This document shows, piece after piece, positions 1 to 64,000 of a stretch of DNA of 64,000 nt (position 1 is the stretch's first letter; each line of letters starts with the position of its first letter). The DNA lies in contig JAOASC010000020.1 of NCBI GenBank assembly GCA_025210295.1, forward strand, positions 62,001 through 126,000, read 5' to 3'. The stretch comes from Flavobacteriales bacterium (GTDB taxonomy: Bacteria; Bacteroidota; Bacteroidia; Flavobacteriales_D; Parvicellaceae). The position numbers and the translations under genes are program-made. The notes under the pieces were generated by a model that searched no databases, was not told where the DNA came from, and saw only the letters and a program-made list of their open reading frames with translations.

Positions 1-110
1 CTACAAATGGTATAGCTTCTAAAGGAGGTACCTATGTTTGGATTTTACGTTATATTGATGAATTTGATAACAATCAAATTGAAAAAGGAAGTGTCACACT
101 AATAAAATAA
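1..110 (+). CDS. C-terminal end of a CHU_C (type IX sorting) domain protein, partial
   Basis: An open frame runs in from the left edge (first whole codon at base 3) and ends at TAA 108-110, giving about 36 residues. It contains NGIASKGGTYVW and ends GSVTLIK. This matches the last strands of the gliding-motility-associated C-terminal (CHU_C) domain, a type B sorting signal for the type IX secretion system of Bacteroidota. The stop overlaps the next start by one base (TAATG), so the two genes are probably co-translated. The next gene ends in the same way (GGQVTLIR), so they may be related. The body of the protein lies outside the window and its function cannot be judged. Confidence 0.75.
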   Translation, partial: TNGIASKGGTYVWILRYIDEFDNNQIEKGSVTLIK

Positions 111-493
111 TGAAAACCTATACTTTAATCCCACTCCTACTATTTTTTTTAGCTTGTAATACTACCAAGCCTACGACTTCTTCAGCTCAGCCCAAAAATA
201 TTTCAAAAGACGCTGTATTGGATCAAATTGAATGTGAAAATGCATTTACGCCTAACAATGATGGTCAAAATGATTCTTTTATACCTGTTTTAAAGAAGGG
301 AGAGTTTGTCGAATTTAAAGTCTATTCTCGCTGGGGTAATCTAGTTTATTCAACGCTATCCCCTAGTCAGAAATGGGACGGAAAAGAAAAAGGGAAATTA
401 TGTCCAAATGGGGTTTATACCTGGAGTTTAGAATTTATAAATGAAACGAACGAACGTTTACTTGTAGGCGGGCAGGTTACTTTAATACGATAA
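110..493 (+). CDS. Small lipoprotein consisting of a bare CHU_C domain
   Basis: The 127-residue product begins with a lipoprotein signal (hydrophobic stretch, then FLAC with the lipid-modified Cys near residue 16), followed by a Ser/Thr-rich linker. A single CHU_C domain follows from about residue 40: FTPNNDGQND, then YSRWGNLVY and WDGK, ending GGQVTLIR. CHU_C domains normally sit at the end of large adhesins as type IX secretion signals. Here there is almost nothing else in the protein, and it carries a lipoprotein signal instead of a plain Sec signal. It overlaps the preceding CHU_C gene by one base. It could be an anchored accessory protein or a shortened relic of a larger one; domain assignment is firm, role is not. 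Confidence 0.8.
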   Translation: MKTYTLIPLLLFFLACNTTKPTTSSAQPKNISKDAVLDQIECENAFTPNNDGQNDSFIPVLKKGEFVEFKVYSRWGNLVYSTLSPSQKWDGKEKGKLCPNGVYTWSLEFINETNERLLVGGQVTLIR

Positions 494-541
494 AGCATTA
501 AAAAATCTTTATAAATACTCTCAATATCTCATTTCAAATGA

Positions 542-549
542 TAACTTTG
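542..549 (+). promoter_or_regulatory. Bacteroidota -7 promoter element for the transaldolase-CBS gene
   Basis: TAACTTTG fits the TAnnTTTG consensus of the Bacteroidota primary sigma factor and lies 19 bases before the ATG at 569. No clear -33 TTG is visible at the expected spacing. Confidence 0.55.
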
Positions 550-568
550 CAGTTTAAATAAAAAAAGA

Positions 569-1576
569 ATGGAATTATATTTAGATTCAGCAGATATAGA
601 AGAAATAAAAGAGGTCAGTAAACTAGGCTTAATTGCAGGGCTTACTACTACTCCAACTTTTATGCACAGACACGGTATCACAGATGTAGATGGTGCTATT
701 GTAGAATTATCTAAAATTGTAGATGTTCTACAAATAGAAGCTTTAGGTTCAACAGCAGAAGAAATTGTAGCAGAAGCATACAGACAAGAAGCTTTAGGAC
801 TTGATCGTAAGAAAACTGTTTACAAAATTCCTATTTCAATGGAAGGTGCTAAAGCTTGTAAGCAATTGACTGATGATGGTTTTATGGTAAACATACACTT
901 AGTTTATACCTTACAACAAGCTTTTATGGCGATGAACGCTGGAGCAACTTATATTTGTCCTTTAGTTGGTAGATTACAGGATCAAGGACATGATGCTTTA
1001 TCTTTAGTTGCTCAATGTGTGGAGGCTGTGAATTACTATGGATATAATTCAAAAATTATGTTCTCATCAGTTAGACATTCTGAACATGTTAGAAATGCTA
1101 TTAACTTAGGTGTTCATACAGTAACTGTTCCTTGGAAAGTGATGAAACAATTAACAGAAAACAATTTTACTAAGACTGGAACTGAAGAGTTTGAAGTACA
1201 TACAAGATTGATGACTGTAAAAGTAAAAGAAGCAATTAACAATAATAATCCTGTTGTTACTGCTGACACAACTATTTCTGATTGTTTATTAAAAATGACA
1301 GCAGGAGGTTTTGGAGCTGTAACAGTTATTAGTGAATCAAATGAACCTATTGGTATCTTTACTGATGGAGATTTAAGAAGATTAATTGAATCTGAAGGAA
1401 CTGACGGTATCAATAAGAATGTAGGGGATTTAGATTTAAATATTCCTTTAAGCATTGATTCAGATGAAATTTTATTCAAAGCGCAAGAGATCTTCACAAA
1501 GAATAAAGTTGATGGACTAGTTGTCACCGAAAACGGTAAAGTTATTGGAATGCTTGACATACAAGATTTGGTATAA
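569..1576 (+). CDS. Transaldolase-family enzyme fused to a C-terminal CBS domain pair
   Basis: The 335-residue product has two parts. Residues 1 to about 215 resemble the small transaldolase / fructose-6-phosphate aldolase (TalC) family: LYLDSADIEEI at the start, GLTTTPT, and a KIP motif whose Lys86 fits the Schiff-base lysine. Residues about 220-335 form two CBS motifs (TISDCLLKM...GIFTDGDLRRL and VDGLVVTENGKVIGMLDIQDL) very like the CBS pair at the end of arabinose-5-phosphate isomerases such as KdsD/KpsF. CBS pairs usually bind nucleotides and regulate the attached enzyme. It has its own promoter and a strong terminator, so it is monocistronic. The substrate is unknown; a role in pentose or Kdo-related sugar phosphate metabolism is an inference from the CBS resemblance only. 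Confidence 0.8.
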   Translation: MELYLDSADIEEIKEVSKLGLIAGLTTTPTFMHRHGITDVDGAIVELSKIVDVLQIEALGSTAEEIVAEAYRQEALGLDRKKTVYKIPISMEGAKACKQLTDDGFMVNIHLVYTLQQAFMAMNAGATYICPLVGRLQDQGHDALSLVAQCVEAVNYYGYNSKIMFSSVRHSEHVRNAINLGVHTVTVPWKVMKQLTENNFTKTGTEEFEVHTRLMTVKVKEAINNNNPVVTADTTISDCLLKMTAGGFGAVTVISESNEPIGIFTDGDLRRLIESEGTDGINKNVGDLDLNIPLSIDSDEILFKAQEIFTKNKVDGLVVTENGKVIGMLDIQDLV

Positions 1577-1597
1577 ATAAAAAAATGATCATGTATA

Positions 1598-1630
1598 GCC
1601 TCATTTGAAAATCAAATGAGGCTTTTTTTT
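1598..1630 (+). terminator. Rho-independent terminator after the transaldolase-CBS gene
   Basis: A perfect 11-bp stem (GCCTCATTTGA / TCAAATGAGGC) with a 3-base loop is followed by eight T residues. Confidence 0.9.
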
Positions 1631-1784
1631 GCTATATCAAACCAATCGACAAACTATTTGTCATTAAAAACAGTATGTTTATCATTATTTCATGAGTTTA
1701 TAAACATTTTTGAAACTTAACACAATAAAATTTTGGCTTAGATTTTGATATTTCTTAGCTTTATTCACTTAAAATAAAACAAAA

Positions 1785-1907
1785 ATGAAAAAAAGAATCA
1801 TCACTCTATCACTTATAGGTCTATTCCTTGCTGGAATGACAGCTTGTAATGCATCAAAAGGTTCTTCTAAAGGGAAAGGTGGACATTGCCCAGCATACGG
1901 AAACTAA
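1785..1907 (+). CDS. 40-residue lipoprotein-like peptide ending in HCPAYGN
   Basis: An ATG at 1785 opens a 40-codon frame ending at TAA 1905-1907. The product starts MKKRIITLSLIGLFLAG, a clear signal sequence, has MTAC as a lipobox-like site with Cys21, then a Ser/Gly/Lys-rich spacer and a C-terminal CPAYG motif. I recall similar tiny Bacteroidota lipopeptides with a CPAYG/CPAYS tail, but cannot check this. The mature peptide would be about 20 residues with two cysteines. It lies alone between a terminator and the ferredoxin promoter. Coding evidence is the signal-peptide pattern plus the distinctive tail; function is unknown. Confidence 0.6.
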   Translation: MKKRIITLSLIGLFLAGMTACNASKGSSKGKGGHCPAYGN

Positions 1908-1963
1908 TTACTATTTTAGAACAATTCTAAAAAAAAATTACTATTCATCTTCGAATAAGGTAT

Positions 1964-1971
1964 TATCTTTG
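1964..1971 (+). promoter_or_regulatory. -7 promoter element for the ferredoxin gene
   Basis: TATCTTTG matches TAnnTTTG and lies 29 bases before the ATG at 2001. Confidence 0.6.
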
Positions 1972-2000
1972 CACTTAGATTTAATAAAAAAAGTTGAACA

Positions 2001-2354
2001 ATGGCAATAATAATTACAGACGAATGTATTAATTGTGGGGCTTGTGAGCCAGAATGCCCTAATAATGCTATTTATGAGGGGGGAGCAGAATGGAAGTTTT
2101 CTGAAGGTACATCCTTAAAAGGAAAAGTAACAGGAGCTAATAGTGGGATTACTGTTGATGCAGATGCTGAAAATGAGCCTGTAGATATGGACGTTTACTA
2201 TATCGTTCCAGATAAATGTACTGAATGTAAAGGTTTCCATGACGAACCACAATGTGCAGCAGTTTGCCCTGTAGACTGTTGTGTAGACGACGAAGATATT
2301 AGAGAAACAGACGAAGAACTATTGGCTAAAAAAGATGCATTACACAATGCATAG
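2001..2354 (+). CDS. 4Fe-4S dicluster ferredoxin
   Basis: The 117-residue cytoplasmic electron carrier has the first cluster motif at the N-terminus ([13 protein letters not shown]-x2-C-x2-C-x3-CP) and the second near residues 75-95 ([22 protein letters not shown]). An insert of about 50 residues between the two half motifs is typical of the Bacteroidota form, and the acidic tail is typical of ferredoxins. It probably passes low-potential electrons to oxidoreductases such as 2-oxoacid dehydrogenases. It has its own promoter and terminator, consistent with a highly expressed single gene. Confidence 0.93.
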
Positions 2355-2376
2355 TCACTTTTGTAACTAATTATCG

Positions 2377-2414
2377 AAAACACCGTACTTGATTATCAAT
2401 ACGGTGTTTTTTTT
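2377..2414 (+). terminator. Terminator after the ferredoxin gene
   Basis: The stem AAAACACCGTA / TACGGTGTTTT with a 12-base loop runs into a T tract. Confidence 0.88.
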
Positions 2415-2441
2415 GGTCAAATATTTGTAATAACATCAACA

Positions 2442-3329
2442 ATGAAAGTTAATTTAAGCATATTTTTTTTATTTTTTTTGGTATCATCATCGTATACTCA
2501 AACGTATATTGCTAACTTAAATGATGCTGAAGATTCATTGGTCGTTCTTTTAAATAAAGCTAGAGCTCAGAAAAATGAACACGATAAATTAATGGCTAAT
2601 AAAGTGTTTAAGGAAAAACTAAAATATGTGTTAACCAGAAATAGTAAGTCATATAATTTTCCATTTGAGACCCTAAGTAAGCAAATGAGTACTTTAAAAT
2701 CCCCCGATGGTGTTTTCCGTTTATTCAATTGGAATCTTGAACTTAACAAATACGGAGAACACAAATACTATTGTATAGTGATGAAGTACGATAAGAAAAA
2801 AGATGACTATTACATTATCGACTGTAAAGACAAGTCAAAATACGCTCGAACTCCAGAATACACTCAGTTTACTGAAAAGAAATGGTTTGGAGCATTATAT
2901 TATAAGATTATTCCTGTACAAAAAGGAGCAAGAACAATTTACACGCTTTTAGGATGGGACGGTAACGATATCTCTTCCAACAAAAAATTGATCGAAACAA
3001 TGAAGTTTAGTGGTAATTCTAAACTAAAATTTGGTGATCCTTTATTTAAATTTGATGATGAAAAAATTAAAAGGCGTGTAATATTTCAATACAAACAAGA
3101 TACTTACATGTCAGTAAAGCATCAAAAAATAAAAAAAGAAGATCATATAATATTCGACCACCTCTCTCCTACTTCTCCTGAATTAGAGGGGATAAAAGAT
3201 TGGTATGTTACAGATCTTAGCTTTGATGCTTTTGTTTGGAGAAAAGGAAAATGGAACTACATCAAAGATATAGATGCCAGAACAGGCAAAAAATTCAAGA
3301 CAAAATATAATAACCCTGAAAATAACTAA
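2442..3329 (+). CDS. Exported protein of unknown function
   Basis: The 295-residue product begins with a Sec signal peptide (hydrophobic FFLFFLVSSSYTQT, cleavage probably near residue 20). The mature part is rich in Lys, Asp and aromatic residues and has no membrane segment, lipobox or sorting domain I recognise. A Trp/Tyr-rich middle (KKWFGALYYKIIP, LLGWDGNDI) suggests a compact beta-rich fold. I recall similar conserved hypothetical proteins in flavobacteria but no characterised member. The gene lies between the ferredoxin terminator and the dehydrogenase gene and is probably transcribed alone. Confidence 0.72.
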   Translation: MKVNLSIFFLFFLVSSSYTQTYIANLNDAEDSLVVLLNKARAQKNEHDKLMANKVFKEKLKYVLTRNSKSYNFPFETLSKQMSTLKSPDGVFRLFNWNLELNKYGEHKYYCIVMKYDKKKDDYYIIDCKDKSKYARTPEYTQFTEKKWFGALYYKIIPVQKGARTIYTLLGWDGNDISSNKKLIETMKFSGNSKLKFGDPLFKFDDEKIKRRVIFQYKQDTYMSVKHQKIKKEDHIIFDHLSPTSPELEGIKDWYVTDLSFDAFVWRKGKWNYIKDIDARTGKKFKTKYNNPENN

Positions 3330-3390
3330 GTCTACTTGTTTTCTTATGATTATCTATGTATTTTTAGCCACCTAAAAATGTTAGATAGTT

Positions 3391-4596
3391 ATGATTAAAA
3401 TTGGAATTATTAAAGAGGGAAAAACTCCACCAGATAAAAGGGTTCCTCTTTCACCAGAACAGTGCGAGCGTATCTTAAATGATTATGATGATGTAGAGAT
3501 TTATGTTCAAAAAAGTAACATCAGGAAATTTTCTGATAGGGACTATGAACGTTTAGGTATTGCTGTTGTTGACGATGTAAGCCATTGTGATATATTAATG
3601 GGCGTTAAAGAAGTTCCGGTTGATGAGTTAATTCCAAATAAAAAATACCTTTTCTTCTCACATACATTTAAAGAACAGCCGTACAACAGAAAATTACTAC
3701 AAGCTATTATTGATAAAAATATTCAATTAATTGATTGGGAAGTGATCACCAATTCTAAAGGGCAACGTTTGATAGCCTTTGGAAGATATGCAGGGATTGT
3801 AGGATGTTACAATGGCTTTTTAGCTTATGGACTTAAAAGTGGACTATACAATTTAAAGCCAGCTCACCAATGTGAAGACAGAGCAGAAATGGAAGATCAA
3901 TTACCCAATATCAAATTACCTAATAATTTTAAAGCAGTTATTACTGGAAAAGGCCGTGTTGGAGGTGGAGCACTTGAAGTCATAGAAAAAATAGCAATCA
4001 AGGAAGTTAGCCCAACAGCATTCTTAACAGAAACCTTTAACGAACCTGTATATACTGTTTTAGATGTTGCTGATTACTATGAAAGAGATGATATGCAACC
4101 TATGAATAAACAGGAATTCTATCAAAATCCTAAGGGATACCACTCTGTTTTTCCTAAGTATGCAAAAGTAGCAAATATGTATATTGCTTGCCATTATTGG
4201 GATAGTGAATCACCATTCATCTTTACTAGAGAAGATGCCAAATCAAAAGACTTTAATATTGAAATTGTTGCTGATATTAGTTGCGACATAGATTGCGCAG
4301 TTGCCTCTACACTTGAGCCATCTACCATTGCTGAGCCGCTTTATGGCTATGACCCAGTAACCGAATCGGTTGTTGACTTTAATAAAGAAGGAGCTATAGG
4401 TGTTATGGCTGTTGATAACCTTCCTTGTGAATTACCTAAAGATGCTTCAGAAAGTTTTGGGGAAATGTTTATCGAACATGTCCTAGAGCCTTTACTAGGA
4501 AACGATCCTGAAAATATTATTGAAAGAGCTTCTGAAACTAAAAATGGAAAATTAACAACTCACTTTTCTTACTTAGAAGACTATTTAAAAGGTTAA
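3391..4596 (+). CDS. NAD-dependent saccharopine/alanine dehydrogenase-like oxidoreductase
   Basis: The 401-residue protein belongs to the alanine dehydrogenase / NAD(P) transhydrogenase alpha / lysine-forming saccharopine dehydrogenase superfamily. The N-terminus has the family opening IGIIKEGKTPPDKRVPLSP. Lys73 (GVKEV) and His91 (SHTFKEQ) align by context with the catalytic Lys and His of saccharopine dehydrogenase. A glycine-rich nucleotide-binding motif (GKGRVGGG, residues 186-193) begins the second domain. Length and motifs favour the saccharopine dehydrogenase branch over alanine dehydrogenase, but substrate cannot be fixed from sequence. It is followed by a strong bidirectional terminator. 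Confidence 0.82.
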   Translation: MIKIGIIKEGKTPPDKRVPLSPEQCERILNDYDDVEIYVQKSNIRKFSDRDYERLGIAVVDDVSHCDILMGVKEVPVDELIPNKKYLFFSHTFKEQPYNRKLLQAIIDKNIQLIDWEVITNSKGQRLIAFGRYAGIVGCYNGFLAYGLKSGLYNLKPAHQCEDRAEMEDQLPNIKLPNNFKAVITGKGRVGGGALEVIEKIAIKEVSPTAFLTETFNEPVYTVLDVADYYERDDMQPMNKQEFYQNPKGYHSVFPKYAKVANMYIACHYWDSESPFIFTREDAKSKDFNIEIVADISCDIDCAVASTLEPSTIAEPLYGYDPVTESVVDFNKEGAIGVMAVDNLPCELPKDASESFGEMFIEHVLEPLLGNDPENIIERASETKNGKLTTHFSYLEDYLKG

Positions 4597-4620
4597 ATAA
4601 GTTTAATTTATACAAAACAA

Positions 4621-4652
4621 AAAGGAGCTACCAACTTTGATAGCTCCTTTTT
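4621..4652. terminator. Bidirectional terminator between convergent genes
   Basis: A perfect 10-bp stem (AAAGGAGCTA / TAGCTCCTTT) with a 10-base loop has an A-rich left side and a T-rich right side. It can therefore serve both the + dehydrogenase gene and the - gene ending at 4700. Confidence 0.88.
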
Positions 4653-4699
4653 AACTTTAATCTATAAAGCCAATTAACACAAAAACACTTACTAACGTA

Positions 4700-5002
4700 T
4701 TAACTTAAAAGATTAAAAGCAATTATAACTAAATCAATTACTATAGCAATAATACCTGAATAAATAACCCATTTCATTGGCGCTACAGCCAACATCATAG
4801 ATAGTGAAAACATAGTAGAAAAAGCTAATAAAAATAATTGAGTCGTACTGTTTATACCTCCTGTTCCAACTGCAATACCTCCCATACATCCTACAACTAA
4901 TAATAAAATAGCCATAATTCCGTATCGATTAAGGTTAGCGTCAAAAAATAACTTATCTAAAAGTGCTATTCCTGTTACATCATCTTGATTATTCTCATTC
5001 AT
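4700..5002 (-). CDS. Small three-helix membrane protein, unknown function
   Basis: The 100-residue protein has a polar N-terminus (MNENNQDDVTG) and about three hydrophobic segments: IMAILLLVVGCMGGIAVG, LFLLAFSTMFSLSMMLAVA and a C-terminal VIYSGIIAIVIDLVIIAFNLL. The Gly-rich first segment could pack tightly in the membrane. It lies 97 bases downstream of the mini membrane protein cluster and has a TAATTTTA box before it, so it is probably a separate unit rather than a member of that operon. No family recognised. Confidence 0.65.
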   Translation of the reverse strand: MNENNQDDVTGIALLDKLFFDANLNRYGIMAILLLVVGCMGGIAVGTGGINSTTQLFLLAFSTMFSLSMMLAVAPMKWVIYSGIIAIVIDLVIIAFNLLS

Positions 5003-5099
5003 AATTCTATTGTAGTTTTTATTTTGATGTAAAATTAAACTACTCTATTCTATGTGGTTATGATTTGTATTACTATAAAAAATGATTTTAATCAGAAAA

Positions 5100-5291
5100 T
5101 CATCCGTTGCACAAACCAATTCCAACGATCAACAAAACGCTAGCAATTATAGCTATATATTTAGCTATAGCCCTTTTTTTAAATAACAAAAAAAATAGTG
5201 CAAGTAAAAATAAAGCTGGACTCAATAATATTGATAATAAACCTATTTCTTCAGCCAAAGTTATTTTTATATATACTTCTAATAAAATCAT
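5100..5291 (-). CDS. Mini membrane protein 3 of a tandem trio
   Basis: The 63-residue product starts at the ATG 5291-5289, which overlaps the stop of the preceding gene as ATGA. It opens MILLEV like its neighbour, has a hydrophobic segment with LLSPALFLL, a basic break (FKKRAIAK), a second segment and the tail GIGLCNG. The pattern of P-[AW]-hydrophobic, KK-rich loop, second helix and final G-x-C is shared with the two upstream mini proteins, so I read the three as paralogues. A longer frame with an upstream start exists, but the coupled ATG is the better choice. Function unknown; likely tied to the radical SAM and Lgt-like genes upstream. Confidence 0.6.
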   Translation of the reverse strand: MILLEVYIKITLAEEIGLLSILLSPALFLLALFFLLFKKRAIAKYIAIIASVLLIVGIGLCNG

Positions 5292-5485
5292 AGCATCATA
5301 CTGGAGCAAATACCCAAACTAACTATTAGATAAACAACAGCTAAAATTAACAGCACTTTTCCTGTTTTCTTTTTTTGTTTTGCAAAAAACGGAATGGAAA
5401 TTAATCCCAACAGAATCGCTGGTCCAAACATTACCAAAAAGATCATTAAAAATAACCCATCCAAATTGACTTCTAAAAGTGTCAT
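5288..5485 (-). CDS. Mini membrane protein 2 of a tandem trio
   Basis: The 65-residue product begins MTLLEVNLDG, has a first hydrophobic helix with FGPAILLGL, a basic loop (KQKKKTGK) and a second helix ending LGICSSMML. It starts 21 bases after the first mini gene and its TGA overlaps the ATG of the third (ATGA). The two-helix hairpin with a positive loop predicts both ends on the outer face of the inner membrane. The Cys near the C-terminus is in the same place in all three. Function unknown. Confidence 0.62.
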   Translation of the reverse strand: MTLLEVNLDGLFLMIFLVMFGPAILLGLISIPFFAKQKKKTGKVLLILAVVYLIVSLGICSSMML

Positions 5486-5506
5486 AGCTCTTTTATTTTA
5501 TAAAAC

Positions 5507-5683
5507 TTATATTATTCCAGTACACATTCCAAAACCTATTATAGCATACAATACACCAAATAACATCACTGATTTTCCTAACTTTTTTTTGTCATACGAC
5601 AACAATACTCCTCCAATAAATAAAAGTAAGATAGGCACCCAAATAGGCGATGTTATTAAATAAAACTGCTCTCCATCTATCAC
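5507..5683 (-). CDS. Mini membrane protein 1 of a tandem trio, GTG start
   Basis: A 58-codon frame starts at GTG 5683-5681, overlapping the radical SAM stop as GTGA, and ends at TAA 5509-5507. The product has an acidic N-terminus (IDGEQF), a helix with PIWVPILLLFIGG, a basic loop (DKKKLGK), a second helix and the tail GFGMCTGII. This is the same plan as the two following mini proteins, which supports it as real despite its size and GTG start. The overlap indicates translational coupling to the radical SAM gene. Function unknown. Confidence 0.6.
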   Translation of the reverse strand: MIDGEQFYLITSPIWVPILLLFIGGVLLSYDKKKLGKSVMLFGVLYAIIGFGMCTGII

Positions 5684-7074
5684 AATGCTGTTCTTAATTG
5701 GTTTAACAATTCTACTTTATCATCTCTATACAAAAGATTCATTGTTTCGAAAGGTATAATTTTATAATCCTTATTCACAATGTGGACACAAGATTTTTTT
5801 ATTGCACGTACATCAAAATTATGTGCATCAATAAACTGCATAATAATTACACGAAATAGATTATCATAGCTCAATTCGGGAGCGTCTATCTCTGGCAAAC
5901 AACACATAATTGATTTTAGATTTTCACTTGCACACTCAACAGAGTTCCCTGTACTAAACAGCTCTATCATTTTACCATGCAATGCTTCATCCTGCTCATA
6001 AACGATGGTATTTTTTTTGCTATTATCTAGTAGGTCAGCAGGATTAATATACCTTGTCAACGGGAAAACTTCACCTCCTAGTTTTAATGCATATCCCATT
6101 ACTAACGCGTCAGGATTACAAGGTACAGGAATTAAATCATCAGCATTAAAGATTGGAGATTGTTCTAGAATTTTTCTTCTAACTTCAGTTAGTGTAATTC
6201 GATCAGTTTGTTCATTAAAGTTTTCTAATCGACCAGCAATTTGAGTAGGTTGAAAGGTAACGCCTCTAACAGCTTTTTGTTGTAAAGCATAATCAATTAT
6301 TTCTCCTATTTCGCCATCATTTAAACCATTTTGTAAGGTAACCACCAATGTTGTTGAAAGGTTTAACTCGTTTAAATGGTCAAGTGCTTGTTGATGTACT
6401 TTGACCAATTCAGCACCTCTCAATTCCTTTAATACAGTATCACTAAAAGAATCAAACTGTAAATACAACTCAAAATCTGGCATATAGCTTGCTAAACGTT
6501 GAGCAAAATCAAAATTGGTTGCAATTTTAATTCCATTGGTATTGACCATCAAATGACGAATAGGTAATGTTTTAGCATAATCTAAAATTTCAAAAAATTG
6601 AGGATGTATCGTTGGTTCTCCCCCACTAATCTGAACAACATCCGGCTCTTTTTCATTCTTGACTACCGCATCCAACATCTTTTTAACCTCCTCTAAAGTC
6701 CGATGTCTCCCATAATTTGGTGATGAGCCAGCATAACAAGTTGGACAGGTTAAATTACAGCGATCTGTTACTTCAACTATAGTTAGACAAGAGTGTTGTT
6801 CATGATCTGGACATAATCCGCAATCATAGGGACAACCAAAATCTGTTTTAGTATTAAACTGGTATGGAAACTCAGATGCTTTGTTGTAGTTTCTGATATT
6901 TTTGTAATAGGCAATATCATCTGCGATTAAGACTTTAGAGTTTCCATGTTCTTTACAGCGCTTTAACATGTATACCTTTTCATTCTCAAAAACAATTTTT
7001 GCATCCACACGCTTTAAACATTCTGGACATAAACTTTGCGTATAATCGTAATAGGTATATTTTCTAGTTGGCAT
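5680..7074 (-). CDS. Radical SAM protein of the MJ0619 / tetraether-synthase-like group
   Basis: I choose the ATG at 7074 (464 residues, MPTRKYTYYD); it overlaps the Lgt-like gene by 11 bases. A longer GTG form adds 14 residues. Numbering from the ATG: a CPEC pair near residues 16-19 and Cys40 suggest a rubredoxin-like N-terminal metal site. Next comes CPYDCGLCPDHEQHSC (Cys81, 85, 88, 96), then the radical SAM motif CNLTCPTC (Cys106, 110, 113) with SGGEPTIHP downstream. This order resembles MJ0619-type enzymes, which include archaeal tetraether synthase (joining lipid tails) and a proposed methanopterin methylase. The neighbouring Lgt homologue makes a lipid or lipoprotein substrate attractive, but that is inference. 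Radical SAM identity is firm; the reaction is not. Confidence 0.85.
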   Translation of the reverse strand: MPTRKYTYYDYTQSLCPECLKRVDAKIVFENEKVYMLKRCKEHGNSKVLIADDIAYYKNIRNYNKASEFPYQFNTKTDFGCPYDCGLCPDHEQHSCLTIVEVTDRCNLTCPTCYAGSSPNYGRHRTLEEVKKMLDAVVKNEKEPDVVQISGGEPTIHPQFFEILDYAKTLPIRHLMVNTNGIKIATNFDFAQRLASYMPDFELYLQFDSFSDTVLKELRGAELVKVHQQALDHLNELNLSTTLVVTLQNGLNDGEIGEIIDYALQQKAVRGVTFQPTQIAGRLENFNEQTDRITLTEVRRKILEQSPIFNADDLIPVPCNPDALVMGYALKLGGEVFPLTRYINPADLLDNSKKNTIVYEQDEALHGKMIELFSTGNSVECASENLKSIMCCLPEIDAPELSYDNLFRVIIMQFIDAHNFDVRAIKKSCVHIVNKDYKIIPFETMNLLYRDDKVELLNQLRTAL

Positions 7075-7810
7075 TTCTAAAGACGTTAATAATAGTTTTA
7101 TGGTAATAAACCACACACAAGATACATAAATATTGAATCGTACTCAATCCTAATAATAAAAACTCATTGGGTTTTAAAAACTCAATAAAGAATCGAAATA
7201 AAAAATAAGCAATCATAAACCACTGAAAAGTCAACCCATAAGCCAATTTCTGCTTTTGATTTAACTTTTTGAGCCCCCAGAAAAGAACCATTAAAAAAAA
7301 GAGTTCGTAAAGAGCTATAGGATGACGGCTTATCCCATCCCCCAAATCCATTCCCATAAAAAATGTGGTAGCTTTACCATAAGTAAACTCCTTTATTCCC
7401 ATCAGAAAGCAACCTATTCTTCCTATAAATATTCCAACTATAATGGGAAAGGTAAATAAATCTCCAGAGGACTGTTGTTCCCCTATGATCTTCTTTGCTA
7501 GCTCTACCCCCAATAAACCACCAAAAAGGCCTCCCATAATGGTTTTGGTATTCATCAATTCCAACCAATTTTGATTCGCCATCAATAAAGGATTTTCTAA
7601 TATCCCCACTACTCTTGAACCTATTAAGGCCCCTAAAGCAGCTCCTAAAACAATTGACAAGCGATTATTAGACGAAATGACATCTTCGGTTCTTTTTCTC
7701 AAGAAAACATAATAACGAAAAGCCACAAAAAATGCTAAATACTCTAGAATTAGATGAACGTTTAGCTGCACACCTAATATTGCCGGTTCAAAGGGAATTT
7801 CTATAGGCAT
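7064..7810 (-). CDS. Divergent Lgt (prolipoprotein diacylglyceryl transferase)-like membrane protein
   Basis: The 248-residue inner-membrane protein has about seven hydrophobic segments and the Lgt landmarks GSRVVG, GGLLGV, GRIGCF, RHPIALYE and FRFFIEF. Compared with E. coli Lgt as I recall it, Arg143 (GR), the RHPxxLYE motif and Arg239/Glu243 (FR..xE) are kept. The essential His103 of the FHGG motif is replaced by Phe (LFGG), and Asn146 is Cys. It is therefore probably not the housekeeping Lgt, which must exist elsewhere given the many lipoproteins here. The start overlaps the ruvX stop by one base (TAATG), and the end overlaps the radical SAM gene. I infer a related lipid-transfer or lipid-binding role alongside the radical SAM enzyme. 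Confidence 0.8.
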   Translation of the reverse strand: MPIEIPFEPAILGVQLNVHLILEYLAFFVAFRYYVFLRKRTEDVISSNNRLSIVLGAALGALIGSRVVGILENPLLMANQNWLELMNTKTIMGGLFGGLLGVELAKKIIGEQQSSGDLFTFPIIVGIFIGRIGCFLMGIKEFTYGKATTFFMGMDLGDGISRHPIALYELFFLMVLFWGLKKLNQKQKLAYGLTFQWFMIAYFLFRFFIEFLKPNEFLLLGLSTIQYLCILCVVYYHKTIINVFRNAN

Positions 7811-8235
7811 TAAAACAGCTTATTTTCCATTTGTTGCATATAACTTTGTAAAATAATTGTAGCGCTTACTTCATCAATTAATTCTTTTTTCTGACGATTT
7901 TTTTTCTTTACTCCCGACATAAAGATGGCCTGTGAAGCTAGTTTAGATGTAAAACGTTCATCTATCTTATCTATTTTTTGTTGAGGAAATTTCTTGGCTA
8001 AATGTTTAATCAATTTTTCAATTTCGTGCGAACTGTCTGTTTGTTGATTTTTTAAAGATTTAGGCTCTCCTACAACAATTGTCTCTACCTCTTCTTTTTG
8101 AAGATAAGTTGTCAGAAAATCTATTAATTCACTTGAGTGAACAGTCGTTAAACCAGAAGCTATGAGTTGTAACTAATCTGTTACAGCAATTCCCACTCTT
8201 TTGGTTCCGTAATCTATCGCTAATATTCTAGGCAT
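7810..8235 (-). pseudogene. ruvX: ruvX/yqgF (Holliday junction resolvase homologue) interrupted by an in-frame TAG
   Basis: Reading from ATG 8235-8233, the frame gives MPRILAIDYGTKRVGIAVTD, then TAG at 8175-8173 (codon 21), then LQLIASGLTTV and on through VVGEPKSL, DERFTS and DEVSATIIL to TAA at 7812-7810. Total length is 141 codons, normal for the YqgF/RuvX family, which has an RNase H-like fold and acts in pre-16S rRNA maturation or recombination. The amber sits where Bacteroidota homologues usually have Glu or Pro; GAG to TAG is one base change. The part after the stop has no ATG and lacks the catalytic Asp8 segment. Both ends keep the operon overlaps. It could be a recent nonsense mutation or a sequence error; TAG ends other genes here, so recoding is unlikely. 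Confidence 0.85.
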
Positions 8236-9563
8236 CAAAAAACTATTTTTTTTATCGGCTCATTAAACTTCTCTGAACGAATAATTGTTCTTGTAGTAAT
8301 CGTCTCCTCTCTTCTTATCAGATAATTCTCAACCTCTTCTATGGTGGAAATACTTACTTCTTCTCTATTGAGAAATCCATACCCTTTGTAGGTTCCTTTC
8401 TCTACCAAAACAAAAGATTGTTCTCCAGCAGCTCTACCTTTTCCAGCCAATAAAAAAGAACTTGAAGCATTATCATACTCATCTAAAAACTTTTGAATAT
8501 TTTCTTGATGTTCTTCTTGTTCTATGACTAAAGAATCGAACTCTGGCATACCACATAATTGAGGTTTTAATTCAAACTCCTCTATTTTTTTGATTAGCCA
8601 ATTTCTAGTATCAGATAAACTCGGAAATGTTTTTAAGGGTTTCACTTGATTCCCTATTTTCGTAATTCCTAATTGAGCGATTCCTTTTTGATTTTCATAC
8701 AGAAAAACACCAAATTTATTGACTTTACTTTTTTGAGAACGATTATATATAGGCCAGTAATGTTTAATCTCTGCATCCTCTAGTAAAGAAGCAATGAGTT
8801 CTGTACCAGTTAACTCCGTTGAAACATGATAAACCTCTTTATAAAATGAAAGTTTTTGTGCGGTTGCTTTTCCGGTAAAATGCGTCGTAACACGCTTTTT
8901 GATATTCTTTGCTTTTCCTATGTAAATAATTTCCTTTCGACTGTTATAGAAATAGTATATTCCCGTTTCCTGAGGCAATTTATTAAATATTCTTTCTGGT
9001 AAATTGGCTGGTAAATTCGGTTGTTTTGATACCGTTTTTAATGTCGCTAAAATGTCTCCCTCCCCTTTTTCTATTAACAAATGAAAGAGCTCAGTTGTAG
9101 CCATGGTATCAGACATAGCACGGTGTTTACTCTCATGCTTTATCCCTAACGTTTTCGTGAGCTTGCCCAAACTATAAGATGGTAGTCCAGGTAGTATTTT
9201 TCGTCCTAAACGAACTGTACATAACCGGGGTTGACCAATGGAATATCCCGCTAATTCTAATTCATACTTGACATATTTATAATCAAAATTAACATTATGT
9301 GCCACAAAGATTTTGCCCTCTAATAGCTCGGCAATCTCTTTTGCTACCTCTGCAAATTGAGGAGCGTTTTCTACCATTTCATTAGAAATTCCGGTCAAAT
9401 TTTGAATAAAAGGAGGGATATAAGCATTAGGATTTACAAGCGTTTCATAGGTTTCTATTATTTGCTGACCATCTGTTACTACAATGGCTATTTCTGTAAT
9501 TCCCCCAGTAGAAGAAAAACTCCCTGTAGTTTCAATATCGACTATTGCATATAAATTACTCAT
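8235..9563 (-). CDS. DnaQ-like 3'-5' exonuclease fused to a GIY-YIG (UvrC-like) nuclease
   Basis: The 442-residue protein has an N-terminal DEDDh exonuclease domain: DIETTG (Asp8, Glu10), HNVNFD, and HRAMSDT with the H-x4-D motif, to about residue 170. From about residue 195 a GIY-YIG domain like the UvrC N-terminus follows (GIYYFYN, IIYIGKAKNIKKR). The C-terminal 180 residues resemble the rest of the UvrC/Cho nuclease region. Proteins of this architecture are known in several phyla and are presumed to act in DNA repair, nicking and trimming damaged strands. It is the first gene of the operon; its TGA overlaps the ruvX ATG (TGATG). Confidence 0.88.
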   Translation of the reverse strand: MSNLYAIVDIETTGSFSSTGGITEIAIVVTDGQQIIETYETLVNPNAYIPPFIQNLTGISNEMVENAPQFAEVAKEIAELLEGKIFVAHNVNFDYKYVKYELELAGYSIGQPRLCTVRLGRKILPGLPSYSLGKLTKTLGIKHESKHRAMSDTMATTELFHLLIEKGEGDILATLKTVSKQPNLPANLPERIFNKLPQETGIYYFYNSRKEIIYIGKAKNIKKRVTTHFTGKATAQKLSFYKEVYHVSTELTGTELIASLLEDAEIKHYWPIYNRSQKSKVNKFGVFLYENQKGIAQLGITKIGNQVKPLKTFPSLSDTRNWLIKKIEEFELKPQLCGMPEFDSLVIEQEEHQENIQKFLDEYDNASSSFLLAGKGRAAGEQSFVLVEKGTYKGYGFLNREEVSISTIEEVENYLIRREETITTRTIIRSEKFNEPIKKIVF

Positions 9564-9644
9564 ACTTATCGATGCTAAGGTAATGATTTTAGGTTTTTTA
9601 ACAGCATATATCTGTAGAGATTTATATCTTTAAAAGATAAAGTC

Positions 9645-9652
9645 TATTTTTG
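9645..9652 (+). promoter_or_regulatory. -7 promoter element for the 9672 gene cluster
   Basis: TATTTTTG matches TAnnTTTG and lies 19 bases before the ATG at 9672. It probably drives the three-gene unit 9672-12756. Confidence 0.6.
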
Positions 9653-9671
9653 CCTGACAAAAAGTAATTGG

Positions 9672-11198
9672 ATGAGAAAATTTCAAAAAATAATCACAGT
9701 ACTTGCACTAAGTATCTTAACCCTATTAATTATTGGTGGGCTATTTTTTATTACCCAATCCAAAAAGAATACACCCCTTAATATTGTTCCCTATAATGCT
9801 AGCAATGTTGCTTTTATTAAACCTGAAAAAATTGCTAAGGATTTTTACACTTTATTAAAAAGAAATCCAACACTTTTAGATTCTGCTACTAATTCGAAAG
9901 TAGACCTTAAAGAAATAGAAGATAATATGGGAGGTAACGGACTTAACCCGTTAGTTGATGGAGTGATTTATACCTTTACCGACAGTATTGACCATGCTAA
10001 TTATATTGGAATTATCTGTGAGGTTATTAATGAAGAAAAATTTATCAAATCATTGACTAAAACACCTGAAACGATACAACGCAATGTCTTTCAAAATGGA
10101 GAAATTATCACCTTAGCTCAAGAAAATATAATTCTATTAAGGCATCAAAAACAAGCTGTTATTCTTCAAAATACAACGCCTCAAGGAACTACCCAAATAG
10201 CAATTGCAGAACACCAATTTGAAACCATTTTTTCTCAAACTCCTCAGTTTTTGAGTCAAGTTGATGCTAGCTATTCTGACTTTATTGAGCAAGAAAATCA
10301 CTTAGGTATTTGGTCTAGTAAAGAGAATCCATTGCTTAAAGAATATTTTGATTTGTTTAAATTCACTCAAAACTTTGGAAGTAAAACCTTTAGTTTAAAT
10401 TCAAACAAAGAAACTATTGATTTACAGATAGTTACCAAAATTAAAAGCGCAAATATTCTCACTTCTAAAAACCAAAAAGCCATTGCTCTAAATACCAACG
10501 AGCTGATTAAATTTAGTCTTTCTACTACTCCCTTTTATTTAAAAGATATCTTTCAAAAGTCACTTCAAGAAGAGCAACATTATATCCTAGATTTTTGTGA
10601 GGGAGCTTTTTGTTCAGGTATTATTGGTTATAGAACGTCGCCGGTATACACGACTAAAATGGATCAAAAAATAGACCCCGAAACGTTTTCAACAGTTCTA
10701 GCTATTGATACTGTTGAAGCAAGCCCATTATTTAATATTCCTGAAGTAATGCATGCTTTAAAAATTTCAAATCCTAATGCCTTATTTGACACATTAAACC
10801 AAGATAGTTTAATTAAAAACCATGCTGGATACTGGACAATTCCCCATCCTTATTTTGTCGAAGAACTACTCTATTTAGCAATAAAAGATGATGTACTTTA
10901 TATCGGAACCAATAAAAACTTTGAGGCATTAACTCCAGAATTTACGACTTTTAGTTTGGTTGCTGATCTTCCTAAGACCATCAAAAGTTACCCACCCAAA
11001 AATGCTATTCAAAAAATAGGGTTATCTGTTATACCAGATTTTAAAGTTACAACAATCGCTATTGAATATGATAAAATTGAGGAAAATAACCTCTACTTAA
11101 AAGGGGCTATGCACACTTCTGATCCCTCTCAACACGCTCTACTTATACTCGCAGGTGAAGTCCTTAATCTACGTGGAATACTAAAAGGATTTATCTAA
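9672..11198 (+). CDS. Membrane-anchored periplasmic protein, unknown function
   Basis: The 508-residue protein has a single N-terminal membrane anchor (residues about 8-29, IITVLALSILTLLIIGGLFF) and a long extracytoplasmic domain. The start of that domain (NIVPYNASNVAFIKPEKI...LLKRNPTLLD) resembles the opening of the lipoprotein at 49995 and of DUF4836-like Bacteroidota proteins, which also begin with a statement of a tunable self-inhibitory domain of unknown role. I see no catalytic motif. It is followed after 7 bases by the voltage-sensor-like gene, so the two are probably co-transcribed. Confidence 0.7.
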   Translation: MRKFQKIITVLALSILTLLIIGGLFFITQSKKNTPLNIVPYNASNVAFIKPEKIAKDFYTLLKRNPTLLDSATNSKVDLKEIEDNMGGNGLNPLVDGVIYTFTDSIDHANYIGIICEVINEEKFIKSLTKTPETIQRNVFQNGEIITLAQENIILLRHQKQAVILQNTTPQGTTQIAIAEHQFETIFSQTPQFLSQVDASYSDFIEQENHLGIWSSKENPLLKEYFDLFKFTQNFGSKTFSLNSNKETIDLQIVTKIKSANILTSKNQKAIALNTNELIKFSLSTTPFYLKDIFQKSLQEEQHYILDFCEGAFCSGIIGYRTSPVYTTKMDQKIDPETFSTVLAIDTVEASPLFNIPEVMHALKISNPNALFDTLNQDSLIKNHAGYWTIPHPYFVEELLYLAIKDDVLYIGTNKNFEALTPEFTTFSLVADLPKTIKSYPPKNAIQKIGLSVIPDFKVTTIAIEYDKIEENNLYLKGAMHTSDPSQHALLILAGEVLNLRGILKGFI

Positions 11199-11205
11199 TT
11201 TAACT

Positions 11206-12210
11206 ATGAAAATATACTTTAGCAAGTTAAAGCGTGGGACTTCCACCTTTTGGTACGCAGTGGATCTTTTAATGATCATTCTTATCCTTGTGAACTTATT
11301 TTGGATGGGATTTGATTTAGCCTTTACTACGAAGTTTTTTAGAGGTCTAGTCTATAGTGTTAGTGAGGATTTTCACAACTTTTATTACAATATTGTACAT
11401 CCAGATTTTTTATTTTACGATTTATTCTTTGTGGCCATTTTTTTATCAGAATTTGTACTAAGATGGGGGTATTCAATTTACCATAAAAAGTTTGAAAAGT
11501 GGTACATCTTTCCTTTTTATTTCTGGTACGATTTAATTGGTTGTATTCCGCTACAAGCATTCCGTTTTTTACGTTTAATTCGGATTGCTTCATTGATTAT
11601 TCGCTTACAGAAAAAAGGCGTTATAGACGTACGAGAGACATGGTGGTATCAAGCCGCAATGAAATACTATTATATTTTTGTAGAGGAGGTTTCAGATCGC
11701 GTTACGGTCAATGTTATCTCAGGTGCTCAAGACGAAATTAAAGCAGGAAATCCAATTGTTGAACAAATCATTAAGGAAGTTATTTACCCTAAAAAAGATA
11801 TTATAGCGCATTGGGCTGCTGAACGCGTCCGATATGCCTCTGCTCAAGTGTACGTTGATAAACGAGATGACATTAGAGCCTATGTAGCACTTGCAGTAAA
11901 AGAAGCTGTTGCCAATAATAAGGAAATAGCTGATTTAGAAAAAATACCTGTACTGGGTAAACAAATAGCCAAAACATTAGAAAGCTCTATTAGTGATATT
12001 ACTTCCAATGTTATTGAAAAAACATTAATTGATATGGCTCAGGAAGATTCTACAGCTCTATTAAATGAAGTTATTGAAGTTTCGCTAAGAACTATTTTAC
12101 ATCCATCTGAAGAAGCTAGATTTGAAGAAGCTGTTACTGAAATGACTGTTGAGTCTCTTGAGTTGGTTAAAGATCAAGTGAAAATTAAACGTTGGAAAAA
12201 TAAAGATTAG
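11206..12210 (+). CDS. Voltage-sensor-like four-helix membrane protein without a pore domain
   Basis: The 334-residue protein has four membrane helices in residues about 15-135. Helix S2-like FFVAIFLSEFVLRWG carries an acidic residue (Glu82), S3-like FYFWYDLIGCIPL carries Asp109, and S4-like FRFLRLIRIASLIIRL carries Arg120, 123, 126 and 133 at three-residue spacing. That is the charge layout of a voltage-sensor domain. No P-loop or S5/S6 pair follows; instead residues 140-334 are soluble and mainly helical. Membership of the ion-channel superfamily is an inference from the charge pattern. It lies between two other membrane genes with gaps of 7 and 3 bases. Confidence 0.7.
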   Translation: MKIYFSKLKRGTSTFWYAVDLLMIILILVNLFWMGFDLAFTTKFFRGLVYSVSEDFHNFYYNIVHPDFLFYDLFFVAIFLSEFVLRWGYSIYHKKFEKWYIFPFYFWYDLIGCIPLQAFRFLRLIRIASLIIRLQKKGVIDVRETWWYQAAMKYYYIFVEEVSDRVTVNVISGAQDEIKAGNPIVEQIIKEVIYPKKDIIAHWAAERVRYASAQVYVDKRDDIRAYVALAVKEAVANNKEIADLEKIPVLGKQIAKTLESSISDITSNVIEKTLIDMAQEDSTALLNEVIEVSLRTILHPSEEARFEEAVTEMTVESLELVKDQVKIKRWKNKD

Positions 12211-12213
12211 AAC

Positions 12214-12756
12214 ATGCGATGGGATTATAAACTAGTCTATTATTTATTGCTAACCTACTTTATGTATGGTTTATTCAATTGGTTTTCTTTAGGCGATTTT
12301 GTCGTACCACTTCCAATCTCTTTTGTATTTGCCGCAATTATTCCGTTAGTTTTTATCTTTACCACTAAGCCGAGTTATCATAGTCTTCTATACTTAACCA
12401 TACCACTATTACTTTTTAAAGATTTAGTGATTTACGACAATGAGGCCATTGGAATAGGATTTATTATTACGAGTGTAATAGCTTTAACGAGTCTTGGTAT
12501 AATTATACTAAAACAGTACTATCAACAAACTCTTATACGTTTTAATGGTTTATTATTGATCTCTACTCCTATCCTATTAATTGGAAACAATAAGCTTTCA
12601 ATACTTTTGATTGCTTTAACTACATTTACCACATACAGAACCCTACAAGCTGAACAGGTACAACAAGTCTCACTTGAGCGTTCATTACTAATCACCCTAT
12701 TCATTCATTCCTTATTCCTATTGAACGAAACTTCTAATTGGTTGGTAAGATTATAG
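12214..12756 (+). CDS. Polytopic membrane protein, unknown function
   Basis: The 180-residue protein is almost wholly hydrophobic, with about six membrane segments and few charges. It begins 3 bases after the voltage-sensor-like gene stops and is probably translated with it. No catalytic motif or known family is visible. It converges on ligA with a short gap. Confidence 0.65.
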   Translation: MRWDYKLVYYLLLTYFMYGLFNWFSLGDFVVPLPISFVFAAIIPLVFIFTTKPSYHSLLYLTIPLLLFKDLVIYDNEAIGIGFIITSVIALTSLGIIILKQYYQQTLIRFNGLLLISTPILLIGNNKLSILLIALTTFTTYRTLQAEQVQQVSLERSLLITLFIHSLFLLNETSNWLVRL

Positions 12757-12784
12757 TTAAAACCACTAAAATATGGCTATATTA

Positions 12785-15486
<2,702 letters not shown>

Positions 15487-15492
15487 ACACAA

Positions 15493-15500
15493 CAAAGATA
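15493..15500 (-). promoter_or_regulatory. -7 promoter element for the outer-membrane protein and ligA
   Basis: TATCTTTG on the minus strand is six bases from the chosen ATG at 15486, implying a very short or absent 5' leader. Confidence 0.55.
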
Positions 15501-15563
15501 AAATTTTTAACAAATTATAACCCTTTTGATTACAATATACATACCAAATTACTGGCTATTTAT

Positions 15564-15571
15564 TATCTTTG
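15564..15571 (+). promoter_or_regulatory. -7 promoter element for pepD
   Basis: TATCTTTG lies 18 bases before the ATG at 15590. It overlaps an upstream TTG that would lengthen the frame by seven residues, which decides the start. Confidence 0.6.
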
Positions 15572-15589
15572 CTACAAACTAAAACTACA

Positions 15590-17032
15590 ATGGAAGTAAG
15601 AGAATTAGAACCTAAAATCTTGTGGAACAATTTTGAAGATTTAAACGCTGTTCCAAGACCCTCAAAAAAGGAAGAAAGAATTATTAAATATGTGAAAGAG
15701 TTTGGTGAACAACTAAAATTAGACACTTATGTTGATCATATTGGTAATGTCATTATAAAAAAACCAGCTACACCTGGAATGGAAGATCGTAAAACGGTAA
15801 TTTTACAATCTCACATTGATATGGTACACCAAAAAAATGCTGATACTGACTTTGATTTTAATACACAAGGGATTCAATCCTATATTGACAATGATTGGGT
15901 AAAAGCAAAAGGAACTACATTAGGAGCTGACAATGGAATTGGGGCTGCGGCAATGCTATCTATTCTTGCAAGTAATGACCTCGAACATCCTGCTATAGAA
16001 GCACTTTTCACCATTGATGAAGAAACTGGAATGACCGGCGCTTTCAATTTAGAAACAGGAATACTAGATGGTAAAATCATGTTAAACCTCGATACGGAAG
16101 ATGATGATGAGTTTTCGATTGGATGTGCAGGGGGAATTGATACCAACACCTCATACGAATACACAACAACGGTTCCTTCAAGTGAAGCTAAAGCTTTTAA
16201 AATAAGTATTAGAGGACTAAAAGGTGGGCATTCTGGAATGGATATTCACTTAGAACGCGGGAATGCTAACAAGCTCATGAATCGCCTAATTGCTGACGCT
16301 AGTCAATATGGTTTGCAAGTAGCCGAAATTGATGGAGGAAGTTTAAGAAACGCTATTCCTAGAGAATCTTTTGCGGTAATTACTATTGAAGATGAAGCTT
16401 TTTTAACTGTTTTTAAGGAAAGAGCTGAAGGAATCAAAAATGAATTCTCTATTGCTGATCCTGATTTAGACATCACTATTGAAGCTACTGATTCTCCTGC
16501 TGAAGTAATGGCTATGGGTGATGTTGAAAAAATGACAAACTCCTTAAGAGCTGTTCATAATGGTGTTTATAGAATGAGTATGGCCATTCCAGGATTAGTT
16601 GAAACATCTTCTTCTTTGGCAAGGGTCATTGTAAAAGATGGTATTTTTAAAACTCAAAGTTTGCAACGTAGCTCTGTAGATACATCTAAAATGGATATTG
16701 CACATACAATTGGTGCAGCATTTAAAAATATGGGAGCTACAGTTGAACACAACGGATCTTACCCGGGATGGTCTCCCAATCCAGATTCTGAGATTTTAGA
16801 CATCATGGTAAAAAAATACACCACTGCTTTTAATGAAGAACCTAAAGTTGCTGCTTGTCATGCTGGTTTAGAGTGCGGAATATTAGGAGAGCGTTACCCT
16901 GGTGTTGATATGATCTCTTTTGGACCAACGATCAAAAACCCACATTCACCAGATGAAAAAGTGAACATTGCTTCTGTTCAAAAATTCTGGGGATTCTTAC
17001 TTGATATCTTAAAAGATATTCCTAAAAAATAA
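15590..17032 (+). CDS. pepD: PepD, aminoacyl-histidine dipeptidase (M20 family)
   Basis: The 480-residue cytoplasmic metallopeptidase cleaves Xaa-His and other dipeptides. Metal-binding and catalytic motifs of the M20 family are visible: QSHIDMV, LGADNGIG (bridging Asp) and the general-base Glu motif TIDEETGMTG, then NLDTED, a dimerisation domain with GGHSGMDIH, and the C-terminal GPTIKNPHSPDE with the last metal-binding His. Length is normal for PepD. It has its own promoter and terminator. Confidence 0.95.
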   Translation: MEVRELEPKILWNNFEDLNAVPRPSKKEERIIKYVKEFGEQLKLDTYVDHIGNVIIKKPATPGMEDRKTVILQSHIDMVHQKNADTDFDFNTQGIQSYIDNDWVKAKGTTLGADNGIGAAAMLSILASNDLEHPAIEALFTIDEETGMTGAFNLETGILDGKIMLNLDTEDDDEFSIGCAGGIDTNTSYEYTTTVPSSEAKAFKISIRGLKGGHSGMDIHLERGNANKLMNRLIADASQYGLQVAEIDGGSLRNAIPRESFAVITIEDEAFLTVFKERAEGIKNEFSIADPDLDITIEATDSPAEVMAMGDVEKMTNSLRAVHNGVYRMSMAIPGLVETSSSLARVIVKDGIFKTQSLQRSSVDTSKMDIAHTIGAAFKNMGATVEHNGSYPGWSPNPDSEILDIMVKKYTTAFNEEPKVAACHAGLECGILGERYPGVDMISFGPTIKNPHSPDEKVNIASVQKFWGFLLDILKDIPKK

Positions 17033-17058
17033 CTTTTTTATACAGTTATATAACCTAT

Positions 17059-17088
17059 CAGAAAAAGTGCATAATTGCACTTTTTCTG
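17059..17088 (+). terminator. Terminator after pepD
   Basis: A perfect 13-bp stem (CAGAAAAAGTGCA / TGCACTTTTTCTG) with a 4-base loop. The T run is within the right arm. Confidence 0.85.
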
Positions 17089-17145
17089 TTAATGGAGATA
17101 AGAGTTTAAATTGAATACATTATAAAAAATATGATTTAAACGCTA

Positions 17146-17321
17146 ATGAAAACATTCCGAACAATAATTGCTTTTGTTTATGCTCTAATTCCTTTTGGTG
17201 TCCTTTGCATGGTAAGTACATGAATACAAGCAAAACCATTAAAACTAAATCCAACACTCAATGGAAGCAACATTCTTACGATATTGGAGTTGGGATGTTA
17301 GCCCTGTATTTACAAGGCTAA
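17146..17321 (+). other. Two overlapping tiny frames, possibly a decayed gene
   Basis: An ATG at 17146 opens 25 codons (MKTFRTIIAFVYALIPFGV...) ending at TGA 17221-17223; an ATG at 17220 overlapping it (ATGA) opens 33 codons ending DIGVGMLALYLQG at TAA 17321. The first looks like a membrane segment or signal sequence. They precede the SUKH-like gene by 15 bases. They may be real coupled mini genes or the remains of a gene broken by deletion. The rest of the 304-base gap 17033-17336 holds only the pepD terminator. Confidence 0.3.
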
Positions 17322-17336
17322 TCTTTTTTACAGAAT

Positions 17337-18326
17337 ATGAATAAAATATGGAGCTATATCATCACCAACAAGACCATTAGTCTTTTAAACCTAGTCCTTA
17401 TACTAGCTCCTTTACTTCCCTATTCATATAGCTTTTCCCCTATTCTATCAGAAAAAACAACACCATGGATAACTAATTTTATCTTTGATCAGATTCCCCA
17501 TTCCATAGCTTATATAACTCTTATAATTTTGACCATCAGTTTTCAGTTGATAAGAAATATTTTTTGGAAAAAAGCAATTTTAATCCTTAGTATGATCATT
17601 GGCTTTATCTTCTTTATTGATGGAGCTTTTACTATCGGTTTCCCTATTCAAGATTATTTACCTGGAATTGGAAATTTATTAATTTTAGCGTTTTTCCCTT
17701 TAACTACTTCAGTTTTTATTGTGACTTTGATTTTTGACTCTCCACCCTCTGATAATCACTATAATACTTTACAACTTATGCCTACTTACGACACCATAAA
17801 AAAAGGAATTCCTAATACGATAGCTATTCCTCATGAATTAGAATTATTTTGTAATTGGTTAGATCAAAATGGCTACCCAATTAGTGGTTGTTTTGAACTA
17901 AGAGCAGATGATGGAGAAACAATGCGTTATTGGCTTGGGATGGAAGGACACTCAGACCGATTTGGGATATTTGGAGCGGGTTCTGATGGTTCATTATATG
18001 CTTTTTGGATGGATGATGAGGGCCAACAAAAAATTGTACATTTAGGCTCAGAAGGTGGACAACTATATATCCTGGCAGATAATTTTATTGACTTTTTAAG
18101 ATTATTAGCTATTGGATATGATGAAATTGGATTTGCAGATTTAAGCAAAACAGTTGAAGAGTGGAATATCTCACAAGGGCTTCCTCCTAATGATGGTATA
18201 AACTCTATTTTTCAAAAATGGGTTAAAACCACCTTTAAAACAACTATTCCAATAAAAGGAAATGAAATTGTCTCAATAAATGATACATCATTTAATGATT
18301 GGATCAATACTAACCAATCCAATTAA
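17337..18326 (+). CDS. Membrane protein with a C-terminal SMI1/KNR4 (SUKH)-like domain
   Basis: The 329-residue protein has about four membrane helices in residues 1-140, then a soluble domain from about 165. That domain has FELRADDGETMRYWLGM, FGIFGAGSDGSLYAFWMDD, IVHLGSEGGQLYILADNFIDFLRLLAIGYDEI: the GSDGxxYAFW and a late DFLRLLA element resemble SUKH-superfamily proteins. SUKH proteins are often immunity factors against polymorphic toxins, but many are housekeeping. No toxin gene is visible next to it. The membrane part fused to it is unusual. Assignment rests on pattern only. Confidence 0.6.
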   Translation: MNKIWSYIITNKTISLLNLVLILAPLLPYSYSFSPILSEKTTPWITNFIFDQIPHSIAYITLIILTISFQLIRNIFWKKAILILSMIIGFIFFIDGAFTIGFPIQDYLPGIGNLLILAFFPLTTSVFIVTLIFDSPPSDNHYNTLQLMPTYDTIKKGIPNTIAIPHELELFCNWLDQNGYPISGCFELRADDGETMRYWLGMEGHSDRFGIFGAGSDGSLYAFWMDDEGQQKIVHLGSEGGQLYILADNFIDFLRLLAIGYDEIGFADLSKTVEEWNISQGLPPNDGINSIFQKWVKTTFKTTIPIKGNEIVSINDTSFNDWINTNQSN

Positions 18327-18384
18327 GAATTAGAATCCTCCACAACGTCTCTTATACAACTTCTCCATATTACTTTAAAACAGT

Positions 18385-18392
18385 TATATTTG
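18385..18392 (+). promoter_or_regulatory. -7 promoter element for the S9 peptidase gene
   Basis: TATATTTG matches TAnnTTTG, 61 bases before the ATG at 18454, leaving a leader of about 55 bases. Confidence 0.5.
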
Positions 18393-18453
18393 CATTGACT
18401 ACATAGGGAATACTATTTTATTCAATTAAACAGCTAAACTACAACAAATCATA

Positions 18454-20865
18454 ATGAAACAATTTATTTACCTCTTTCTATCCCTTTCAACACTTCATAT
18501 AATGGCCCAAGAAAACCAAACCTACCAACAACCTCCTAAAGAAATTCTCGAACTAGTAGACGTACCAAGAGCTCCCTATGTATTACTCGATGAACAAAAG
18601 GAAAATATGGTATTGGTATATCGAAATGCCTACCAATCTATCGAAGAGTTATCAAAAGAAGAAATGCGCCTTGGTGGACTACGCATCGACCCGCAAACCA
18701 ATATTGGAAGTCGAGTAAACTATTTTAACAATATTAAGCTTAAAAGAATTAACCAGAACAATGATGCACTAATTCAAGTTAAGGGACTCCCCTCTTCTCC
18801 AAAATTGACCAATTTTAGATGGTCTCCCAATCAAACAAAGCTTGCCTTGACCAACACGACTACTGATGGTGTTGAAGTTTGGGTCATTGACATTAAAACA
18901 GCTACAGCTTCTAAAATTACTGAAGCCAATATCAATGCTAACCTAAGAAGTTCCATCAATTGGTTTAAAGATGGAAAATCCCTATTAATCAAAGCAATAG
19001 CGAGTAACAAACTCCCGTTAATCAATACCAAAACAGCAGTCCCAACAGGACCAATTATTTCTATTAACGAAGGAAAAAAAGCTCAGAATAGAACCTACCA
19101 AGATTTATTAAAAAATAAAAATGATGAGCATAACTTTGAACAATTGGCTTTATCTGAACTCTATGTAGTTAACCTAGACGGTACAAAAAAGAAATGGTTG
19201 GGCAGTGATTTATATTATGGGATCAATTTTTCTCCTGATGGAAATTATGTACTTGTTACCACTATTGAAAGACCATTTTCATACCTTGTTCCTTATTATA
19301 GATTTCCTTCAAAAACAACTGTATATACTAAAGAAGGTAAAAAAGTTGAAACAGTTGTTGAAGTCCCCTTAATAGAAGATCTTCCCAAAGGATTTATGGC
19401 TGTTAGAACAGGAAAACGACGTTTTAGCTGGAGAAATGATAAACCAGCGACACTTTATTATGCTGAGGCTCTAGATAAAGGTGATCCGGAAAACAACGTT
19501 GAATATAGAGATGAAATTTTTGAATTAGATGCTCCATTTGTACAAAAGGGTAAATCTATACTCAAAACAGTAAACCGATTTAGCTCAATTGAGTGGGGGA
19601 ATGATAACATAGCTATTGCACATGATTACTGGTGGGATACAAGAAATACTAAATCTTATCTTTTTAACCCATCAGACGCCCAACAACAACCGACTATTCT
19701 TTTTGATCGTAACTACCAAGATCGATACAGTGATCCTGGGAATTTTGTTACTGAGAAAAATGCTATGGGAAGTGAAATTTTAGCGATCGTTAATAATACT
19801 GTCTTTACCATTGGTGATGGCCATAGTAAAGAAGGACAATACCCATTCCTTGATCAATACAGCTTAAAGACGTTAAAAAAGAAACGAATTTATCAATCTA
19901 ACTATACCGACAAAATAGAAGATTTAAGAAATTTTGACCCCAAAAAAGGAGAACTTTTAGTACGAATTGAATCTTCTACTGAATATCCTAACTACTTTTT
20001 TAGAAATGTTAAAAAAGGACAATTAACTCAATTAACAGCCTTTGAAAATCCATTTAAAAGCTTGCAAGATGTTCATAAGGAAGTCATTCACTACCAACGT
20101 GAGGACGGTGTTGAACTTTCTGGCACATTGTATTTACCACTTGGATATGACCAAAACAAAAAGGAAAAAGTTCCTTTAATAATGTGGGCTTATCCTAGAG
20201 AATTTAAAGATAAAGCTAGTGCAGGTCAAAATACCAAAAACCCAAATGAATTTACCTACCCTTATTATGGTTCAATGATTTATTGGGTAACTAGAGGATA
20301 TGCCATTTTAGATGATGCCTCTTTCCCTATTGTTGGAGAAGGAAATAATGAACCTAATGATACGTTTAGAACTCAATTAGTTGCTGATGCAAAGGCTGCA
20401 ATTGATGCTATTGATAATATGGGCTACATTGACAGAAACCGAGTAGCTGTAGGTGGCCATAGCTATGGTGCTTTTATGGTAGCTAACTTGCTTTCTCACT
20501 CTAATTTATTTGCTGCTGGTATTGCAAGAAGCGGGGCTTATAATAGAACATTAACTCCTTTTGGCTTTCAAAGTGAACAAAGAAACTACTGGGAAGCTCC
20601 TGAAATTTACAATTCTATGTCTCCTTTTATGCACGCAGATAAAATGAACCAACCTCTATTATTGATTCATGGAGAAGCTGATAATAACTCTGGAACTTAC
20701 CCAATGCAAAGTGAACGTTACTTTAATGCATTAAAAGGACTAGGTGCTACGGTTAGATTAGTTATTCTTCCTAAGGAGAGCCATGGATACAGTTCTAAAG
20801 AGAGTATTCTTCACTTATTGTGGGAGCAAGATCAATGGCTTGAAAAATATGTAAAAAACAAATAA
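18454..20865 (+). CDS. S9 family prolyl oligopeptidase-like serine peptidase, exported
   Basis: The 803-residue protein has a signal peptide ending near MAQENQ (residue about 19). Residues about 50-520 form a beta-propeller-like region and the rest the alpha/beta hydrolase. The catalytic triad is visible as Ser670 (GGHSYGAF), Asp743 (HGEADNNSG) and His777 (ESHGYSS). The stretch DDASFPIVGEGNNEPND before the hydrolase core is typical of the S9D glutamyl-endopeptidase branch. It probably degrades peptides in the periplasm. It is followed after 14 bases by a CPBP protease gene, probably co-transcribed. Confidence 0.9.
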   Translation: MKQFIYLFLSLSTLHIMAQENQTYQQPPKEILELVDVPRAPYVLLDEQKENMVLVYRNAYQSIEELSKEEMRLGGLRIDPQTNIGSRVNYFNNIKLKRINQNNDALIQVKGLPSSPKLTNFRWSPNQTKLALTNTTTDGVEVWVIDIKTATASKITEANINANLRSSINWFKDGKSLLIKAIASNKLPLINTKTAVPTGPIISINEGKKAQNRTYQDLLKNKNDEHNFEQLALSELYVVNLDGTKKKWLGSDLYYGINFSPDGNYVLVTTIERPFSYLVPYYRFPSKTTVYTKEGKKVETVVEVPLIEDLPKGFMAVRTGKRRFSWRNDKPATLYYAEALDKGDPENNVEYRDEIFELDAPFVQKGKSILKTVNRFSSIEWGNDNIAIAHDYWWDTRNTKSYLFNPSDAQQQPTILFDRNYQDRYSDPGNFVTEKNAMGSEILAIVNNTVFTIGDGHSKEGQYPFLDQYSLKTLKKKRIYQSNYTDKIEDLRNFDPKKGELLVRIESSTEYPNYFFRNVKKGQLTQLTAFENPFKSLQDVHKEVIHYQREDGVELSGTLYLPLGYDQNKKEKVPLIMWAYPREFKDKASAGQNTKNPNEFTYPYYGSMIYWVTRGYAILDDASFPIVGEGNNEPNDTFRTQLVADAKAAIDAIDNMGYIDRNRVAVGGHSYGAFMVANLLSHSNLFAAGIARSGAYNRTLTPFGFQSEQRNYWEAPEIYNSMSPFMHADKMNQPLLLIHGEADNNSGTYPMQSERYFNALKGLGATVRLVILPKESHGYSSKESILHLLWEQDQWLEKYVKNK

Positions 20866-20879
20866 CACGGCATTAGCTA

Positions 20880-21629
20880 ATGAAAAAACAAAAGACTGCT
20901 TTAGGCTTTATCCTATTTGGACTTGGGGTTATTGGTATTTTATCCATTCTTACAATGGATATTCCTCTACCACCTGAAGCCGAAGCTATTCTTAGTGAAT
21001 TATTCACTCCTTTTCAAATCAAGTTACTGACATTGATCAATCCAACCATACTTTTAAGCATAGCTGTATTGATAGGTACTGTACTTTATCAAAAAGTAAA
21101 TTTTAGTGTTCCACTAATAGAGCAAACTTTAGGTATAAAAAAAGAAAAACACCAACTTTTACCCTTTCTTAAATATGGTGCTACAGGAGGAATAATTGCA
21201 GGAGTATTGTTAAGTATAATTAGTTGGAGCTTCACCCCTATTTTACCTACTGAATTTATAGAACTAGGAGAAAATCTTCAACCTTCCATAGCCGCTCGCT
21301 TTTTATATGGCGGAATCACGGAAGAAATTTTAATGCGCTTTGGACTAATGACCTTAATCACCTGGATCGCATATAAAATTTTTGGCAATAGCCCCATTAC
21401 ATTTTGGATAGGAATCATCATTGCAGCTATAGTTTTTGCTTTAGGTCACTTTCCTATAGCCTATCAGGCAGTTGGCACTCCTTCAGCAGGCTTGTTAACT
21501 TATATTCTTATTGGTAATACTACAGGAGGAATAATTTTTGGCTGGTTATACTGGAAAAAAGGATTAGAAAGTGCGATTATAGCCCACATATTTGCACATG
21601 TCACGATGTTAGTTTTCGAACTCTTTTAA
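20880..21629 (+). CDS. CPBP family intramembrane glutamic endopeptidase (CAAX/Abi type)
   Basis: The 249-residue polytopic membrane protein has the three CPBP motifs: EEILMRFG (EExxxR), FALGHF with the catalytic-site His, and a later HIFAHVTM. Family members cleave within the membrane or process prenylated or bacteriocin-related peptides; the substrate here is unknown. It follows the S9 peptidase by 14 bases and faces the glycosyltransferase gene convergently with 18 bases between stops. Confidence 0.87.
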   Translation: MKKQKTALGFILFGLGVIGILSILTMDIPLPPEAEAILSELFTPFQIKLLTLINPTILLSIAVLIGTVLYQKVNFSVPLIEQTLGIKKEKHQLLPFLKYGATGGIIAGVLLSIISWSFTPILPTEFIELGENLQPSIAARFLYGGITEEILMRFGLMTLITWIAYKIFGNSPITFWIGIIIAAIVFALGHFPIAYQAVGTPSAGLLTYILIGNTTGGIIFGWLYWKKGLESAIIAHIFAHVTMLVFELF

Positions 21630-21647
21630 ACCGTTCTTTTTACTCAA

Positions 21648-22808
21648 TTAGATGCCTTTTTTTTCGATAACAGCTTCTAGTTTTTTTGTAGATTCCTCCC
21701 AGCTATAAGTTGATTTTACAAAAGAACGTGCTTTTTCTCCTAGTTCTACTCTCCTATCATGACTGGTTAGTAAACTGTTGATCTTTACTGCAAAATCTTC
21801 TGCTGTTTCAGCAACTTCCAATTCGAAACTATCTTTAGCTCCTAGTGAATTGTTAACTAAAGAAGTCGTAATGCAAGGGAGCTCCATGGCCATGGCCTCT
21901 AATAATTTATTTTGAAGTCCAGTACCTATAAACAAGGGGGCGACAAATATTTTTGCACTAGCATAAGCCTCCCTAATGTCATCTACCCATCCAGAAACAA
22001 CAACATTTTTATTTGCTAAAGCTTTCACTTCTTTAGCTGGATTTGCCCCAGCAATTTTTAAGGTAATCGTCTCACTTAAAAGAGGCAAAATTTCATTTAC
22101 TATATACTGAACAGCTGCAACATTAGGAGCATAACTCATATTTCCAACAAAAATCAAATCGAACTTTTTAGCATGAGGCATCGCTTGAAAAAAATCGGTA
22201 TCTATTCCATTAGTCACAATCGTAATATCATCACGCTTTTGATGATAGATCAACTGCCTTTCCTTTTCAGAGATAATCGAATGCTGATCAAAATAATCAT
22301 AAATTAAGTGTTCATATTTCAACAAACGTTTAGCTTCCTCTTTAAACAAAGGTTTTAAAATTCCTGAATAAGGAGTCCTTCGATCTATACCTTTAGAAAA
22401 AGCATCCATATAATCTAATGTTTTAACAATATGGTGCTCATTTTTCACATATTCAGCTGCTCGTATCAATTGACAAAAAATACGATCAGGTTGATAACTC
22501 TGAATCAATTGACTAATTTTCCGGTGTACATTAGCTTGATAAAAGTAGTTGACTTGATAGGGCTTACTCGAAAATAAAGCTTTAAATAAATTAAAATAAA
22601 TTTTCAGCTTGTTGAGCCTAAATACTTTGACTTCGTGACAAAATGATTTTAAATGATCAATATGCTCTTGATCTGTATGATTATCATCCAAACAACACAA
22701 CAGGATATTATGACGTTTAGAAAGTTCTTTTAACTGATGATAAACCCTCAACTTATCCCCTTTATCTAAAGGGTATGGAACACGCGAAACAATCACAAAC
22801 AACTTCAT
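21648..22808 (-). CDS. Glycosyltransferase family 4-like protein
   Basis: The 386-residue GT-B protein opens MKLFVIVSRVPYPLDKGDKLR, like the glycosyltransferases annotated in exosortase/exopolysaccharide clusters. The second Rossmann domain has LIFVGNMSYAPNV, and the nucleotide-sugar motif GTGLQNKLLEAMAMELPCITT with Glu is clear. It probably transfers a hexose in surface polysaccharide synthesis. It is four bases downstream of a second glycosyltransferase. Confidence 0.87.
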   Translation of the reverse strand: MKLFVIVSRVPYPLDKGDKLRVYHQLKELSKRHNILLCCLDDNHTDQEHIDHLKSFCHEVKVFRLNKLKIYFNLFKALFSSKPYQVNYFYQANVHRKISQLIQSYQPDRIFCQLIRAAEYVKNEHHIVKTLDYMDAFSKGIDRRTPYSGILKPLFKEEAKRLLKYEHLIYDYFDQHSIISEKERQLIYHQKRDDITIVTNGIDTDFFQAMPHAKKFDLIFVGNMSYAPNVAAVQYIVNEILPLLSETITLKIAGANPAKEVKALANKNVVVSGWVDDIREAYASAKIFVAPLFIGTGLQNKLLEAMAMELPCITTSLVNNSLGAKDSFELEVAETAEDFAVKINSLLTSHDRRVELGEKARSFVKSTYSWEESTKKLEAVIEKKGI

Positions 22809-22812
22809 AACA

Positions 22813-24015
22813 CTATCCTTTCAAAGATTGATAAAAATTAACCAACTGATGATTAATAATTTCGTTGTTATATTTTTTCTCTACTAAATCCCTTGCATTT
22901 TGGCCGATGTCTTTGATTCTTCTTTTATCTTCTAGTAACCAACTAATTTGCTTAATAAACTCATTCTTTTTATTGGCAATCAATATATTTTCTCTATCCT
23001 TATAATCAATTCCCTCTGCTCCTACACTAGTAGATATTACTACTTTTCCTAAAGCCATTCCTTCAATAATTTTAATACGCATTCCTCCAGCAGAAAGTAA
23101 AGGCACTAACATAACATCATGCTCTAAAATAAATGCTTTCGCATCTTCTACTTCTCCATGATTAATAATATTTTTCCAATTGGTACTAAACAACCAGTCT
23201 GGCATGTTTCTTCCTGCAATATTGAATTTGAGCTGTGGAAAAGCTTCTTGTATTTTAGGCCAAATACTTTCTCCAAACCAAGCGATTCCCTCTAAGTTAG
23301 GTTTCCAATCCATAGAACCTAGGTGAAAAAAAGAAATTGTAGCTTTTTCTTTTTGTTCTTGATACTCAAACTGATTGAGTTCTATACCAAAAGGAATCGT
23401 AATCACAGGTTTAACGCAACCTAACTTCCTATATTTCTCCCCATCTTCATCTGTTATTGAAGCAATTCCATCTACATCATTTATCACATTCGACTCATAT
23501 TGCTTTAATTGCTTTGCTAAAATCTTAAGGTATACTTGCTTCGCTTTATTTGAAGTACTATTGGCTAAACGCTCCCAAATCATATATTCCAAATTATGTG
23601 AACGAAGTACGAGTTTAGCATCAGAAAAACGCTTGATCGTAGCAATATAAGGAGTCATAAATAAACTTTCTATATGAACGACATCAAATTGTTCTTGCTC
23701 AAGTATTTCTCGTAATAAACGATCAAAATCTGTGGAAAAAAAGCGACTAATATTATAAGAATCAGATGTTACTAAACTAGAAAAGGCATCTACGATATTA
23801 ATTTCTGTATCTACAAATACAGCCTCCATTCTTGTTTTCTTGAAGAAATCTTGATCTATTAGCTCTTTTTTGAAAGGATGTTTAGTAGTACATATTGTAA
23901 TTAATTTTACAGCTATACCATTATCAATAAAACCTTTGGTAATATTATTCATTGCAATACAACCTCCATCAATAGCTGGTTGTGGGGGTTTATGACATAT
24001 TTGCAAGACTTTCAT
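22813..24015 (-). CDS. Glycosyltransferase family 4-like protein
   Basis: The 400-residue GT-B protein starts MKVLQICHKPPQPAIDGGC, has HIESLFMTPYIA and LRSHNLEYMIWERL in the acceptor domain, and FFHLGSMDWKPNLEG and GGMRIKIIEGMALGKVVISTS in the donor-binding domain. It resembles sugar transferases of surface glycan synthesis. It lies 13 bases after the LptF/LptG-like gene and 4 bases before another glycosyltransferase, so all three are probably co-transcribed. Donor and acceptor cannot be told. Confidence 0.87.
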   Translation of the reverse strand: MKVLQICHKPPQPAIDGGCIAMNNITKGFIDNGIAVKLITICTTKHPFKKELIDQDFFKKTRMEAVFVDTEINIVDAFSSLVTSDSYNISRFFSTDFDRLLREILEQEQFDVVHIESLFMTPYIATIKRFSDAKLVLRSHNLEYMIWERLANSTSNKAKQVYLKILAKQLKQYESNVINDVDGIASITDEDGEKYRKLGCVKPVITIPFGIELNQFEYQEQKEKATISFFHLGSMDWKPNLEGIAWFGESIWPKIQEAFPQLKFNIAGRNMPDWLFSTNWKNIINHGEVEDAKAFILEHDVMLVPLLSAGGMRIKIIEGMALGKVVISTSVGAEGIDYKDRENILIANKKNEFIKQISWLLEDKRRIKDIGQNARDLVEKKYNNEIINHQLVNFYQSLKG

Positions 24016-24028
24016 ACCTTTTTATTCT

Positions 24029-25474
24029 TTATCTTTTACCTCTTATCTTCTGAAAAAACTTAACGTAAGCATCCATATCAAATAACTTGGAATCATTATT
24101 TGCTTTAAAGAATACAAATATAGTAATTGGTGTAAGAATAATGGCACTCAACCACATTCCAACGACTGGAGACAACACTGAGTCTAAAGCCATTTCCTCA
24201 CCTGCTCTTGTAAAAATGAAGTAAAATAAAAATAAGATGATCCCAATTAATACAGGAATCCCTATCCCTCCTTTTTTAACAATAGCACCTAACGAGCCGC
24301 CTAATATCAATAACATCATACAGGCATACGATAAAGTAAACTTTTGGTGCCAACTAATATCTTTTTTCATGATGTATTTTTGAGAGCTTTCATCGAGCGC
24401 TACCGGAACTTTTTGACTATTGATTAATCCTCTAGTGATATCAATTGCTCTTAAAATATTCTGTTTTCTTGAAACGCTATCCAACTTTTGAAAGTAATTT
24501 TCTGTTGGAACAATTGAATCGTAACTGTAAGTCACCGAATCACTAATCCCTCTGGTTATTGAAAATTTATTTCTAGTAATATGATACTGAGAAGTATTTG
24601 TTTTTTGCCTTGCTTCAACAGCAGAATCTCGTAATACTTTTAATTGATCTAGAGAAAGAAAATGCTCATCTTTAGAATAAGTATCTTCACTAGAGCGTTC
24701 AAAATCAAATGATTTTAGTTTTATTTTTAACGTAGCTTTTTCAAAGTAATAACGCATAAATGGTAACTCTGAATCTTTCATGGTTTCGGGGTTAAACTCT
24801 TGAAAAATAAAACCATCATATAAATCCAAAATCATAAAAGAGCTATTTTTCGGATGCGTTATAGAACCTTTCTTAGCACTAATGATTCTTTTATAATCAC
24901 GTGGATCTTCTGTATAATTTTGAGAGGTTTTCATCTCAGAGTAATCATAAATCAATAAATCTTCAAAAATACCATCCGCCTTTTTCTTGCCTATTCGGAT
25001 GTTATAATTTTCCAATTCATCAAAAAAGATTCCCTCTTTAAAAACAATTGCTGCCTTTGTCTGTTGAATATCATAAATCAACACGCGCATTTTAAAATTA
25101 GCAATGGGCCAAAGATTATTGGTAAAATAAAAAGCTCCTAATGCAACAAAAATCATGAAGATCATTAATGGTTTCATGATCTTGTATAGCGACAACCCTG
25201 AAGCTTTCATTGCTGTAAGCTCATTGTGTTCAGCTAAATTACCTAAGGTCATGATCGAAGCTAGTAGAACGGATAGCGGAAGTGCAATAGGCACCCAATT
25301 TGCAGAAGCATAAAACAGTAATTCGAGTACAATATACCATTCTAGCCCTTTCCCCATTAAATCATCAATATAGAGCCACAAAAACTGCATATCCAGAATC
25401 ACCATCCAGATAAGAAAAACCAAAATAAAAGGTCCGATAAATGCACCTAATACAACTTTAGTTAACTTTTTCAA
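24029..25474 (-). CDS. LptF/LptG (YjgP/YjgQ) family permease
   Basis: The 481-residue protein has the family plan: three membrane helices at the N-terminus (including LPLSVLLASIMTLGNLAEHNELTAMKASG, the typical coupling segment), a large periplasmic beta-jellyroll of about 250 residues, and three C-terminal helices (LSYACMMLLILGGSLGAIV ...). LptF and LptG form the ABC transporter that extracts lipopolysaccharide for transport to the outer membrane. Sequence alone does not say which of the two this is. The co-directional glycosyltransferases fit an envelope glycan role. Confidence 0.9.
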   Translation of the reverse strand: MKKLTKVVLGAFIGPFILVFLIWMVILDMQFLWLYIDDLMGKGLEWYIVLELLFYASANWVPIALPLSVLLASIMTLGNLAEHNELTAMKASGLSLYKIMKPLMIFMIFVALGAFYFTNNLWPIANFKMRVLIYDIQQTKAAIVFKEGIFFDELENYNIRIGKKKADGIFEDLLIYDYSEMKTSQNYTEDPRDYKRIISAKKGSITHPKNSSFMILDLYDGFIFQEFNPETMKDSELPFMRYYFEKATLKIKLKSFDFERSSEDTYSKDEHFLSLDQLKVLRDSAVEARQKTNTSQYHITRNKFSITRGISDSVTYSYDSIVPTENYFQKLDSVSRKQNILRAIDITRGLINSQKVPVALDESSQKYIMKKDISWHQKFTLSYACMMLLILGGSLGAIVKKGGIGIPVLIGIILFLFYFIFTRAGEEMALDSVLSPVVGMWLSAIILTPITIFVFFKANNDSKLFDMDAYVKFFQKIRGKR

Positions 25475-25492
25475 TCGTTTTTGTTTTAAAAA

Positions 25493-25527
25493 ATAAAATC
25501 CTGTAGAGTCAACTACAAGATTTTATA
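25493..25527 (-). terminator. Terminator after the START-like gene
   Basis: The stem AAAATCTTGTAG / CTACAGGATTTT (one G-T pair) with a 6-base loop runs on the minus strand into TTTTATTTTTT. Confidence 0.8.
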
Positions 25528-25583
25528 CAAAAGTAATATAATATTTTCTTATTATATAGGCTAAAAGCGCTTATTCTTGAAAA

Positions 25584-25964
25584 CTAACCACCAATGGCTG
25601 ATTTTAATTTCTGAATATTGCTTTCCCACAATAACTTAGCCTCATCAATCTCATCTTCTTCTGCAAAATCAGTAACAACTAAAGCTACTTCTTTTGTCAA
25701 ATCATCGATTTGAATCGCCATTTCAAAATAATACGAAGTATCTTCGTCGTCTTCCCATTGGAAACGTACTTCATTCCCCTTTTTAGACTTTAATAACGTT
25801 GCTGAGTCTTCGTCACCATCCCAAAAGAATGTATAAACATCTCCTTTGATATTGACATCATCTGCAAACCATTCAGATAGACCACTAGGGCTAATTAAAC
25901 AATTAAATATAATATTGGGAGATGACTTTACTAAAGTCTCTATTGTAAATTTCTGTTTTTCCAT
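25584..25964 (-). CDS. START-like (AHSA1/SRPBCC) domain protein
   Basis: The 126-residue protein consists of one helix-grip fold: an N-terminal strand and helix (FTIETLVKSSPNIIFNCLISPSGLSEWFADDV), central strands (YTFFWDGDEDSATLL, VRFQWEDDEDTSYYFEM) and a C-terminal helix (LLWESNIQKLKSAIGG). Such proteins bind hydrophobic ligands in a cleft; Bacteroidota carry a conserved short version of unknown role. It is strongly acidic and probably cytoplasmic. It is transcribed alone, judging from the terminator after it. Confidence 0.8.
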   Translation of the reverse strand: MEKQKFTIETLVKSSPNIIFNCLISPSGLSEWFADDVNIKGDVYTFFWDGDEDSATLLKSKKGNEVRFQWEDDEDTSYYFEMAIQIDDLTKEVALVVTDFAEEDEIDEAKLLWESNIQKLKSAIGG

Positions 25965-26088
25965 TAAATATAATTTATCCCTATAAAATTAGGGTTTATC
26001 GTAGTCGGCACAATATAAACAAAAAAAAGAGAAATATTAAGTTATCTTTAATACAGCTTTACTTTTTTGCATTTTTTTAACAAAAATG

Positions 26089-26793
26089 TTAAATTAAACC
26101 TTCATCTGCAAAGCTGTAATAGGTTTGATTTGCAATGACTAAATGATCTAATATAGGAATGTCCATGATTTTTCCTGTTTCTACTAATTTATCTGTTAAT
26201 CGAAGATCTGAAGCACTTGGTTTCAACTGTCCTGATGGATGGTTATGAGCAATAATTAAAGCAGAGGCTAATTTTTCTATGGCTGGTTTAAAAATTAACT
26301 TAATGTCTGCAATTGTACCACTTACCCCTCCTTTGCTAATTTGTTTTTTAAACAATACCTTATTGGACCTAGATAAGCCCATCACCCAAAACTCTTCATG
26401 AGGTAAATCTTCAAATAAAGGGGTTAGCTGTTCATAGGCATCTTTACTCGACTTTATTGCATACAATACAGGTACTTCTTCGGTTTTTCTCCTTCTTCCC
26501 AATTCTAAGGCGGCGGCAATACTTACCGCCTTTGCAGTGCCTACTCCCTTGAATTCCATTAGTCTATCTAATGTCATTTGACCTAGTTCTATGAGACTAT
26601 TATTGGCGCTTTTTAATATTTTTTTTGATAATTCAACTGCTGTTTCTTCTCTATTTCCAGAACCAATTAGTATAGCAATTAACTCTGCATTGGTTAATGT
26701 TTGCCGACCTTTATCTAACAATTTTTCTCTTGGTCTGTCGGCTAGATCCCACTCTGTAATGGAAATCTTTTGTTTGGGGAGGCTTTTTTTCAT
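26089..26793 (-). CDS. radC: RadC family JAMM/MPN-type protein
   Basis: The 234-residue protein has an N-terminal helix-hairpin-helix region (MEFKGVGTAKAVSIAAALELGRR) and a C-terminal JAMM metalloprotease-like domain with IIAHNHPSGQLKPSASD, the H-x-H-x10-D metal site. RadC was once linked to repair but its function is unresolved; it is widespread. Its start, MKKSLPKQKISITEWDLADRPREKLL, is typical for the family. Behind its start lies an AG-rich repeat. Confidence 0.93.
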   Translation of the reverse strand: MKKSLPKQKISITEWDLADRPREKLLDKGRQTLTNAELIAILIGSGNREETAVELSKKILKSANNSLIELGQMTLDRLMEFKGVGTAKAVSIAAALELGRRRKTEEVPVLYAIKSSKDAYEQLTPLFEDLPHEEFWVMGLSRSNKVLFKKQISKGGVSGTIADIKLIFKPAIEKLASALIIAHNHPSGQLKPSASDLRLTDKLVETGKIMDIPILDHLVIANQTYYSFADEGLI

Positions 26794-26849
26794 AAGTTAC
26801 TAAGTTAAACTTTTTAGGACAAAAAAACATAACTAACTTAAAAACAAGT

Positions 26850-26932
26850 GGATGGGGCAAGGAAAAGAGAGTTAAGAAAAGAGAATAGAGAAAAGAGAAA
26901 AGAGAACAGCAGAGAAGAGAGGTAAGCTACTA
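26850..26932. repeat. AG-rich 7-nt periodic repeat
   Basis: Between radC and kbl, about 80 bases consist of degenerate 7-nt units such as AGAAAAG, AGAATAG and AGAACAG. The same words appear in the repeat regions at 48.0-48.8 kb and 54.3-54.6 kb. No coding frame is credible in it. Confidence 0.75.
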
Positions 26933-26974
26933 AAACAAGAAAATCCAACTGATAGCAGTAGGATTTTCTTGTTT
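26933..26974 (-). terminator. Terminator after kbl
   Basis: The stem AAACAAGAAAATCC / GGATTTTCTTGTTT with a 14-base loop is perfect over 14 bp and lies 20 bases past the kbl stop. Confidence 0.85.
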
Positions 26975-26993
26975 ATGAATAAAATGAGTATCG

Positions 26994-28184
26994 TTAATCA
27001 ATTACATTTAGTTTCTTACCAACTTTAATAAAAGCATTGATTGCTTTATCTAAGTGTTCTATTTCGTGAGCTGCAGAAATTTGTGTTCTAATTCTAGCTT
27101 TTCCTTTAGGAACTACTGGGTAAAAGAACCCAATTGCATATACGCCCTCTTTTAATAATTCATCAGCAAATTGTTGAGATAATGCTGCATCATACAACAT
27201 AATTGGAACAATTGGAGAATCACCTTTTACAACATCAAATCCAGCTGCAAGGATCTTTTCTTTAAAATATTTAGTATTCGCTTCTAATTTATCTCTTAAA
27301 GAAGTATCGGTACTTAAAATATCAAAGACTTTGTTGGCTGCACCTACAATACTTGGTGCTAAAGAATTAGAAAACAAATAAGGACGAGAACGTTGACGTA
27401 ACATCTCAATAATCTCCTTTTTTCCTGTCGTATATCCTCCCATAGCTCCACCTAAAGCTTTTCCTAAGGTTCCCGTAATAATATCTACACGATCCATTAC
27501 ATTATGATATTCTGGCACTCCCCTACCTGTTTCCCCAATAAAACCGGCTGAGTGACATTCATCTGTCATTACCAATGCTCCATATTTATCTGCTAAATCG
27601 CAAATCTCATTCATTTTAGCAATATCTCCATCCATAGAAAACACTCCATCAGTAACAATAATCGTATGACGTTGTGCTTGTGCTTTCTTCAATTGCTCTT
27701 CTAAATCTGCCATATCGCTATGTTTATAACGATAACGTTGCGCTTTACATAAACGAACTCCATCAATAATAGAAGCATGATTTAATTCATCTGAAATAAT
27801 CGCATCTTCTGCTGTAAACAAAGGTTCAAATACCCCTCCATTGGCATCAAAAGCAGCAGCATATAATATGGTATCTTCTGTACCGTAGAATTTTGCAATT
27901 CGCTCTTCTAATTCTTTATGTATATCTTGTGTACCGCAAATAAAACGAACAGAAGACATTCCAAAACCATGGGTATCTAGCGCATCTTTTGACGCTTGGA
28001 TAACTTCTGGATTAGAGGATAAACCTAAATAGTTATTGGCACACATAATTACAACGTCTTCTCCTGTATTTACGTGTACTTCTGCTCCTTGAGGGGTGGT
28101 GATTATTCGTTCTGATTTATACAACCCAGCCTCTTTTATCTCGGCTAATTCTTTCTGTAAATGTTCTTTTATTTTTCCGTACAT
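26994..28184 (-). CDS. kbl: Glycine C-acetyltransferase (2-amino-3-ketobutyrate CoA ligase)
   Basis: The 396-residue PLP enzyme links glycine and acetyl-CoA with 2-amino-3-oxobutanoate in threonine breakdown. The alpha-oxoamine synthase motifs are present: [50 protein letters not shown] and the PLP-lysine loop [12 protein letters not shown]. Length and motifs match Kbl better than the acyl-chain-specific serine palmitoyltransferase or BioF relatives. No threonine dehydrogenase gene is next to it. Confidence 0.92.
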
Positions 28185-28381
28185 AGTTTAGATTTTAGTT
28201 CTAAAGTTGTTTATTGATACGATAAACTCCTTTTGCAACAAATTTAAGGTTTCTTATCTAATGATGTTGTTTAAAATCATAAAATAATTACTTGATGATG
28301 GACTAATTATTCAACTCAAAAAACTAAAATGCTGTGAAATACAAGTTGCTGTTAAAATTTACTCCCTCCAACAATATTCTA

Positions 28382-29095
28382 TTACTTCGGTCTGTAGATA
28401 CTTCTTGGATAGTCTAAAATATTCAGTTGCTCTTTATTCAACTCTCTCAATGCATCTTTTGCTATCCATTGTGCAGCTTTGCTTTTATTTTGAAGAATAC
28501 GATTGGCACTTTCTATTGCTAACTGATGTAAGTCTTTGTTTCTTTTACCAATACTTCTTAACGCCCAATTTACAGCTTTTTTGACATAAATTCTCTCATC
28601 TTCAATAGCTTGTTCGATTACAGGAATAAATGCTTCGATTTGACTATTTGCAGCATTCTTATTGGCAAAACAATACCCCACCATTAAGGTATAACCTGCT
28701 CTTTTTTGGAACTCTTCTTCCCTTTTTGTCCATTCAAACACCTTTTGATAAGCAAAGCTGGTTGCCCCTAAAAAGCTCATACAGAAAGAATCGCAAATTT
28801 CCCAATTTTCAAACGTACTTACCCATTTTTCGGCAAGCTCCTCTGTTACATTTTTTGGATCATATAACTTCGAACACAACAAACGTCCTTCATAAATGCC
28901 TGAATCAAATAACTGAATAGCTAACGCGTCATTTTCTGGACTTTTCTTCCCACATTTTTTAGCCAGTTCTTTTAAATCTTTGTGGTATACTCCTAACGAA
29001 TTATTGGCTACGACTCCAAACTTTTGTTGTTTAAACTGAACCTTGTCTTGATCTGCTAAACGTTTAAGCTCTGCTATGACTTCTTGATAATTCAC
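28382..29095 (-). CDS. DNA alkylation repair protein, AlkD-like
   Basis: The 237-residue, all-helical protein is built of HEAT-like repeats. The pattern VANNSLGVYHKDLKELAKKCGK, LFDSGIYEGRLLCSKLY, NWEICDSFCMSFLGAT, YVKKAVNWALRSIGKRN matches the AlkD family of DNA glycosylases that remove alkylated purines. The WALR segment with Trp and Arg near the active site is present. It follows pcm by 7 bases, so the two are probably co-transcribed. Confidence 0.85.
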   Translation of the reverse strand: MNYQEVIAELKRLADQDKVQFKQQKFGVVANNSLGVYHKDLKELAKKCGKKSPENDALAIQLFDSGIYEGRLLCSKLYDPKNVTEELAEKWVSTFENWEICDSFCMSFLGATSFAYQKVFEWTKREEEFQKRAGYTLMVGYCFANKNAANSQIEAFIPVIEQAIEDERIYVKKAVNWALRSIGKRNKDLHQLAIESANRILQNKSKAAQWIAKDALRELNKEQLNILDYPRSIYRPK

Positions 29096-29102
29096 AAGGT
29101 TA

Positions 29103-29756
29103 TTAATACTGTTTATTCACCAACATTGGAACAAAACTAAATTCTCCAAATTCAGTTTTTTCGATTGTGTTTTCTCCAGTTTTCACAAGTAGCGTCATAA
29201 TTTGTTTGTCGCCTTCTCCCAAAGGAATAACCATTCTTCCGCCTACTTTTAATTGTTTGACCAATTCTTCTGGAATATGAGGAGCACCACAGGTGATAAT
29301 GATTCTATCGTAAGGCCCAAAAACATCTTTACCAACAAAACCATCTCCAAAAAATGCTTGAGCCCGATAATTCATATCGTGTAACAAACGCTTGGTCTTA
29401 ACAAATAATTCTCGTTGTCGCTCTATAGTATATACTTTTGCTCCCATTTCACACAATACCGCAGTTTGATAACCAGACCCTGTACCTATCTCAAGTACTT
29501 TGGTCCCCTTAGAAACTTGTAACAAATCTGTTTGAAACGCAACAGTATAGGGCTGAGAAATAGTTTGCCCTGCTCCTATTGGAAAAGCGACATCTTCGTA
29601 GGCAAACTTGTTATGAAAAACTTTATCAAAATAAATATGTCGAGGAACTTTACCGATCACCTCTAGTACTTCTTCATTCGTAATCCCTTTCTCTCTAAGT
29701 GTTAGCACCAGTTTTTTACGCTGTCCTTGATGTAAAAATGTATCTTCGATATTCAT
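29103..29756 (-). CDS. pcm: Protein-L-isoaspartate O-methyltransferase
   Basis: The 217-residue product from ATG 29756 has the Pcm motifs GAGQTISQPYTVAFQTDLL, VLEIGTGSGYQTAVL (SAM-binding motif I), GDGFVG and the end GGRMVIPLGEG. The enzyme methylates damaged isoaspartyl residues so they can be repaired. A longer frame upstream (16 residues) reads through the promoter TATTTTTG, which lies only five bases before this ATG, so the shorter start is right and the message is probably leaderless. Confidence 0.92.
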   Translation of the reverse strand: MNIEDTFLHQGQRKKLVLTLREKGITNEEVLEVIGKVPRHIYFDKVFHNKFAYEDVAFPIGAGQTISQPYTVAFQTDLLQVSKGTKVLEIGTGSGYQTAVLCEMGAKVYTIERQRELFVKTKRLLHDMNYRAQAFFGDGFVGKDVFGPYDRIIITCGAPHIPEELVKQLKVGGRMVIPLGEGDKQIMTLLVKTGENTIEKTEFGEFSFVPMLVNKQY

Positions 29757-29761
29757 AATAA

Positions 29762-29769
29762 CAAAAATA
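29762..29769 (-). promoter_or_regulatory. -7 promoter element for pcm
   Basis: TATTTTTG on the minus strand is followed by TTATT and then the pcm ATG. This decides the start codon. Confidence 0.6.
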
Positions 29770-29846
29770 AGGTACTTTCTAAAAAATTGAAAATCTACAT
29801 ACAATTAGATGCTAACAAACACTTTTGAATAAATTTTATCCCCTTA

Positions 29847-31301
29847 TTAGGCTCCCTCAAAATAGTAAAATGTAATTCCCGCTATGTTTTCAGTTTTAAC
29901 TAAACGATACCTCGATGATAAGGTATTCAAAATATTATTATTGGGGTGATGATAAGCGCTTTTGTTGTCTATAAATACAACCTTTTCACCAGTTGATTCA
30001 ACTAATTCTGTAGCATTATATATCGGATAAATTTTATTCTTATTCAAGGGCTTTTTGAAAACACGTTCTGTTTGATAATCATCAAAATAGGTTTGAAAGA
30101 GATGTCGATCCCAATAGTATACGATTTCTTTATCAAAAAAAACTGGAGCAAAGTAAATGGTAGCTGCCTCCTCTTTTTGGATTTGTTTGATTTGTTCAGC
30201 AACAGGCTTTATTTCTATATGAGTCCCACTATAAAGAGCTTCTTTAGTACTCACCTCAAAGGATAATAACATAGCTAATACTGATACCAACAATAACCAT
30301 CTAGTCCCCCATTTTTGTTGGTTGTTAAATTGATAAAGTACACTTACAAAACTTAAATATAAAATGGGCAGCAAAAAGTAAAAATAACGATTTAGGAGTA
30401 TCCCTAATTTAAAAGAAATTATAAATGAGATCCCCAAAGGCAGCCATACAAATAAGTGTAAAATCACTTTATTCTTTTTCTTCTCTTTTGTAATCCCCCA
30501 TTTGATTAAACCTATTACCATCACCACAATGAATAGCACTGTAACAAGCGGCTTATTCCAGTAATCAACCAAAAGGAAATAAAAAGCATCAATGCCACTA
30601 GATGTTTTTACCCAGGTTCCGTTTACTCCAGAATCTAGCATTCGCTTGAACAATACAGGAACAATAGGAGCTCCAATTAACAATAAAGTACCAAGATGTA
30701 TCAGGTATTTCTTAATTAAATTACGGTAAATGAATAAAACGATTGCTCCTTCCATTACTGGAATCCAATACGCCATATAGTGACTATAGAGTATCAATCC
30801 ATTTACAACGGTTAACCCTAGCCATGAAGCATTAGGTTGACCTTTATGAATAATATCTAGAAAAAAATAAACAGACCAAGCCACCAAAAAGCCTATTAAA
30901 CTATAAACTCTTGCTTCATGAGCCAAAAACAATGAAAATGAAGAAAATATAAATAACAAAGCGGTATAAAAACCTGCTTTTTTTCCAATAAATCGCTCTC
31001 CAATGTATATAATTGGCAGAACTGTTCCTACATTAAATAATAAACTTAAACTTCGAATCGACAGCTCACTTACTCCAAAAGGTTGAATCCAAAAATGCAA
31101 TAAAATTTCCCATAAAGGAGGGTTATTCCCTTTAAAAAGCCAGGTTGTAATTTCCTTTACAGAAAGCTGGGCATTATATACAGAAAAACATTCATCTCCT
31201 CCAATATCTGTTTCTACAATATTCCATCCTTTAAGTAGACCTGCTAACACTAGCAGTAAGCTACTCCATAACAGTGTTTTATATTTAATTAAAGAACTCA
31301 T
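29847..31301 (-). CDS. GT-C glycosyltransferase (family 39-like)
   Basis: The 484-residue protein has about ten membrane helices. The first loop carries ETDIGGDE and is followed by NNPPLWEILLHFW, the pattern of acidic-residue first loop of PMT/ArnT-type GT-C enzymes that use polyprenyl-phosphate sugars. A C-terminal periplasmic part starts near residue 370. It likely glycosylates a lipid or protein outside the inner membrane. Its start overlaps the phhA stop by four bases (ATGA). Confidence 0.83.
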   Translation of the reverse strand: MSSLIKYKTLLWSSLLLVLAGLLKGWNIVETDIGGDECFSVYNAQLSVKEITTWLFKGNNPPLWEILLHFWIQPFGVSELSIRSLSLLFNVGTVLPIIYIGERFIGKKAGFYTALLFIFSSFSLFLAHEARVYSLIGFLVAWSVYFFLDIIHKGQPNASWLGLTVVNGLILYSHYMAYWIPVMEGAIVLFIYRNLIKKYLIHLGTLLLIGAPIVPVLFKRMLDSGVNGTWVKTSSGIDAFYFLLVDYWNKPLVTVLFIVVMVIGLIKWGITKEKKKNKVILHLFVWLPLGISFIISFKLGILLNRYFYFLLPILYLSFVSVLYQFNNQQKWGTRWLLLVSVLAMLLSFEVSTKEALYSGTHIEIKPVAEQIKQIQKEEAATIYFAPVFFDKEIVYYWDRHLFQTYFDDYQTERVFKKPLNKNKIYPIYNATELVESTGEKVVFIDNKSAYHHPNNNILNTLSSRYRLVKTENIAGITFYYFEGA

Positions 31302-32008
31302 AAAACTGCTTCAATTCCTTCAAGGGAAGCAAAAAGCTCTTCAAAAGAATCGATACATATATATTCATCTTGAACTTCATCAGTATGAAATGATTTTTTC
31401 AATACTTCATGAATTTTGAAAGGAATCTTTTCAATATCTGGTCGAACACATCTATTAGACTCTCCATAAGAAGATATAATTCCAGCTCCATATATCGTTG
31501 GGTTGTGCTGGTTAATCATTCCAAACTCTATCGTAAACCAATATAAACGCTGTAATTCAGTAACTTTTTCTTTATCGTCTATTACACTACATCCTATTTT
31601 TCCAAACTTCTGCATAAACTCAGAAAAGACGGGATTAGAAAGCAAAGGTACATGCCCAAAAATATCATGGAACATATCAGGCTCTTCTAAATAATCTAAC
31701 TGTTCCATTGTTCTAAGCCAAGTAGAAGAACAAAACTTTTTCTCCGCCAACAATTGAAAAAACTCTTCAACAGGAATCAATCCTGGTACAATTACAATTT
31801 CCCAACCTGTTGACTGTTTAAACCATTCATTAATAGCTGCTATACAAGGAATAGACTCAGCATTTAAAACAGGAGACAGTTCATTTAAAGCAAGCTCATA
31901 TTCTTCTGAGACTTTATCTTTTAGGTTTTTAACTTGTCGGTTAAATAGTGTTTTCCAAACAGTTTTATCTTCGGAAGTATAAGCTTCCATATCTTGTATC
32001 ATCATCAA
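31298..32008 (-). CDS. phhA: Phenylalanine 4-hydroxylase (aromatic amino acid hydroxylase)
   Basis: The 236-residue protein is the catalytic domain only, as in other bacterial enzymes. It has the iron-binding HDIFGHVPLL (His-x4-His) and WFTIEFGMI with the third ligand Glu, plus WEIVIVPGLIP in the substrate region. It hydroxylates phenylalanine to tyrosine with a tetrahydropterin. It lies six bases after mazG and overlaps the GT-C gene by four bases. Substrate preference could differ from Phe, but sequence and size fit PhhA. Confidence 0.9.
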   Translation of the reverse strand: MMMIQDMEAYTSEDKTVWKTLFNRQVKNLKDKVSEEYELALNELSPVLNAESIPCIAAINEWFKQSTGWEIVIVPGLIPVEEFFQLLAEKKFCSSTWLRTMEQLDYLEEPDMFHDIFGHVPLLSNPVFSEFMQKFGKIGCSVIDDKEKVTELQRLYWFTIEFGMINQHNPTIYGAGIISSYGESNRCVRPDIEKIPFKIHEVLKKSFHTDEVQDEYICIDSFEELFASLEGIEAVL

Positions 32009-32014
32009 ACGGTC

Positions 32015-32797
32015 TTATTTCTTTTTTGCTGCTTCCCAATAAGCATTCATTTCATCTAACGTCATTGAAGAAATTTCCTTTCCTTCTGCTTTAGCCCCCT
32101 CTTCCAGGTATTGAAAACGTTGAATAAACTTTTTATTCGTTTTTTCTAGCGCACTTTCAGGGTCAACACCAATAAAACGAGCATAATTAATCAGAGAAAA
32201 CAATACGTCTCCAAATTCTGCTTCTATTTTTTCTTGACTTCCCTCATTTATCTCAGTATGTAACTCTTTAAACTCTTCTTGTACCTTTTCAAAAACTTGT
32301 TCTTTTTGATCCCAATCAAAGCCTACACCTCTAGCCTTTTCTTGAATTCTTGTGGCTTTTACCATAGAAGGTAATGACTTAGGTACTCCAGCTAAAACCG
32401 ACTTTTTATTCTTTTTAATTTTGATTTTCTCCCAATTAGCTTTGACTTCTTCTTCTGTCTCAGCTACTACATCACCATAAATATGCGGGTGTCTCTCCAC
32501 TAACTTATCACAAACAGTATTCAAAACATCTGCCACATCAAAAGCTCCTACTTCAGACCCTAATTTTGAGTAAAAAACCATGTGTAACATCAAGTCTCCT
32601 ATTTCACCTTTGATTTCATCTAGGTTCTTCTCTAGAATTGCATCTGTCAATTCATAAGTCTCTTCTATTGTTAAATAACTTAAACTTTCAAATGTTTGTT
32701 TTTTATCCCAAGGACATTTTGCCCTTAAATCTTCCATGATCCCTAAAAGCCTTTCAAATGCTTTTAGTTTATCTTCTATACTGTTGTTTGCTTGCAT
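32015..32797 (-). CDS. mazG: MazG nucleoside triphosphate pyrophosphohydrolase
   Basis: The 260-residue protein has two tandem MazG domains. The first contains CPWDKKQTFESLSYLTIEETYEL (E-x2-E motif) and EIGDLMLHMVFY; the second contains VQEEFKELHTEIN and EFGDVLFSLINYARF. MazG removes pyrophosphate from damaged or excess nucleotides. Length is normal for the full-size form. It appears to start the phhA/GT-C transcript. Confidence 0.93.
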   Translation of the reverse strand: MQANNSIEDKLKAFERLLGIMEDLRAKCPWDKKQTFESLSYLTIEETYELTDAILEKNLDEIKGEIGDLMLHMVFYSKLGSEVGAFDVADVLNTVCDKLVERHPHIYGDVVAETEEEVKANWEKIKIKKNKKSVLAGVPKSLPSMVKATRIQEKARGVGFDWDQKEQVFEKVQEEFKELHTEINEGSQEKIEAEFGDVLFSLINYARFIGVDPESALEKTNKKFIQRFQYLEEGAKAEGKEISSMTLDEMNAYWEAAKKK

Positions 32798-32846
32798 CCT
32801 GTAAAAGTAATGACTTCAATTAAAATGATAGATATTTTAGCATAAA

Positions 32847-32872
32847 AAAAGCCCTATATAGATAGGGCTTTA
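32847..32872 (-). terminator. Terminator after the YqaE-lipoprotein gene
   Basis: A palindrome AAAGCCCTA / TAGGGCTTT with a short loop lies downstream of the gene ending at 32895, followed on the minus strand by a T run. Confidence 0.8.
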
Positions 32873-32894
32873 TAATTAAGGTTAGGTTAAAAAC

Positions 32895-33533
32895 CTAAAT
32901 CATATCGAATATTACTAAAAGCGCGTAAATTACTCCAGGTAAAATAAAGAACAACCATAATAATACTGAAATTAATGTTTTTGTTGGATCCCAATCTGTA
33001 TAAATTCCAACAGCAACAAAAGGAAGTATAATTGCCAAAACAATTAACAAGATCATCATGTCATCTGCTAAATTTGAAGCAGTATTTGATGAACTACTAA
33101 TCATTGAGTCTTTGTTTATTTTTGATTTTACCTTAGCCATTTTCTTCGCTAACTTTTCTACAGTTTTATGTTCCTTTACAGGTTCTTCTTTCTGAGATGT
33201 TGTTGATTTCACATTAGTCTCAGCGACCTCTTCTACTACAGAATTAACAGGGGCAGTTTTGGATACTACTGCTTCTTTTGGTGTTTTTATTTGAACTTCA
33301 ATTGGCTCAACGCTGTTTTCTGAAGCTTGGTTCAACACCAATTCTTCTTGCTGTTCCTTTCCTTGAACCTTGTGATTTTTCTTTATGGATTTATGAAAAC
33401 CTTTATTGTATTTTCTTTTTTGTAAAAAACCACTTGTTACTACACTTTCAGATGTACTACAAGAAGAAAATATTAAAGCGAAAACTGCCACTAATGTGAA
33501 CAGTAAAGATGATTTTGTAATGATTTGTTTCAT
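32895..33533 (-). CDS. Lipoprotein with a C-terminal YqaE/Pmp3 domain
   Basis: The 212-residue product begins with a lipoprotein signal (ALIFSSCSTSES, Cys near residue 25). A charged, Lys/Glu/Thr-rich linker of about 110 residues follows. The last 65 residues hold two membrane helices ending WDPTKTLISVLLWLFFILPGVIYAL, the signature of the YqaE/Pmp3 (UPF0057) proteolipid family. Free YqaE is a 50-residue stress-related membrane protein; attachment to a lipoprotein signal and long spacer would tether it across the periplasm. Domain ends are clear; role is unknown. Confidence 0.8.
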   Translation of the reverse strand: MKQIITKSSLLFTLVAVFALIFSSCSTSESVVTSGFLQKRKYNKGFHKSIKKNHKVQGKEQQEELVLNQASENSVEPIEVQIKTPKEAVVSKTAPVNSVVEEVAETNVKSTTSQKEEPVKEHKTVEKLAKKMAKVKSKINKDSMISSSSNTASNLADDMMILLIVLAIILPFVAVGIYTDWDPTKTLISVLLWLFFILPGVIYALLVIFDMI

Positions 33534-33577
33534 GATTTTTATATTTTTTTCAAAATTAAATATTTTATCTCTAACTG

Positions 33578-35845
33578 TTACTCTTTAACTATTTCTGTTG
33601 TTAACACTAATCTTTTAATTTTTGGAAAAGCATTCGCAAAAATAGTTGCTGATTTAACTTGTTTTCCTTCTAAATGCTTCGTGTCTAATTCCATTGTAAA
33701 AATAGCTTGACCTCCTGGCTGAATGCTTTTTGTGTCAATTGAAATCTTTGTACAACTACAAACTGTTTCCATTCCAACAATTTCTAATGGAGCATTTCCT
33801 GTATTTTTGATGATAAATTCATGTTTTAAAACTTCTCCTTGTTTCACTTTACCAAAATCATACGTCCCAGTACCAACTGTTAAAGCTGCATAAGCTCCTT
33901 TTCGTTCAGCAAAAGTAACTGACTGAATTTCTATTTTACGCTCTAAAGCAGCACCTTTACTATAAACAGAATTACGTTGATCATTATAGTTATCACTTAT
34001 CGCATTACTAGCAGTATATTCTCCAAATGGTATTTTTACAAAAGAAAGTGTTCCTCCATCTGGTGCAGTAGCATCTAAATATGGGATAAACTCTCCTTTA
34101 TTGTATTCTCTGAGGTAGTTAATTAAACTTGAAATTCGTCGTTTAGTTAAATTCACATTATACGCTGTTTTTGCTAGAGGACTTGCAAACCCTTTTATTG
34201 TTATTTCAATCTTTTGTCCCTTTTTTAATTCTGCCAGAAGCAAATTCGTAAATAAATTTAAATCAGATACACCTTTATCAACATAATGCTTAAATAGATT
34301 ATCTATATCCAACTCTGCTTCCAATGCTTGCTCATCTTTTAACCCCTTAGCATATTCTGTTTTATACTTAGGGTGTAGTGAAGTATAAGCATCATAGGTT
34401 GTTAGATAATTTAAAGCGACAACAGTATCCATACTTCTAGGCCCAGGTCTATCGTTATGGAAATAGAGCGTTACAGGCAAGTATTTATTCAAATCATCCA
34501 GTGTTACAATCTCTTGATTTTCAGCTATCTTTTCTTCATTTAGAATTTTCACTTCATAAATATCATTACAACATGTTGGTCCTTTTTGATAATAGCTTCC
34601 CAATCTATTTGAGGTTAAATACCCTACTCTTTCATTATCTTTCTCTGGATAAATAGTGTAATACAAGTCATTCCATTGCGTATTTATTGGAGCTAATAAA
34701 TTTTCTGGTTTAGTTAAGTTCTCTGGTGTACCTTTAGATTTAAAGACATCAAAACCTCCTTTTCCAAAATGCCAATTTGAACTAAAATATAATACTCGAT
34801 CTACTGTATCATAAAACGGTGTCACTTCATTATCAATAGAATTGACTAATTTACCTGCATTAATAGGCTTAGAATAGGTATTCCCATCTAATATTTTTGA
34901 ATACCAAATATCCAATTTTCCATATCCTCCTTTTCGATTGGACACAAAAAATAAATACTCTTGTCCATCAATTTCACAAAAATTAGGTTGCGTAGTCGTT
35001 GTACCCTTGGCATTTATTCGCTCTGGCAATTCAGTAGGAACGCTCCATTTTCCATTGGTTAACTTGGTATAAACTAACTTACATTGATTAAGACTATCGC
35101 ATTGCGTAAAAAATAAAATCCCCTTAGCTGCATTAAAAGAACTGTTGGCATTATGTAATTGGGGGGAATTAATACTTTCTGCTATTAATTTCGATGTTTT
35201 TACAGAACTATCATTAAGCTCAGCTTCATATTGTTTTACCCTATACCAATCATCATGAACCTCCAATTCTCCCGCTTTCTTATTCGCTCTAAGACTACTA
35301 AAGAAAAGTTTATCTGTAACTTTATTTGCTGCAAACTCCGAATCTGTTGTATTCACATGCTCACCAATATTACTCACATAAACATTTTCTGTTGAATCAT
35401 TCTTGATCCGATTAGCATAATTACAGGATAAGCCTTCTTGCCTTGCTTTTTGGTATTCATATCCTTTTTTATTTCTACTATACTTTGATTTAACCTTCTT
35501 CCATGTTTTAGATGCTGTTCTATATGCTGCATTGTACTTTTGCATAGACGCTAGCCAAAAGGATGCGTCTTTGTATATTCTTCCTCCTTTGTCTTTATCC
35601 CAAACTTTTTCGTAATAATATGCAGCTTTAGTATAATTATTATACTTCCTCAAAGCTTCAGCATATTTGTATAGTAAATCGATCTTGGAAGAATCAATTT
35701 CCATAGCTTGTTTGTAGTAAATTGATGCGCCATAATAATCACCAGCTTCAGCATTGATATCTGCATAGTCAATCAACTGTTTATAGCTTTGAGCAGAGGT
35801 AAACAACGCTCCACAACTTATCATTATGACTAATATATACCGCAT
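33578..35845 (-). CDS. OmpA family protein with TPR, PD40 repeats and a C-terminal DUF1573 domain
   Basis: The 755-residue product has a signal peptide (residues 1-19), TPR helices (about 20-100), WD40-like PD40 repeats (about 160-420; NRKGGYGKLDIWYS, GKGGFDVFKSK), an OmpA peptidoglycan-binding domain (about 530-640; KIEITIKGFASPLAKTAYNVNLTKRR) and, at the end, a DUF1573 domain (about 655-750; YDFGKVKQGEVLKHEFIIKN, CSCTKI). TPR-PD40-OmpA proteins are typical of Bacteroidota, and PorE of the type IX machine has this plan; the added DUF1573 is unusual. It overlaps the upstream lipoprotein gene by one base. Confidence 0.88.
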   Translation of the reverse strand: MRYILVIMISCGALFTSAQSYKQLIDYADINAEAGDYYGASIYYKQAMEIDSSKIDLLYKYAEALRKYNNYTKAAYYYEKVWDKDKGGRIYKDASFWLASMQKYNAAYRTASKTWKKVKSKYSRNKKGYEYQKARQEGLSCNYANRIKNDSTENVYVSNIGEHVNTTDSEFAANKVTDKLFFSSLRANKKAGELEVHDDWYRVKQYEAELNDSSVKTSKLIAESINSPQLHNANSSFNAAKGILFFTQCDSLNQCKLVYTKLTNGKWSVPTELPERINAKGTTTTQPNFCEIDGQEYLFFVSNRKGGYGKLDIWYSKILDGNTYSKPINAGKLVNSIDNEVTPFYDTVDRVLYFSSNWHFGKGGFDVFKSKGTPENLTKPENLLAPINTQWNDLYYTIYPEKDNERVGYLTSNRLGSYYQKGPTCCNDIYEVKILNEEKIAENQEIVTLDDLNKYLPVTLYFHNDRPGPRSMDTVVALNYLTTYDAYTSLHPKYKTEYAKGLKDEQALEAELDIDNLFKHYVDKGVSDLNLFTNLLLAELKKGQKIEITIKGFASPLAKTAYNVNLTKRRISSLINYLREYNKGEFIPYLDATAPDGGTLSFVKIPFGEYTASNAISDNYNDQRNSVYSKGAALERKIEIQSVTFAERKGAYAALTVGTGTYDFGKVKQGEVLKHEFIIKNTGNAPLEIVGMETVCSCTKISIDTKSIQPGGQAIFTMELDTKHLEGKQVKSATIFANAFPKIKRLVLTTEIVKE

Positions 35846-36324
35846 TAATTTATTACCTTTTTAACAAGACTATCAGCAACAATATGAACTAATTCCTCAA
35901 TAGTCGATAGCTCAAATGCCTCTTTACTTTCTTTGCTATATGTTTCCGAATAAACAGACTTATTTGTTTCTTGAACAACCTGATAATCAACTTTTATTTC
36001 AGTTACATTTAGTGGTGGGCCATTCACATGGATTTTAAACTCTTTAAATGTTAATTGTTTAATTATTAGTAACTGCTTTGCTGCTGACTTTTCTTTAAAG
36101 TTATACCCTTTTTGTAGGAGTTTCTCTTCTACCCTTTCATTTAAAACTTGTACAACAGTTTTCATATTATCGTTATTTAACAATATGATATCCTCTTCGA
36201 AAGAAGCATTCACTACTGAATAATCTAGGTCAAAAAAAACAGTTTTTTCGGCTGTGGTGGTTTCTGTTTTAGTTGTCGAACAACTAATTAAACCAATTAT
36301 TAGTAGGAAAAATAAATAACGCAT
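35845..36324 (-). CDS. Lipoprotein of unknown function upstream of the OmpA gene
   Basis: From ATG 36324 the product is 159 residues: MRYLFFLLIIGLISCSTTK is a lipoprotein signal with the lipid-accepting Cys in LISC. The mature part is soluble, with an alpha/beta pattern and no known motif. The TATATTTG box on the minus strand (36328-36335) ends only three bases before the ATG, so a leaderless mRNA is likely and the TTG start at 36330 is unlikely. The stop overlaps the OmpA start, suggesting a joint envelope role. Confidence 0.72.
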   Translation of the reverse strand: MRYLFFLLIIGLISCSTTKTETTTAEKTVFFDLDYSVVNASFEEDIILLNNDNMKTVVQVLNERVEEKLLQKGYNFKEKSAAKQLLIIKQLTFKEFKIHVNGPPLNVTEIKVDYQVVQETNKSVYSETYSKESKEAFELSTIEELVHIVADSLVKKVIN

Positions 36325-36327
36325 AGT

Positions 36328-36335
36328 CAAATATA
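36328..36335 (-). promoter_or_regulatory. -7 promoter element for the lipoprotein/OmpA unit
   Basis: TATATTTG on the minus strand, three bases before ATG 36324. Confidence 0.5.
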
Positions 36336-36428
36336 ATATATTCTTTGCTTCAATCTATATCACACAATTATTTAAAGTTAAATAAACTAATTAACGTAAG
36401 TGCTATCAAACTGCAATGACTTTATAAA

Positions 36429-36461
36429 CAAAAAAAGCGATACCTATTACAGTATCGCTTT
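36429..36461 (-). terminator. Terminator after the cyclophilin gene
   Basis: The stem AAAGCGATA / TATCGCTTT with a 10-base loop is followed on the minus strand by a T run. Confidence 0.85.
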
Positions 36462-36485
36462 CCCATTTTCTTTCTTCTTTCTTTA

Positions 36486-36917
36486 TTAAAGAACCTCTAT
36501 ACTATTAATTTTATCTCCTTGACGAATATCATCAATAACATCTACTCCTTCTACGACTTTACCAAAACAAGTATGGTTTCTATCTAAATGAGCAGTATTG
36601 GTTCTACTATGGCAAATAAAGAATTGTGAACCTCCAGTATTTCTACCAGCATGTGCCATAGACAAAACACCTCTATCATGGTATTGGTTATCTCCATCTA
36701 ATTCACAATCGATCGAATAACCAGGCCCACCAGCTCCAGTTCCATTAGGACATCCTCCTTGGATTACAAAATCCGGTATTACTCTGTGAAAATTCAATCC
36801 ATTATAATACCCTTTTTCGGCTAATGTGATAAAGTTCTCTACTGTTTTTGGAGCATCATTTTCGTAAAACTCTACGGTCATGTCTCCTTTTTCTGTATGT
36901 ATAATTGCTTTTTTCAT
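36486..36917 (-). CDS. Cyclophilin-type peptidyl-prolyl isomerase
   Basis: The 143-residue protein is a minimal cyclophilin without a signal peptide, so probably cytoplasmic. The active-site pattern FHRVIPDFVIQGGCPNGTGAGGPGY and the later MAHAGRNTGGSQFFI are clear. It speeds proline isomerisation during folding. It lies seven bases after the DUF4359-like gene. Confidence 0.92.
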   Translation of the reverse strand: MKKAIIHTEKGDMTVEFYENDAPKTVENFITLAEKGYYNGLNFHRVIPDFVIQGGCPNGTGAGGPGYSIDCELDGDNQYHDRGVLSMAHAGRNTGGSQFFICHSRTNTAHLDRNHTCFGKVVEGVDVIDDIRQGDKINSIEVL

Positions 36918-36924
36918 GCGTTAT

Positions 36925-37248
36925 TTATTTAAATGGTTCTTCTGATTGTAAAGGTAAAAAGTTTTTACCTATTCCTAAGAATTTATAGGGTTCTTGTTTA
37001 TCTAATTTTACTTCATAAATAGAAAACAAATAATAGTCTTCTTTACTGGTCAACTCTTTTGTTAACTTTCCTCCCACTTCAGCAGCTAAATCCCCTAATA
37101 TATTTTTTATTTTAGACGATTCATTTTTACCTCCTTTTACCCTTGTCGCAATATATTCTTCAGAATAAACTTTAAACTCTTCTTCAGTTGGATTGGTAAA
37201 GAATAAAGCTACTGCAACAACTATAATGAATAATAAAAATTTTTTCAT
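36925..37248 (-). CDS. DUF4359-like exported or anchored protein
   Basis: From ATG 37248 the product is 107 residues, beginning MKKFLLFIIVVAVALFFTNPTEEEF, a signal anchor followed by the NPTxEEFxxY motif I associate with DUF4359. The rest is soluble, with YYLFSIYEV and KFLGIGKNFLPL. A GTG 18 bases upstream would extend the frame, but it overlaps the promoter box. Function unknown. Confidence 0.75.
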   Translation of the reverse strand: MKKFLLFIIVVAVALFFTNPTEEEFKVYSEEYIATRVKGGKNESSKIKNILGDLAAEVGGKLTKELTSKEDYYLFSIYEVKLDKQEPYKFLGIGKNFLPLQSEEPFK

Positions 37249-37265
37249 GTCAACAAATTTGGGCA

Positions 37266-37273
37266 CAAAAATA
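37266..37273 (-). promoter_or_regulatory. -7 promoter element for the DUF4359-like gene and cyclophilin
   Basis: TATTTTTG on the minus strand, 17 bases before ATG 37248. It excludes the longer GTG start. Confidence 0.55.
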
Positions 37274-37276
37274 AAA

Positions 37277-37305
37277 AAAACCGCAACTTAAATTGCGGTT
37301 TTCTC
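37277..37305 (-). terminator. Terminator after the first DUF1573 gene
   Basis: The stem AAAACCGCAA / TTGCGGTTTT with a 6-base loop lies downstream of the gene ending at 37327, with a T-rich tail on the minus strand. Confidence 0.88.
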
Positions 37306-37326
37306 TAATAATTATAGCTATAATTC

Positions 37327-37716
37327 TTATGCCTTTACTTCTCCTTTAATTCTAATTATTTTGGTTGGTGCATTTACAGCATTCGATTTAATGGTCACTG
37401 ACTTATTAATTACACCTACTCTTTTGGTATCGTATGTTACCTTTAATTTGGCTGAAGCTCCTGGCGCAATTGGTTCTCTTGGCCATTCTGGCACTGTACA
37501 TCCACATGATCCAACACATTCTGATATTAATAACGGTACCGAACCGGTATTTTTAAATACAAAATCATATGTCCCGTCTCCATGTTGTTGGATGACTCCA
37601 TAATCGTGTGTTTCTGTTTCAAATGAAATTTCAGCACCTCCAATAGCTTGAGCATTTACATTGACAAATAAAGCTGCTAAAAAAAAGAGGGTGAAAACTG
37701 CTACTACTTTTTTCAT
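37327..37716 (-). CDS. Exported DUF1573 protein
   Basis: The 129-residue product has a signal peptide (AALFVNVNAQA) and a single DUF1573 Ig-like domain: FETETHDYGVIQQHGDG, FVFKNTGSVPLLIS, then the Cys-rich GSCGCTVPEWPREPI and VTYDTKRVGVINKSVTI. Such domains are common in Bacteroidota periplasmic and surface proteins and are thought to be binding modules. It is a close paralogue of the protein at 37878-38333, separated from it by a promoter and terminator, so each is expressed alone. Confidence 0.88.
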   Translation of the reverse strand: MKKVVAVFTLFFLAALFVNVNAQAIGGAEISFETETHDYGVIQQHGDGTYDFVFKNTGSVPLLISECVGSCGCTVPEWPREPIAPGASAKLKVTYDTKRVGVINKSVTIKSNAVNAPTKIIRIKGEVKA

Positions 37717-37745
37717 GATACTTATGTTTTTTAGATTAGACTACT

Positions 37746-37753
37746 CAAAGATA
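37746..37753 (-). promoter_or_regulatory. -7 promoter element for the 37327-37716 DUF1573 gene
   Basis: TATCTTTG on the minus strand, 29 bases before the ATG at 37716. Confidence 0.6.
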
Positions 37754-37827
37754 CAGGAGTTAAGTGCTTTTCGTTCTTTTTTAACTTTACAATAACATAC
37801 CTTAACAATTTTAAACATAAGGCACAA

Positions 37828-37857
37828 AAAAAGCCATTTCAATTGAAATGGCTTTTT
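37828..37857 (-). terminator. Terminator after the second DUF1573 gene
   Basis: A perfect palindrome of 30 bases (AAAAAGCCATTTCAA and its complement) lies downstream of the gene ending at 37878, with T residues at its minus-strand end. Confidence 0.85.
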
Positions 37858-37877
37858 AATATTGATCGTAACACTTT

Positions 37878-38333
37878 TTAGTGTTGAACTGGTCCCTCAG
37901 TTGGTTTAATTGGTGTAGCAGTATTATCTGGTGCTAAAACCTCTCCTTTAATTCTAATAATTTTAGTTGGAGCATTTACAGCATTAGACTGGATCGTAAC
38001 TGATTTGTTTATTGCTCCAATTCTTTTAGTATCATACTTTACTTTAATTGTAGCAGAAGCTCCTGGAGCGATAGGCTCTCTTGGCCAAGTAGGAACAGTA
38101 CATCCACAAGAACCTCTAGAGTTTGAAATTAACAAAGGCTCTGTCCCTGTGTTTTTAAACGTAAACTCGCACTCACCATTAGCGTGTTGCTTAATTTTAC
38201 CATAATCATGAGTTTCTTTCTCAAAAGTAATCTCTGCTCCACCTATTTTTGCTGGAGTAGCATCTTGTGCATTAGCAGTAAAAAGAACTACTGCTAAAAA
38301 TAGCATCCCAAAAGTTAATAACGCTTTTTTCAT
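37878..38333 (-). CDS. Exported DUF1573 protein, paralogue of the neighbour
   Basis: The 151-residue product has a signal peptide (MLFLAVVLFTANAQDA), then the DUF1573 domain with FEKETHDYGKIKQHANG, FKNTGTEPLLIS, GSCGCTVPTWPREPI and KYDTKRIGAINKSVTI. It is nearly the same as the 37327-37716 protein across the domain but has a 15-residue C-terminal tail with Pro/Thr. The pair looks like a recent tandem duplication. It has its own promoter and terminator. Confidence 0.88.
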   Translation of the reverse strand: MKKALLTFGMLFLAVVLFTANAQDATPAKIGGAEITFEKETHDYGKIKQHANGECEFTFKNTGTEPLLISNSRGSCGCTVPTWPREPIAPGASATIKVKYDTKRIGAINKSVTIQSNAVNAPTKIIRIKGEVLAPDNTATPIKPTEGPVQH

Positions 38334-38367
38334 AATTTTAAATTGTTTTTGTTTCTACTTTACTGTA

Positions 38368-38375
38368 CAAATATA
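38368..38375 (-). promoter_or_regulatory. -7 promoter element for the 37878-38333 DUF1573 gene
   Basis: TATATTTG on the minus strand, 34 bases before the ATG at 38333. Confidence 0.6.
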
Positions 38376-38476
38376 AAAAATGTTTTCAATTCATAAACAC
38401 TTTAACATATCTATAACAGCCGTAATGGTTAAATAATTATTCTGTTTAAGGAATTTTAACAAACTCTGTGCCAATA

Positions 38477-39253
38477 CTATTTTCCTTTATAGACTGGTTT
38501 TCTTTTTTCAAAGAAAGCTGTTAAGCTTTCTTTATGATCATAAGTTTTCGCTGCTTTGGCTTGCAATTCTTTTTCTAGCCCTAATTGTTCTTCTAAACTA
38601 TTTTCAAAAGTAGCATTTAATGCTTGTTTAGTTAATGCCAGTCCAACTGTTGGCCTACTCGCTAGTTTTTTAGCAAAATCAAAAACAGTCTGTTCCAACT
38701 CTGCATCAGGAACCACATTATAAATCATTCCTAAGTCTTTGGCTTCTTGAGCAGACACTTTATTCCCAAGAAACATCATAGCTGTAGCTCTCTGCATACC
38801 TATCAAACGAGGCAAAGTATAGGTACCTCCACTATCGGGAACTAATCCTATATTACTAAACGACTGAATAAAAGTAGAAGACTCAGATGCAAATGTTATA
38901 TCACACACTAATGCTAAATTAGCTCCAGCTCCAGCTGCAATTCCATTTACCCCACCAATTACAGGCTTTTCCAATGCTCTAATTAACTTCACAATCGGAT
39001 TATAGGTATGATCCACTATTTCTTCAATAGATGGTCCCCCTTCTCGCGTTGCTTCTTCCAAATCTTGCCCAGCACAGAACCCTCTCCCACTTCCTGTAAA
39101 AACGACTGCTCTTATGGCTTCATCTTTACATTTATTTAAAGCATCTATCACATCATCTGCCATTTCAAAATTAAAGCTATTCAACACTTTTTCTCTGTTT
39201 AGCGTTATGACAGCAACACTATCTTTTATCTCAAATTTAATATTCTCGTACAT
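38477..39253 (-). CDS. Enoyl-CoA hydratase/isomerase family protein, PaaG-like
   Basis: The 258-residue crotonase-fold protein has the oxyanion-hole motifs FTGSGRGFCAGQDL and NGIAAGAGANLALVCD, and the FIQSFSNIGLVPDSGGTYTLPRLIG segment with the acidic Asp typical of PaaG-type isomerases in place of the usual Glu. PaaG acts in phenylacetate breakdown; no other paa gene is near, so a general fatty-acid or amino-acid breakdown role is also possible. Confidence 0.85.
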   Translation of the reverse strand: MYENIKFEIKDSVAVITLNREKVLNSFNFEMADDVIDALNKCKDEAIRAVVFTGSGRGFCAGQDLEEATREGGPSIEEIVDHTYNPIVKLIRALEKPVIGGVNGIAAGAGANLALVCDITFASESSTFIQSFSNIGLVPDSGGTYTLPRLIGMQRATAMMFLGNKVSAQEAKDLGMIYNVVPDAELEQTVFDFAKKLASRPTVGLALTKQALNATFENSLEEQLGLEKELQAKAAKTYDHKESLTAFFEKRKPVYKGK

Positions 39254-39400
39254 TTTCTCGTTTTTCCCAAAACTAATAAATATTTCGGTAATCCACTTCT
39301 TTAAAGTAATCTTCCATAAAAAGTATTTGGTTACGCTGACTTTTATCAGTACAACAATACTTTAAATTGCCTAAATTCATACACTATAAAAGTATGGCCC

Positions 39401-40174
39401 ATGGAAAATTTCATCACATTAGACAGTAATAATATTGCTCAAGAACATATCTGTTGTGCGATATCAGATAAAAAATGTACAACGAGTTATCAAGCTAAAA
39501 AGGATTGGCTAAAACAAGAATTCTCCAATGGCTATGTTTTTAGAAGAATTGATGCTCGAGCAAAGGTTTTCATTGAATATGGGCCAGCTGAAAACGCCTG
39601 GTTACCAATCGAAGCTCCTAACTTTCTTAATATTAATTGTTTTTGGGTTTCAGGAAAATATAAAAAGAATGGGTATGGAAAACAACTGTTAGCATTTGCT
39701 ATTCAAGATGCGCTAGATCAAGGTAAAAATGGTTTAGTAACGGTTGTAGGAACTAAAAAATATCATTTTATGAGTGATACAAAGTGGTTGCTAAAACAAG
39801 GCTTTAAAACCATAGATCAAACAGCTGATGGTTTTAGTTTATTAGTTAAGGATTTATCAGAATATACCACACAACCCCAATTTAAAGCTTGTGCCAAAAA
39901 CAGTATCCCCGCCAAAAACAAAGGTATAGTGGTTTATTATTCTAACCGTTGTCCTTTTTCTGAGTTTCATGCGAAACATTCTTTATTAGAGACAGCAGAG
40001 AAGAGAAATATTCCTGTTGAGATTATTAAACTAAGTACAATGGAACAGGCTCAGAACTCCCCTACTCCTGCTACTATTTTTAGTTTATTTTTAGACGGGA
40101 AATTTATCACCACAGACATTAGTGTATGTATGGATAGTCGCTATGATAAAATCTTAGCTAAAGTAAAAAAATAA
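39401..40174 (+). CDS. GNAT acetyltransferase fused to a YoaP-like thioredoxin-fold domain
   Basis: The 257-residue protein has an N-terminal GNAT domain (FWVSGKYKKNGYGKQLLAFAIQDA is the acetyl-CoA loop) and a C-terminal domain from about residue 175 that opens GIVVYYSNRCPFSEFH, a CPFS thioredoxin-like motif with one Cys, as in the YoaP family. The substrate is unknown. Architecture is known in Bacillota and Bacteroidota. It converges with fabI; a terminator lies between them. Confidence 0.85.
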   Translation: MENFITLDSNNIAQEHICCAISDKKCTTSYQAKKDWLKQEFSNGYVFRRIDARAKVFIEYGPAENAWLPIEAPNFLNINCFWVSGKYKKNGYGKQLLAFAIQDALDQGKNGLVTVVGTKKYHFMSDTKWLLKQGFKTIDQTADGFSLLVKDLSEYTTQPQFKACAKNSIPAKNKGIVVYYSNRCPFSEFHAKHSLLETAEKRNIPVEIIKLSTMEQAQNSPTPATIFSLFLDGKFITTDISVCMDSRYDKILAKVKK

Positions 40175-40232
40175 TGCCACACATTCTATCCTCTTCTCAT
40201 TAACGTGATTTCAATATAAATGCTCTTCAATA

Positions 40233-40263
40233 AAAAAGGCCCAACGTAATGTTGAGCCTTTTT
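40233..40263. terminator. Bidirectional terminator between the GNAT gene and fabI
   Basis: The stem AAAAAGGCCCAAC / GTTGAGCCTTTTT (one mismatch) with a 5-base loop has A and T runs on its two sides. Confidence 0.82.
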
Positions 40264-40281
40264 GAATCGTTTTTTTATTTC

Positions 40282-41088
40282 TTAAAACTTATCCATTACT
40301 GTAGTAGTAACTCCAGTAGCAGAGAAACCACCATCGTGGAATAAGTTCTGCATCGTAACATATTTTGTTAAATCAGAGAACATCGCTACACAATAGTTAG
40401 CGCAATCAACCGCACCTGCATTACCTAATGGACTCATGCTATCAGAATAATTGATAAATTGATCAAAACCTGAAACTCCACTTCCTGCAGTTGTTACAGT
40501 AGGAGATTGTGAAATGGTATTTACTCTTACTTTTTTCTTTAATCCATAGTGATAACCAAAGCTTCTTGAAATAGATTCTAACAATGATTTCGCATCAGCC
40601 ATATCATTATAATCAGGGAATATTCTTTGTGCTGCGATATATGTTAACGCTACAACTGACCCCCACTCACTAATAGCATCATGTTTCATTGCTACAGCTA
40701 AGGTTTTATGTAATGAAGTTGCTGAAACATCCATACTCGTTTTATACCATTCGTAGTTTAAATCTGTATAATGCTTTTTCTTTCTGACGTTAGGAGACAT
40801 CCCAATAGAATGTAAAATAAAATCAATTTTACCTCCTAAAATTTCTTGTGCCTTTAAAATTAAGTTTTCTAAATCTTCAACTTTAGTAGCATCAGCTGGA
40901 ATAATTTGTGAATTTGTTGCTTCTGCCAATTTGTTGATCTCTCCCATTCGCATTGCAATAGGTGCATTGGTTAAAACAAATTCAGCTCCTTGTTCATGTG
41001 CTTGCTCAGCAACTTTCCAAGCAATCGACATTTCGTTTAATGCGCCAAAGATAATTCCTCTTTTTCCTTTTAATAATCCGTTCCCCAT
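40282..41088 (-). CDS. fabI: Enoyl-[acyl-carrier-protein] reductase FabI
   Basis: The 268-residue short-chain dehydrogenase-fold enzyme performs the last step of each fatty-acid elongation cycle. It has GKRGIIFGALNEMSIAWKVAE at the cofactor site, SIGMSP, and the catalytic Tyr-x6-Lys in YNDMADAK, then ISQSPTVTTAGSGV. Size is normal. It is monocistronic, with a TATATTTG promoter upstream. Confidence 0.93.
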   Translation of the reverse strand: MGNGLLKGKRGIIFGALNEMSIAWKVAEQAHEQGAEFVLTNAPIAMRMGEINKLAEATNSQIIPADATKVEDLENLILKAQEILGGKIDFILHSIGMSPNVRKKKHYTDLNYEWYKTSMDVSATSLHKTLAVAMKHDAISEWGSVVALTYIAAQRIFPDYNDMADAKSLLESISRSFGYHYGLKKKVRVNTISQSPTVTTAGSGVSGFDQFINYSDSMSPLGNAGAVDCANYCVAMFSDLTKYVTMQNLFHDGGFSATGVTTTVMDKF

Positions 41089-41117
41089 ATTGTAGTTGGT
41101 TTTAGTTCTTTTGGGTG

Positions 41118-41125
41118 CAAATATA
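41118..41125 (-). promoter_or_regulatory. -7 promoter element for fabI
   Basis: TATATTTG on the minus strand, 29 bases before the ATG at 41088. Confidence 0.6.
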
Positions 41126-41209
41126 TTTATTTATTAAGATTATTAATAAAATCTGTTAATTTAATATGAATAGTAACTAATATTACACAACCAATTCTAA
41201 AGTAATTTG

Positions 41210-41217
41210 TATTTTTG
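41210..41217 (+). promoter_or_regulatory. -7 promoter element for the small membrane protein gene
   Basis: TATTTTTG, 34 bases before the ATG at 41252. It overlaps an upstream alternative start and excludes it. Confidence 0.6.
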
Positions 41218-41251
41218 TATTGGATTTAATTACAAACAAATAGTTAATCGT

Positions 41252-41440
41252 ATGAAATTAGTATTGTTTACAGTTGGGCTTTTAGCTTTGGGATTTGCAG
41301 GAATTGCTATTAAAATATGGGCTAAAAAGGATGGTGAATTTGCTGGAACATGTGCAAATAGTAGTCCTATTTTGAATGATAATAACGAGTCGACTTGCAC
41401 AGTTTGTGGTGCAAGACCTGATGAAAGGTGTAAAAATTAA
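41252..41440 (+). CDS. Small membrane-anchored protein with a C-x2-C-like tail
   Basis: The 62-residue product has one N-terminal hydrophobic helix (LVLFTVGLLALGFAGIAIKIWAKKDGEFAGTCA) and a short tail with four cysteines: FAGTCANSSP, STCTVCGARPDERCKN. I recall near-identical openings (GIAIKIWAKKDGEFAGTC) in a widespread flavobacterial family usually called a membrane or secreted protein. The spaced cysteines could bind a metal. The track's longer frame begins within the promoter, so the ATG here is preferred. Function unknown. Confidence 0.72.
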   Translation: MKLVLFTVGLLALGFAGIAIKIWAKKDGEFAGTCANSSPILNDNNESTCTVCGARPDERCKN

Positions 41441-41526
41441 TTTTTTTACTCTCAAAAAAGAGAAGTTCAGACAACTTTTGGCATAGTTTTTTCGTTTATA
41501 CTGTAAGAACCAAAACCTTACGAATT

Positions 41527-41721
41527 ATGTCAAGAATAGAAAAAATAGCTTTTATTAGTAGCTTTTGGTCTTTGTTGCAGATTAAAGTTAAAGACCATTT
41601 ATCTCAGTTTTTAGATTCAGATTTGGATTTGCTTATTCAACAAATCTTAGAAAAAATAAAAAATACAGAAAACCCTAATCCTCTATTACATGTCTTTCAC
41701 ATGCCTGTATTTTTAAATTAA
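41527..41721 (+). CDS. Short protein of unknown function
   Basis: The 64-residue product starts MSRIEKIAFISSFWSLLQIK and has no signal peptide; residues 20-50 (HLSQFLDSDLDLLIQQILEKIKN) would form an amphipathic helix. It ends just before the PLD gene, which is convergent. I see no family. The well-placed ATG and an intact frame make it plausible, but nothing else supports it. Confidence 0.4.
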   Translation: MSRIEKIAFISSFWSLLQIKVKDHLSQFLDSDLDLLIQQILEKIKNTENPNPLLHVFHMPVFLN

Positions 41722-41736
41722 TTGCAGCATCAATTA

Positions 41737-43269
41737 CTAATTTTTCACGATTTTCTTTACAACATTATTATACCTTGTCATAATCCTAAGATAATATATG
41801 CCTATAGGATATAATGATAAGTCAAATGCTTGAGATAGGTTTATTTCTCTAGCTTCAAGAATTCTACCTGTACCATCTATTAATTGAACGTTTATTTCAT
41901 CAGAGATTGTTGCTGATATATTTTTTAGATAAATCCAACTTGTAGAGGGATTGGGATAAGTTACAATATTATTGAGTAATGCTTTTTCATGACCAAAGTT
42001 TGTAAAGGTATTCAAATCTTCATAATATTCATTGACGATCCCCGCATCGTGTATAATAATCGTATTCTCATCGTATTTTTCTTCTGCTGAGTTAGACCAA
42101 TTATAACTTCCAGTAATCACCAGCGGGTTGGAATTAGAATCTAATGCATCAACAAATGCATATTTATTATGCATATCATCTTTTCTGTTAAACTTTAACA
42201 GTGCTACGCCTCCATTTTCAAGGTTATTATCTTCCGATCCATAATAACTTTTATTATCAATTACTCCATAAACATCTACTCCATCATTATTCCGTTTTAA
42301 TAATGTTTGAGCAAACAAGTCTCTTGTAAATGTAAATAACGCAAAACCTAAATCGTTGTCTGCTGTTTTTAATTGATCGTTTATTGCTTGTTCTACATGG
42401 TCAGAAGGAGAAAAGTATAATTCAACTGCTTTTCCTCCAATGTTAAAAAAATGAGGGGTATTGTCCGTCTTATCTATTCCAAATTTGCTATTACTTGTAG
42501 GTGTATGGCCTGTACTTCCCCACATTTCGTTAAATTCTAACGTATAAGCTTTCCCTAAGGCCTGATCCTGAATTATCAATAGGTTGTTAGAGTCTTCTTC
42601 TAAGTTATTTTCTGTAAAATTGGCTGAGGTTATTAAAACTTTACACGTTGTTTCAGAACCTACATCTACTACAATAAATTTGTTGTGCATTTGACCTTTA
42701 GGTTCCTCACGTTTGAGTGTGGCAATGTTTTCATCTAAATTTTTAGGAAAATCTCCTAAGCTGCTACTTCCTGCAATAAATCGAACAACGACACCTCTAT
42801 TGTTGGCCTCATTGATTGCGGCTCCTATCTTTTTACTTTTTGTATAAAAGACACAAAGGTCTAATGTTACTTCAGCCGCATTGATGATCTCAATAATTTT
42901 ATTTTCAAAATTGGTATATTTTGCATCAGCAATAGCTGAAAAATCATTATTGGGTTGATGGTTAAAGAAAACTTCTATACTTCCTGTAGAATTGGATTGA
43001 GTCGAAAACAGCCCTATTTCAGTAGTTCCCGCTGAAGCTATTCCTTTTACATAGTAAAAAGTTGCTGGATCTAAGTTGAGCATACTATTGCCCGTAATTA
43101 TTCCTAATTCCAGATCTTTAGTTGTTCCATACTCCAAGTTGGTTAATGGCCCTATAGTTGTAGAAAAAGAAATACTATTAGGAGTGATTAACGTAGGAAC
43201 AAGCTTTTGACTATATAAAGTCGTCCAAGCACTCCAAAGGTATATTGTATATAAAATGCGTCTTTTCAT
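41737..43269 (-). CDS. Secreted phospholipase D-like protein with a type IX sorting domain
   Basis: The 510-residue product has a signal peptide (residues about 1-19), an N-terminal beta domain, then two PLD-type HKD motifs (MHNKFIVVD and MHNKYAFVD, His-x-Lys-x4-Asp) with the partner GSSS/ITSAN and ITGSYNWSN elements. A C-terminal T9SS type A domain follows (TYPNPSTSWIYLKN ... SLYPIGIYYLRI). The fold covers nucleases and phospholipases; secreted examples of this layout are often annotated as nucleases. Substrate is unknown. It is separated from the DUF72 gene by no gap and is probably co-transcribed. Confidence 0.88.
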   Translation of the reverse strand: MKRRILYTIYLWSAWTTLYSQKLVPTLITPNSISFSTTIGPLTNLEYGTTKDLELGIITGNSMLNLDPATFYYVKGIASAGTTEIGLFSTQSNSTGSIEVFFNHQPNNDFSAIADAKYTNFENKIIEIINAAEVTLDLCVFYTKSKKIGAAINEANNRGVVVRFIAGSSSLGDFPKNLDENIATLKREEPKGQMHNKFIVVDVGSETTCKVLITSANFTENNLEEDSNNLLIIQDQALGKAYTLEFNEMWGSTGHTPTSNSKFGIDKTDNTPHFFNIGGKAVELYFSPSDHVEQAINDQLKTADNDLGFALFTFTRDLFAQTLLKRNNDGVDVYGVIDNKSYYGSEDNNLENGGVALLKFNRKDDMHNKYAFVDALDSNSNPLVITGSYNWSNSAEEKYDENTIIIHDAGIVNEYYEDLNTFTNFGHEKALLNNIVTYPNPSTSWIYLKNISATISDEINVQLIDGTGRILEAREINLSQAFDLSLYPIGIYYLRIMTRYNNVVKKIVKN

Positions 43270-44181
43270 CTAAAATAATACACTAGAACGGTAATCTTTT
43301 AATAAAGGTATATCAAATGACGAATTTTTATTTATTGTTGAAATGAGTTGATTATTGAATGGTACAACATCTTCTCTCGACTCACCAGGAACATGTGCAT
43401 AAAACCATACATCTGTAATTCCTTGATTCGTCAAATCTATTATTCTCTTTGCCCAGTTATTGATTCTGATTTCATCAATGGATGTCCCCACATTTCCAAC
43501 AAAACGAACAAATAAATGTTGATTGACCACTCTAAAATGTAGGACGTCTCTTCTACCAGGAGTATCGGTTAAAACTGGGATAATATTATTTTCTAAAAAT
43601 AATTGATGCCATTCATTTTTAATGGATTCAGATTCAAACCACTCAGGCGCTCTTAACTCAATGGCAACAGCTATATCTCGAGGAATATATTTTACAAATT
43701 CTTCTAAGACAGAAAATTTATCTGGCCTAAAGTAATTTGCCATTACAGCGAATGCTACTCCATTTTTATCACCAATTAAATCTAATGCTACTAAAAAACG
43801 TTCTAATTGTTCTTTTGCAGCATCTTCCATGATGTTTTTACGATGTGTGATCACTTGGGGAAACTTCATTGAAAAAGTAAAATCATCTGGTGTTTCATCT
43901 AACCATTTTAGAATCGTTGACTCCTTAGGAGTTCCATATCTCGTTGCATTAACCTCAATACTATTAAATTGCTCTGAATATGCTTTCAGAAAGTTTTTTA
44001 TTGGAGTTTTGGGAGGATATAAGGTCCCTTTATAGTTTTTATCAGACCAAACTGGAGCCCCAAAATGAAAACGAACTGTTTCTTTTGAGGATAGTGTACT
44101 CAATACCTTTTCCGTTAATTCAGGGATTGGTTCAAAAGTAAAATCAATTCCTGTTTTATCTTCAATATTTCCAAACTTCAT
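43270..44181 (-). CDS. DUF72 family protein
   Basis: The 303-residue protein is a DUF72 TIM barrel: HFGAPVWSDKNYKGTLYP at the N-terminus, NSIEVNATRYGTP, FSMKFPQVITH and AIELRAPEWF, with a final WFYAHVPGES. The family is widespread and of unknown activity. It is immediately upstream of the PLD gene, which starts at the base before its stop codon ends, so the two are tightly coupled. Confidence 0.86.
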   Translation of the reverse strand: MKFGNIEDKTGIDFTFEPIPELTEKVLSTLSSKETVRFHFGAPVWSDKNYKGTLYPPKTPIKNFLKAYSEQFNSIEVNATRYGTPKESTILKWLDETPDDFTFSMKFPQVITHRKNIMEDAAKEQLERFLVALDLIGDKNGVAFAVMANYFRPDKFSVLEEFVKYIPRDIAVAIELRAPEWFESESIKNEWHQLFLENNIIPVLTDTPGRRDVLHFRVVNQHLFVRFVGNVGTSIDEIRINNWAKRIIDLTNQGITDVWFYAHVPGESREDVVPFNNQLISTINKNSSFDIPLLKDYRSSVLF

Positions 44182-44215
44182 GTTACTAAATTAGTACAAT
44201 TAATTAAAACAAAAA

Positions 44216-44240
44216 AAGCCAACACAATAAGTGTTGGCTT
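44216..44240 (-). terminator. Terminator after purS
   Basis: The stem AAGCCAACAC / GTGTTGGCTT with a 5-base loop is followed on the minus strand by seven T residues. Confidence 0.9.
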
Positions 44241-44267
44241 AAAATTATTTATTTAACTCTGCCTAAA

Positions 44268-44519
44268 TTATGCTTCTACCAGGCTAAATTGGTAGCTCTC
44301 CATAATTTGGTTACACAATAACTTTTTACAAGCTTCATCTACCTTTTGCTCAGCAATTTCTTTAGAATCGGCATCAACTTTTAAGGTGATGTGCTTCCCT
44401 ATTCTAACGTTACTGATTTCATTTAAACCTACATTCCCCATATTTTGAGAAACAGCTTTTCCTTGAGGATCTAATAAAGCCTCTAAAGGCATGATGTCGA
44501 TTTCTGCTTTGAATGTCAT
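44268..44519 (-). CDS. purS: PurS subunit of phosphoribosylformylglycinamidine synthase
   Basis: The 83-residue protein matches PurS: FKAEIDIMPLEALLDPQGKAV, then VGLNEISNVRIGKHITLKVDA and a final helix with CKKLLCNQIMESYQF. PurS bridges small PurL and PurQ in purine synthesis. It usually lies next to purQ and purL; here it follows pssA with a four-base overlap (ATGA), away from other pur genes. A terminator follows it. Confidence 0.9.
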   Translation of the reverse strand: MTFKAEIDIMPLEALLDPQGKAVSQNMGNVGLNEISNVRIGKHITLKVDADSKEIAEQKVDEACKKLLCNQIMESYQFSLVEA

Positions 44520-45256
44520 TCTATTTGTTTTTTGTTCGAGTTATTGATAATTGAAATAATGATATACAAAAGTATAATAATTGGAATAGAAATGTATACG
44601 ATTTTAAGGAAAATAGTTAGGATAATTGTAATTATCGTCATCCCAATAAAAGTATAACGTATTTCATTGTTTTTCCATCCAAATGTTTTAAATTTTAATG
44701 CCAGCAGTTCTATGTTGGCATTGAGTAACCAGCTAAAAATTAGGATCAACAAAATCAATATTGAGCCTAAATATAAAGGAGGTAATGAATTTTTAATATA
44801 TTCCATATAAATCAATGGAATGGCTATAAAAAAAAGAGAGTTAGCAGGTGTTGGGACACCAATAAACTTATCTGATTGATTTTCATCTACATTAAATTTG
44901 GCTAAACGTACTGCTGAAGCCAATGGAATAACAAATGCTATATAAGGTATATATTCCGCTAAGAGTACTTGAGCATCATATTGTTTAAAAATGATATTCA
45001 GTAGGGTAAACATTATCACACCTGGAGCGACTCCAAAAGTCACCATATCTGATAAAGAATCTAACTGTTTCCCTATTTCGTTACTCACTTTTAATAATCG
45101 CGCTGCAAAACCATCGAAAAAATCAAATATAGCTCCTAAGACTACCAACCCAGCGGCTAAAAAAAACTCCCCCTCAAAACCTGATTTAACGGCTAATATC
45201 CCGCAAAAAAGGTTACTTAATGTTAACAAATTGGGTATATGTCTTTTTATATTCAT
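44516..45256 (-). CDS. pssA: CDP-diacylglycerol-serine O-phosphatidyltransferase
   Basis: The 246-residue membrane protein has the CDP-alcohol phosphotransferase motif FDFFDGFAARLLKVSNEIGKQLDSLSD (D-x2-D-G-x2-A-R-x8-G-x3-D-x3-D) and FGVAPG, with about seven membrane helices. It forms phosphatidylserine, the precursor of phosphatidylethanolamine. The start is MNIKRHIPNLLTLSNLFCG, typical for PssA. It overlaps purS by four bases. Confidence 0.92.
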   Translation of the reverse strand: MNIKRHIPNLLTLSNLFCGILAVKSGFEGEFFLAAGLVVLGAIFDFFDGFAARLLKVSNEIGKQLDSLSDMVTFGVAPGVIMFTLLNIIFKQYDAQVLLAEYIPYIAFVIPLASAVRLAKFNVDENQSDKFIGVPTPANSLFFIAIPLIYMEYIKNSLPPLYLGSILILLILIFSWLLNANIELLALKFKTFGWKNNEIRYTFIGMTIITIILTIFLKIVYISIPIIILLYIIISIINNSNKKQIE

Positions 45257-45354
45257 TACTACAAAAAAACAAAATAATTACTCGTTAGGATTGCAATTTT
45301 TAATAACTTTTCTTTTTGGTGATAACTACTCTCTTTTTATACTCCATTAAATGT

Positions 45355-45362
45355 TAATTTTG
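45355..45362 (+). promoter_or_regulatory. -7 promoter element for the aminotransferase gene
   Basis: TAATTTTG matches TAnnTTTG and lies 31 bases before the ATG at 45394. Confidence 0.55.
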
Positions 45363-45393
45363 TACTAAATTAGAGTTAGAAAAACAATTTTAG

Positions 45394-46266
45394 ATGACGA
45401 AAGGAGATTTTGTATTAATTAACGGAGAATTTTTTGAAACCTCTTCACCTTATTTAAAGGAGAATCGATCTTTTATGTATGGTGATGGATTATTTGAATC
45501 CATCCGTGTAATTAATGGTATTCCATTTAACCTTGAAAATCATATTTTAAGAATGTTAGAAGGTGCTAAGATTCTTGGTATCAAAACTCCTCCTCATTAC
45601 ACAACAGAATATTTCAACACACAAATTAAACATTTGTTGGATAAAAATAGTATTAAAGCTGGTGGACGCGTTCGTTTAAGTGTATTTAGAAATGATGGCG
45701 GTTATTATAAAGCGATCAATAATACGAGTTCTTATTTAATTACCGCAGATCTATTACCTCATAATTTATACAAAATGAATGAGGAAGGGTTGTTGATTGA
45801 TGTCTATGATGCGATTAACAAACACAAAAACATTTTGTCAAATTTCAAAACTTCTAATGCGTTACATTCAATCATGGCTGGTAATTATGCCAATGATAAT
45901 CAATTAGATGATTGTTTTATTGTCAATAGCAAAAGACATATTATTGAAGCTATTTCTTCTAACATCTTTTTAGTTTCTAATGGTGTATTATATACGCCTC
46001 CTTTAGCTGATGGGTGTATTGGGGGAACTATGAGAATGCATGTGATTAATACAGCCTTAAAAAACAGGTATAAAGTATATGAAACATCTTTATTGCCTCA
46101 AAATTTGATGGTTGCTGATGAAATCTTTTTAACCAATGCCATCCAAGGAATACAATGGGTAGGAGGTTATAAATCTAAACGTTATTTTAATAATGTTAGT
46201 AAAGAACTATTAAACTTAATCAATCAAGAAGAGGCTAATTTAAAGATGGATTTAAAGGAAAGTTAG
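45394..46266 (+). CDS. Class IV aminotransferase (branched-chain or aminodeoxychorismate lyase-like)
   Basis: The 290-residue PLP enzyme opens with the class IV pattern FMYGDGLFESIRVINGIPFNLENH. The PLP-binding Lys is in NFKTSNALHS, and the later EAISSNIFLVSNGVLYTPPLADGCIGGT is the usual Glu-containing segment. It could be an aminodeoxychorismate lyase, a branched-chain or a D-amino acid aminotransferase; sequence does not decide. Its 3' end overlaps the YqgE gene on the other strand by 32 bases. Confidence 0.85.
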   Translation: MTKGDFVLINGEFFETSSPYLKENRSFMYGDGLFESIRVINGIPFNLENHILRMLEGAKILGIKTPPHYTTEYFNTQIKHLLDKNSIKAGGRVRLSVFRNDGGYYKAINNTSSYLITADLLPHNLYKMNEEGLLIDVYDAINKHKNILSNFKTSNALHSIMAGNYANDNQLDDCFIVNSKRHIIEAISSNIFLVSNGVLYTPPLADGCIGGTMRMHVINTALKNRYKVYETSLLPQNLMVADEIFLTNAIQGIQWVGGYKSKRYFNNVSKELLNLINQEEANLKMDLKES

Positions 46267-46819
46267 CAATTAATTGAAATTTTCCTCCTTTAGAAGCTAA
46301 AATGTTTTTCCAGTAAGTTTCATCATTTCTTTCCATAACATCGATGATGTCAAATTGAGAAACAATCCAAGAATCTTTGGCTATTTCATCTTCCAGTTGT
46401 CCAGAAGACCAACCTGAATAACCTAAAAAGAATTGTATTTGATGGTTTCCAATTAAACCGGTATTGATTAATGTAGTGATTTGATCAAAGTTTCCTCCTG
46501 TATACAATCCTTTCTTTACTTCTACACTCCCCTCTATTTCTTTCCCTAAAGTATGCATATAATAAAGGTTATTAGGACTTACTGGTCCACCTAACCCTAC
46601 CTTAAAGTCATCAGATTTTATTGCAGGAATTAGCTCTGTTAATTTTACATCCAATGTATTATTTACAACATATCCGAAAGACCCTTTATCGTTATGCTCA
46701 CACAAACAAATAACAGATCGTTGAAAGTATTTATCTTCATTAAAAGGTTCTGAGATTAAAACAAGGCCTTTTTCAGGAGACAAAGTGTTTAATTTAGCTA
46801 TATCAAATATCTCTTTCAT
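46235..46819 (-). CDS. YqgE/AlgH (UPF0301) family protein
   Basis: The 194-residue protein matches UPF0301: KGLVLISEPFNEDKYFQRSVICLCEHNDKGSFGYVVN, LGGPVSPNNLYYMHT and FFLGYSGWSSGQLEDEI. Function is unresolved in bacteria. Its end is convergent with, and overlaps, the aminotransferase gene. Confidence 0.92.
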   Translation of the reverse strand: MKEIFDIAKLNTLSPEKGLVLISEPFNEDKYFQRSVICLCEHNDKGSFGYVVNNTLDVKLTELIPAIKSDDFKVGLGGPVSPNNLYYMHTLGKEIEGSVEVKKGLYTGGNFDQITTLINTGLIGNHQIQFFLGYSGWSSGQLEDEIAKDSWIVSQFDIIDVMERNDETYWKNILASKGGKFQLIANFPLNPSLN

Positions 46820-46937
46820 AAATTTAGGACAACTAAAGTAAGCATTTTTTATAGAACCTCTTCACTTTTAGTTCACATTAAAGTAATCTTATTTTTCTTT
46901 TCAATTGGGATTTCCTTTAACTTTACAAAAAAAAATA

Positions 46938-47849
46938 ATGCCAAAGAAAATAGAAATAGAACAAATCCTCATATTAGTAATTTCTTTTATCCTTTTGGTT
47001 TCTGGTTTAGGAAAACTTTTTGGAGAAGGGAAACTATTAGGAGGAATTGCTGCCTTTGATTTAAGAATGATAGAAGATGGTTTTGGGAACTGGATGAGCA
47101 CTCCTATTTTTAACCGAATTTTTGTCGCTCTCGAAATCAATGTGGGGATTTTAATGCTCACAAAGTGGGTCAAGCGAAGCTGGTTATATTATATGCTCGT
47201 TGCCTTAACTATTTTGTATGTTATAGACGTTATTCTAGGTTGGAATAATCGCCTTTCTATTGACAACAACCTCCTTTTTCTATTTAATCGTTTCTTGACT
47301 TTAACTACTCTCCCTTTCCTTATTATTAGTTTATTTTTACTCAAAAAGAAAAAAAACAATTACAACTCATGGCTTAGCCTTGTAGTTATCGTACCATTTG
47401 TTGCTTTGCCTTTTATCATTAACCCTATTTTTATTGAAGACATGGAGAGTAAAAGCATTCAATATGAAGCTGTTGATGAAAATTGGGAAATTATAGCTTC
47501 TAAGTTTCAAGAAAAAGCAATAAACATTAATGAAGGAGCTTATTTAATTGCTTTTTTTAGCACTAACTGTAAGCATTGCAACGAATTAGCTCAAGTTATA
47601 GGCGTCTCTAAAAGAGGCTTTAAATCAAGCAGAAAAATTTTAATGGTCTTTCCCGGAAATGAAGAAGATACTCAAGCATTTATCCAACGTAATAAAGCCG
47701 ATTTCGATTATATTAGGGTTACACCAGATCAATTTACCAAAGCTGCTGGCTTCTCTTTCCCCTCCTTATTTTCTTTGAAAAATGGTAAAGTTGTAAAACA
47801 TTGGACAGGGAATAACTTTAGCTTTAAAGTTAGAGATGAAGAGATTTGA
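46938..47849 (+). CDS. DoxX/MauE-like membrane protein fused to a thioredoxin-like domain
   Basis: From ATG 46938 (303 residues; the upstream start is a TTG in the leader) the product has four to five membrane helices in residues about 1-150 (ILILVISFILLVSGLGKLFG, ALEINVGILMLTKWV), resembling MauE/DoxX proteins. A periplasmic-facing region follows with AFFSTNCKHCNELAQVIG, a CKHC redox motif, and the later SFPSLFSLKNGKVV with the cis-Pro of thioredoxins. It likely handles disulfides outside the cell membrane. The 3' end runs into the repeat region. Confidence 0.83.
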   Translation: MPKKIEIEQILILVISFILLVSGLGKLFGEGKLLGGIAAFDLRMIEDGFGNWMSTPIFNRIFVALEINVGILMLTKWVKRSWLYYMLVALTILYVIDVILGWNNRLSIDNNLLFLFNRFLTLTTLPFLIISLFLLKKKKNNYNSWLSLVVIVPFVALPFIINPIFIEDMESKSIQYEAVDENWEIIASKFQEKAININEGAYLIAFFSTNCKHCNELAQVIGVSKRGFKSSRKILMVFPGNEEDTQAFIQRNKADFDYIRVTPDQFTKAAGFSFPSLFSLKNGKVVKHWTGNNFSFKVRDEEI

Positions 47850-48183
47850 TAATGAGATAATGAGATGATTAGCTAATGTGATAATTAGATGATGGGAGCA
47901 TTATTTAATTAGAAAATAGAGTAAAGAATAAAGACAATTAGATAATGAGCTGATGAGAGAATTAGCTGATGAGATGATGGAAAAATAGCAAAGAAGAAAA
48001 TACAATCTATTAACTCATTGCAGCACTAACCCAGTCAGTTCGAGTGCCGACAAAGGAGGCGTATCGAGAACTAGACGACCTATTTAACTAGAAAATAGAA
48101 TAGAGAACAGAGACAATTAGATGATGGGATAATAAGCTAATTAGATGATAGGAAAATAGTAAAGAAGAAGATCCAATCCATTA
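47846..48183. repeat. Periodic 8-nt array around the first interspersed repeat
   Basis: The DNA after the gene end consists of degenerate 8-nt words such as GATAATGA, GCTGATGA, GATGATGG and GATAATTA in tandem, interrupted by the 89-base unit at 48032-48120. No frame is coding. The same word family occurs at 48.6-48.89 kb and, reversed, at 54.42-54.59 kb. Confidence 0.75.
48032..48120 (+). repeat. Interspersed 89-bp repeat, copy 1
   Basis: It starts CAGTCAGTTCGAGTGCC, has TATCGAGAACT in the middle, and ends AGACAATTAG. It differs from copy 2 (48683-48771) at only two positions over the whole 89 bases. The inner AGTTC / GAACT ends are inverted. Confidence 0.85.
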
Positions 48184-48540
48184 ACTCATTGCAGCATCAA
48201 ATAGATTAAGGTTGTTTAATCAGTTGTTAAGGTAAAACAATGATATGAAGCTATTTTGGATCTATCCAACGGGGTATTTTACTCCTCGCTCTGGGTTAAA
48301 CAACTTTCTGGAGGGGCTCACTAACGTAGCCGTTCGGGTTAAATTTATGGTGGATTAGGTTATTAGACCCATAGTGATGAAAACATAACCTCACAAGACC
48401 ATTAAATAACGCCAACAGACCATTCTTCCTATTGCTTTTAACGTAATATCTTCCCAAAAACGAGTAATAACAATCCTTTAAACTGGTTTGAATTATAGAT
48501 TATTAACTAGAGTAAATAAAACATTGTTCGTTACACCACC
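48184..48540. other. Non-repeated island between two repeat blocks
   Basis: About 350 bases, less AT-rich than the arrays around it, with no convincing gene. One 37-codon frame (48245-48358, MKLFWIYPTGYFTPRSGLNN...) is open but isolated. It could be the remains of a gene or a structured RNA; I recognise nothing in it. Confidence 0.4.
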
Positions 48541-48892
48541 TACCCTACACAACAAAGAAGAGAGAAAAGAGAAGAAGAGAGAAAATAGCAAAGAACAGAG
48601 ACAATTAGATAATTAGCTAATGTGATAATTAGATGATGGGAAAATAGTAAAGATGAAGATTCAACCCATTACAGCATTAATCCAGTCAGTTCGAGTGCCG
48701 ACAAAGGAGGTGTATCGAGAACTAAACGACCTATTTAACTAGAAAATAGAATAGAGAACAGAGACAATTAGATAATGAGCTAATGTGATAATTAGATGAT
48801 GGAAAAATAGTAAAGATGAAGATTCAATCTATTAACTCATTACAGCATTAGCTAATTCGCTAATTATCTAATTATCTAATTATCAAAAGGTC
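48541..48892. repeat. Second periodic array around the second interspersed repeat
   Basis: AG-rich 7-nt words (AGAAAAG, AGAACAG) at 48547-48600 lead into 8-nt words (GATAATTA, GCTAATGT, GATGATGG), then the 89-base unit at 48683-48771 and more 8-nt words. The array ends in a T-rich stretch TAATTATCTAATTATCTAA near the DUF368 stop. Confidence 0.75.
48683..48771 (+). repeat. Interspersed 89-bp repeat, copy 2
   Basis: The sequence is the same as copy 1 (48032-48120) except at two positions and it has the same orientation. Confidence 0.85.
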
Positions 48893-49867
48893 TTACTTTT
48901 TCAATTTATTAGCTAAAGCTTCCATTCCAAAAATTAAAGCAAACCCTAAAAGACTAAATAGCAATGCTACAAAAATTTGAGAATCTGCATTTTGATATAC
49001 GCTTGGAATTCCTGCTTCGGAGATAGAATTAAGAACAGGAACATCATAATTTTCTGGTAAGACATTATGGTCTAAAAAAGTCACCCATTCCCCATGACTA
49101 TTCATTCTAAAACTATCTATTTTTTTCCAAGGCCAAATTTTATTTAAAGAGCCTACTAAAAAACCTGTTAATAAAGCCACCGTAATATCATGAAATTTAG
49201 CAAACGTCCATTTCAGCACTTTACTAAATGCCAATAATCCTACGACACATCCCCCCATAAAAGTTGCTATTGTTACAATTTCTTTATCCTTTACAGCTCC
49301 TAAAATAGTTTGATAAGAACCGAGAATCAGTAATATAAAACTCCCTGAAATTCCTGGTAATATCATCGCACAAATAGCTATCATACCTGATATAAAAACG
49401 TAAAATGTAGAATCGCTTTGAGCTAAAGGCGGTAATATTGTGATATAGTATGCTATTACTGAACCTATTACCAAAGCAATCACAGGGGCTACAGACCATT
49501 GTTTAACTTGTTTTCCGACATAAATAACACTGGCTAATACTAGTCCAAAAAAGAAACTCCACAACAATACTGGTTCATTATCTAACAAAAAACTAATGAC
49601 TTTTGCTAGCGATACAATGCTGATTGCAATCCCTAAAAACAAAGCGACAATAAAATTCCCATTCAAAGCTTTCCAAGCTGCCGCTATTCCTTCATTTCTA
49701 AGCGTTTTTAGCAACCCTAAGTTTACTCCGCTTATGGTCGTAATTAACTCTTCATATATCCCAGAAATAAATGCTATTGTTCCACCTGAAACTCCTGGGA
49801 CCACGTCTGCCGCTCCCATGGCCATCCCTTTTAAAGTCAATAATAGATAGTCTTTTGTTGTTCTCAT
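48893..49867 (-). CDS. DUF368 family membrane protein
   Basis: From ATG 49867 (MRTTKDYLLL) the product is 324 residues. It begins LKGMAMGAADVVPGVSGGTIAFISGIYEELI, the DUF368 signature, and has about nine membrane helices with a second PGISGSFILLILGSY segment. I recall reports that DUF368 proteins act in bactoprenyl-phosphate recycling (PopT), so a flippase role for undecaprenyl phosphate is possible. The upstream 32-codon extension lacks support. Confidence 0.88.
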   Translation of the reverse strand: MRTTKDYLLLTLKGMAMGAADVVPGVSGGTIAFISGIYEELITTISGVNLGLLKTLRNEGIAAAWKALNGNFIVALFLGIAISIVSLAKVISFLLDNEPVLLWSFFFGLVLASVIYVGKQVKQWSVAPVIALVIGSVIAYYITILPPLAQSDSTFYVFISGMIAICAMILPGISGSFILLILGSYQTILGAVKDKEIVTIATFMGGCVVGLLAFSKVLKWTFAKFHDITVALLTGFLVGSLNKIWPWKKIDSFRMNSHGEWVTFLDHNVLPENYDVPVLNSISEAGIPSVYQNADSQIFVALLFSLLGFALIFGMEALANKLKK

Positions 49868-49964
49868 TCGTTTAATATTTAATGCGAAGTTATCATTTTG
49901 TGTTATATTTTTGTAAATACTCTTAAAAATACAGCTGTTTTTTTTGTTGTTATCAAGAATCATT

Positions 49965-49972
49965 TATTTTTG
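49965..49972 (+). promoter_or_regulatory. Bacteroidota promoter for the 49995 gene
   Basis: TATTTTTG lies 22 bases before the ATG. A TTTG at 49943-49946, 18 bases upstream of it, fits the -33 element. Confidence 0.65.
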
Positions 49973-49994
49973 TAGGTACATATACTTATATTAA

Positions 49995-51554
49995 ATGAAT
50001 AGATTAAACGGCTTAATTGGTGGAGTATTATTTTCATCAGCACTAATAATAACCAGTTGTGGTGAAAATACCCAAAAAGAAGCATTAAAAAACTCTCCAG
50101 AGTATAATATGATTGCTTCAGTTCAAAACCCTGCTGCAATGCTTTCTCTTGATGTCATGGATTTGTTAGAGAAATCTAACATTAAAGAATCTCACGAGGT
50201 TCCTGCTCAATTTAAAATGCTTTTAAATACTCAAATTGAACAACATTTTAACTCAGAAAACCAAGGATTCAAGGTCGAAGGTAATATTCCTTTAGTAGTT
50301 TCGGCTACAACCGACAATAAGTTTAATTATTTAATGAGCTTTACAGATGTTATTGACGCTGAAAAGACAGGATCTTCTTTAGCGCTGTATTTTAATGGTC
50401 ATGTAGAGAAAAATGAAGCAATTTCTACCTTGAGCTTTACGACTCCTGATTCAATTATGAATGGTTGTTTTGCTTGGGACACTAAAAAACTGGTGGTTGT
50501 TGTTTCTGAAAATCAAGACAACAAGGCTTTAGCTGAAAAGGCATTAGCCAATAGATATGTTGATGCTGCTGACAATGCAAAAATCAAACACTTTATAGCC
50601 GCTGACAACGACTTTAGTTCACTTGTTTTTATGGACACTTATACTCAAATGGCGAATGAAATGAGTCATACAAAAGTAGATGAAGAACTAAGTGCAGCCT
50701 ATCAAGGGATGACGATGACTGGTGCAGGAAACTTTAACAATGGAAGCTTTCTTTTTGAATCAAATTTAGATGCTGAAACATTTGTAAAATCTGGATTTAA
50801 TAACTTAAATGATCAAGGTTTAAATACTGAATACAACAACTTTATTAGTGATAATGGTAAAGCTATAGCATTTGGTGGAGTCTCTTTAAATTTAGATGCT
50901 GTTGTTAAAGCAATGAATCATACTCATACTGAATATGGTAACTATGATGAAGAGTTAGCCAAGATGGGGATTAAAAAAGAAGACTTAAATCAAGTTTTTG
51001 ATGGCAACTTTAGTCTTTCTCTCATGGAAATTGAATCTGTTCCAAGCCCTGGCTACGAAAACAATCCTGCTTTCAATGAAGAGCGACCTAAATTTTTATT
51101 GACTTGTGGATTAAAGGATACTGAAAGAATCAAAACAATATTGGAATCCAATGAAGCTGTTAAACCAGTTGAAAACTACTTCTTAGTAGACGATACTTAT
51201 ATTGGGATTCATGAGAACAAACTTTTTGTATCGTTAAGTGATACACTTATTCAAAACCTTTCTAAAGGAGAGCAATTAGCTGCTTTTAACACCTCTTTTA
51301 AAAGCCCTGTATATGGAAAGTTGATTACTGATATGAACCAATTACCTATTAACTATAAGACAATGCTCTTGAATGGAGGTGGTGAAGAAGTCTTAAAATT
51401 TTATAATGAAATTGAAACAATTGAATTTACTGGTGATATTCACCAGATGACTTTCAAAGTTGAGTTGAAAGATTCTTCAAAAAACACATTAGAATTATTC
51501 TCTAATTCTGTAATCAAAAATGTGTTACCATTGGTAATGAACAATATGTTTTAA
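49995..51554 (+). CDS. Lipoprotein, DUF4836-like, unknown function
   Basis: The 519-residue product has a lipoprotein signal (FSSALIITSCGEN, Cys near residue 22). The domain that follows begins NMIASVQNPAAMLSLDVMDLLEKSNI, which resembles DUF4836 lipoproteins of Bacteroidota. It has a second similar section near residue 270-330 (GKAIAFGGVSLNLDAVVKAM). No catalytic motif is visible. It is followed by a GIN-domain lipoprotein and a GT-C gene in the same direction with small gaps. Confidence 0.72.
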   Translation: MNRLNGLIGGVLFSSALIITSCGENTQKEALKNSPEYNMIASVQNPAAMLSLDVMDLLEKSNIKESHEVPAQFKMLLNTQIEQHFNSENQGFKVEGNIPLVVSATTDNKFNYLMSFTDVIDAEKTGSSLALYFNGHVEKNEAISTLSFTTPDSIMNGCFAWDTKKLVVVVSENQDNKALAEKALANRYVDAADNAKIKHFIAADNDFSSLVFMDTYTQMANEMSHTKVDEELSAAYQGMTMTGAGNFNNGSFLFESNLDAETFVKSGFNNLNDQGLNTEYNNFISDNGKAIAFGGVSLNLDAVVKAMNHTHTEYGNYDEELAKMGIKKEDLNQVFDGNFSLSLMEIESVPSPGYENNPAFNEERPKFLLTCGLKDTERIKTILESNEAVKPVENYFLVDDTYIGIHENKLFVSLSDTLIQNLSKGEQLAAFNTSFKSPVYGKLITDMNQLPINYKTMLLNGGGEEVLKFYNEIETIEFTGDIHQMTFKVELKDSSKNTLELFSNSVIKNVLPLVMNNMF

Positions 51555-51571
51555 TTGATTTAGATAAGAAC

Positions 51572-52312
51572 ATGAAACGCTTACTCCCCTTTACTGTTCT
51601 TATTTTTATCATATTGGCCTGTAAAAAACCTGAAGAACGCACTTGTTGGAAAGGTAATGGCGATGAGGCAACCAAAATTATTGACCTCAATCAGATCGAT
51701 TTTAAAGGTTTTGAGTTACATGATGACATGAACTTTATTCTCATTCCTGACTCATCTAATTATATGGAGATTTCCTCCTATAAAAATAGAGTTGATCATT
51801 TTAATTATTACACAGCAGATAGCCTTTTGGTAATTGAGGATAAGAGCAAATGTGACTTTCTTCGTGACTTTGATAAAAAAACTCAAATCGAAATTCACTA
51901 TAAAAACATTAGTGTTTTAAACATTAAAGGAAATGGAAACGTCAGCACTTCCTCTCCTATTTCCAACAACATTCTACACATTTATTCGCATTCAGCAAAT
52001 GGAGATCTCAATATTGAAGTTAACGCCAATAGTTTGGTCGTTAAACTAATTAATGGGACGCTAACTGGACTAATAAAAGGACAAGCTGAAAGCGCTAATT
52101 TATTTCATTTTGGCTATAGCAAAATTAACTTTGAAAGCTTAGAAGTAGAACACCTCAGAGTTAGTAATAAAAGTGATTCTGATGTTTTTGTAAAAAGTAA
52201 TAACACCTTAGTTGTTGAGTTATTGAGCTTAGGTAAAATTTATTATAAAGGTACTCCTACTACAGCTATTATTTCTAACACTATGGGAAGCCAACTTATT
52301 GATAATAATTAA
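51572..52312 (+). CDS. Lipoprotein with a head GIN (DUF2807) domain
   Basis: The 246-residue product has a lipoprotein signal (IFIILACKK). The mature part is a repeating beta structure with FKGFELHDDMNFILIPDSSNY, IEIHYKNISVLNIKGNGNVS, and VVKLINGTLTGLIKGQAESAN, like DUF2807 (putative auto-transporter adhesin, head GIN domain). Common in Bacteroidota as a surface protein; function is unknown. Its stop overlaps the next start by one base (TAATG). Confidence 0.78.
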   Translation: MKRLLPFTVLIFIILACKKPEERTCWKGNGDEATKIIDLNQIDFKGFELHDDMNFILIPDSSNYMEISSYKNRVDHFNYYTADSLLVIEDKSKCDFLRDFDKKTQIEIHYKNISVLNIKGNGNVSTSSPISNNILHIYSHSANGDLNIEVNANSLVVKLINGTLTGLIKGQAESANLFHFGYSKINFESLEVEHLRVSNKSDSDVFVKSNNTLVVELLSLGKIYYKGTPTTAIISNTMGSQLIDNN

Positions 52313-54279
52313 TGAAAGTTCTACTTAAAAACGGTCTCCTCATACTGTTATTTACTTATATCAGTATATTACTTCATCGAGGAGAAATCAATGATTTTCC
52401 TAAACATATCCATGCTTGGGCTCAAAGTGATTATTATGCTTTATCCTTAGGTTTTATTGATAACGGTTTGGATTTTTTTCACCCTCAAAACTTTGTACAA
52501 AATCCACAATTCCCTGATTATTTTCAGACTCCCAAAGAGAATGGAATTACCGCTGCCGACTTCCCTATTCACACCTATAATGTAGCTTTGTTGATGCGAT
52601 TATTTGATAGTGAAGCGCCTTGGATTTTTAGAAGTTATACCTTATTTTTTAGTATTGTAGGGATGCTGTTTTTATTTCTTTTGATTAAAGCTCTGAATGG
52701 TTCAGATATTAAGGCTTTATTTGGAGTAGCTCTGCTTTTGTTATCGCCTGTTTACCTTTATTATAGAGCAGGATTTTTACCGTCTATACCAGCACTTTCT
52801 TTTGTTATTATTGCTTATTACTACTATCTTCTTTATTTAAAAAAAGGACAGTATCAATCTTTTTATATAGCCATTACTTTTTTTACATTGGCAACTTTAA
52901 CTCGAACGCCATTTGCTATTTTCTTAATTGCTACGTTTTGCCAAGAGGGATTAAATGTGCTCAAAAAAAGAAAGATGAACTATACTATTCTAGCTAGTTA
53001 TCTTATTTCTTTTTCATTCATTATTGGGTATTTTATCTATAACAATTACTTGAGAAGTCTATATGGCTCTATTTTTCTGAGTAAACCATTAACTCCCGAT
53101 AGCTGGGAAGTTGCTAAGCATTTATTCTATTCAGCACTTGAAAATTGGAAATGGCATTATTTAACCAAATGGCACTATTTATTTCTTCCTGTTTCTTTAA
53201 TACTTGGGGTAATTCAATTGATCAGAACTAAAACCATTTCTCCCCTCCATCAACAATTATTATTACAATTTGTGATTGTCTTAACAGGCGTTTTGATGTA
53301 TTCATTTTTAATGCTAAAGCAATTTAAAGCGCACGATTATTACTTTATTGATACATTTTTTACTCCTTTTATCCTCTACACAGTTATTATCCTCACTTAT
53401 ATAAAGTTTGATCGATTTTACTTCAATTTAATTGCTGCTGGTTTGCTTGTTTATGCTACTAAAGCAATGACAGATCATACTTTAGATGCTCAAATCCAAC
53501 GTAAAGAGACTGGTTCTTGGGATAAAACACTAGCTGTGATTAATAGCTATTCTGGAGGGGATCAGTTATTACATCAACTCAACATTCCCAAAGACGCCAA
53601 GCTATTAGTTTTAGATTCTGAAGCTCCCAATATTCCGTTTATCCTTTTAAGAAGATATGGTTATAGTGTTCACTTCTTAACTCAAGACAACATCATTAAA
53701 AAAATGGACTGGAACTACGACTATATTGTTATGCAAGACCATATAGCTCAACATATTGTTAATAGTATTTTCCCTGAATTGAGTCATTATATTCAAAGAA
53801 TTGGTGGTAATGGTGCTTTTTCTGTTTATCAGAAACTAGCAACCCCTGCTCCTAAATCAATTGACCAATTACTTCAAATAGACCAACAACAACCATTTTA
53901 TCAGAACACAATTAAAAGGGATAGTATTTGGAGAAATAAAGACTTTAATGCCGACTCTTTAATCGTAATTGATCAGCATGAAGAGTTTGGACTGACTTTG
54001 GAACGCTACAACTTAGAACAGCTTACTGCTAAAAACTGTTTAATTAAAATTAATCTAGACATCCGAAGTGATGCGTTAAAATCTGCAAATTTAATTTTTG
54101 CGATATCCAATGAAAACGAGACCTTTACCTACCAAGATCGTAAAGTTCAAACAGGAAATCACTCCTATTTATTTACCTCTCAACCTGTTGCTTCTCCCAA
54201 TCATAAAGTAAGCCTTTATATCTGGAACGGAGGTAAAGAAAAAATATTGGTCAAAGATTTTAAAGTGACGATGTATTGA
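52312..54279 (+). CDS. Large GT-C glycosyltransferase-like membrane protein
   Basis: The 655-residue protein has about ten membrane helices in the first 360 residues, beginning LLKNGLLILLFTYISILLHRGE. The first loop has HIHAWAQSDYYALSLGF and NGITAADFPIHTYNVALL, with an Asp placed as in GT-C enzymes. The C-terminal 250 residues are soluble and probably periplasmic. It probably transfers a sugar from a polyprenyl carrier. It is coupled to the GIN lipoprotein gene. Confidence 0.75.
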   Translation: MKVLLKNGLLILLFTYISILLHRGEINDFPKHIHAWAQSDYYALSLGFIDNGLDFFHPQNFVQNPQFPDYFQTPKENGITAADFPIHTYNVALLMRLFDSEAPWIFRSYTLFFSIVGMLFLFLLIKALNGSDIKALFGVALLLLSPVYLYYRAGFLPSIPALSFVIIAYYYYLLYLKKGQYQSFYIAITFFTLATLTRTPFAIFLIATFCQEGLNVLKKRKMNYTILASYLISFSFIIGYFIYNNYLRSLYGSIFLSKPLTPDSWEVAKHLFYSALENWKWHYLTKWHYLFLPVSLILGVIQLIRTKTISPLHQQLLLQFVIVLTGVLMYSFLMLKQFKAHDYYFIDTFFTPFILYTVIILTYIKFDRFYFNLIAAGLLVYATKAMTDHTLDAQIQRKETGSWDKTLAVINSYSGGDQLLHQLNIPKDAKLLVLDSEAPNIPFILLRRYGYSVHFLTQDNIIKKMDWNYDYIVMQDHIAQHIVNSIFPELSHYIQRIGGNGAFSVYQKLATPAPKSIDQLLQIDQQQPFYQNTIKRDSIWRNKDFNADSLIVIDQHEEFGLTLERYNLEQLTAKNCLIKINLDIRSDALKSANLIFAISNENETFTYQDRKVQTGNHSYLFTSQPVASPNHKVSLYIWNGGKEKILVKDFKVTMY

Positions 54280-54585
54280 ATGGTGTAATGTTGTAATAAA
54301 TTGAATCTTATTCTTTATTCTATTTTCTAGTTCAAGAAGCCGTCTAGTTCTCGATACACCTCCTCTGTCGGCACTCGAACTGACTGGAGTTAATGCTGTA
54401 ATGATTTAATGATGCAATGACATAATTGGTTGAATCTTCATCTTTACTATTTTCCCATCATCTAATTCTCTCATCAGCTCATTATCTAATTGTCTCTATT
54501 CTTTACTCTATTTTCTAATTAAATAATGCTCCCATCATCTCATCAGCTAATTATCTCATCAGCTCATTATCTAATTGTCTAATTA
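54280..54585. repeat. Repeat region between convergent genes
   Basis: The 306-base gap holds copy 3 of the 89-bp unit on the minus strand (54304-54386) and then 8-nt words such as CTCATCAG, CTAATTAT and CTCATTAT, the reverse complement of the array at 48 kb. It lies between the stop codons of two convergent genes, as does the 48-kb region. No gene is visible. Confidence 0.78.
54304..54386 (-). repeat. Interspersed 89-bp repeat, copy 3, diverged
   Basis: On the minus strand it starts CAGTCAGTTCGAGTGCCGAC like copies 1 and 2 and keeps TATCGAGAACT, but its 3' third is diverged. Confidence 0.8.
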
Positions 54586-55302
54586 TCAAAGTCCAGCAAC
54601 TAGACTTCTGAGTTCTTCCTCTATTAGCAATCCTTTTGAGTTAGAAGAAATGGCAAAGGATAACTTAACTTTTCTTTGTTGTTGTTCATCATTAAAAAAC
54701 TCTATGTTTATTCCGTTTTTAATCACCACCCAAGGGTAAGCAATAACTTTATTGACTAGCACTGTTTTTAACTCTTCCAATTTAACTTGATTGGAAACTG
54801 CTAATATTAAGGTTTGATTTTTAATTTGACGATTCGATATGGGCTTTATCAACACATTGGTAAACAATTTACTATATGGCAATTGAACAATTTCGCCATT
54901 CTTTAATTCAATGCTCATTTTGGTTTCCCCCATTTTAATGATTCTACCTTTAAAGTCATTAAGTTGGATTTGTTGACCAATAATATCTCCTTTTTGGAAC
55001 CTAAAAACTGTTCCTTGTACAAAATCACGTAAAATAGTCCAAGTTAACCCTAAGATAATACCAGTTAAAGCCAGTGTTAGAAGTGGTTGATATTTTCCAA
55101 ATGTATAGACGATTTTAACGACAAATAAAATCCAAACGATGTTACGTATTAGTGGTACATAAAACGCTAGCCAATCATGCCAACGCTCCTTTTTAATCAT
55201 GCGAATGACAACATGTTGAAGCACCATAAAAAAACTAATAATCCAAAAAGCTTGAATTAATAGCAGGACAATTACTTTTAAAGGGATGTTTTGAAATTCC
55301 AT
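54586..55302 (-). CDS. MscS-like mechanosensitive channel
   Basis: The 238-residue protein has three to four membrane helices, then the MscS beta domain: DFVQGTVFRFQKGDIIGQQIQLNDFKGRIIKMGETKMSIELKNGEIVQLPYSKLF. The 110 residues after it are a cytoplasmic domain. It begins 12 bases after the giant SLC12-AAA+ gene stops, so the two are probably one transcript. A channel that opens on membrane tension beside a cation-chloride-type transporter fits turgor control, by inference. Confidence 0.85.
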   Translation of the reverse strand: MEFQNIPLKVIVLLLIQAFWIISFFMVLQHVVIRMIKKERWHDWLAFYVPLIRNIVWILFVVKIVYTFGKYQPLLTLALTGIILGLTWTILRDFVQGTVFRFQKGDIIGQQIQLNDFKGRIIKMGETKMSIELKNGEIVQLPYSKLFTNVLIKPISNRQIKNQTLILAVSNQVKLEELKTVLVNKVIAYPWVVIKNGINIEFFNDEQQQRKVKLSFAISSNSKGLLIEEELRSLVAGL

Positions 55303-55314
55303 TTTTATATCTTC

Positions 55315-58300
55315 TTAATTAATCAGTTCTTTTCTTCTTAAGTGTCTCACAATTTTTAAAGTAACAAAAGGGTTAATTTGATAATTCTTTACTCCAATCT
55401 CATTGATGAGCCCCATTCTGTATAAGCTTTCCACATTATTGAACAATTGTTCCTTATTTTCGAATTTATAAATCTTTTCTAAACGCTTCATTGAAAGCTC
55501 TTTATGAAGTAAGATTTGTAATAAGATATTATCTTGTTCAATCGTCAACATATTGGGTAACTCTTGTTGGTCAATAGTATGGTAAACAAGGGTATTATTT
55601 TGTACATCCTCTATATTTCCTAACCAAGTATAAAAACAAGCTCCGATATTCCCTTCAGAAACAGCGGCAATTCGTTTAATTATTTGATTTTCTCTACGTT
55701 TCCCAAGTTCTTTTTCATGCTTTCCTTTCCATTCATATTGTAACCCTCCACTTCTATGTCTACTAAGAATTGCAATACGAATATCATGAATTTTTAATGG
55801 ACTTAATGTAATGGTCTCCAATAAATTAGTATCAAGATCAACAACTTTTCGAAGCAACTGATAACTATGTGTATTACAACTCAAAAGAAAAAGAACTTTA
55901 TGCCTATACTTTTGAATTAGGGAATTAAAATGACTTAAAGACAACGTTCCTTTTTCTGTTCTAGTCCACCACAGCTCTATATCTTCAATCACTACTACAG
56001 CATTGTTGGGTAATTGGTTCATCAGCTCATCTATCGATAAATTTTGACCTGAAGCATTCTTAAAGGCTCTTTCGATCAGACGTTCAGCATCACCAAAATT
56101 CATTGATGGCTTTTCAATTTTTAAAACTTTCTCAAAACTATTGATATTCAATATATTCTCGATCAGATAACTCATCCCTGAATGGTGCTCTCCTGTAAAT
56201 AAAATCGCTCCTTTCTTTCCAAATTGATACTTTTCATAAGCATTTGAAAACTGTGAAATTTCACTCATCCTATTCGATAAAGGTGTAGTTGGAGCGTTAT
56301 GTTTACCAGTAAACAACTGCTGATAGTAAAAAGGTAATTTTTGATTAATCGTCTTAGAAATAGAAATTTTATCTACAAAGGCTCCTATTTTAGAATGAGG
56401 ATTTTGAAGAGCTTTAGTTCGATACTGATGACTAGATATTGCTAATAGATCTTTTCCTTTTATAATTAATTTATCTACTTTATTATTGGTCTTATCTATT
56501 AAGTAACTTGCTCTCCTTGTATATTTTTTGTATCCCTTTTTAGCCTTTTCTCTTCTAATAATACCATTCAAATTTTCTGCTCTCCCCAGTACGATATCAT
56601 CTACTAAAATAGTCTTGAGATGGGTAATAATATGCTTGATTTCAACAGCTAAGCGCTCACTTACTGTCCCTAAATGCGTAACTGACTCCGAAAGTTCTAA
56701 TTGAACTTTATCTTTTACTTTTTTCAATAGAATGGCATCCTCCTCTTGGTTGGTGATTGAAAATTGTAACAAACGAATGCTATTTTCCATTTTCAATGAT
56801 TCTGACTTTACTTCATTAGCTATCAGATGCAGTAAACTATTTACTTCATTGATGATTTCATTTTCAATTAAATAATCTGTTACTCGTCGTACATTTATTT
56901 GATCAGGCGCAATATCATCTTGTCGCTGTTCAAATTCATTTAACGCTTTTAACGGAATAACTTCAACATCTCTACAAAATGCTTTAATCTTCTGTTCTAT
57001 TTCTTCGGTTAATCCTTGTACAAAATGTTCGACATTAAAATCTATCCCTAATTCTAAAAGTTTATTCTCAAGATCTATCAAGTTATCCACCTCCAAGCTA
57101 TCAGCGTCATCCATTACAGTTTCAGCAATAGCTATGATTGGGTTGATCTCCTTTTCCTGAATCTCAGTATTCAATGCATTAACATGCGGAATGATCGTAT
57201 CCTTAAGTTTCAATAAACTCACATTAACACTCAATTGGTTAAGTAAGTAACCTGAATTATTTTTCCATGTAGAAGGGTAATTAGATATTGATTCATAAAT
57301 GGCTTTTAAAGCACTAGCACTTCTTTCTTCTTCTCTAAGAATTACAAGATCTTTTATTTCAAGCTTATTGGCATCTAATAAGATGGTATTACTATACTTT
57401 CTACTCAATCTATTGAGCACATTGTACGTACGTTGCTTATACCTCAAAATATGTTGATGTAGGGCCTCTCCTAGTTCTTTTATTGCTGCTCTTTTTTCTG
57501 TTTCATCTTTTAACTCAGCCCATTCTAACAGCCATTTTTTGATGACGACATTTAATTGAAATGAAGCCAATCCTATTGTATTCAATTTAGCTTTGAATTC
57601 TACTAAATACCCATTTTCATAATGATGTTGCGCAATTGCCTGAATCTTAACTTTAGATTTTGGTTGTTTAGTCCATCTTGTTAATCGTTTCTTTTGCTTA
57701 GCTAATTTAGCGGAATCACTTGATTTAATCAGCAATTCATCTGGTGTAAATTCTCGAACTACTTGAAAGGGCAATTCATCTATAGCTCCTTTAATGTTTT
57801 TTATTTGATTTTTTATTCCAAGGGCTATTCCCTCGCCTACAGCACTCAACCTATTGTCTTGTATATCAATTAATAATTGCTCAATTTGTTCAAGTACAGC
57901 AGCTGTTTCCATATTATCATCAGACAACACTGATGAAAACACTTCATAAACCTTATTTAAGGGGTTATAAACAGCATTCACAAAATTTTCGTTGGACACT
58001 AATAATTGTTGATCTAAATGTTCAACGATTGGAGATGCTTCATGGAAAGCAACATTACCCAAAGCAGGAAGTTCTTCTTCAAGTTTAACTTCTAAATGAT
58101 TGTTGGATATGGTATTGAACTCCTTTTCAATTTTAGAATTGACCCCTAAACCATCATGAAAATGAGAAGATCCTTTAACAATTAATGTTGTTCCTAAAAT
58201 TGCTAACAAATCATTAGTTGAAGCAACAAAATGTGCTTCATTGGTCTCATCTAATTCTGGTAAGTCTATGATAATTAAATCAGATTCAAAAGAATACGTT

Positions 58301-60312
58301 TTTACAATTTCATAAAAATTCTTCTGTTCTATTTCATTGTTAATGACTTCTATAGAAACTTGATTTCTTAGCTCTTCTGTTCGTTTTTCAATCGCTTTCT
58401 TAATTGAATACTGTAGCCCATTATCATTGTTTAGGAAGAAAAACCTTACAGAAGCATTTGACCAATCACTTGAGGTCATCAATAACTTTGTTAACTGAAC
58501 TGTAAGGTAGCTAAGTTGTGAGATATCATTCCACCATATATCTATTTTTTGTTTGTTTCCGAATCCTTTTTCAGCATCATAATCTAGAAACAGAACGTTA
58601 TAGTCTAATTGATGTAATGAATTAGTCAGCGCTGTAAAACGTGTGGGATCTTTAGTATTCCTCGCCCACCCCATTAAGACCGTATTGGGTTCAATACCAG
58701 AGAACCCATAGGTTTCTGCAATGACTTCAATTCCTGTATAAATATCTTTACACTCTTGTTTGCGATGAAAAATAGAATCATCATGAATATCATCGAGTGC
58801 TACTGATTGTTTATGCTTAGGGAATAATAATTTTGCTGTTTTATTTTCTATCAAGTCAAAATTTGAAATCATCCCATTTCTTCCAGCTATGGATTTACTG
58901 AATTCTAAAAGATGGGGTCTTGCTTTAGTACCTCCACTAAACAACAGAATATTGGGCTCCCAGTTTCGATTATGTGTTGTTTTTTTATTTAGATTTTTCA
59001 ATCCTAATTTAACAACTGAACTCCATACACTCTGCCATACATCTCCAGATCCTAACTCGAGTTGCTTACGTGTTAGCCAAAGGAAAATTATTCCCATAAT
59101 AAGTACAGAAACCAATGCCGCAACCAAATTAAGCTGAATCATTAGAAGAAATGTAGCAATAGTTCCTACTAGGGGGACAAAAATAGAAATCCTAAATGTT
59201 GGACGAAAATCTGGACTTGCCCATTGTTCTAGGAAACATGAAAGATTAATAAACAAATAAGCTGCCATATAAAACATCGCTACGATTTCAGCTATGACAT
59301 CCAATTCTCCTATCAAAATTCCCAGCTCGGCTAATACAAATGTCAACATTAAAGCTCTACGAGGTTCATTATCTTCTCCGACACCTCGGGCAAAAAATCG
59401 AGGAGTAATCTTATCGATTGACATGGCTTGTAAAATACGTGGAGCCCCCAAAATTCCACCTAAAGCAGATGATAAGGTTGCTCCCCAAATTCCAGCTGTT
59501 ACAAAATAAACTCCATAATACCCAAACTCTACTAATGCATTATTGTTGTTTTGTAATTCTGCTACAGGAATGTTGTAATTAATAAATATTGCAAGTGTTA
59601 TGTAAACCAATAACCCTGTTCCTATGGCTAACATGGTTCCCCAGGGAATTGATTTTTTAGGATCTTTCAAGTCTCCTGACATTGCTACACCCGCTGTAAA
59701 ACCTGTTACAGCGGGGAAAAAGATACCAAATAAAACCGAAAAATCAGCTCCTCCAACACCTTCTGCTATTGAAGAAAAATCGAATCCTTTACCATCAGAA
59801 GTCCCCATAAAAACTGAGATTAATGAAAGTATGATTAATCCCAAAATGATGTATTGTGACTTAATGGCAATACTTGTACTAATGTAAGCTATGGTAACAA
59901 TAAGTGCTAATGCAGCTGTACCTATAATCCTCAAATTATTAATCGTTACATCCATCCCTAATACAGGCAGTGCACTTTCTCCAAAACCAATTAAATACAA
60001 CGCTATACTCAGGGCTGTTGCCACAAAGATCGTGACACCAATAGCTCCTCCAATTGGAAAGCCCAAACTTCTAGAGAGCATGTAATATATACCTCCTGCT
60101 TTTATTTTTTTATCTGTAGCAACAGAAGATACACTCAACCCTGTAGAAACAGAGACAATGTGTGCCATTAAAATAATAATGATGACGGTTAACAATGAAT
60201 CTGCGTTTCCTACAATCCATCCTAAACGCATGTACATGATTACCCCCAATATGGTTAATATTGATGGTGTATATACTCCTCCTAACGTTCCAAATTTTCC
60301 TCCGCTTGCCAT
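55315..60312 (-). CDS. Giant SLC12-type transporter fused to a coiled region and an AAA+-like domain
   Basis: The 1665-residue protein has three parts. Residues 1-415 are an APC/SLC12 transporter (GTLGGVYTPSILTILGVIMYMRLGWIVG, KAGGIYYMLSRSLG), about twelve helices. Residues about 450-630 match the cytosolic SLC12 domain (EPNILLFSGGTKARPHL, KIDIWWNDISQLSYLT). Residues 640-1350 are largely helical. Residues 1360-1560 are AAA+-like: a Walker A position at 1374-1381 reads GEHHSGMS, with Met1380 where Lys is usual; Walker B is VVVIED (1439-1444); sensor 1 fits Asn1480. Winged-helix-like ends follow. Cation-chloride cotransporters are known in bacteria, but this fusion is new to me. Substrate ions cannot be told. 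Confidence 0.88.
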   Translation of the reverse strand: MASGGKFGTLGGVYTPSILTILGVIMYMRLGWIVGNADSLLTVIIIILMAHIVSVSTGLSVSSVATDKKIKAGGIYYMLSRSLGFPIGGAIGVTIFVATALSIALYLIGFGESALPVLGMDVTINNLRIIGTAALALIVTIAYISTSIAIKSQYIILGLIILSLISVFMGTSDGKGFDFSSIAEGVGGADFSVLFGIFFPAVTGFTAGVAMSGDLKDPKKSIPWGTMLAIGTGLLVYITLAIFINYNIPVAELQNNNNALVEFGYYGVYFVTAGIWGATLSSALGGILGAPRILQAMSIDKITPRFFARGVGEDNEPRRALMLTFVLAELGILIGELDVIAEIVAMFYMAAYLFINLSCFLEQWASPDFRPTFRISIFVPLVGTIATFLLMIQLNLVAALVSVLIMGIIFLWLTRKQLELGSGDVWQSVWSSVVKLGLKNLNKKTTHNRNWEPNILLFSGGTKARPHLLEFSKSIAGRNGMISNFDLIENKTAKLLFPKHKQSVALDDIHDDSIFHRKQECKDIYTGIEVIAETYGFSGIEPNTVLMGWARNTKDPTRFTALTNSLHQLDYNVLFLDYDAEKGFGNKQKIDIWWNDISQLSYLTVQLTKLLMTSSDWSNASVRFFFLNNDNGLQYSIKKAIEKRTEELRNQVSIEVINNEIEQKNFYEIVKTYSFESDLIIIDLPELDETNEAHFVASTNDLLAILGTTLIVKGSSHFHDGLGVNSKIEKEFNTISNNHLEVKLEEELPALGNVAFHEASPIVEHLDQQLLVSNENFVNAVYNPLNKVYEVFSSVLSDDNMETAAVLEQIEQLLIDIQDNRLSAVGEGIALGIKNQIKNIKGAIDELPFQVVREFTPDELLIKSSDSAKLAKQKKRLTRWTKQPKSKVKIQAIAQHHYENGYLVEFKAKLNTIGLASFQLNVVIKKWLLEWAELKDETEKRAAIKELGEALHQHILRYKQRTYNVLNRLSRKYSNTILLDANKLEIKDLVILREEERSASALKAIYESISNYPSTWKNNSGYLLNQLSVNVSLLKLKDTIIPHVNALNTEIQEKEINPIIAIAETVMDDADSLEVDNLIDLENKLLELGIDFNVEHFVQGLTEEIEQKIKAFCRDVEVIPLKALNEFEQRQDDIAPDQINVRRVTDYLIENEIINEVNSLLHLIANEVKSESLKMENSIRLLQFSITNQEEDAILLKKVKDKVQLELSESVTHLGTVSERLAVEIKHIITHLKTILVDDIVLGRAENLNGIIRREKAKKGYKKYTRRASYLIDKTNNKVDKLIIKGKDLLAISSHQYRTKALQNPHSKIGAFVDKISISKTINQKLPFYYQQLFTGKHNAPTTPLSNRMSEISQFSNAYEKYQFGKKGAILFTGEHHSGMSYLIENILNINSFEKVLKIEKPSMNFGDAERLIERAFKNASGQNLSIDELMNQLPNNAVVVIEDIELWWTRTEKGTLSLSHFNSLIQKYRHKVLFLLSCNTHSYQLLRKVVDLDTNLLETITLSPLKIHDIRIAILSRHRSGGLQYEWKGKHEKELGKRRENQIIKRIAAVSEGNIGACFYTWLGNIEDVQNNTLVYHTIDQQELPNMLTIEQDNILLQILLHKELSMKRLEKIYKFENKEQLFNNVESLYRMGLINEIGVKNYQINPFVTLKIVRHLRRKELIN

Positions 60313-60398
60313 TCTATTTTGGTTTTAATCACCTAAAATACGGATTTTTTAGTTGATGGGATAGCGAAGCTATTAAGAACTCTATTTAAAGCTCAAAA

Positions 60399-61037
60399 TT
60401 ATGAAATCAACACTTGAATAAAACCTCCAAAATTATATTTACTATCTCCTTGGTTTCCAAAATACTGCATATTGATGGCTGGACCAAACCTTAATCCTTT
60501 TCTATTGACTCCAATACGCCAATTTAAAAAACTATAGTCATGTGCTTTAAGAAAAGCTGTAAAGGCGTCTAACCTAAAATATGGCTGAAAACTTTTTTCA
60601 TTTTGAAGCACTCGTTCATACAATACAAATAACTCTTTAGCTCCATTGTTGGTTAATTCTATTGTGGGTTGAATGATTAATCCTTTTGCTTTTGAAAATT
60701 TTGAATACAAGACTGAAATTACAGGCTTTGCACCTCCAAAAGATTTATAATTCAATCCCACTCCTCCACTAAGGTTAGCTGTAAAATCATAAAACAATAC
60801 CGATTGATTAAAGAAATTGGTTGTCTCTAAATTTTCATGATCTACTTCTAAATTGAGTAAGTTAAAAAACTTTAGCTTATTATTGTTTACTTGTTTTGTT
60901 ACGATCATCTTGTATTGGGTATACTCATTTCCCACCATTAATTCTACAGGAATAGGAGGTTGAAAAACGGGTGTAGTATTCTGTCCAAACAGTAAACTCA
61001 CCTTAAGAAATAATAGTATGCTAAAAATAAATCTCAT
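60399..61037 (-). CDS. Exported, probably outer-membrane, protein of unknown function
   Basis: The 212-residue product has a signal peptide (FSILLFLKVSLLFGQNTTP). The mature part has alternating strands with Tyr/Phe and Gly (YTQYKMIVTKQV, GVGLNYKSFGGAK, SKYNFGGFIQVLIS), and its last strand ends in a hydrophobic residue, suggesting a beta barrel. It follows the small membrane genes by nine bases. Function unknown. Confidence 0.65.
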   Translation of the reverse strand: MRFIFSILLFLKVSLLFGQNTTPVFQPPIPVELMVGNEYTQYKMIVTKQVNNNKLKFFNLLNLEVDHENLETTNFFNQSVLFYDFTANLSGGVGLNYKSFGGAKPVISVLYSKFSKAKGLIIQPTIELTNNGAKELFVLYERVLQNEKSFQPYFRLDAFTAFLKAHDYSFLNWRIGVNRKGLRFGPAINMQYFGNQGDSKYNFGGFIQVLIS

Positions 61038-61046
61038 CGAATAAAA

Positions 61047-61511
61047 TTATGCTGCTTTCTTTTGGGAATTAAACACTCTCCAGTTTAAGCCAAACAAGGC
61101 TATAAAAAGTCCTGAAACTCCCAATAAGAAATAATTTAACTCAAATACAGGCAGAAAAAATGAGTTCCAGAAAGGAATAAGAACACCAACAAGTGTATAG
61201 CTATAAAAGCCTATTACTTTTTTTCTCCACATCAGGATTACTGCTATAATAGAAATCAGATGTAAGCCAATATATGAGATATAAAAACGATGATCTAACA
61301 TATCTAAATCATCTAATACAGCCACATCAGGAGTAAAGGATATTAAAAATAATAATCCCAACATAGCTATGGTAATGACGATACTCCATCCTATAGATGC
61401 AATAGCTATAATTCGTAAGAAAAGCGGTGGATTTTCTTTACCAAAAACAAGGCGTTTAATTAACCTTAAATTTCGTTTTAAAATTGATATTTCTCTTGTC
61501 TCTTCTGTCAT
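61047..61511 (-). CDS. Four-helix membrane protein, unknown function
   Basis: The 154-residue protein has a polar N-terminus (MTEETREISILKRNLRLIKRL) and about four membrane helices (IIAIASIGWSIVITIAMLGLLFL and others). Its start overlaps the stop of the upstream gene by four bases. No family recognised. Confidence 0.65.
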   Translation of the reverse strand: MTEETREISILKRNLRLIKRLVFGKENPPLFLRIIAIASIGWSIVITIAMLGLLFLISFTPDVAVLDDLDMLDHRFYISYIGLHLISIIAVILMWRKKVIGFYSYTLVGVLIPFWNSFFLPVFELNYFLLGVSGLFIALFGLNWRVFNSQKKAA

Positions 61512-62014
61512 CTAATTAAATGTTTACGTTGAGCTGTAAATAATGCGACATAAATCAATGTAATTGCAATAGAACTAAATGGAACTACAAATGTTGCTAA
61601 TCCTCCAAAGAAGAAATAGGGTACTGCAATGTATGTAAATTGGAAAATCGTGTAGATGATATAACCTATTTTTAACCTAAAGTACATAAAAACCACACCT
61701 ACCATCGCAAAAATATCAATGAATGTTCGAACTGCATACATGACAGAAATTTTCTCCACCCCTCTTTTCGAGACATCTAGACCAATTTCTTTCCACTGCT
61801 CTAACTGGGTTTCTAATATTTCAAATTGAGTTTGGTCTGGTGCGCTTTTCATCTCATCAAAACTTCCAAATGAAATATAGTTTCCTGTATCGGCAACCAT
61901 CGAGATGATAAACCCAGCAAGGCTCATAAAACACAACACTTTAAGTGGTAAATATGACACTTCTACTGGTTCTTCTTGAGCCTTTGGTGGTCTTTTTTTC
62001 TTTCTTCTACCCAT
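61508..62014 (-). CDS. Membrane protein, unknown function
   Basis: The 168-residue protein opens with a basic stretch (MGRRKKKRPPKAQEEP) and has about four membrane helices. The length and topology resemble the next gene, so the two may be related. It starts the three-gene unit 60399-62014. Confidence 0.65.
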   Translation of the reverse strand: MGRRKKKRPPKAQEEPVEVSYLPLKVLCFMSLAGFIISMVADTGNYISFGSFDEMKSAPDQTQFEILETQLEQWKEIGLDVSKRGVEKISVMYAVRTFIDIFAMVGVVFMYFRLKIGYIIYTIFQFTYIAVPYFFFGGLATFVVPFSSIAITLIYVALFTAQRKHLIR

Positions 62015-62111
62015 TGTTTAAAATAATTAAAACAGCCTTGCAAAGTTCTAAATTATATTGAAATAGAAACTCTTTTTATCTTTTTTTAAAGTTTTGCTAC
62101 TTTTTATCTTG

Positions 62112-62119
62112 TATTTTTG
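62112..62119 (+). promoter_or_regulatory. -7 promoter element for the 62141 gene
   Basis: TATTTTTG lies 21 bases before the ATG at 62141. Confidence 0.55.
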
Positions 62120-62140
62120 TCTTAATATTTAAAATATACT

Positions 62141-62542
62141 ATGCATAATTATACCGCAGAATTACTAAACCATTGTTCTGAATTTGCAAAAGAACTTTTC
62201 GAGGAAACAGCTGACCTCTACCCTTTTGGTGCTTTTATTTCAAAGGTAGAACAAGTTCATCCATTAGAGCTAGAGCCTGAAAATAAAAAATCGACTAAAA
62301 ATGGGCAGGTTGTTGATACCTTGCTAAATTATTTAAAACCTGAATTTGAACGTAAAGAAATTCTTGCTTATGCTACGGTATATGAAGTTACTTTTCAAAT
62401 CAATGAGGGTGAAGCTCCAACTAATGCTTTTGCTGTAGATATTATTAATAGTGAATCAGAAGAGCCTATTTTTTATTATCCCTATGTCATTGAGGATGGT
62501 TTATTTATTTTTGAAGCTCCTTTTGCTGTGAAAAGAGCATAG
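62141..62542 (+). CDS. Small cytoplasmic protein, unknown function
   Basis: The 133-residue, acidic protein has an N-terminal helix (AELLNHCSEFAKELFEETADLYPFGAFI) and a beta-rich C-terminal half (ATVYEVTFQIN, AFAVDIINSESEEPIFYYPYVIEDG). There is no signal peptide. I do not recognise the family. It is convergent with the sigma factor gene. Confidence 0.65.
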   Translation: MHNYTAELLNHCSEFAKELFEETADLYPFGAFISKVEQVHPLELEPENKKSTKNGQVVDTLLNYLKPEFERKEILAYATVYEVTFQINEGEAPTNAFAVDIINSESEEPIFYYPYVIEDGLFIFEAPFAVKRA

Positions 62543-62576
62543 CTTACTTTCTCTTACCTACTTCTATGGACTTTGT

Positions 62577-63809
62577 TTACTCATCTAAACGAGAAGAAGC
62601 TATAGCTAATTTATTTTTTATCAGCACTTGTTCAGATTTTTTGGTACTAAGCGCCAATGCTTTACTTAAATAGTTAATTTCTTCACTACTATTTTCCTTT
62701 AACCGGTGTAATTCAGCTAATAGACAATAGTAATGAGAATGATCAGTTAAATCCAATTTTTGAGCTTCTATTAATGCTTCATCTACAGCTATTGCCATTG
62801 CTACAGCATAAACTCTATTCATTGCTATTATTGGTGAGTAATCAATTACTAGCAATTGATTATACAAGTTTAAAATATGTTCCCATTTATTTTGAGATTC
62901 TGTAGTATGCCAATAAGCAATTACTGCTTCTAAATGATATTTTGAAACGGAACTTTCTTTCACCGATTTTTTAAGGTAAGTCTTCCCTTTTTCTATCAAC
63001 TCAAAATTCCATTTAGATTGGTCTTGTTCATTCAATAACAAATCGCCATTTAACCCTTCGATTCTAGCTTCAAACCTAGAAGAATGAAAACACATCAACG
63101 CAATTAAAGCTTCAATTTCGGGTTGATTAAACTGTTTTTTTCTACTTAATAAAATTGCTAAACGCATTGCTTCCCAGCACATATCATACCTTATATTTCT
63201 TTCATTTACACTGCTGTAATAACCTTCATTAAAAATAAGGTAAATAATTCGTAAAACGGTAGCCATTCTTGCTTTGTATTCTTCTTCAGAAAGCTGCCTT
63301 TTAAACTCTATTTTATTTTTTAATTCATTTTTGGCGCGATACAACCTTTTGTTAATAGTCGTTTTATTCGACAATAAAGCTTTGGCTATTTCTTCTATAT
63401 TGAACCCGCATAAAATCCTTAATGCGAGACAAATTTGAGCCTCTCTATTCAACTGAGGATCGCAGACAACAAAAATCATGTTTAATTGACTATCCTCTAT
63501 TAGCTCTTCTGTTATTTTGATTTCAGAAAATTGCTCAAATTGTTCCTTGTATTTTGGAGCTATACTTTCATTAAATTTTGCTTTTCTTCTGTAATGATCG
63601 AGCAAACTATTTTGAGCGACTTTTCTTAACCATGCTTTTGGGTTTTCAGGAATTCCTTTATGCGCCCACGTTTTCATCGCTTTCATAAAGGCTTCTGAAA
63701 CGATATCTTCAGCTAATTGGATATCGTTTACCCCATAAAAATTGTAGAGTACAGCAACTAAGTTACTGTACTCTACTTTAAATATTTCTGATAATTTGTC
63801 TGTATTCAT
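62577..63809 (-). CDS. ECF sigma factor with a long C-terminal (DUF6596-type) domain
   Basis: The 410-residue protein has sigma region 2 (NLVAVLYNFYGVNDIQLAEDIVSEAFMKAMKTW) and region 4 (LRILCGFNIEEIAKALLSNKTTINKRLYRAKNEL), then about 230 helical residues (RIIYLIFNEGYYSS ... AMNRVYAVAMA). This is the ECF type that is paired with YCII-like proteins and needs the C-terminal TPR-like domain for control. Its partner gene, a YCII protein, starts the operon 13 bases upstream. Target promoters are unknown. Confidence 0.9.
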   Translation of the reverse strand: MNTDKLSEIFKVEYSNLVAVLYNFYGVNDIQLAEDIVSEAFMKAMKTWAHKGIPENPKAWLRKVAQNSLLDHYRRKAKFNESIAPKYKEQFEQFSEIKITEELIEDSQLNMIFVVCDPQLNREAQICLALRILCGFNIEEIAKALLSNKTTINKRLYRAKNELKNKIEFKRQLSEEEYKARMATVLRIIYLIFNEGYYSSVNERNIRYDMCWEAMRLAILLSRKKQFNQPEIEALIALMCFHSSRFEARIEGLNGDLLLNEQDQSKWNFELIEKGKTYLKKSVKESSVSKYHLEAVIAYWHTTESQNKWEHILNLYNQLLVIDYSPIIAMNRVYAVAMAIAVDEALIEAQKLDLTDHSHYYCLLAELHRLKENSSEEINYLSKALALSTKKSEQVLIKNKLAIASSRLDE

Positions 63810-63822
63810 TTATAACAATGAC

Positions 63823-64000
63823 TTACATTCCCTCAAAAATCATAATATCTCTTACCTCAACTTTACCACCATTCTTTAAAACTGGGCATCCTTTTCCTAA
63901 AGCTACAGCTTCATCAATATTGTCGGCTGAAACAACAATATAACCTCCAACAATTTCTTTTAACTCAGCATATGGTCCATCAGTAATCGATCCATCAGCA
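63823..64000 (-). CDS. YCII-related (DGPF) domain protein, 5' end outside the window
   Basis: A frame entering from the right edge ends at TAA 63825-63823. The visible 58 residues include ITDGPYAELKEIVGGYIVVSADNIDEA and PVLKNGGKVEVRDIMIFEGM, the end of a YCII-related domain. Such proteins are regular neighbours of this ECF type. The sigma gene starts 13 bases after the stop. Confidence 0.85.
   Translation of the reverse strand, partial: ADGSITDGPYAELKEIVGGYIVVSADNIDEAVALGKGCPVLKNGGKVEVRDIMIFEGM

Follow-up and report, generated by a model that had tools for sequence, protein, structure and literature searches.

The window analyzed here, a 64,000-nucleotide stretch of contig JAOASC010000020.1 from a Flavobacteriales bacterium, carries a gene whose product begins as an SLC12-type ion transporter and continues far beyond the point at which such transporters end, which raises the question of what the additional part is and what it acts upon. 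The gene (positions 55315-60312, minus strand) is one uninterrupted ATG-started open reading frame of 1665 aa. The original prediction, made from the letters of the DNA, was that of an SLC12 transporter joined in one protein to an AAA+-like ATPase domain and a winged-helix-like end, forming an ATPase-like switch on a transporter. The architecture was confirmed, the order being SLC12 transporter, SLC12 cytosolic domain, helices, AAA+ domain and winged helix (Table 1); the switch is doubtful in this copy. The genome of origin contains one SLC12 gene (a single AA_permease match) and one copy of the tail.

Table 1. Positions of the features of the fusion gene and its downstream neighbor in the window.
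Feature	Positions	Strand	Basis
SLC12 transmembrane domain, residues 1-430	59023..60312	-	PF00324, TIGR00930, NKCC1/KCC2 chains, ion-site residues
SLC12 cytosolic C-terminal domain, residues ~440 to ~725	58138..58995	-	PF03522 (start), KCC2 alignment, unfused homologue L203
Helical tail region, residues ~726-1300, fast evolving	56413..58137	-	AlphaFold secondary structure (low confidence), identity profile
AAA+ domain, residues ~1339-1566	55615..56298	-	AAA_16 in 15/22 homologues; model compared with Orc1/Cdc6 and NSF-D2
Degenerate Walker A GEHHSGMS, residues 1374-1381, K replaced by M	56170..56193	-	Sequence
Walker B-like VVVIED, residues 1439-1444, kept	55981..55998	-	Sequence
C-terminal winged-helix-like domain, residues ~1591-1660	55333..55542	-	Elements 292-361 in the 1300-1665 model; Orc1/Cdc6 chains 7jgr_G, 2qby_B
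MscS-family gene, 238 aa, 12 nt downstream of the fusion gene	54586..55302	-	PF00924 2e-7; same place in 52/53 tail loci

Profile matches assigned the first part of the protein to SLC12 over both the transmembrane and the cytosolic domains. An NCBIfam search matched TIGR00930 over residues 4-554 (E = 3e-115), with a score below the 953 bits set as the model's threshold, which none of the other bacterial members sampled across the phylum reached either. Pfam returned PF00324 (1e-41) and, for the SLC12 cytosolic domain, PF03522 (2e-6, 27.4 bits against a cut-off of 27), and the solved NKCC1 and KCC2 chains matched residues 1 to ~705 at about 1e-73. The cytosolic domain, at first placed at residues 450-630, was found to end later: the KCC2 alignment extended to residue 677-705, and the protein aligned to the end of an unfused 730-aa homologue (L203), which sets the end at about residue 725. 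The long extra tail is therefore real, at about 940 residues rather than the predicted 1000. When the tail was examined as an ordinary transporter extension, no SLC12 match was obtained beyond residue ~725.

In human NKCC1 the ligands of K+ are Y383, T499 and backbone atoms of N298, I299 and P496, those of Na+ are S613 and S614 together with backbone atoms, and the second Cl- is bound by Y686 with backbone atoms (PMC7889885). The ion-site residues in the window protein are L19, T20, I21, L22, Y106, P200, T203, A278, S281, S282 and Y352. Y106, P200, T203 and Y352 align to NKCC1 Y383, P496, T499 and Y686, comprising the K+ site and the tyrosine of the second Cl- site, and S281 and S282 are the equivalents of S613 and S614, the two TM8 serines of the NKCC type. 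T20 replaces N298, a residue that contacts K+ in NKCC1 through its backbone rather than its side chain. Y106, P200, T203, A278, S281, S282 and Y352 were invariant in all fused rows, and also in the unfused Bacteroidota relatives aligned. By these residues, the SLC12 part is NKCC-like in pattern, with a putative Na+-type site, and the predicted SLC12 transporter is borne out at the level of the domain and its conserved ion-site residues. The transmembrane domain, the cytosolic domain and the K+/Na+/Cl- site side chains are thus shared with known SLC12 cation-chloride cotransporters (NKCC1, KCC2 and the archaeal MaCCC), to which the window protein adds the AAA+/winged-helix tail and a downstream MscS-type partner.

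The tail of the window protein matched no family above cut-off in Pfam, NCBIfam, PHROGs or PADLOC, so the search for a known regulatory family came back empty for this copy, whereas 15 of the 22 homologous tails matched AAA_16 (best 2e-9). Searches of PDB sequences with the tail yielded weak P-loop matches alone (PilT, ORC4). The AlphaFold prediction of the whole tail was poor (overall pLDDT 46, with five sequences in the alignment) and, at this low confidence, rendered residues ~726-1300 as nearly all helix. The model of residues 1300-1665 had a mean pLDDT of 58, with most of the AAA core at 60-88 and poor quality outside it, and over its whole length it best matched AAA+ proteins of the Orc1/Cdc6 type that carry a winged helix (7jgr, 1w5t and 2qby; lowest Foldseek E 5e-8). 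In VIA-align, 7jgr_G (Z 13.2) and 2qby_B (Z 12.7) aligned with residues 40-366 of the model at large rmsd; the program placed NSF-D2 first for the core alone, while the Orc1/Cdc6 rows covered core and winged helix, a ranking that is not decisive. At moderate model confidence, an AAA+ fold followed by a winged helix was therefore found where both had been predicted. The tail has this order of domains in common with Orc1/Cdc6-type AAA+ proteins and STAND NTPases (AAA_16, AAA_22), but it differs in being joined to membrane transport proteins, by fusion or as a gene pair, in frequently missing the Walker A lysine and in lying outside curated families. It also evolves much faster than the transporter (10-39% against 30-87% mean identity per 30 residues), and the helical region at ~726-1300 retains 10-27% mean identity to relatives per 30 residues, compared with 36-87% in most of the SLC12 part.

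The Walker A motif GxxxxGK[ST] is absent from the window protein, which has GEHHSGMS in its place, while the acidic pair of a Walker B motif of the hhhhD[DE] type is present (VVVIED). Walker A was degenerate in all four sequences of the window's genus (GEHHSGMS, GEHYAGSS, GERLCGAT and GEEHSGIS), all of which kept the Walker B acidic pair. Because the lysine is missing, an active ATPase in this genus is doubtful and hydrolysis is unlikely; the window copy probably does not split ATP, and the predicted ATPase-like switch may be false for it. The strict pattern was present in 24 of the 32 SLC12-fused tails, in 3/5 of those fused to a CPA2-like antiporter and in 23/34 other tails, and most members of the family can be expected, from their motifs, to bind and perhaps split ATP; the G007 relative, for example, reads GDPFSGKS. 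By the same pattern, Walker A was degenerate in 21 of 71 tails, a few of which are incomplete sequences or still have the lysine, as L051 does (GEQLSGKK), indicating that nucleotide use is not constant across the tails. In two sister fused proteins (L040 and L045) Walker A was lost and Walker B altered, and the MscS gene was kept.

The unusual length of the gene is all that would speak for a frameshift, a chimera or an assembly error having joined two genes. This explanation is ruled out, its remaining probability being negligible, since single-frame full-length relatives of 1630-1716 aa were recovered from dozens of independent genomes. The search for the same fusion in other Bacteroidota was positive across several families: full-length fusions came from the order to which the window belongs, its own genus and family included, and beyond that order from other families (G293, G127, G276) and a Bacteroidales MAG (L034); those outside the genus were 34-51% identical over their length. 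In the sample of the order, the AAA+ part was found in 52 of 249 genomes, nearly always in frames of 1630-1706 aa, and nearly all members of the window's family carry the fusion; most ordinary SLC12 frames of bacteria in this phylum measure 716-860 aa. All fused sequences formed one clade of the transporter-domain tree (support 100) with one truly unfused member inside, and the trees followed families. The SLC12-AAA+ fusion is thus old and conserved. A MAG locus (L033) considered as a case of truly separate genes was rejected, as it proved to be a frameshifted fragment of a fused gene.

The gene directly downstream of the fusion in the window belongs to the MscS family of mechanosensitive channels (PF00924, 31.4 bits against a cut-off of 20.2, over the MS_channel beta-domain), and its product shares with MscS channels three hydrophobic helices, the beta-domain and a C-terminal alpha/beta part. 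Among the 53 tail loci with a readable downstream gene, some of which are close relatives, an MscS-family gene occupied this place in 52 (22/22, 19/20 and 11/11 in three locus sets): 31/31 SLC12-fused, 5/5 CPA2-fused, 14/14 stand-alone tails (~930-1036 aa) and 2/3 short forms. The gap between the two genes was usually -4 to +12 nt. None of the 21 unfused SLC12 loci had an MscS-type gene within ~4 kb. As each genome holds 3-7 MscS-type genes, chance adjacency is negligible. In a tree of the 52 linked MscS proteins and 21 paralogues from the same genomes, a single change separated the two groups, compared with a mean of 18 changes after shuffling; the branch between them has moderate support (75), and several branches are long. 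Linked proteins of the SLC12 branch are divergent (PF00924 at just 34-40 bits), while those beside stand-alone tails are full-length with strong matches (70-76 bits). The sole tail locus without a recognizable MscS gene (L097, 5868-9975) has instead a 185-aa three-helix protein, followed by a CPA antiporter. This protein and the divergence in the SLC12 branch suggest that some partners may not be channels. The two forms coexist in one genome, G127 (L086, L098), where one tail is fused to SLC12 and the other stands alone, each with an MscS gene of its own, and at a stand-alone AAA+ locus (L088:3779-7917) the linked MscS gene is followed by two more MscS-matching genes with a 360-aa membrane protein between them.

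An NTPase next to an MscS-type protein could also be read as an anti-phage system, in which a STAND-like sensor would trigger a membrane effector. MscS-type effectors are known in defense, and weak nSTAND model matches among the tails, together with a Foldseek match to Avs4, are consistent with it. Defense genes are usually patchy and located in islands; the present genes are carried by nearly all members of the window's family, in trees that follow families, and their housekeeping flanks are conserved over 13-14 loci of that family (CoA transferase) and at seven loci elsewhere (amidase, uridine kinase). These flanks and the lack of any PADLOC match for the tail make a defense role very improbable. 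The divergent upstream neighbors in the 13-14 family loci, exemplified by L036:1388-3968, are a CoA transferase of family III and two further genes, and were not seen upstream in the window.

The same tail was also found behind a different transporter. In five genomes (G131, G245, G119, G241 and G430) frames of 1495-1501 aa carry it behind a CPA2-like antiporter domain. PF00999 matched this domain in G131 (7e-19) and G245 (4e-21); the copies of G241 and G430 diverge too far to be matched by Pfam and were assigned by a match to G131 (31% over 800 residues). The five loci share MscS, TrkH and TrkA genes, identified in G131 (TrkH 3e-59, TrkA 7e-25) and present as the same clusters in all five. 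At L094:4663-13955 the 1501-aa CPA2-helical-AAA+ fusion and the MscS-type, TrkH and TrkA genes are accompanied by an upstream 422-aa membrane protein without a Pfam match, and this order is repeated in L095, L172, L173 and L174. In three further genomes (G121, G133 and G235) the AAA+ protein is shorter (749-808 aa); its gene precedes a reduced MscS-like gene and, after that, a CPA antiporter encoded separately, with PF00999 matches of 9e-19 and 2e-22 for the two antiporters scanned. The CPA2-fused rows formed one clade of the AAA+ tree and the short forms another. As the tail recurs on a CPA2 antiporter with TrkH and TrkA as neighbors, it is the tail that stays constant while the transporter changes: the tail is a separate module, found alone, fused to SLC12 or fused to an unrelated cation/proton antiporter.

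Two natural variants separate the components. G037 has a 964-aa tail gene followed by an MscS gene and no SLC12 gene anywhere in its genome; its tail is nested among the SLC12-fused tails (support 93), most simply explained by loss of the transporter with retention of tail and MscS. In G283 an SLC12 protein inside the fused clade stops after its cytosolic domain; its gene has no MscS neighbor, and the tail is missing from the whole genome. These variants, one case each, suggest that MscS goes with the tail, not with the transporter. The G037 case bears on the possibility that the MscS-type protein is a non-channel membrane adaptor, with which the tail would regulate the transporter alone in cis, for instance by sensing ions or nucleotides. 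The shortness and divergence of the linked MscS proteins in the SLC12 branch, and their further reduction beside the short AAA+ forms, would agree with an adaptor; the persistence of tail and MscS without a transporter in G037 and the many stand-alone pairs with a full-length MscS protein argue against it, and we regard it as quite unlikely.

It appears, on balance, somewhat more probable than not that the tail serves ion and volume control by coupling transporters of K+ and other ions to a dedicated MscS-type protein. The unit would have two parts in Bacteroidota, an Orc1/Cdc6-like AAA+ protein with a long helical arm and a dedicated MscS-family membrane protein; in the window's branch SLC12 would serve as the N-terminus of the AAA+ protein, so that transporter and tail are anchored at the membrane beside the MscS-type protein. 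The SLC12 part would move K+ and Cl- (the Na+-type site is also conserved), and the tail may touch the cytosolic cage of the MscS-type protein and tie the opening of this protein to how the transporter or the cytoplasmic ions stand, so that ion uptake and an emergency release path would be set together. The physical contact, the direction of control and any use of nucleotide are what we infer here, and vertically inherited shared operons can persist without contact between their products, a point against coupling. A more far-reaching form, which we hold only tentatively, would give a dedicated MscS-type channel of Bacteroidota an obligate partner in the cytosol, the AAA+ family, which would also act as an exchangeable regulatory hub joined to transporters of unrelated folds (SLC12 and CPA2), with one AAA+ protein setting both the transporter and the release channel.

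The tail might instead be an assembly or stability factor that folds, inserts or places the MscS-type protein, with the transporters as anchors or complex partners and no gating switch. AAA+ domains often serve as remodeling or loading factors, the pair persists where several lineages have lost Walker A, and the tail has outpaced the transporter in evolution, as scaffolds often do. Such a factor would have no need of repeated fusion to ion transporters of two unrelated families or of TrkH/TrkA neighbors, and this alternative seems unlikely, if less so than the adaptor.

Coupling of transporter and MscS-type protein would resemble KefB/KefC and TrkA-type K+ systems, in which a cytosolic nucleotide-binding regulator is likewise joined to a K+ transporter, a likeness extended by the TrkH/TrkA genes adjoining the CPA2-fused loci. 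The regulator here is, however, a helical-AAA+ tail, not an RCK/TrkA-N domain, and an MscS-type protein is a constant part. The linked MscS proteins differ from other MscS proteins in always standing beside an AAA+ protein and in being set apart, with moderate support, from the paralogues of their genomes. The building blocks are each known; neither the combination nor the AAA+ family was present in the libraries searched, and the open-access literature yielded no paper describing a fusion of SLC12 with AAA+ or a pairing of AAA+ with MscS. Animal cells regulate their volume by SLC12 cotransporters under kinase control, and the literature found contained no account of the regulation of bacterial SLC12 proteins. 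The module places an SLC12 protein, an AAA+ domain and an MscS-type channel in one operon; if the coupling is true, an AAA+ protein of the cytosol can be the dedicated partner of an MscS-type channel, and one protein can set both ion uptake and release. The coupling is testable thanks to the variants that occur in nature: a tail on its own, a transporter on its own, and tails that have lost Walker A.

Among the neighboring genes, a 655-aa many-helix membrane protein is encoded at positions 52312-54279 of the window, on the opposite strand and convergent with the MscS gene. In one Bacteroidota genome, several neighboring genes (L204:22-11365) matched the SLC12 transmembrane profile, with E values from 1e-134 to 1e-12.
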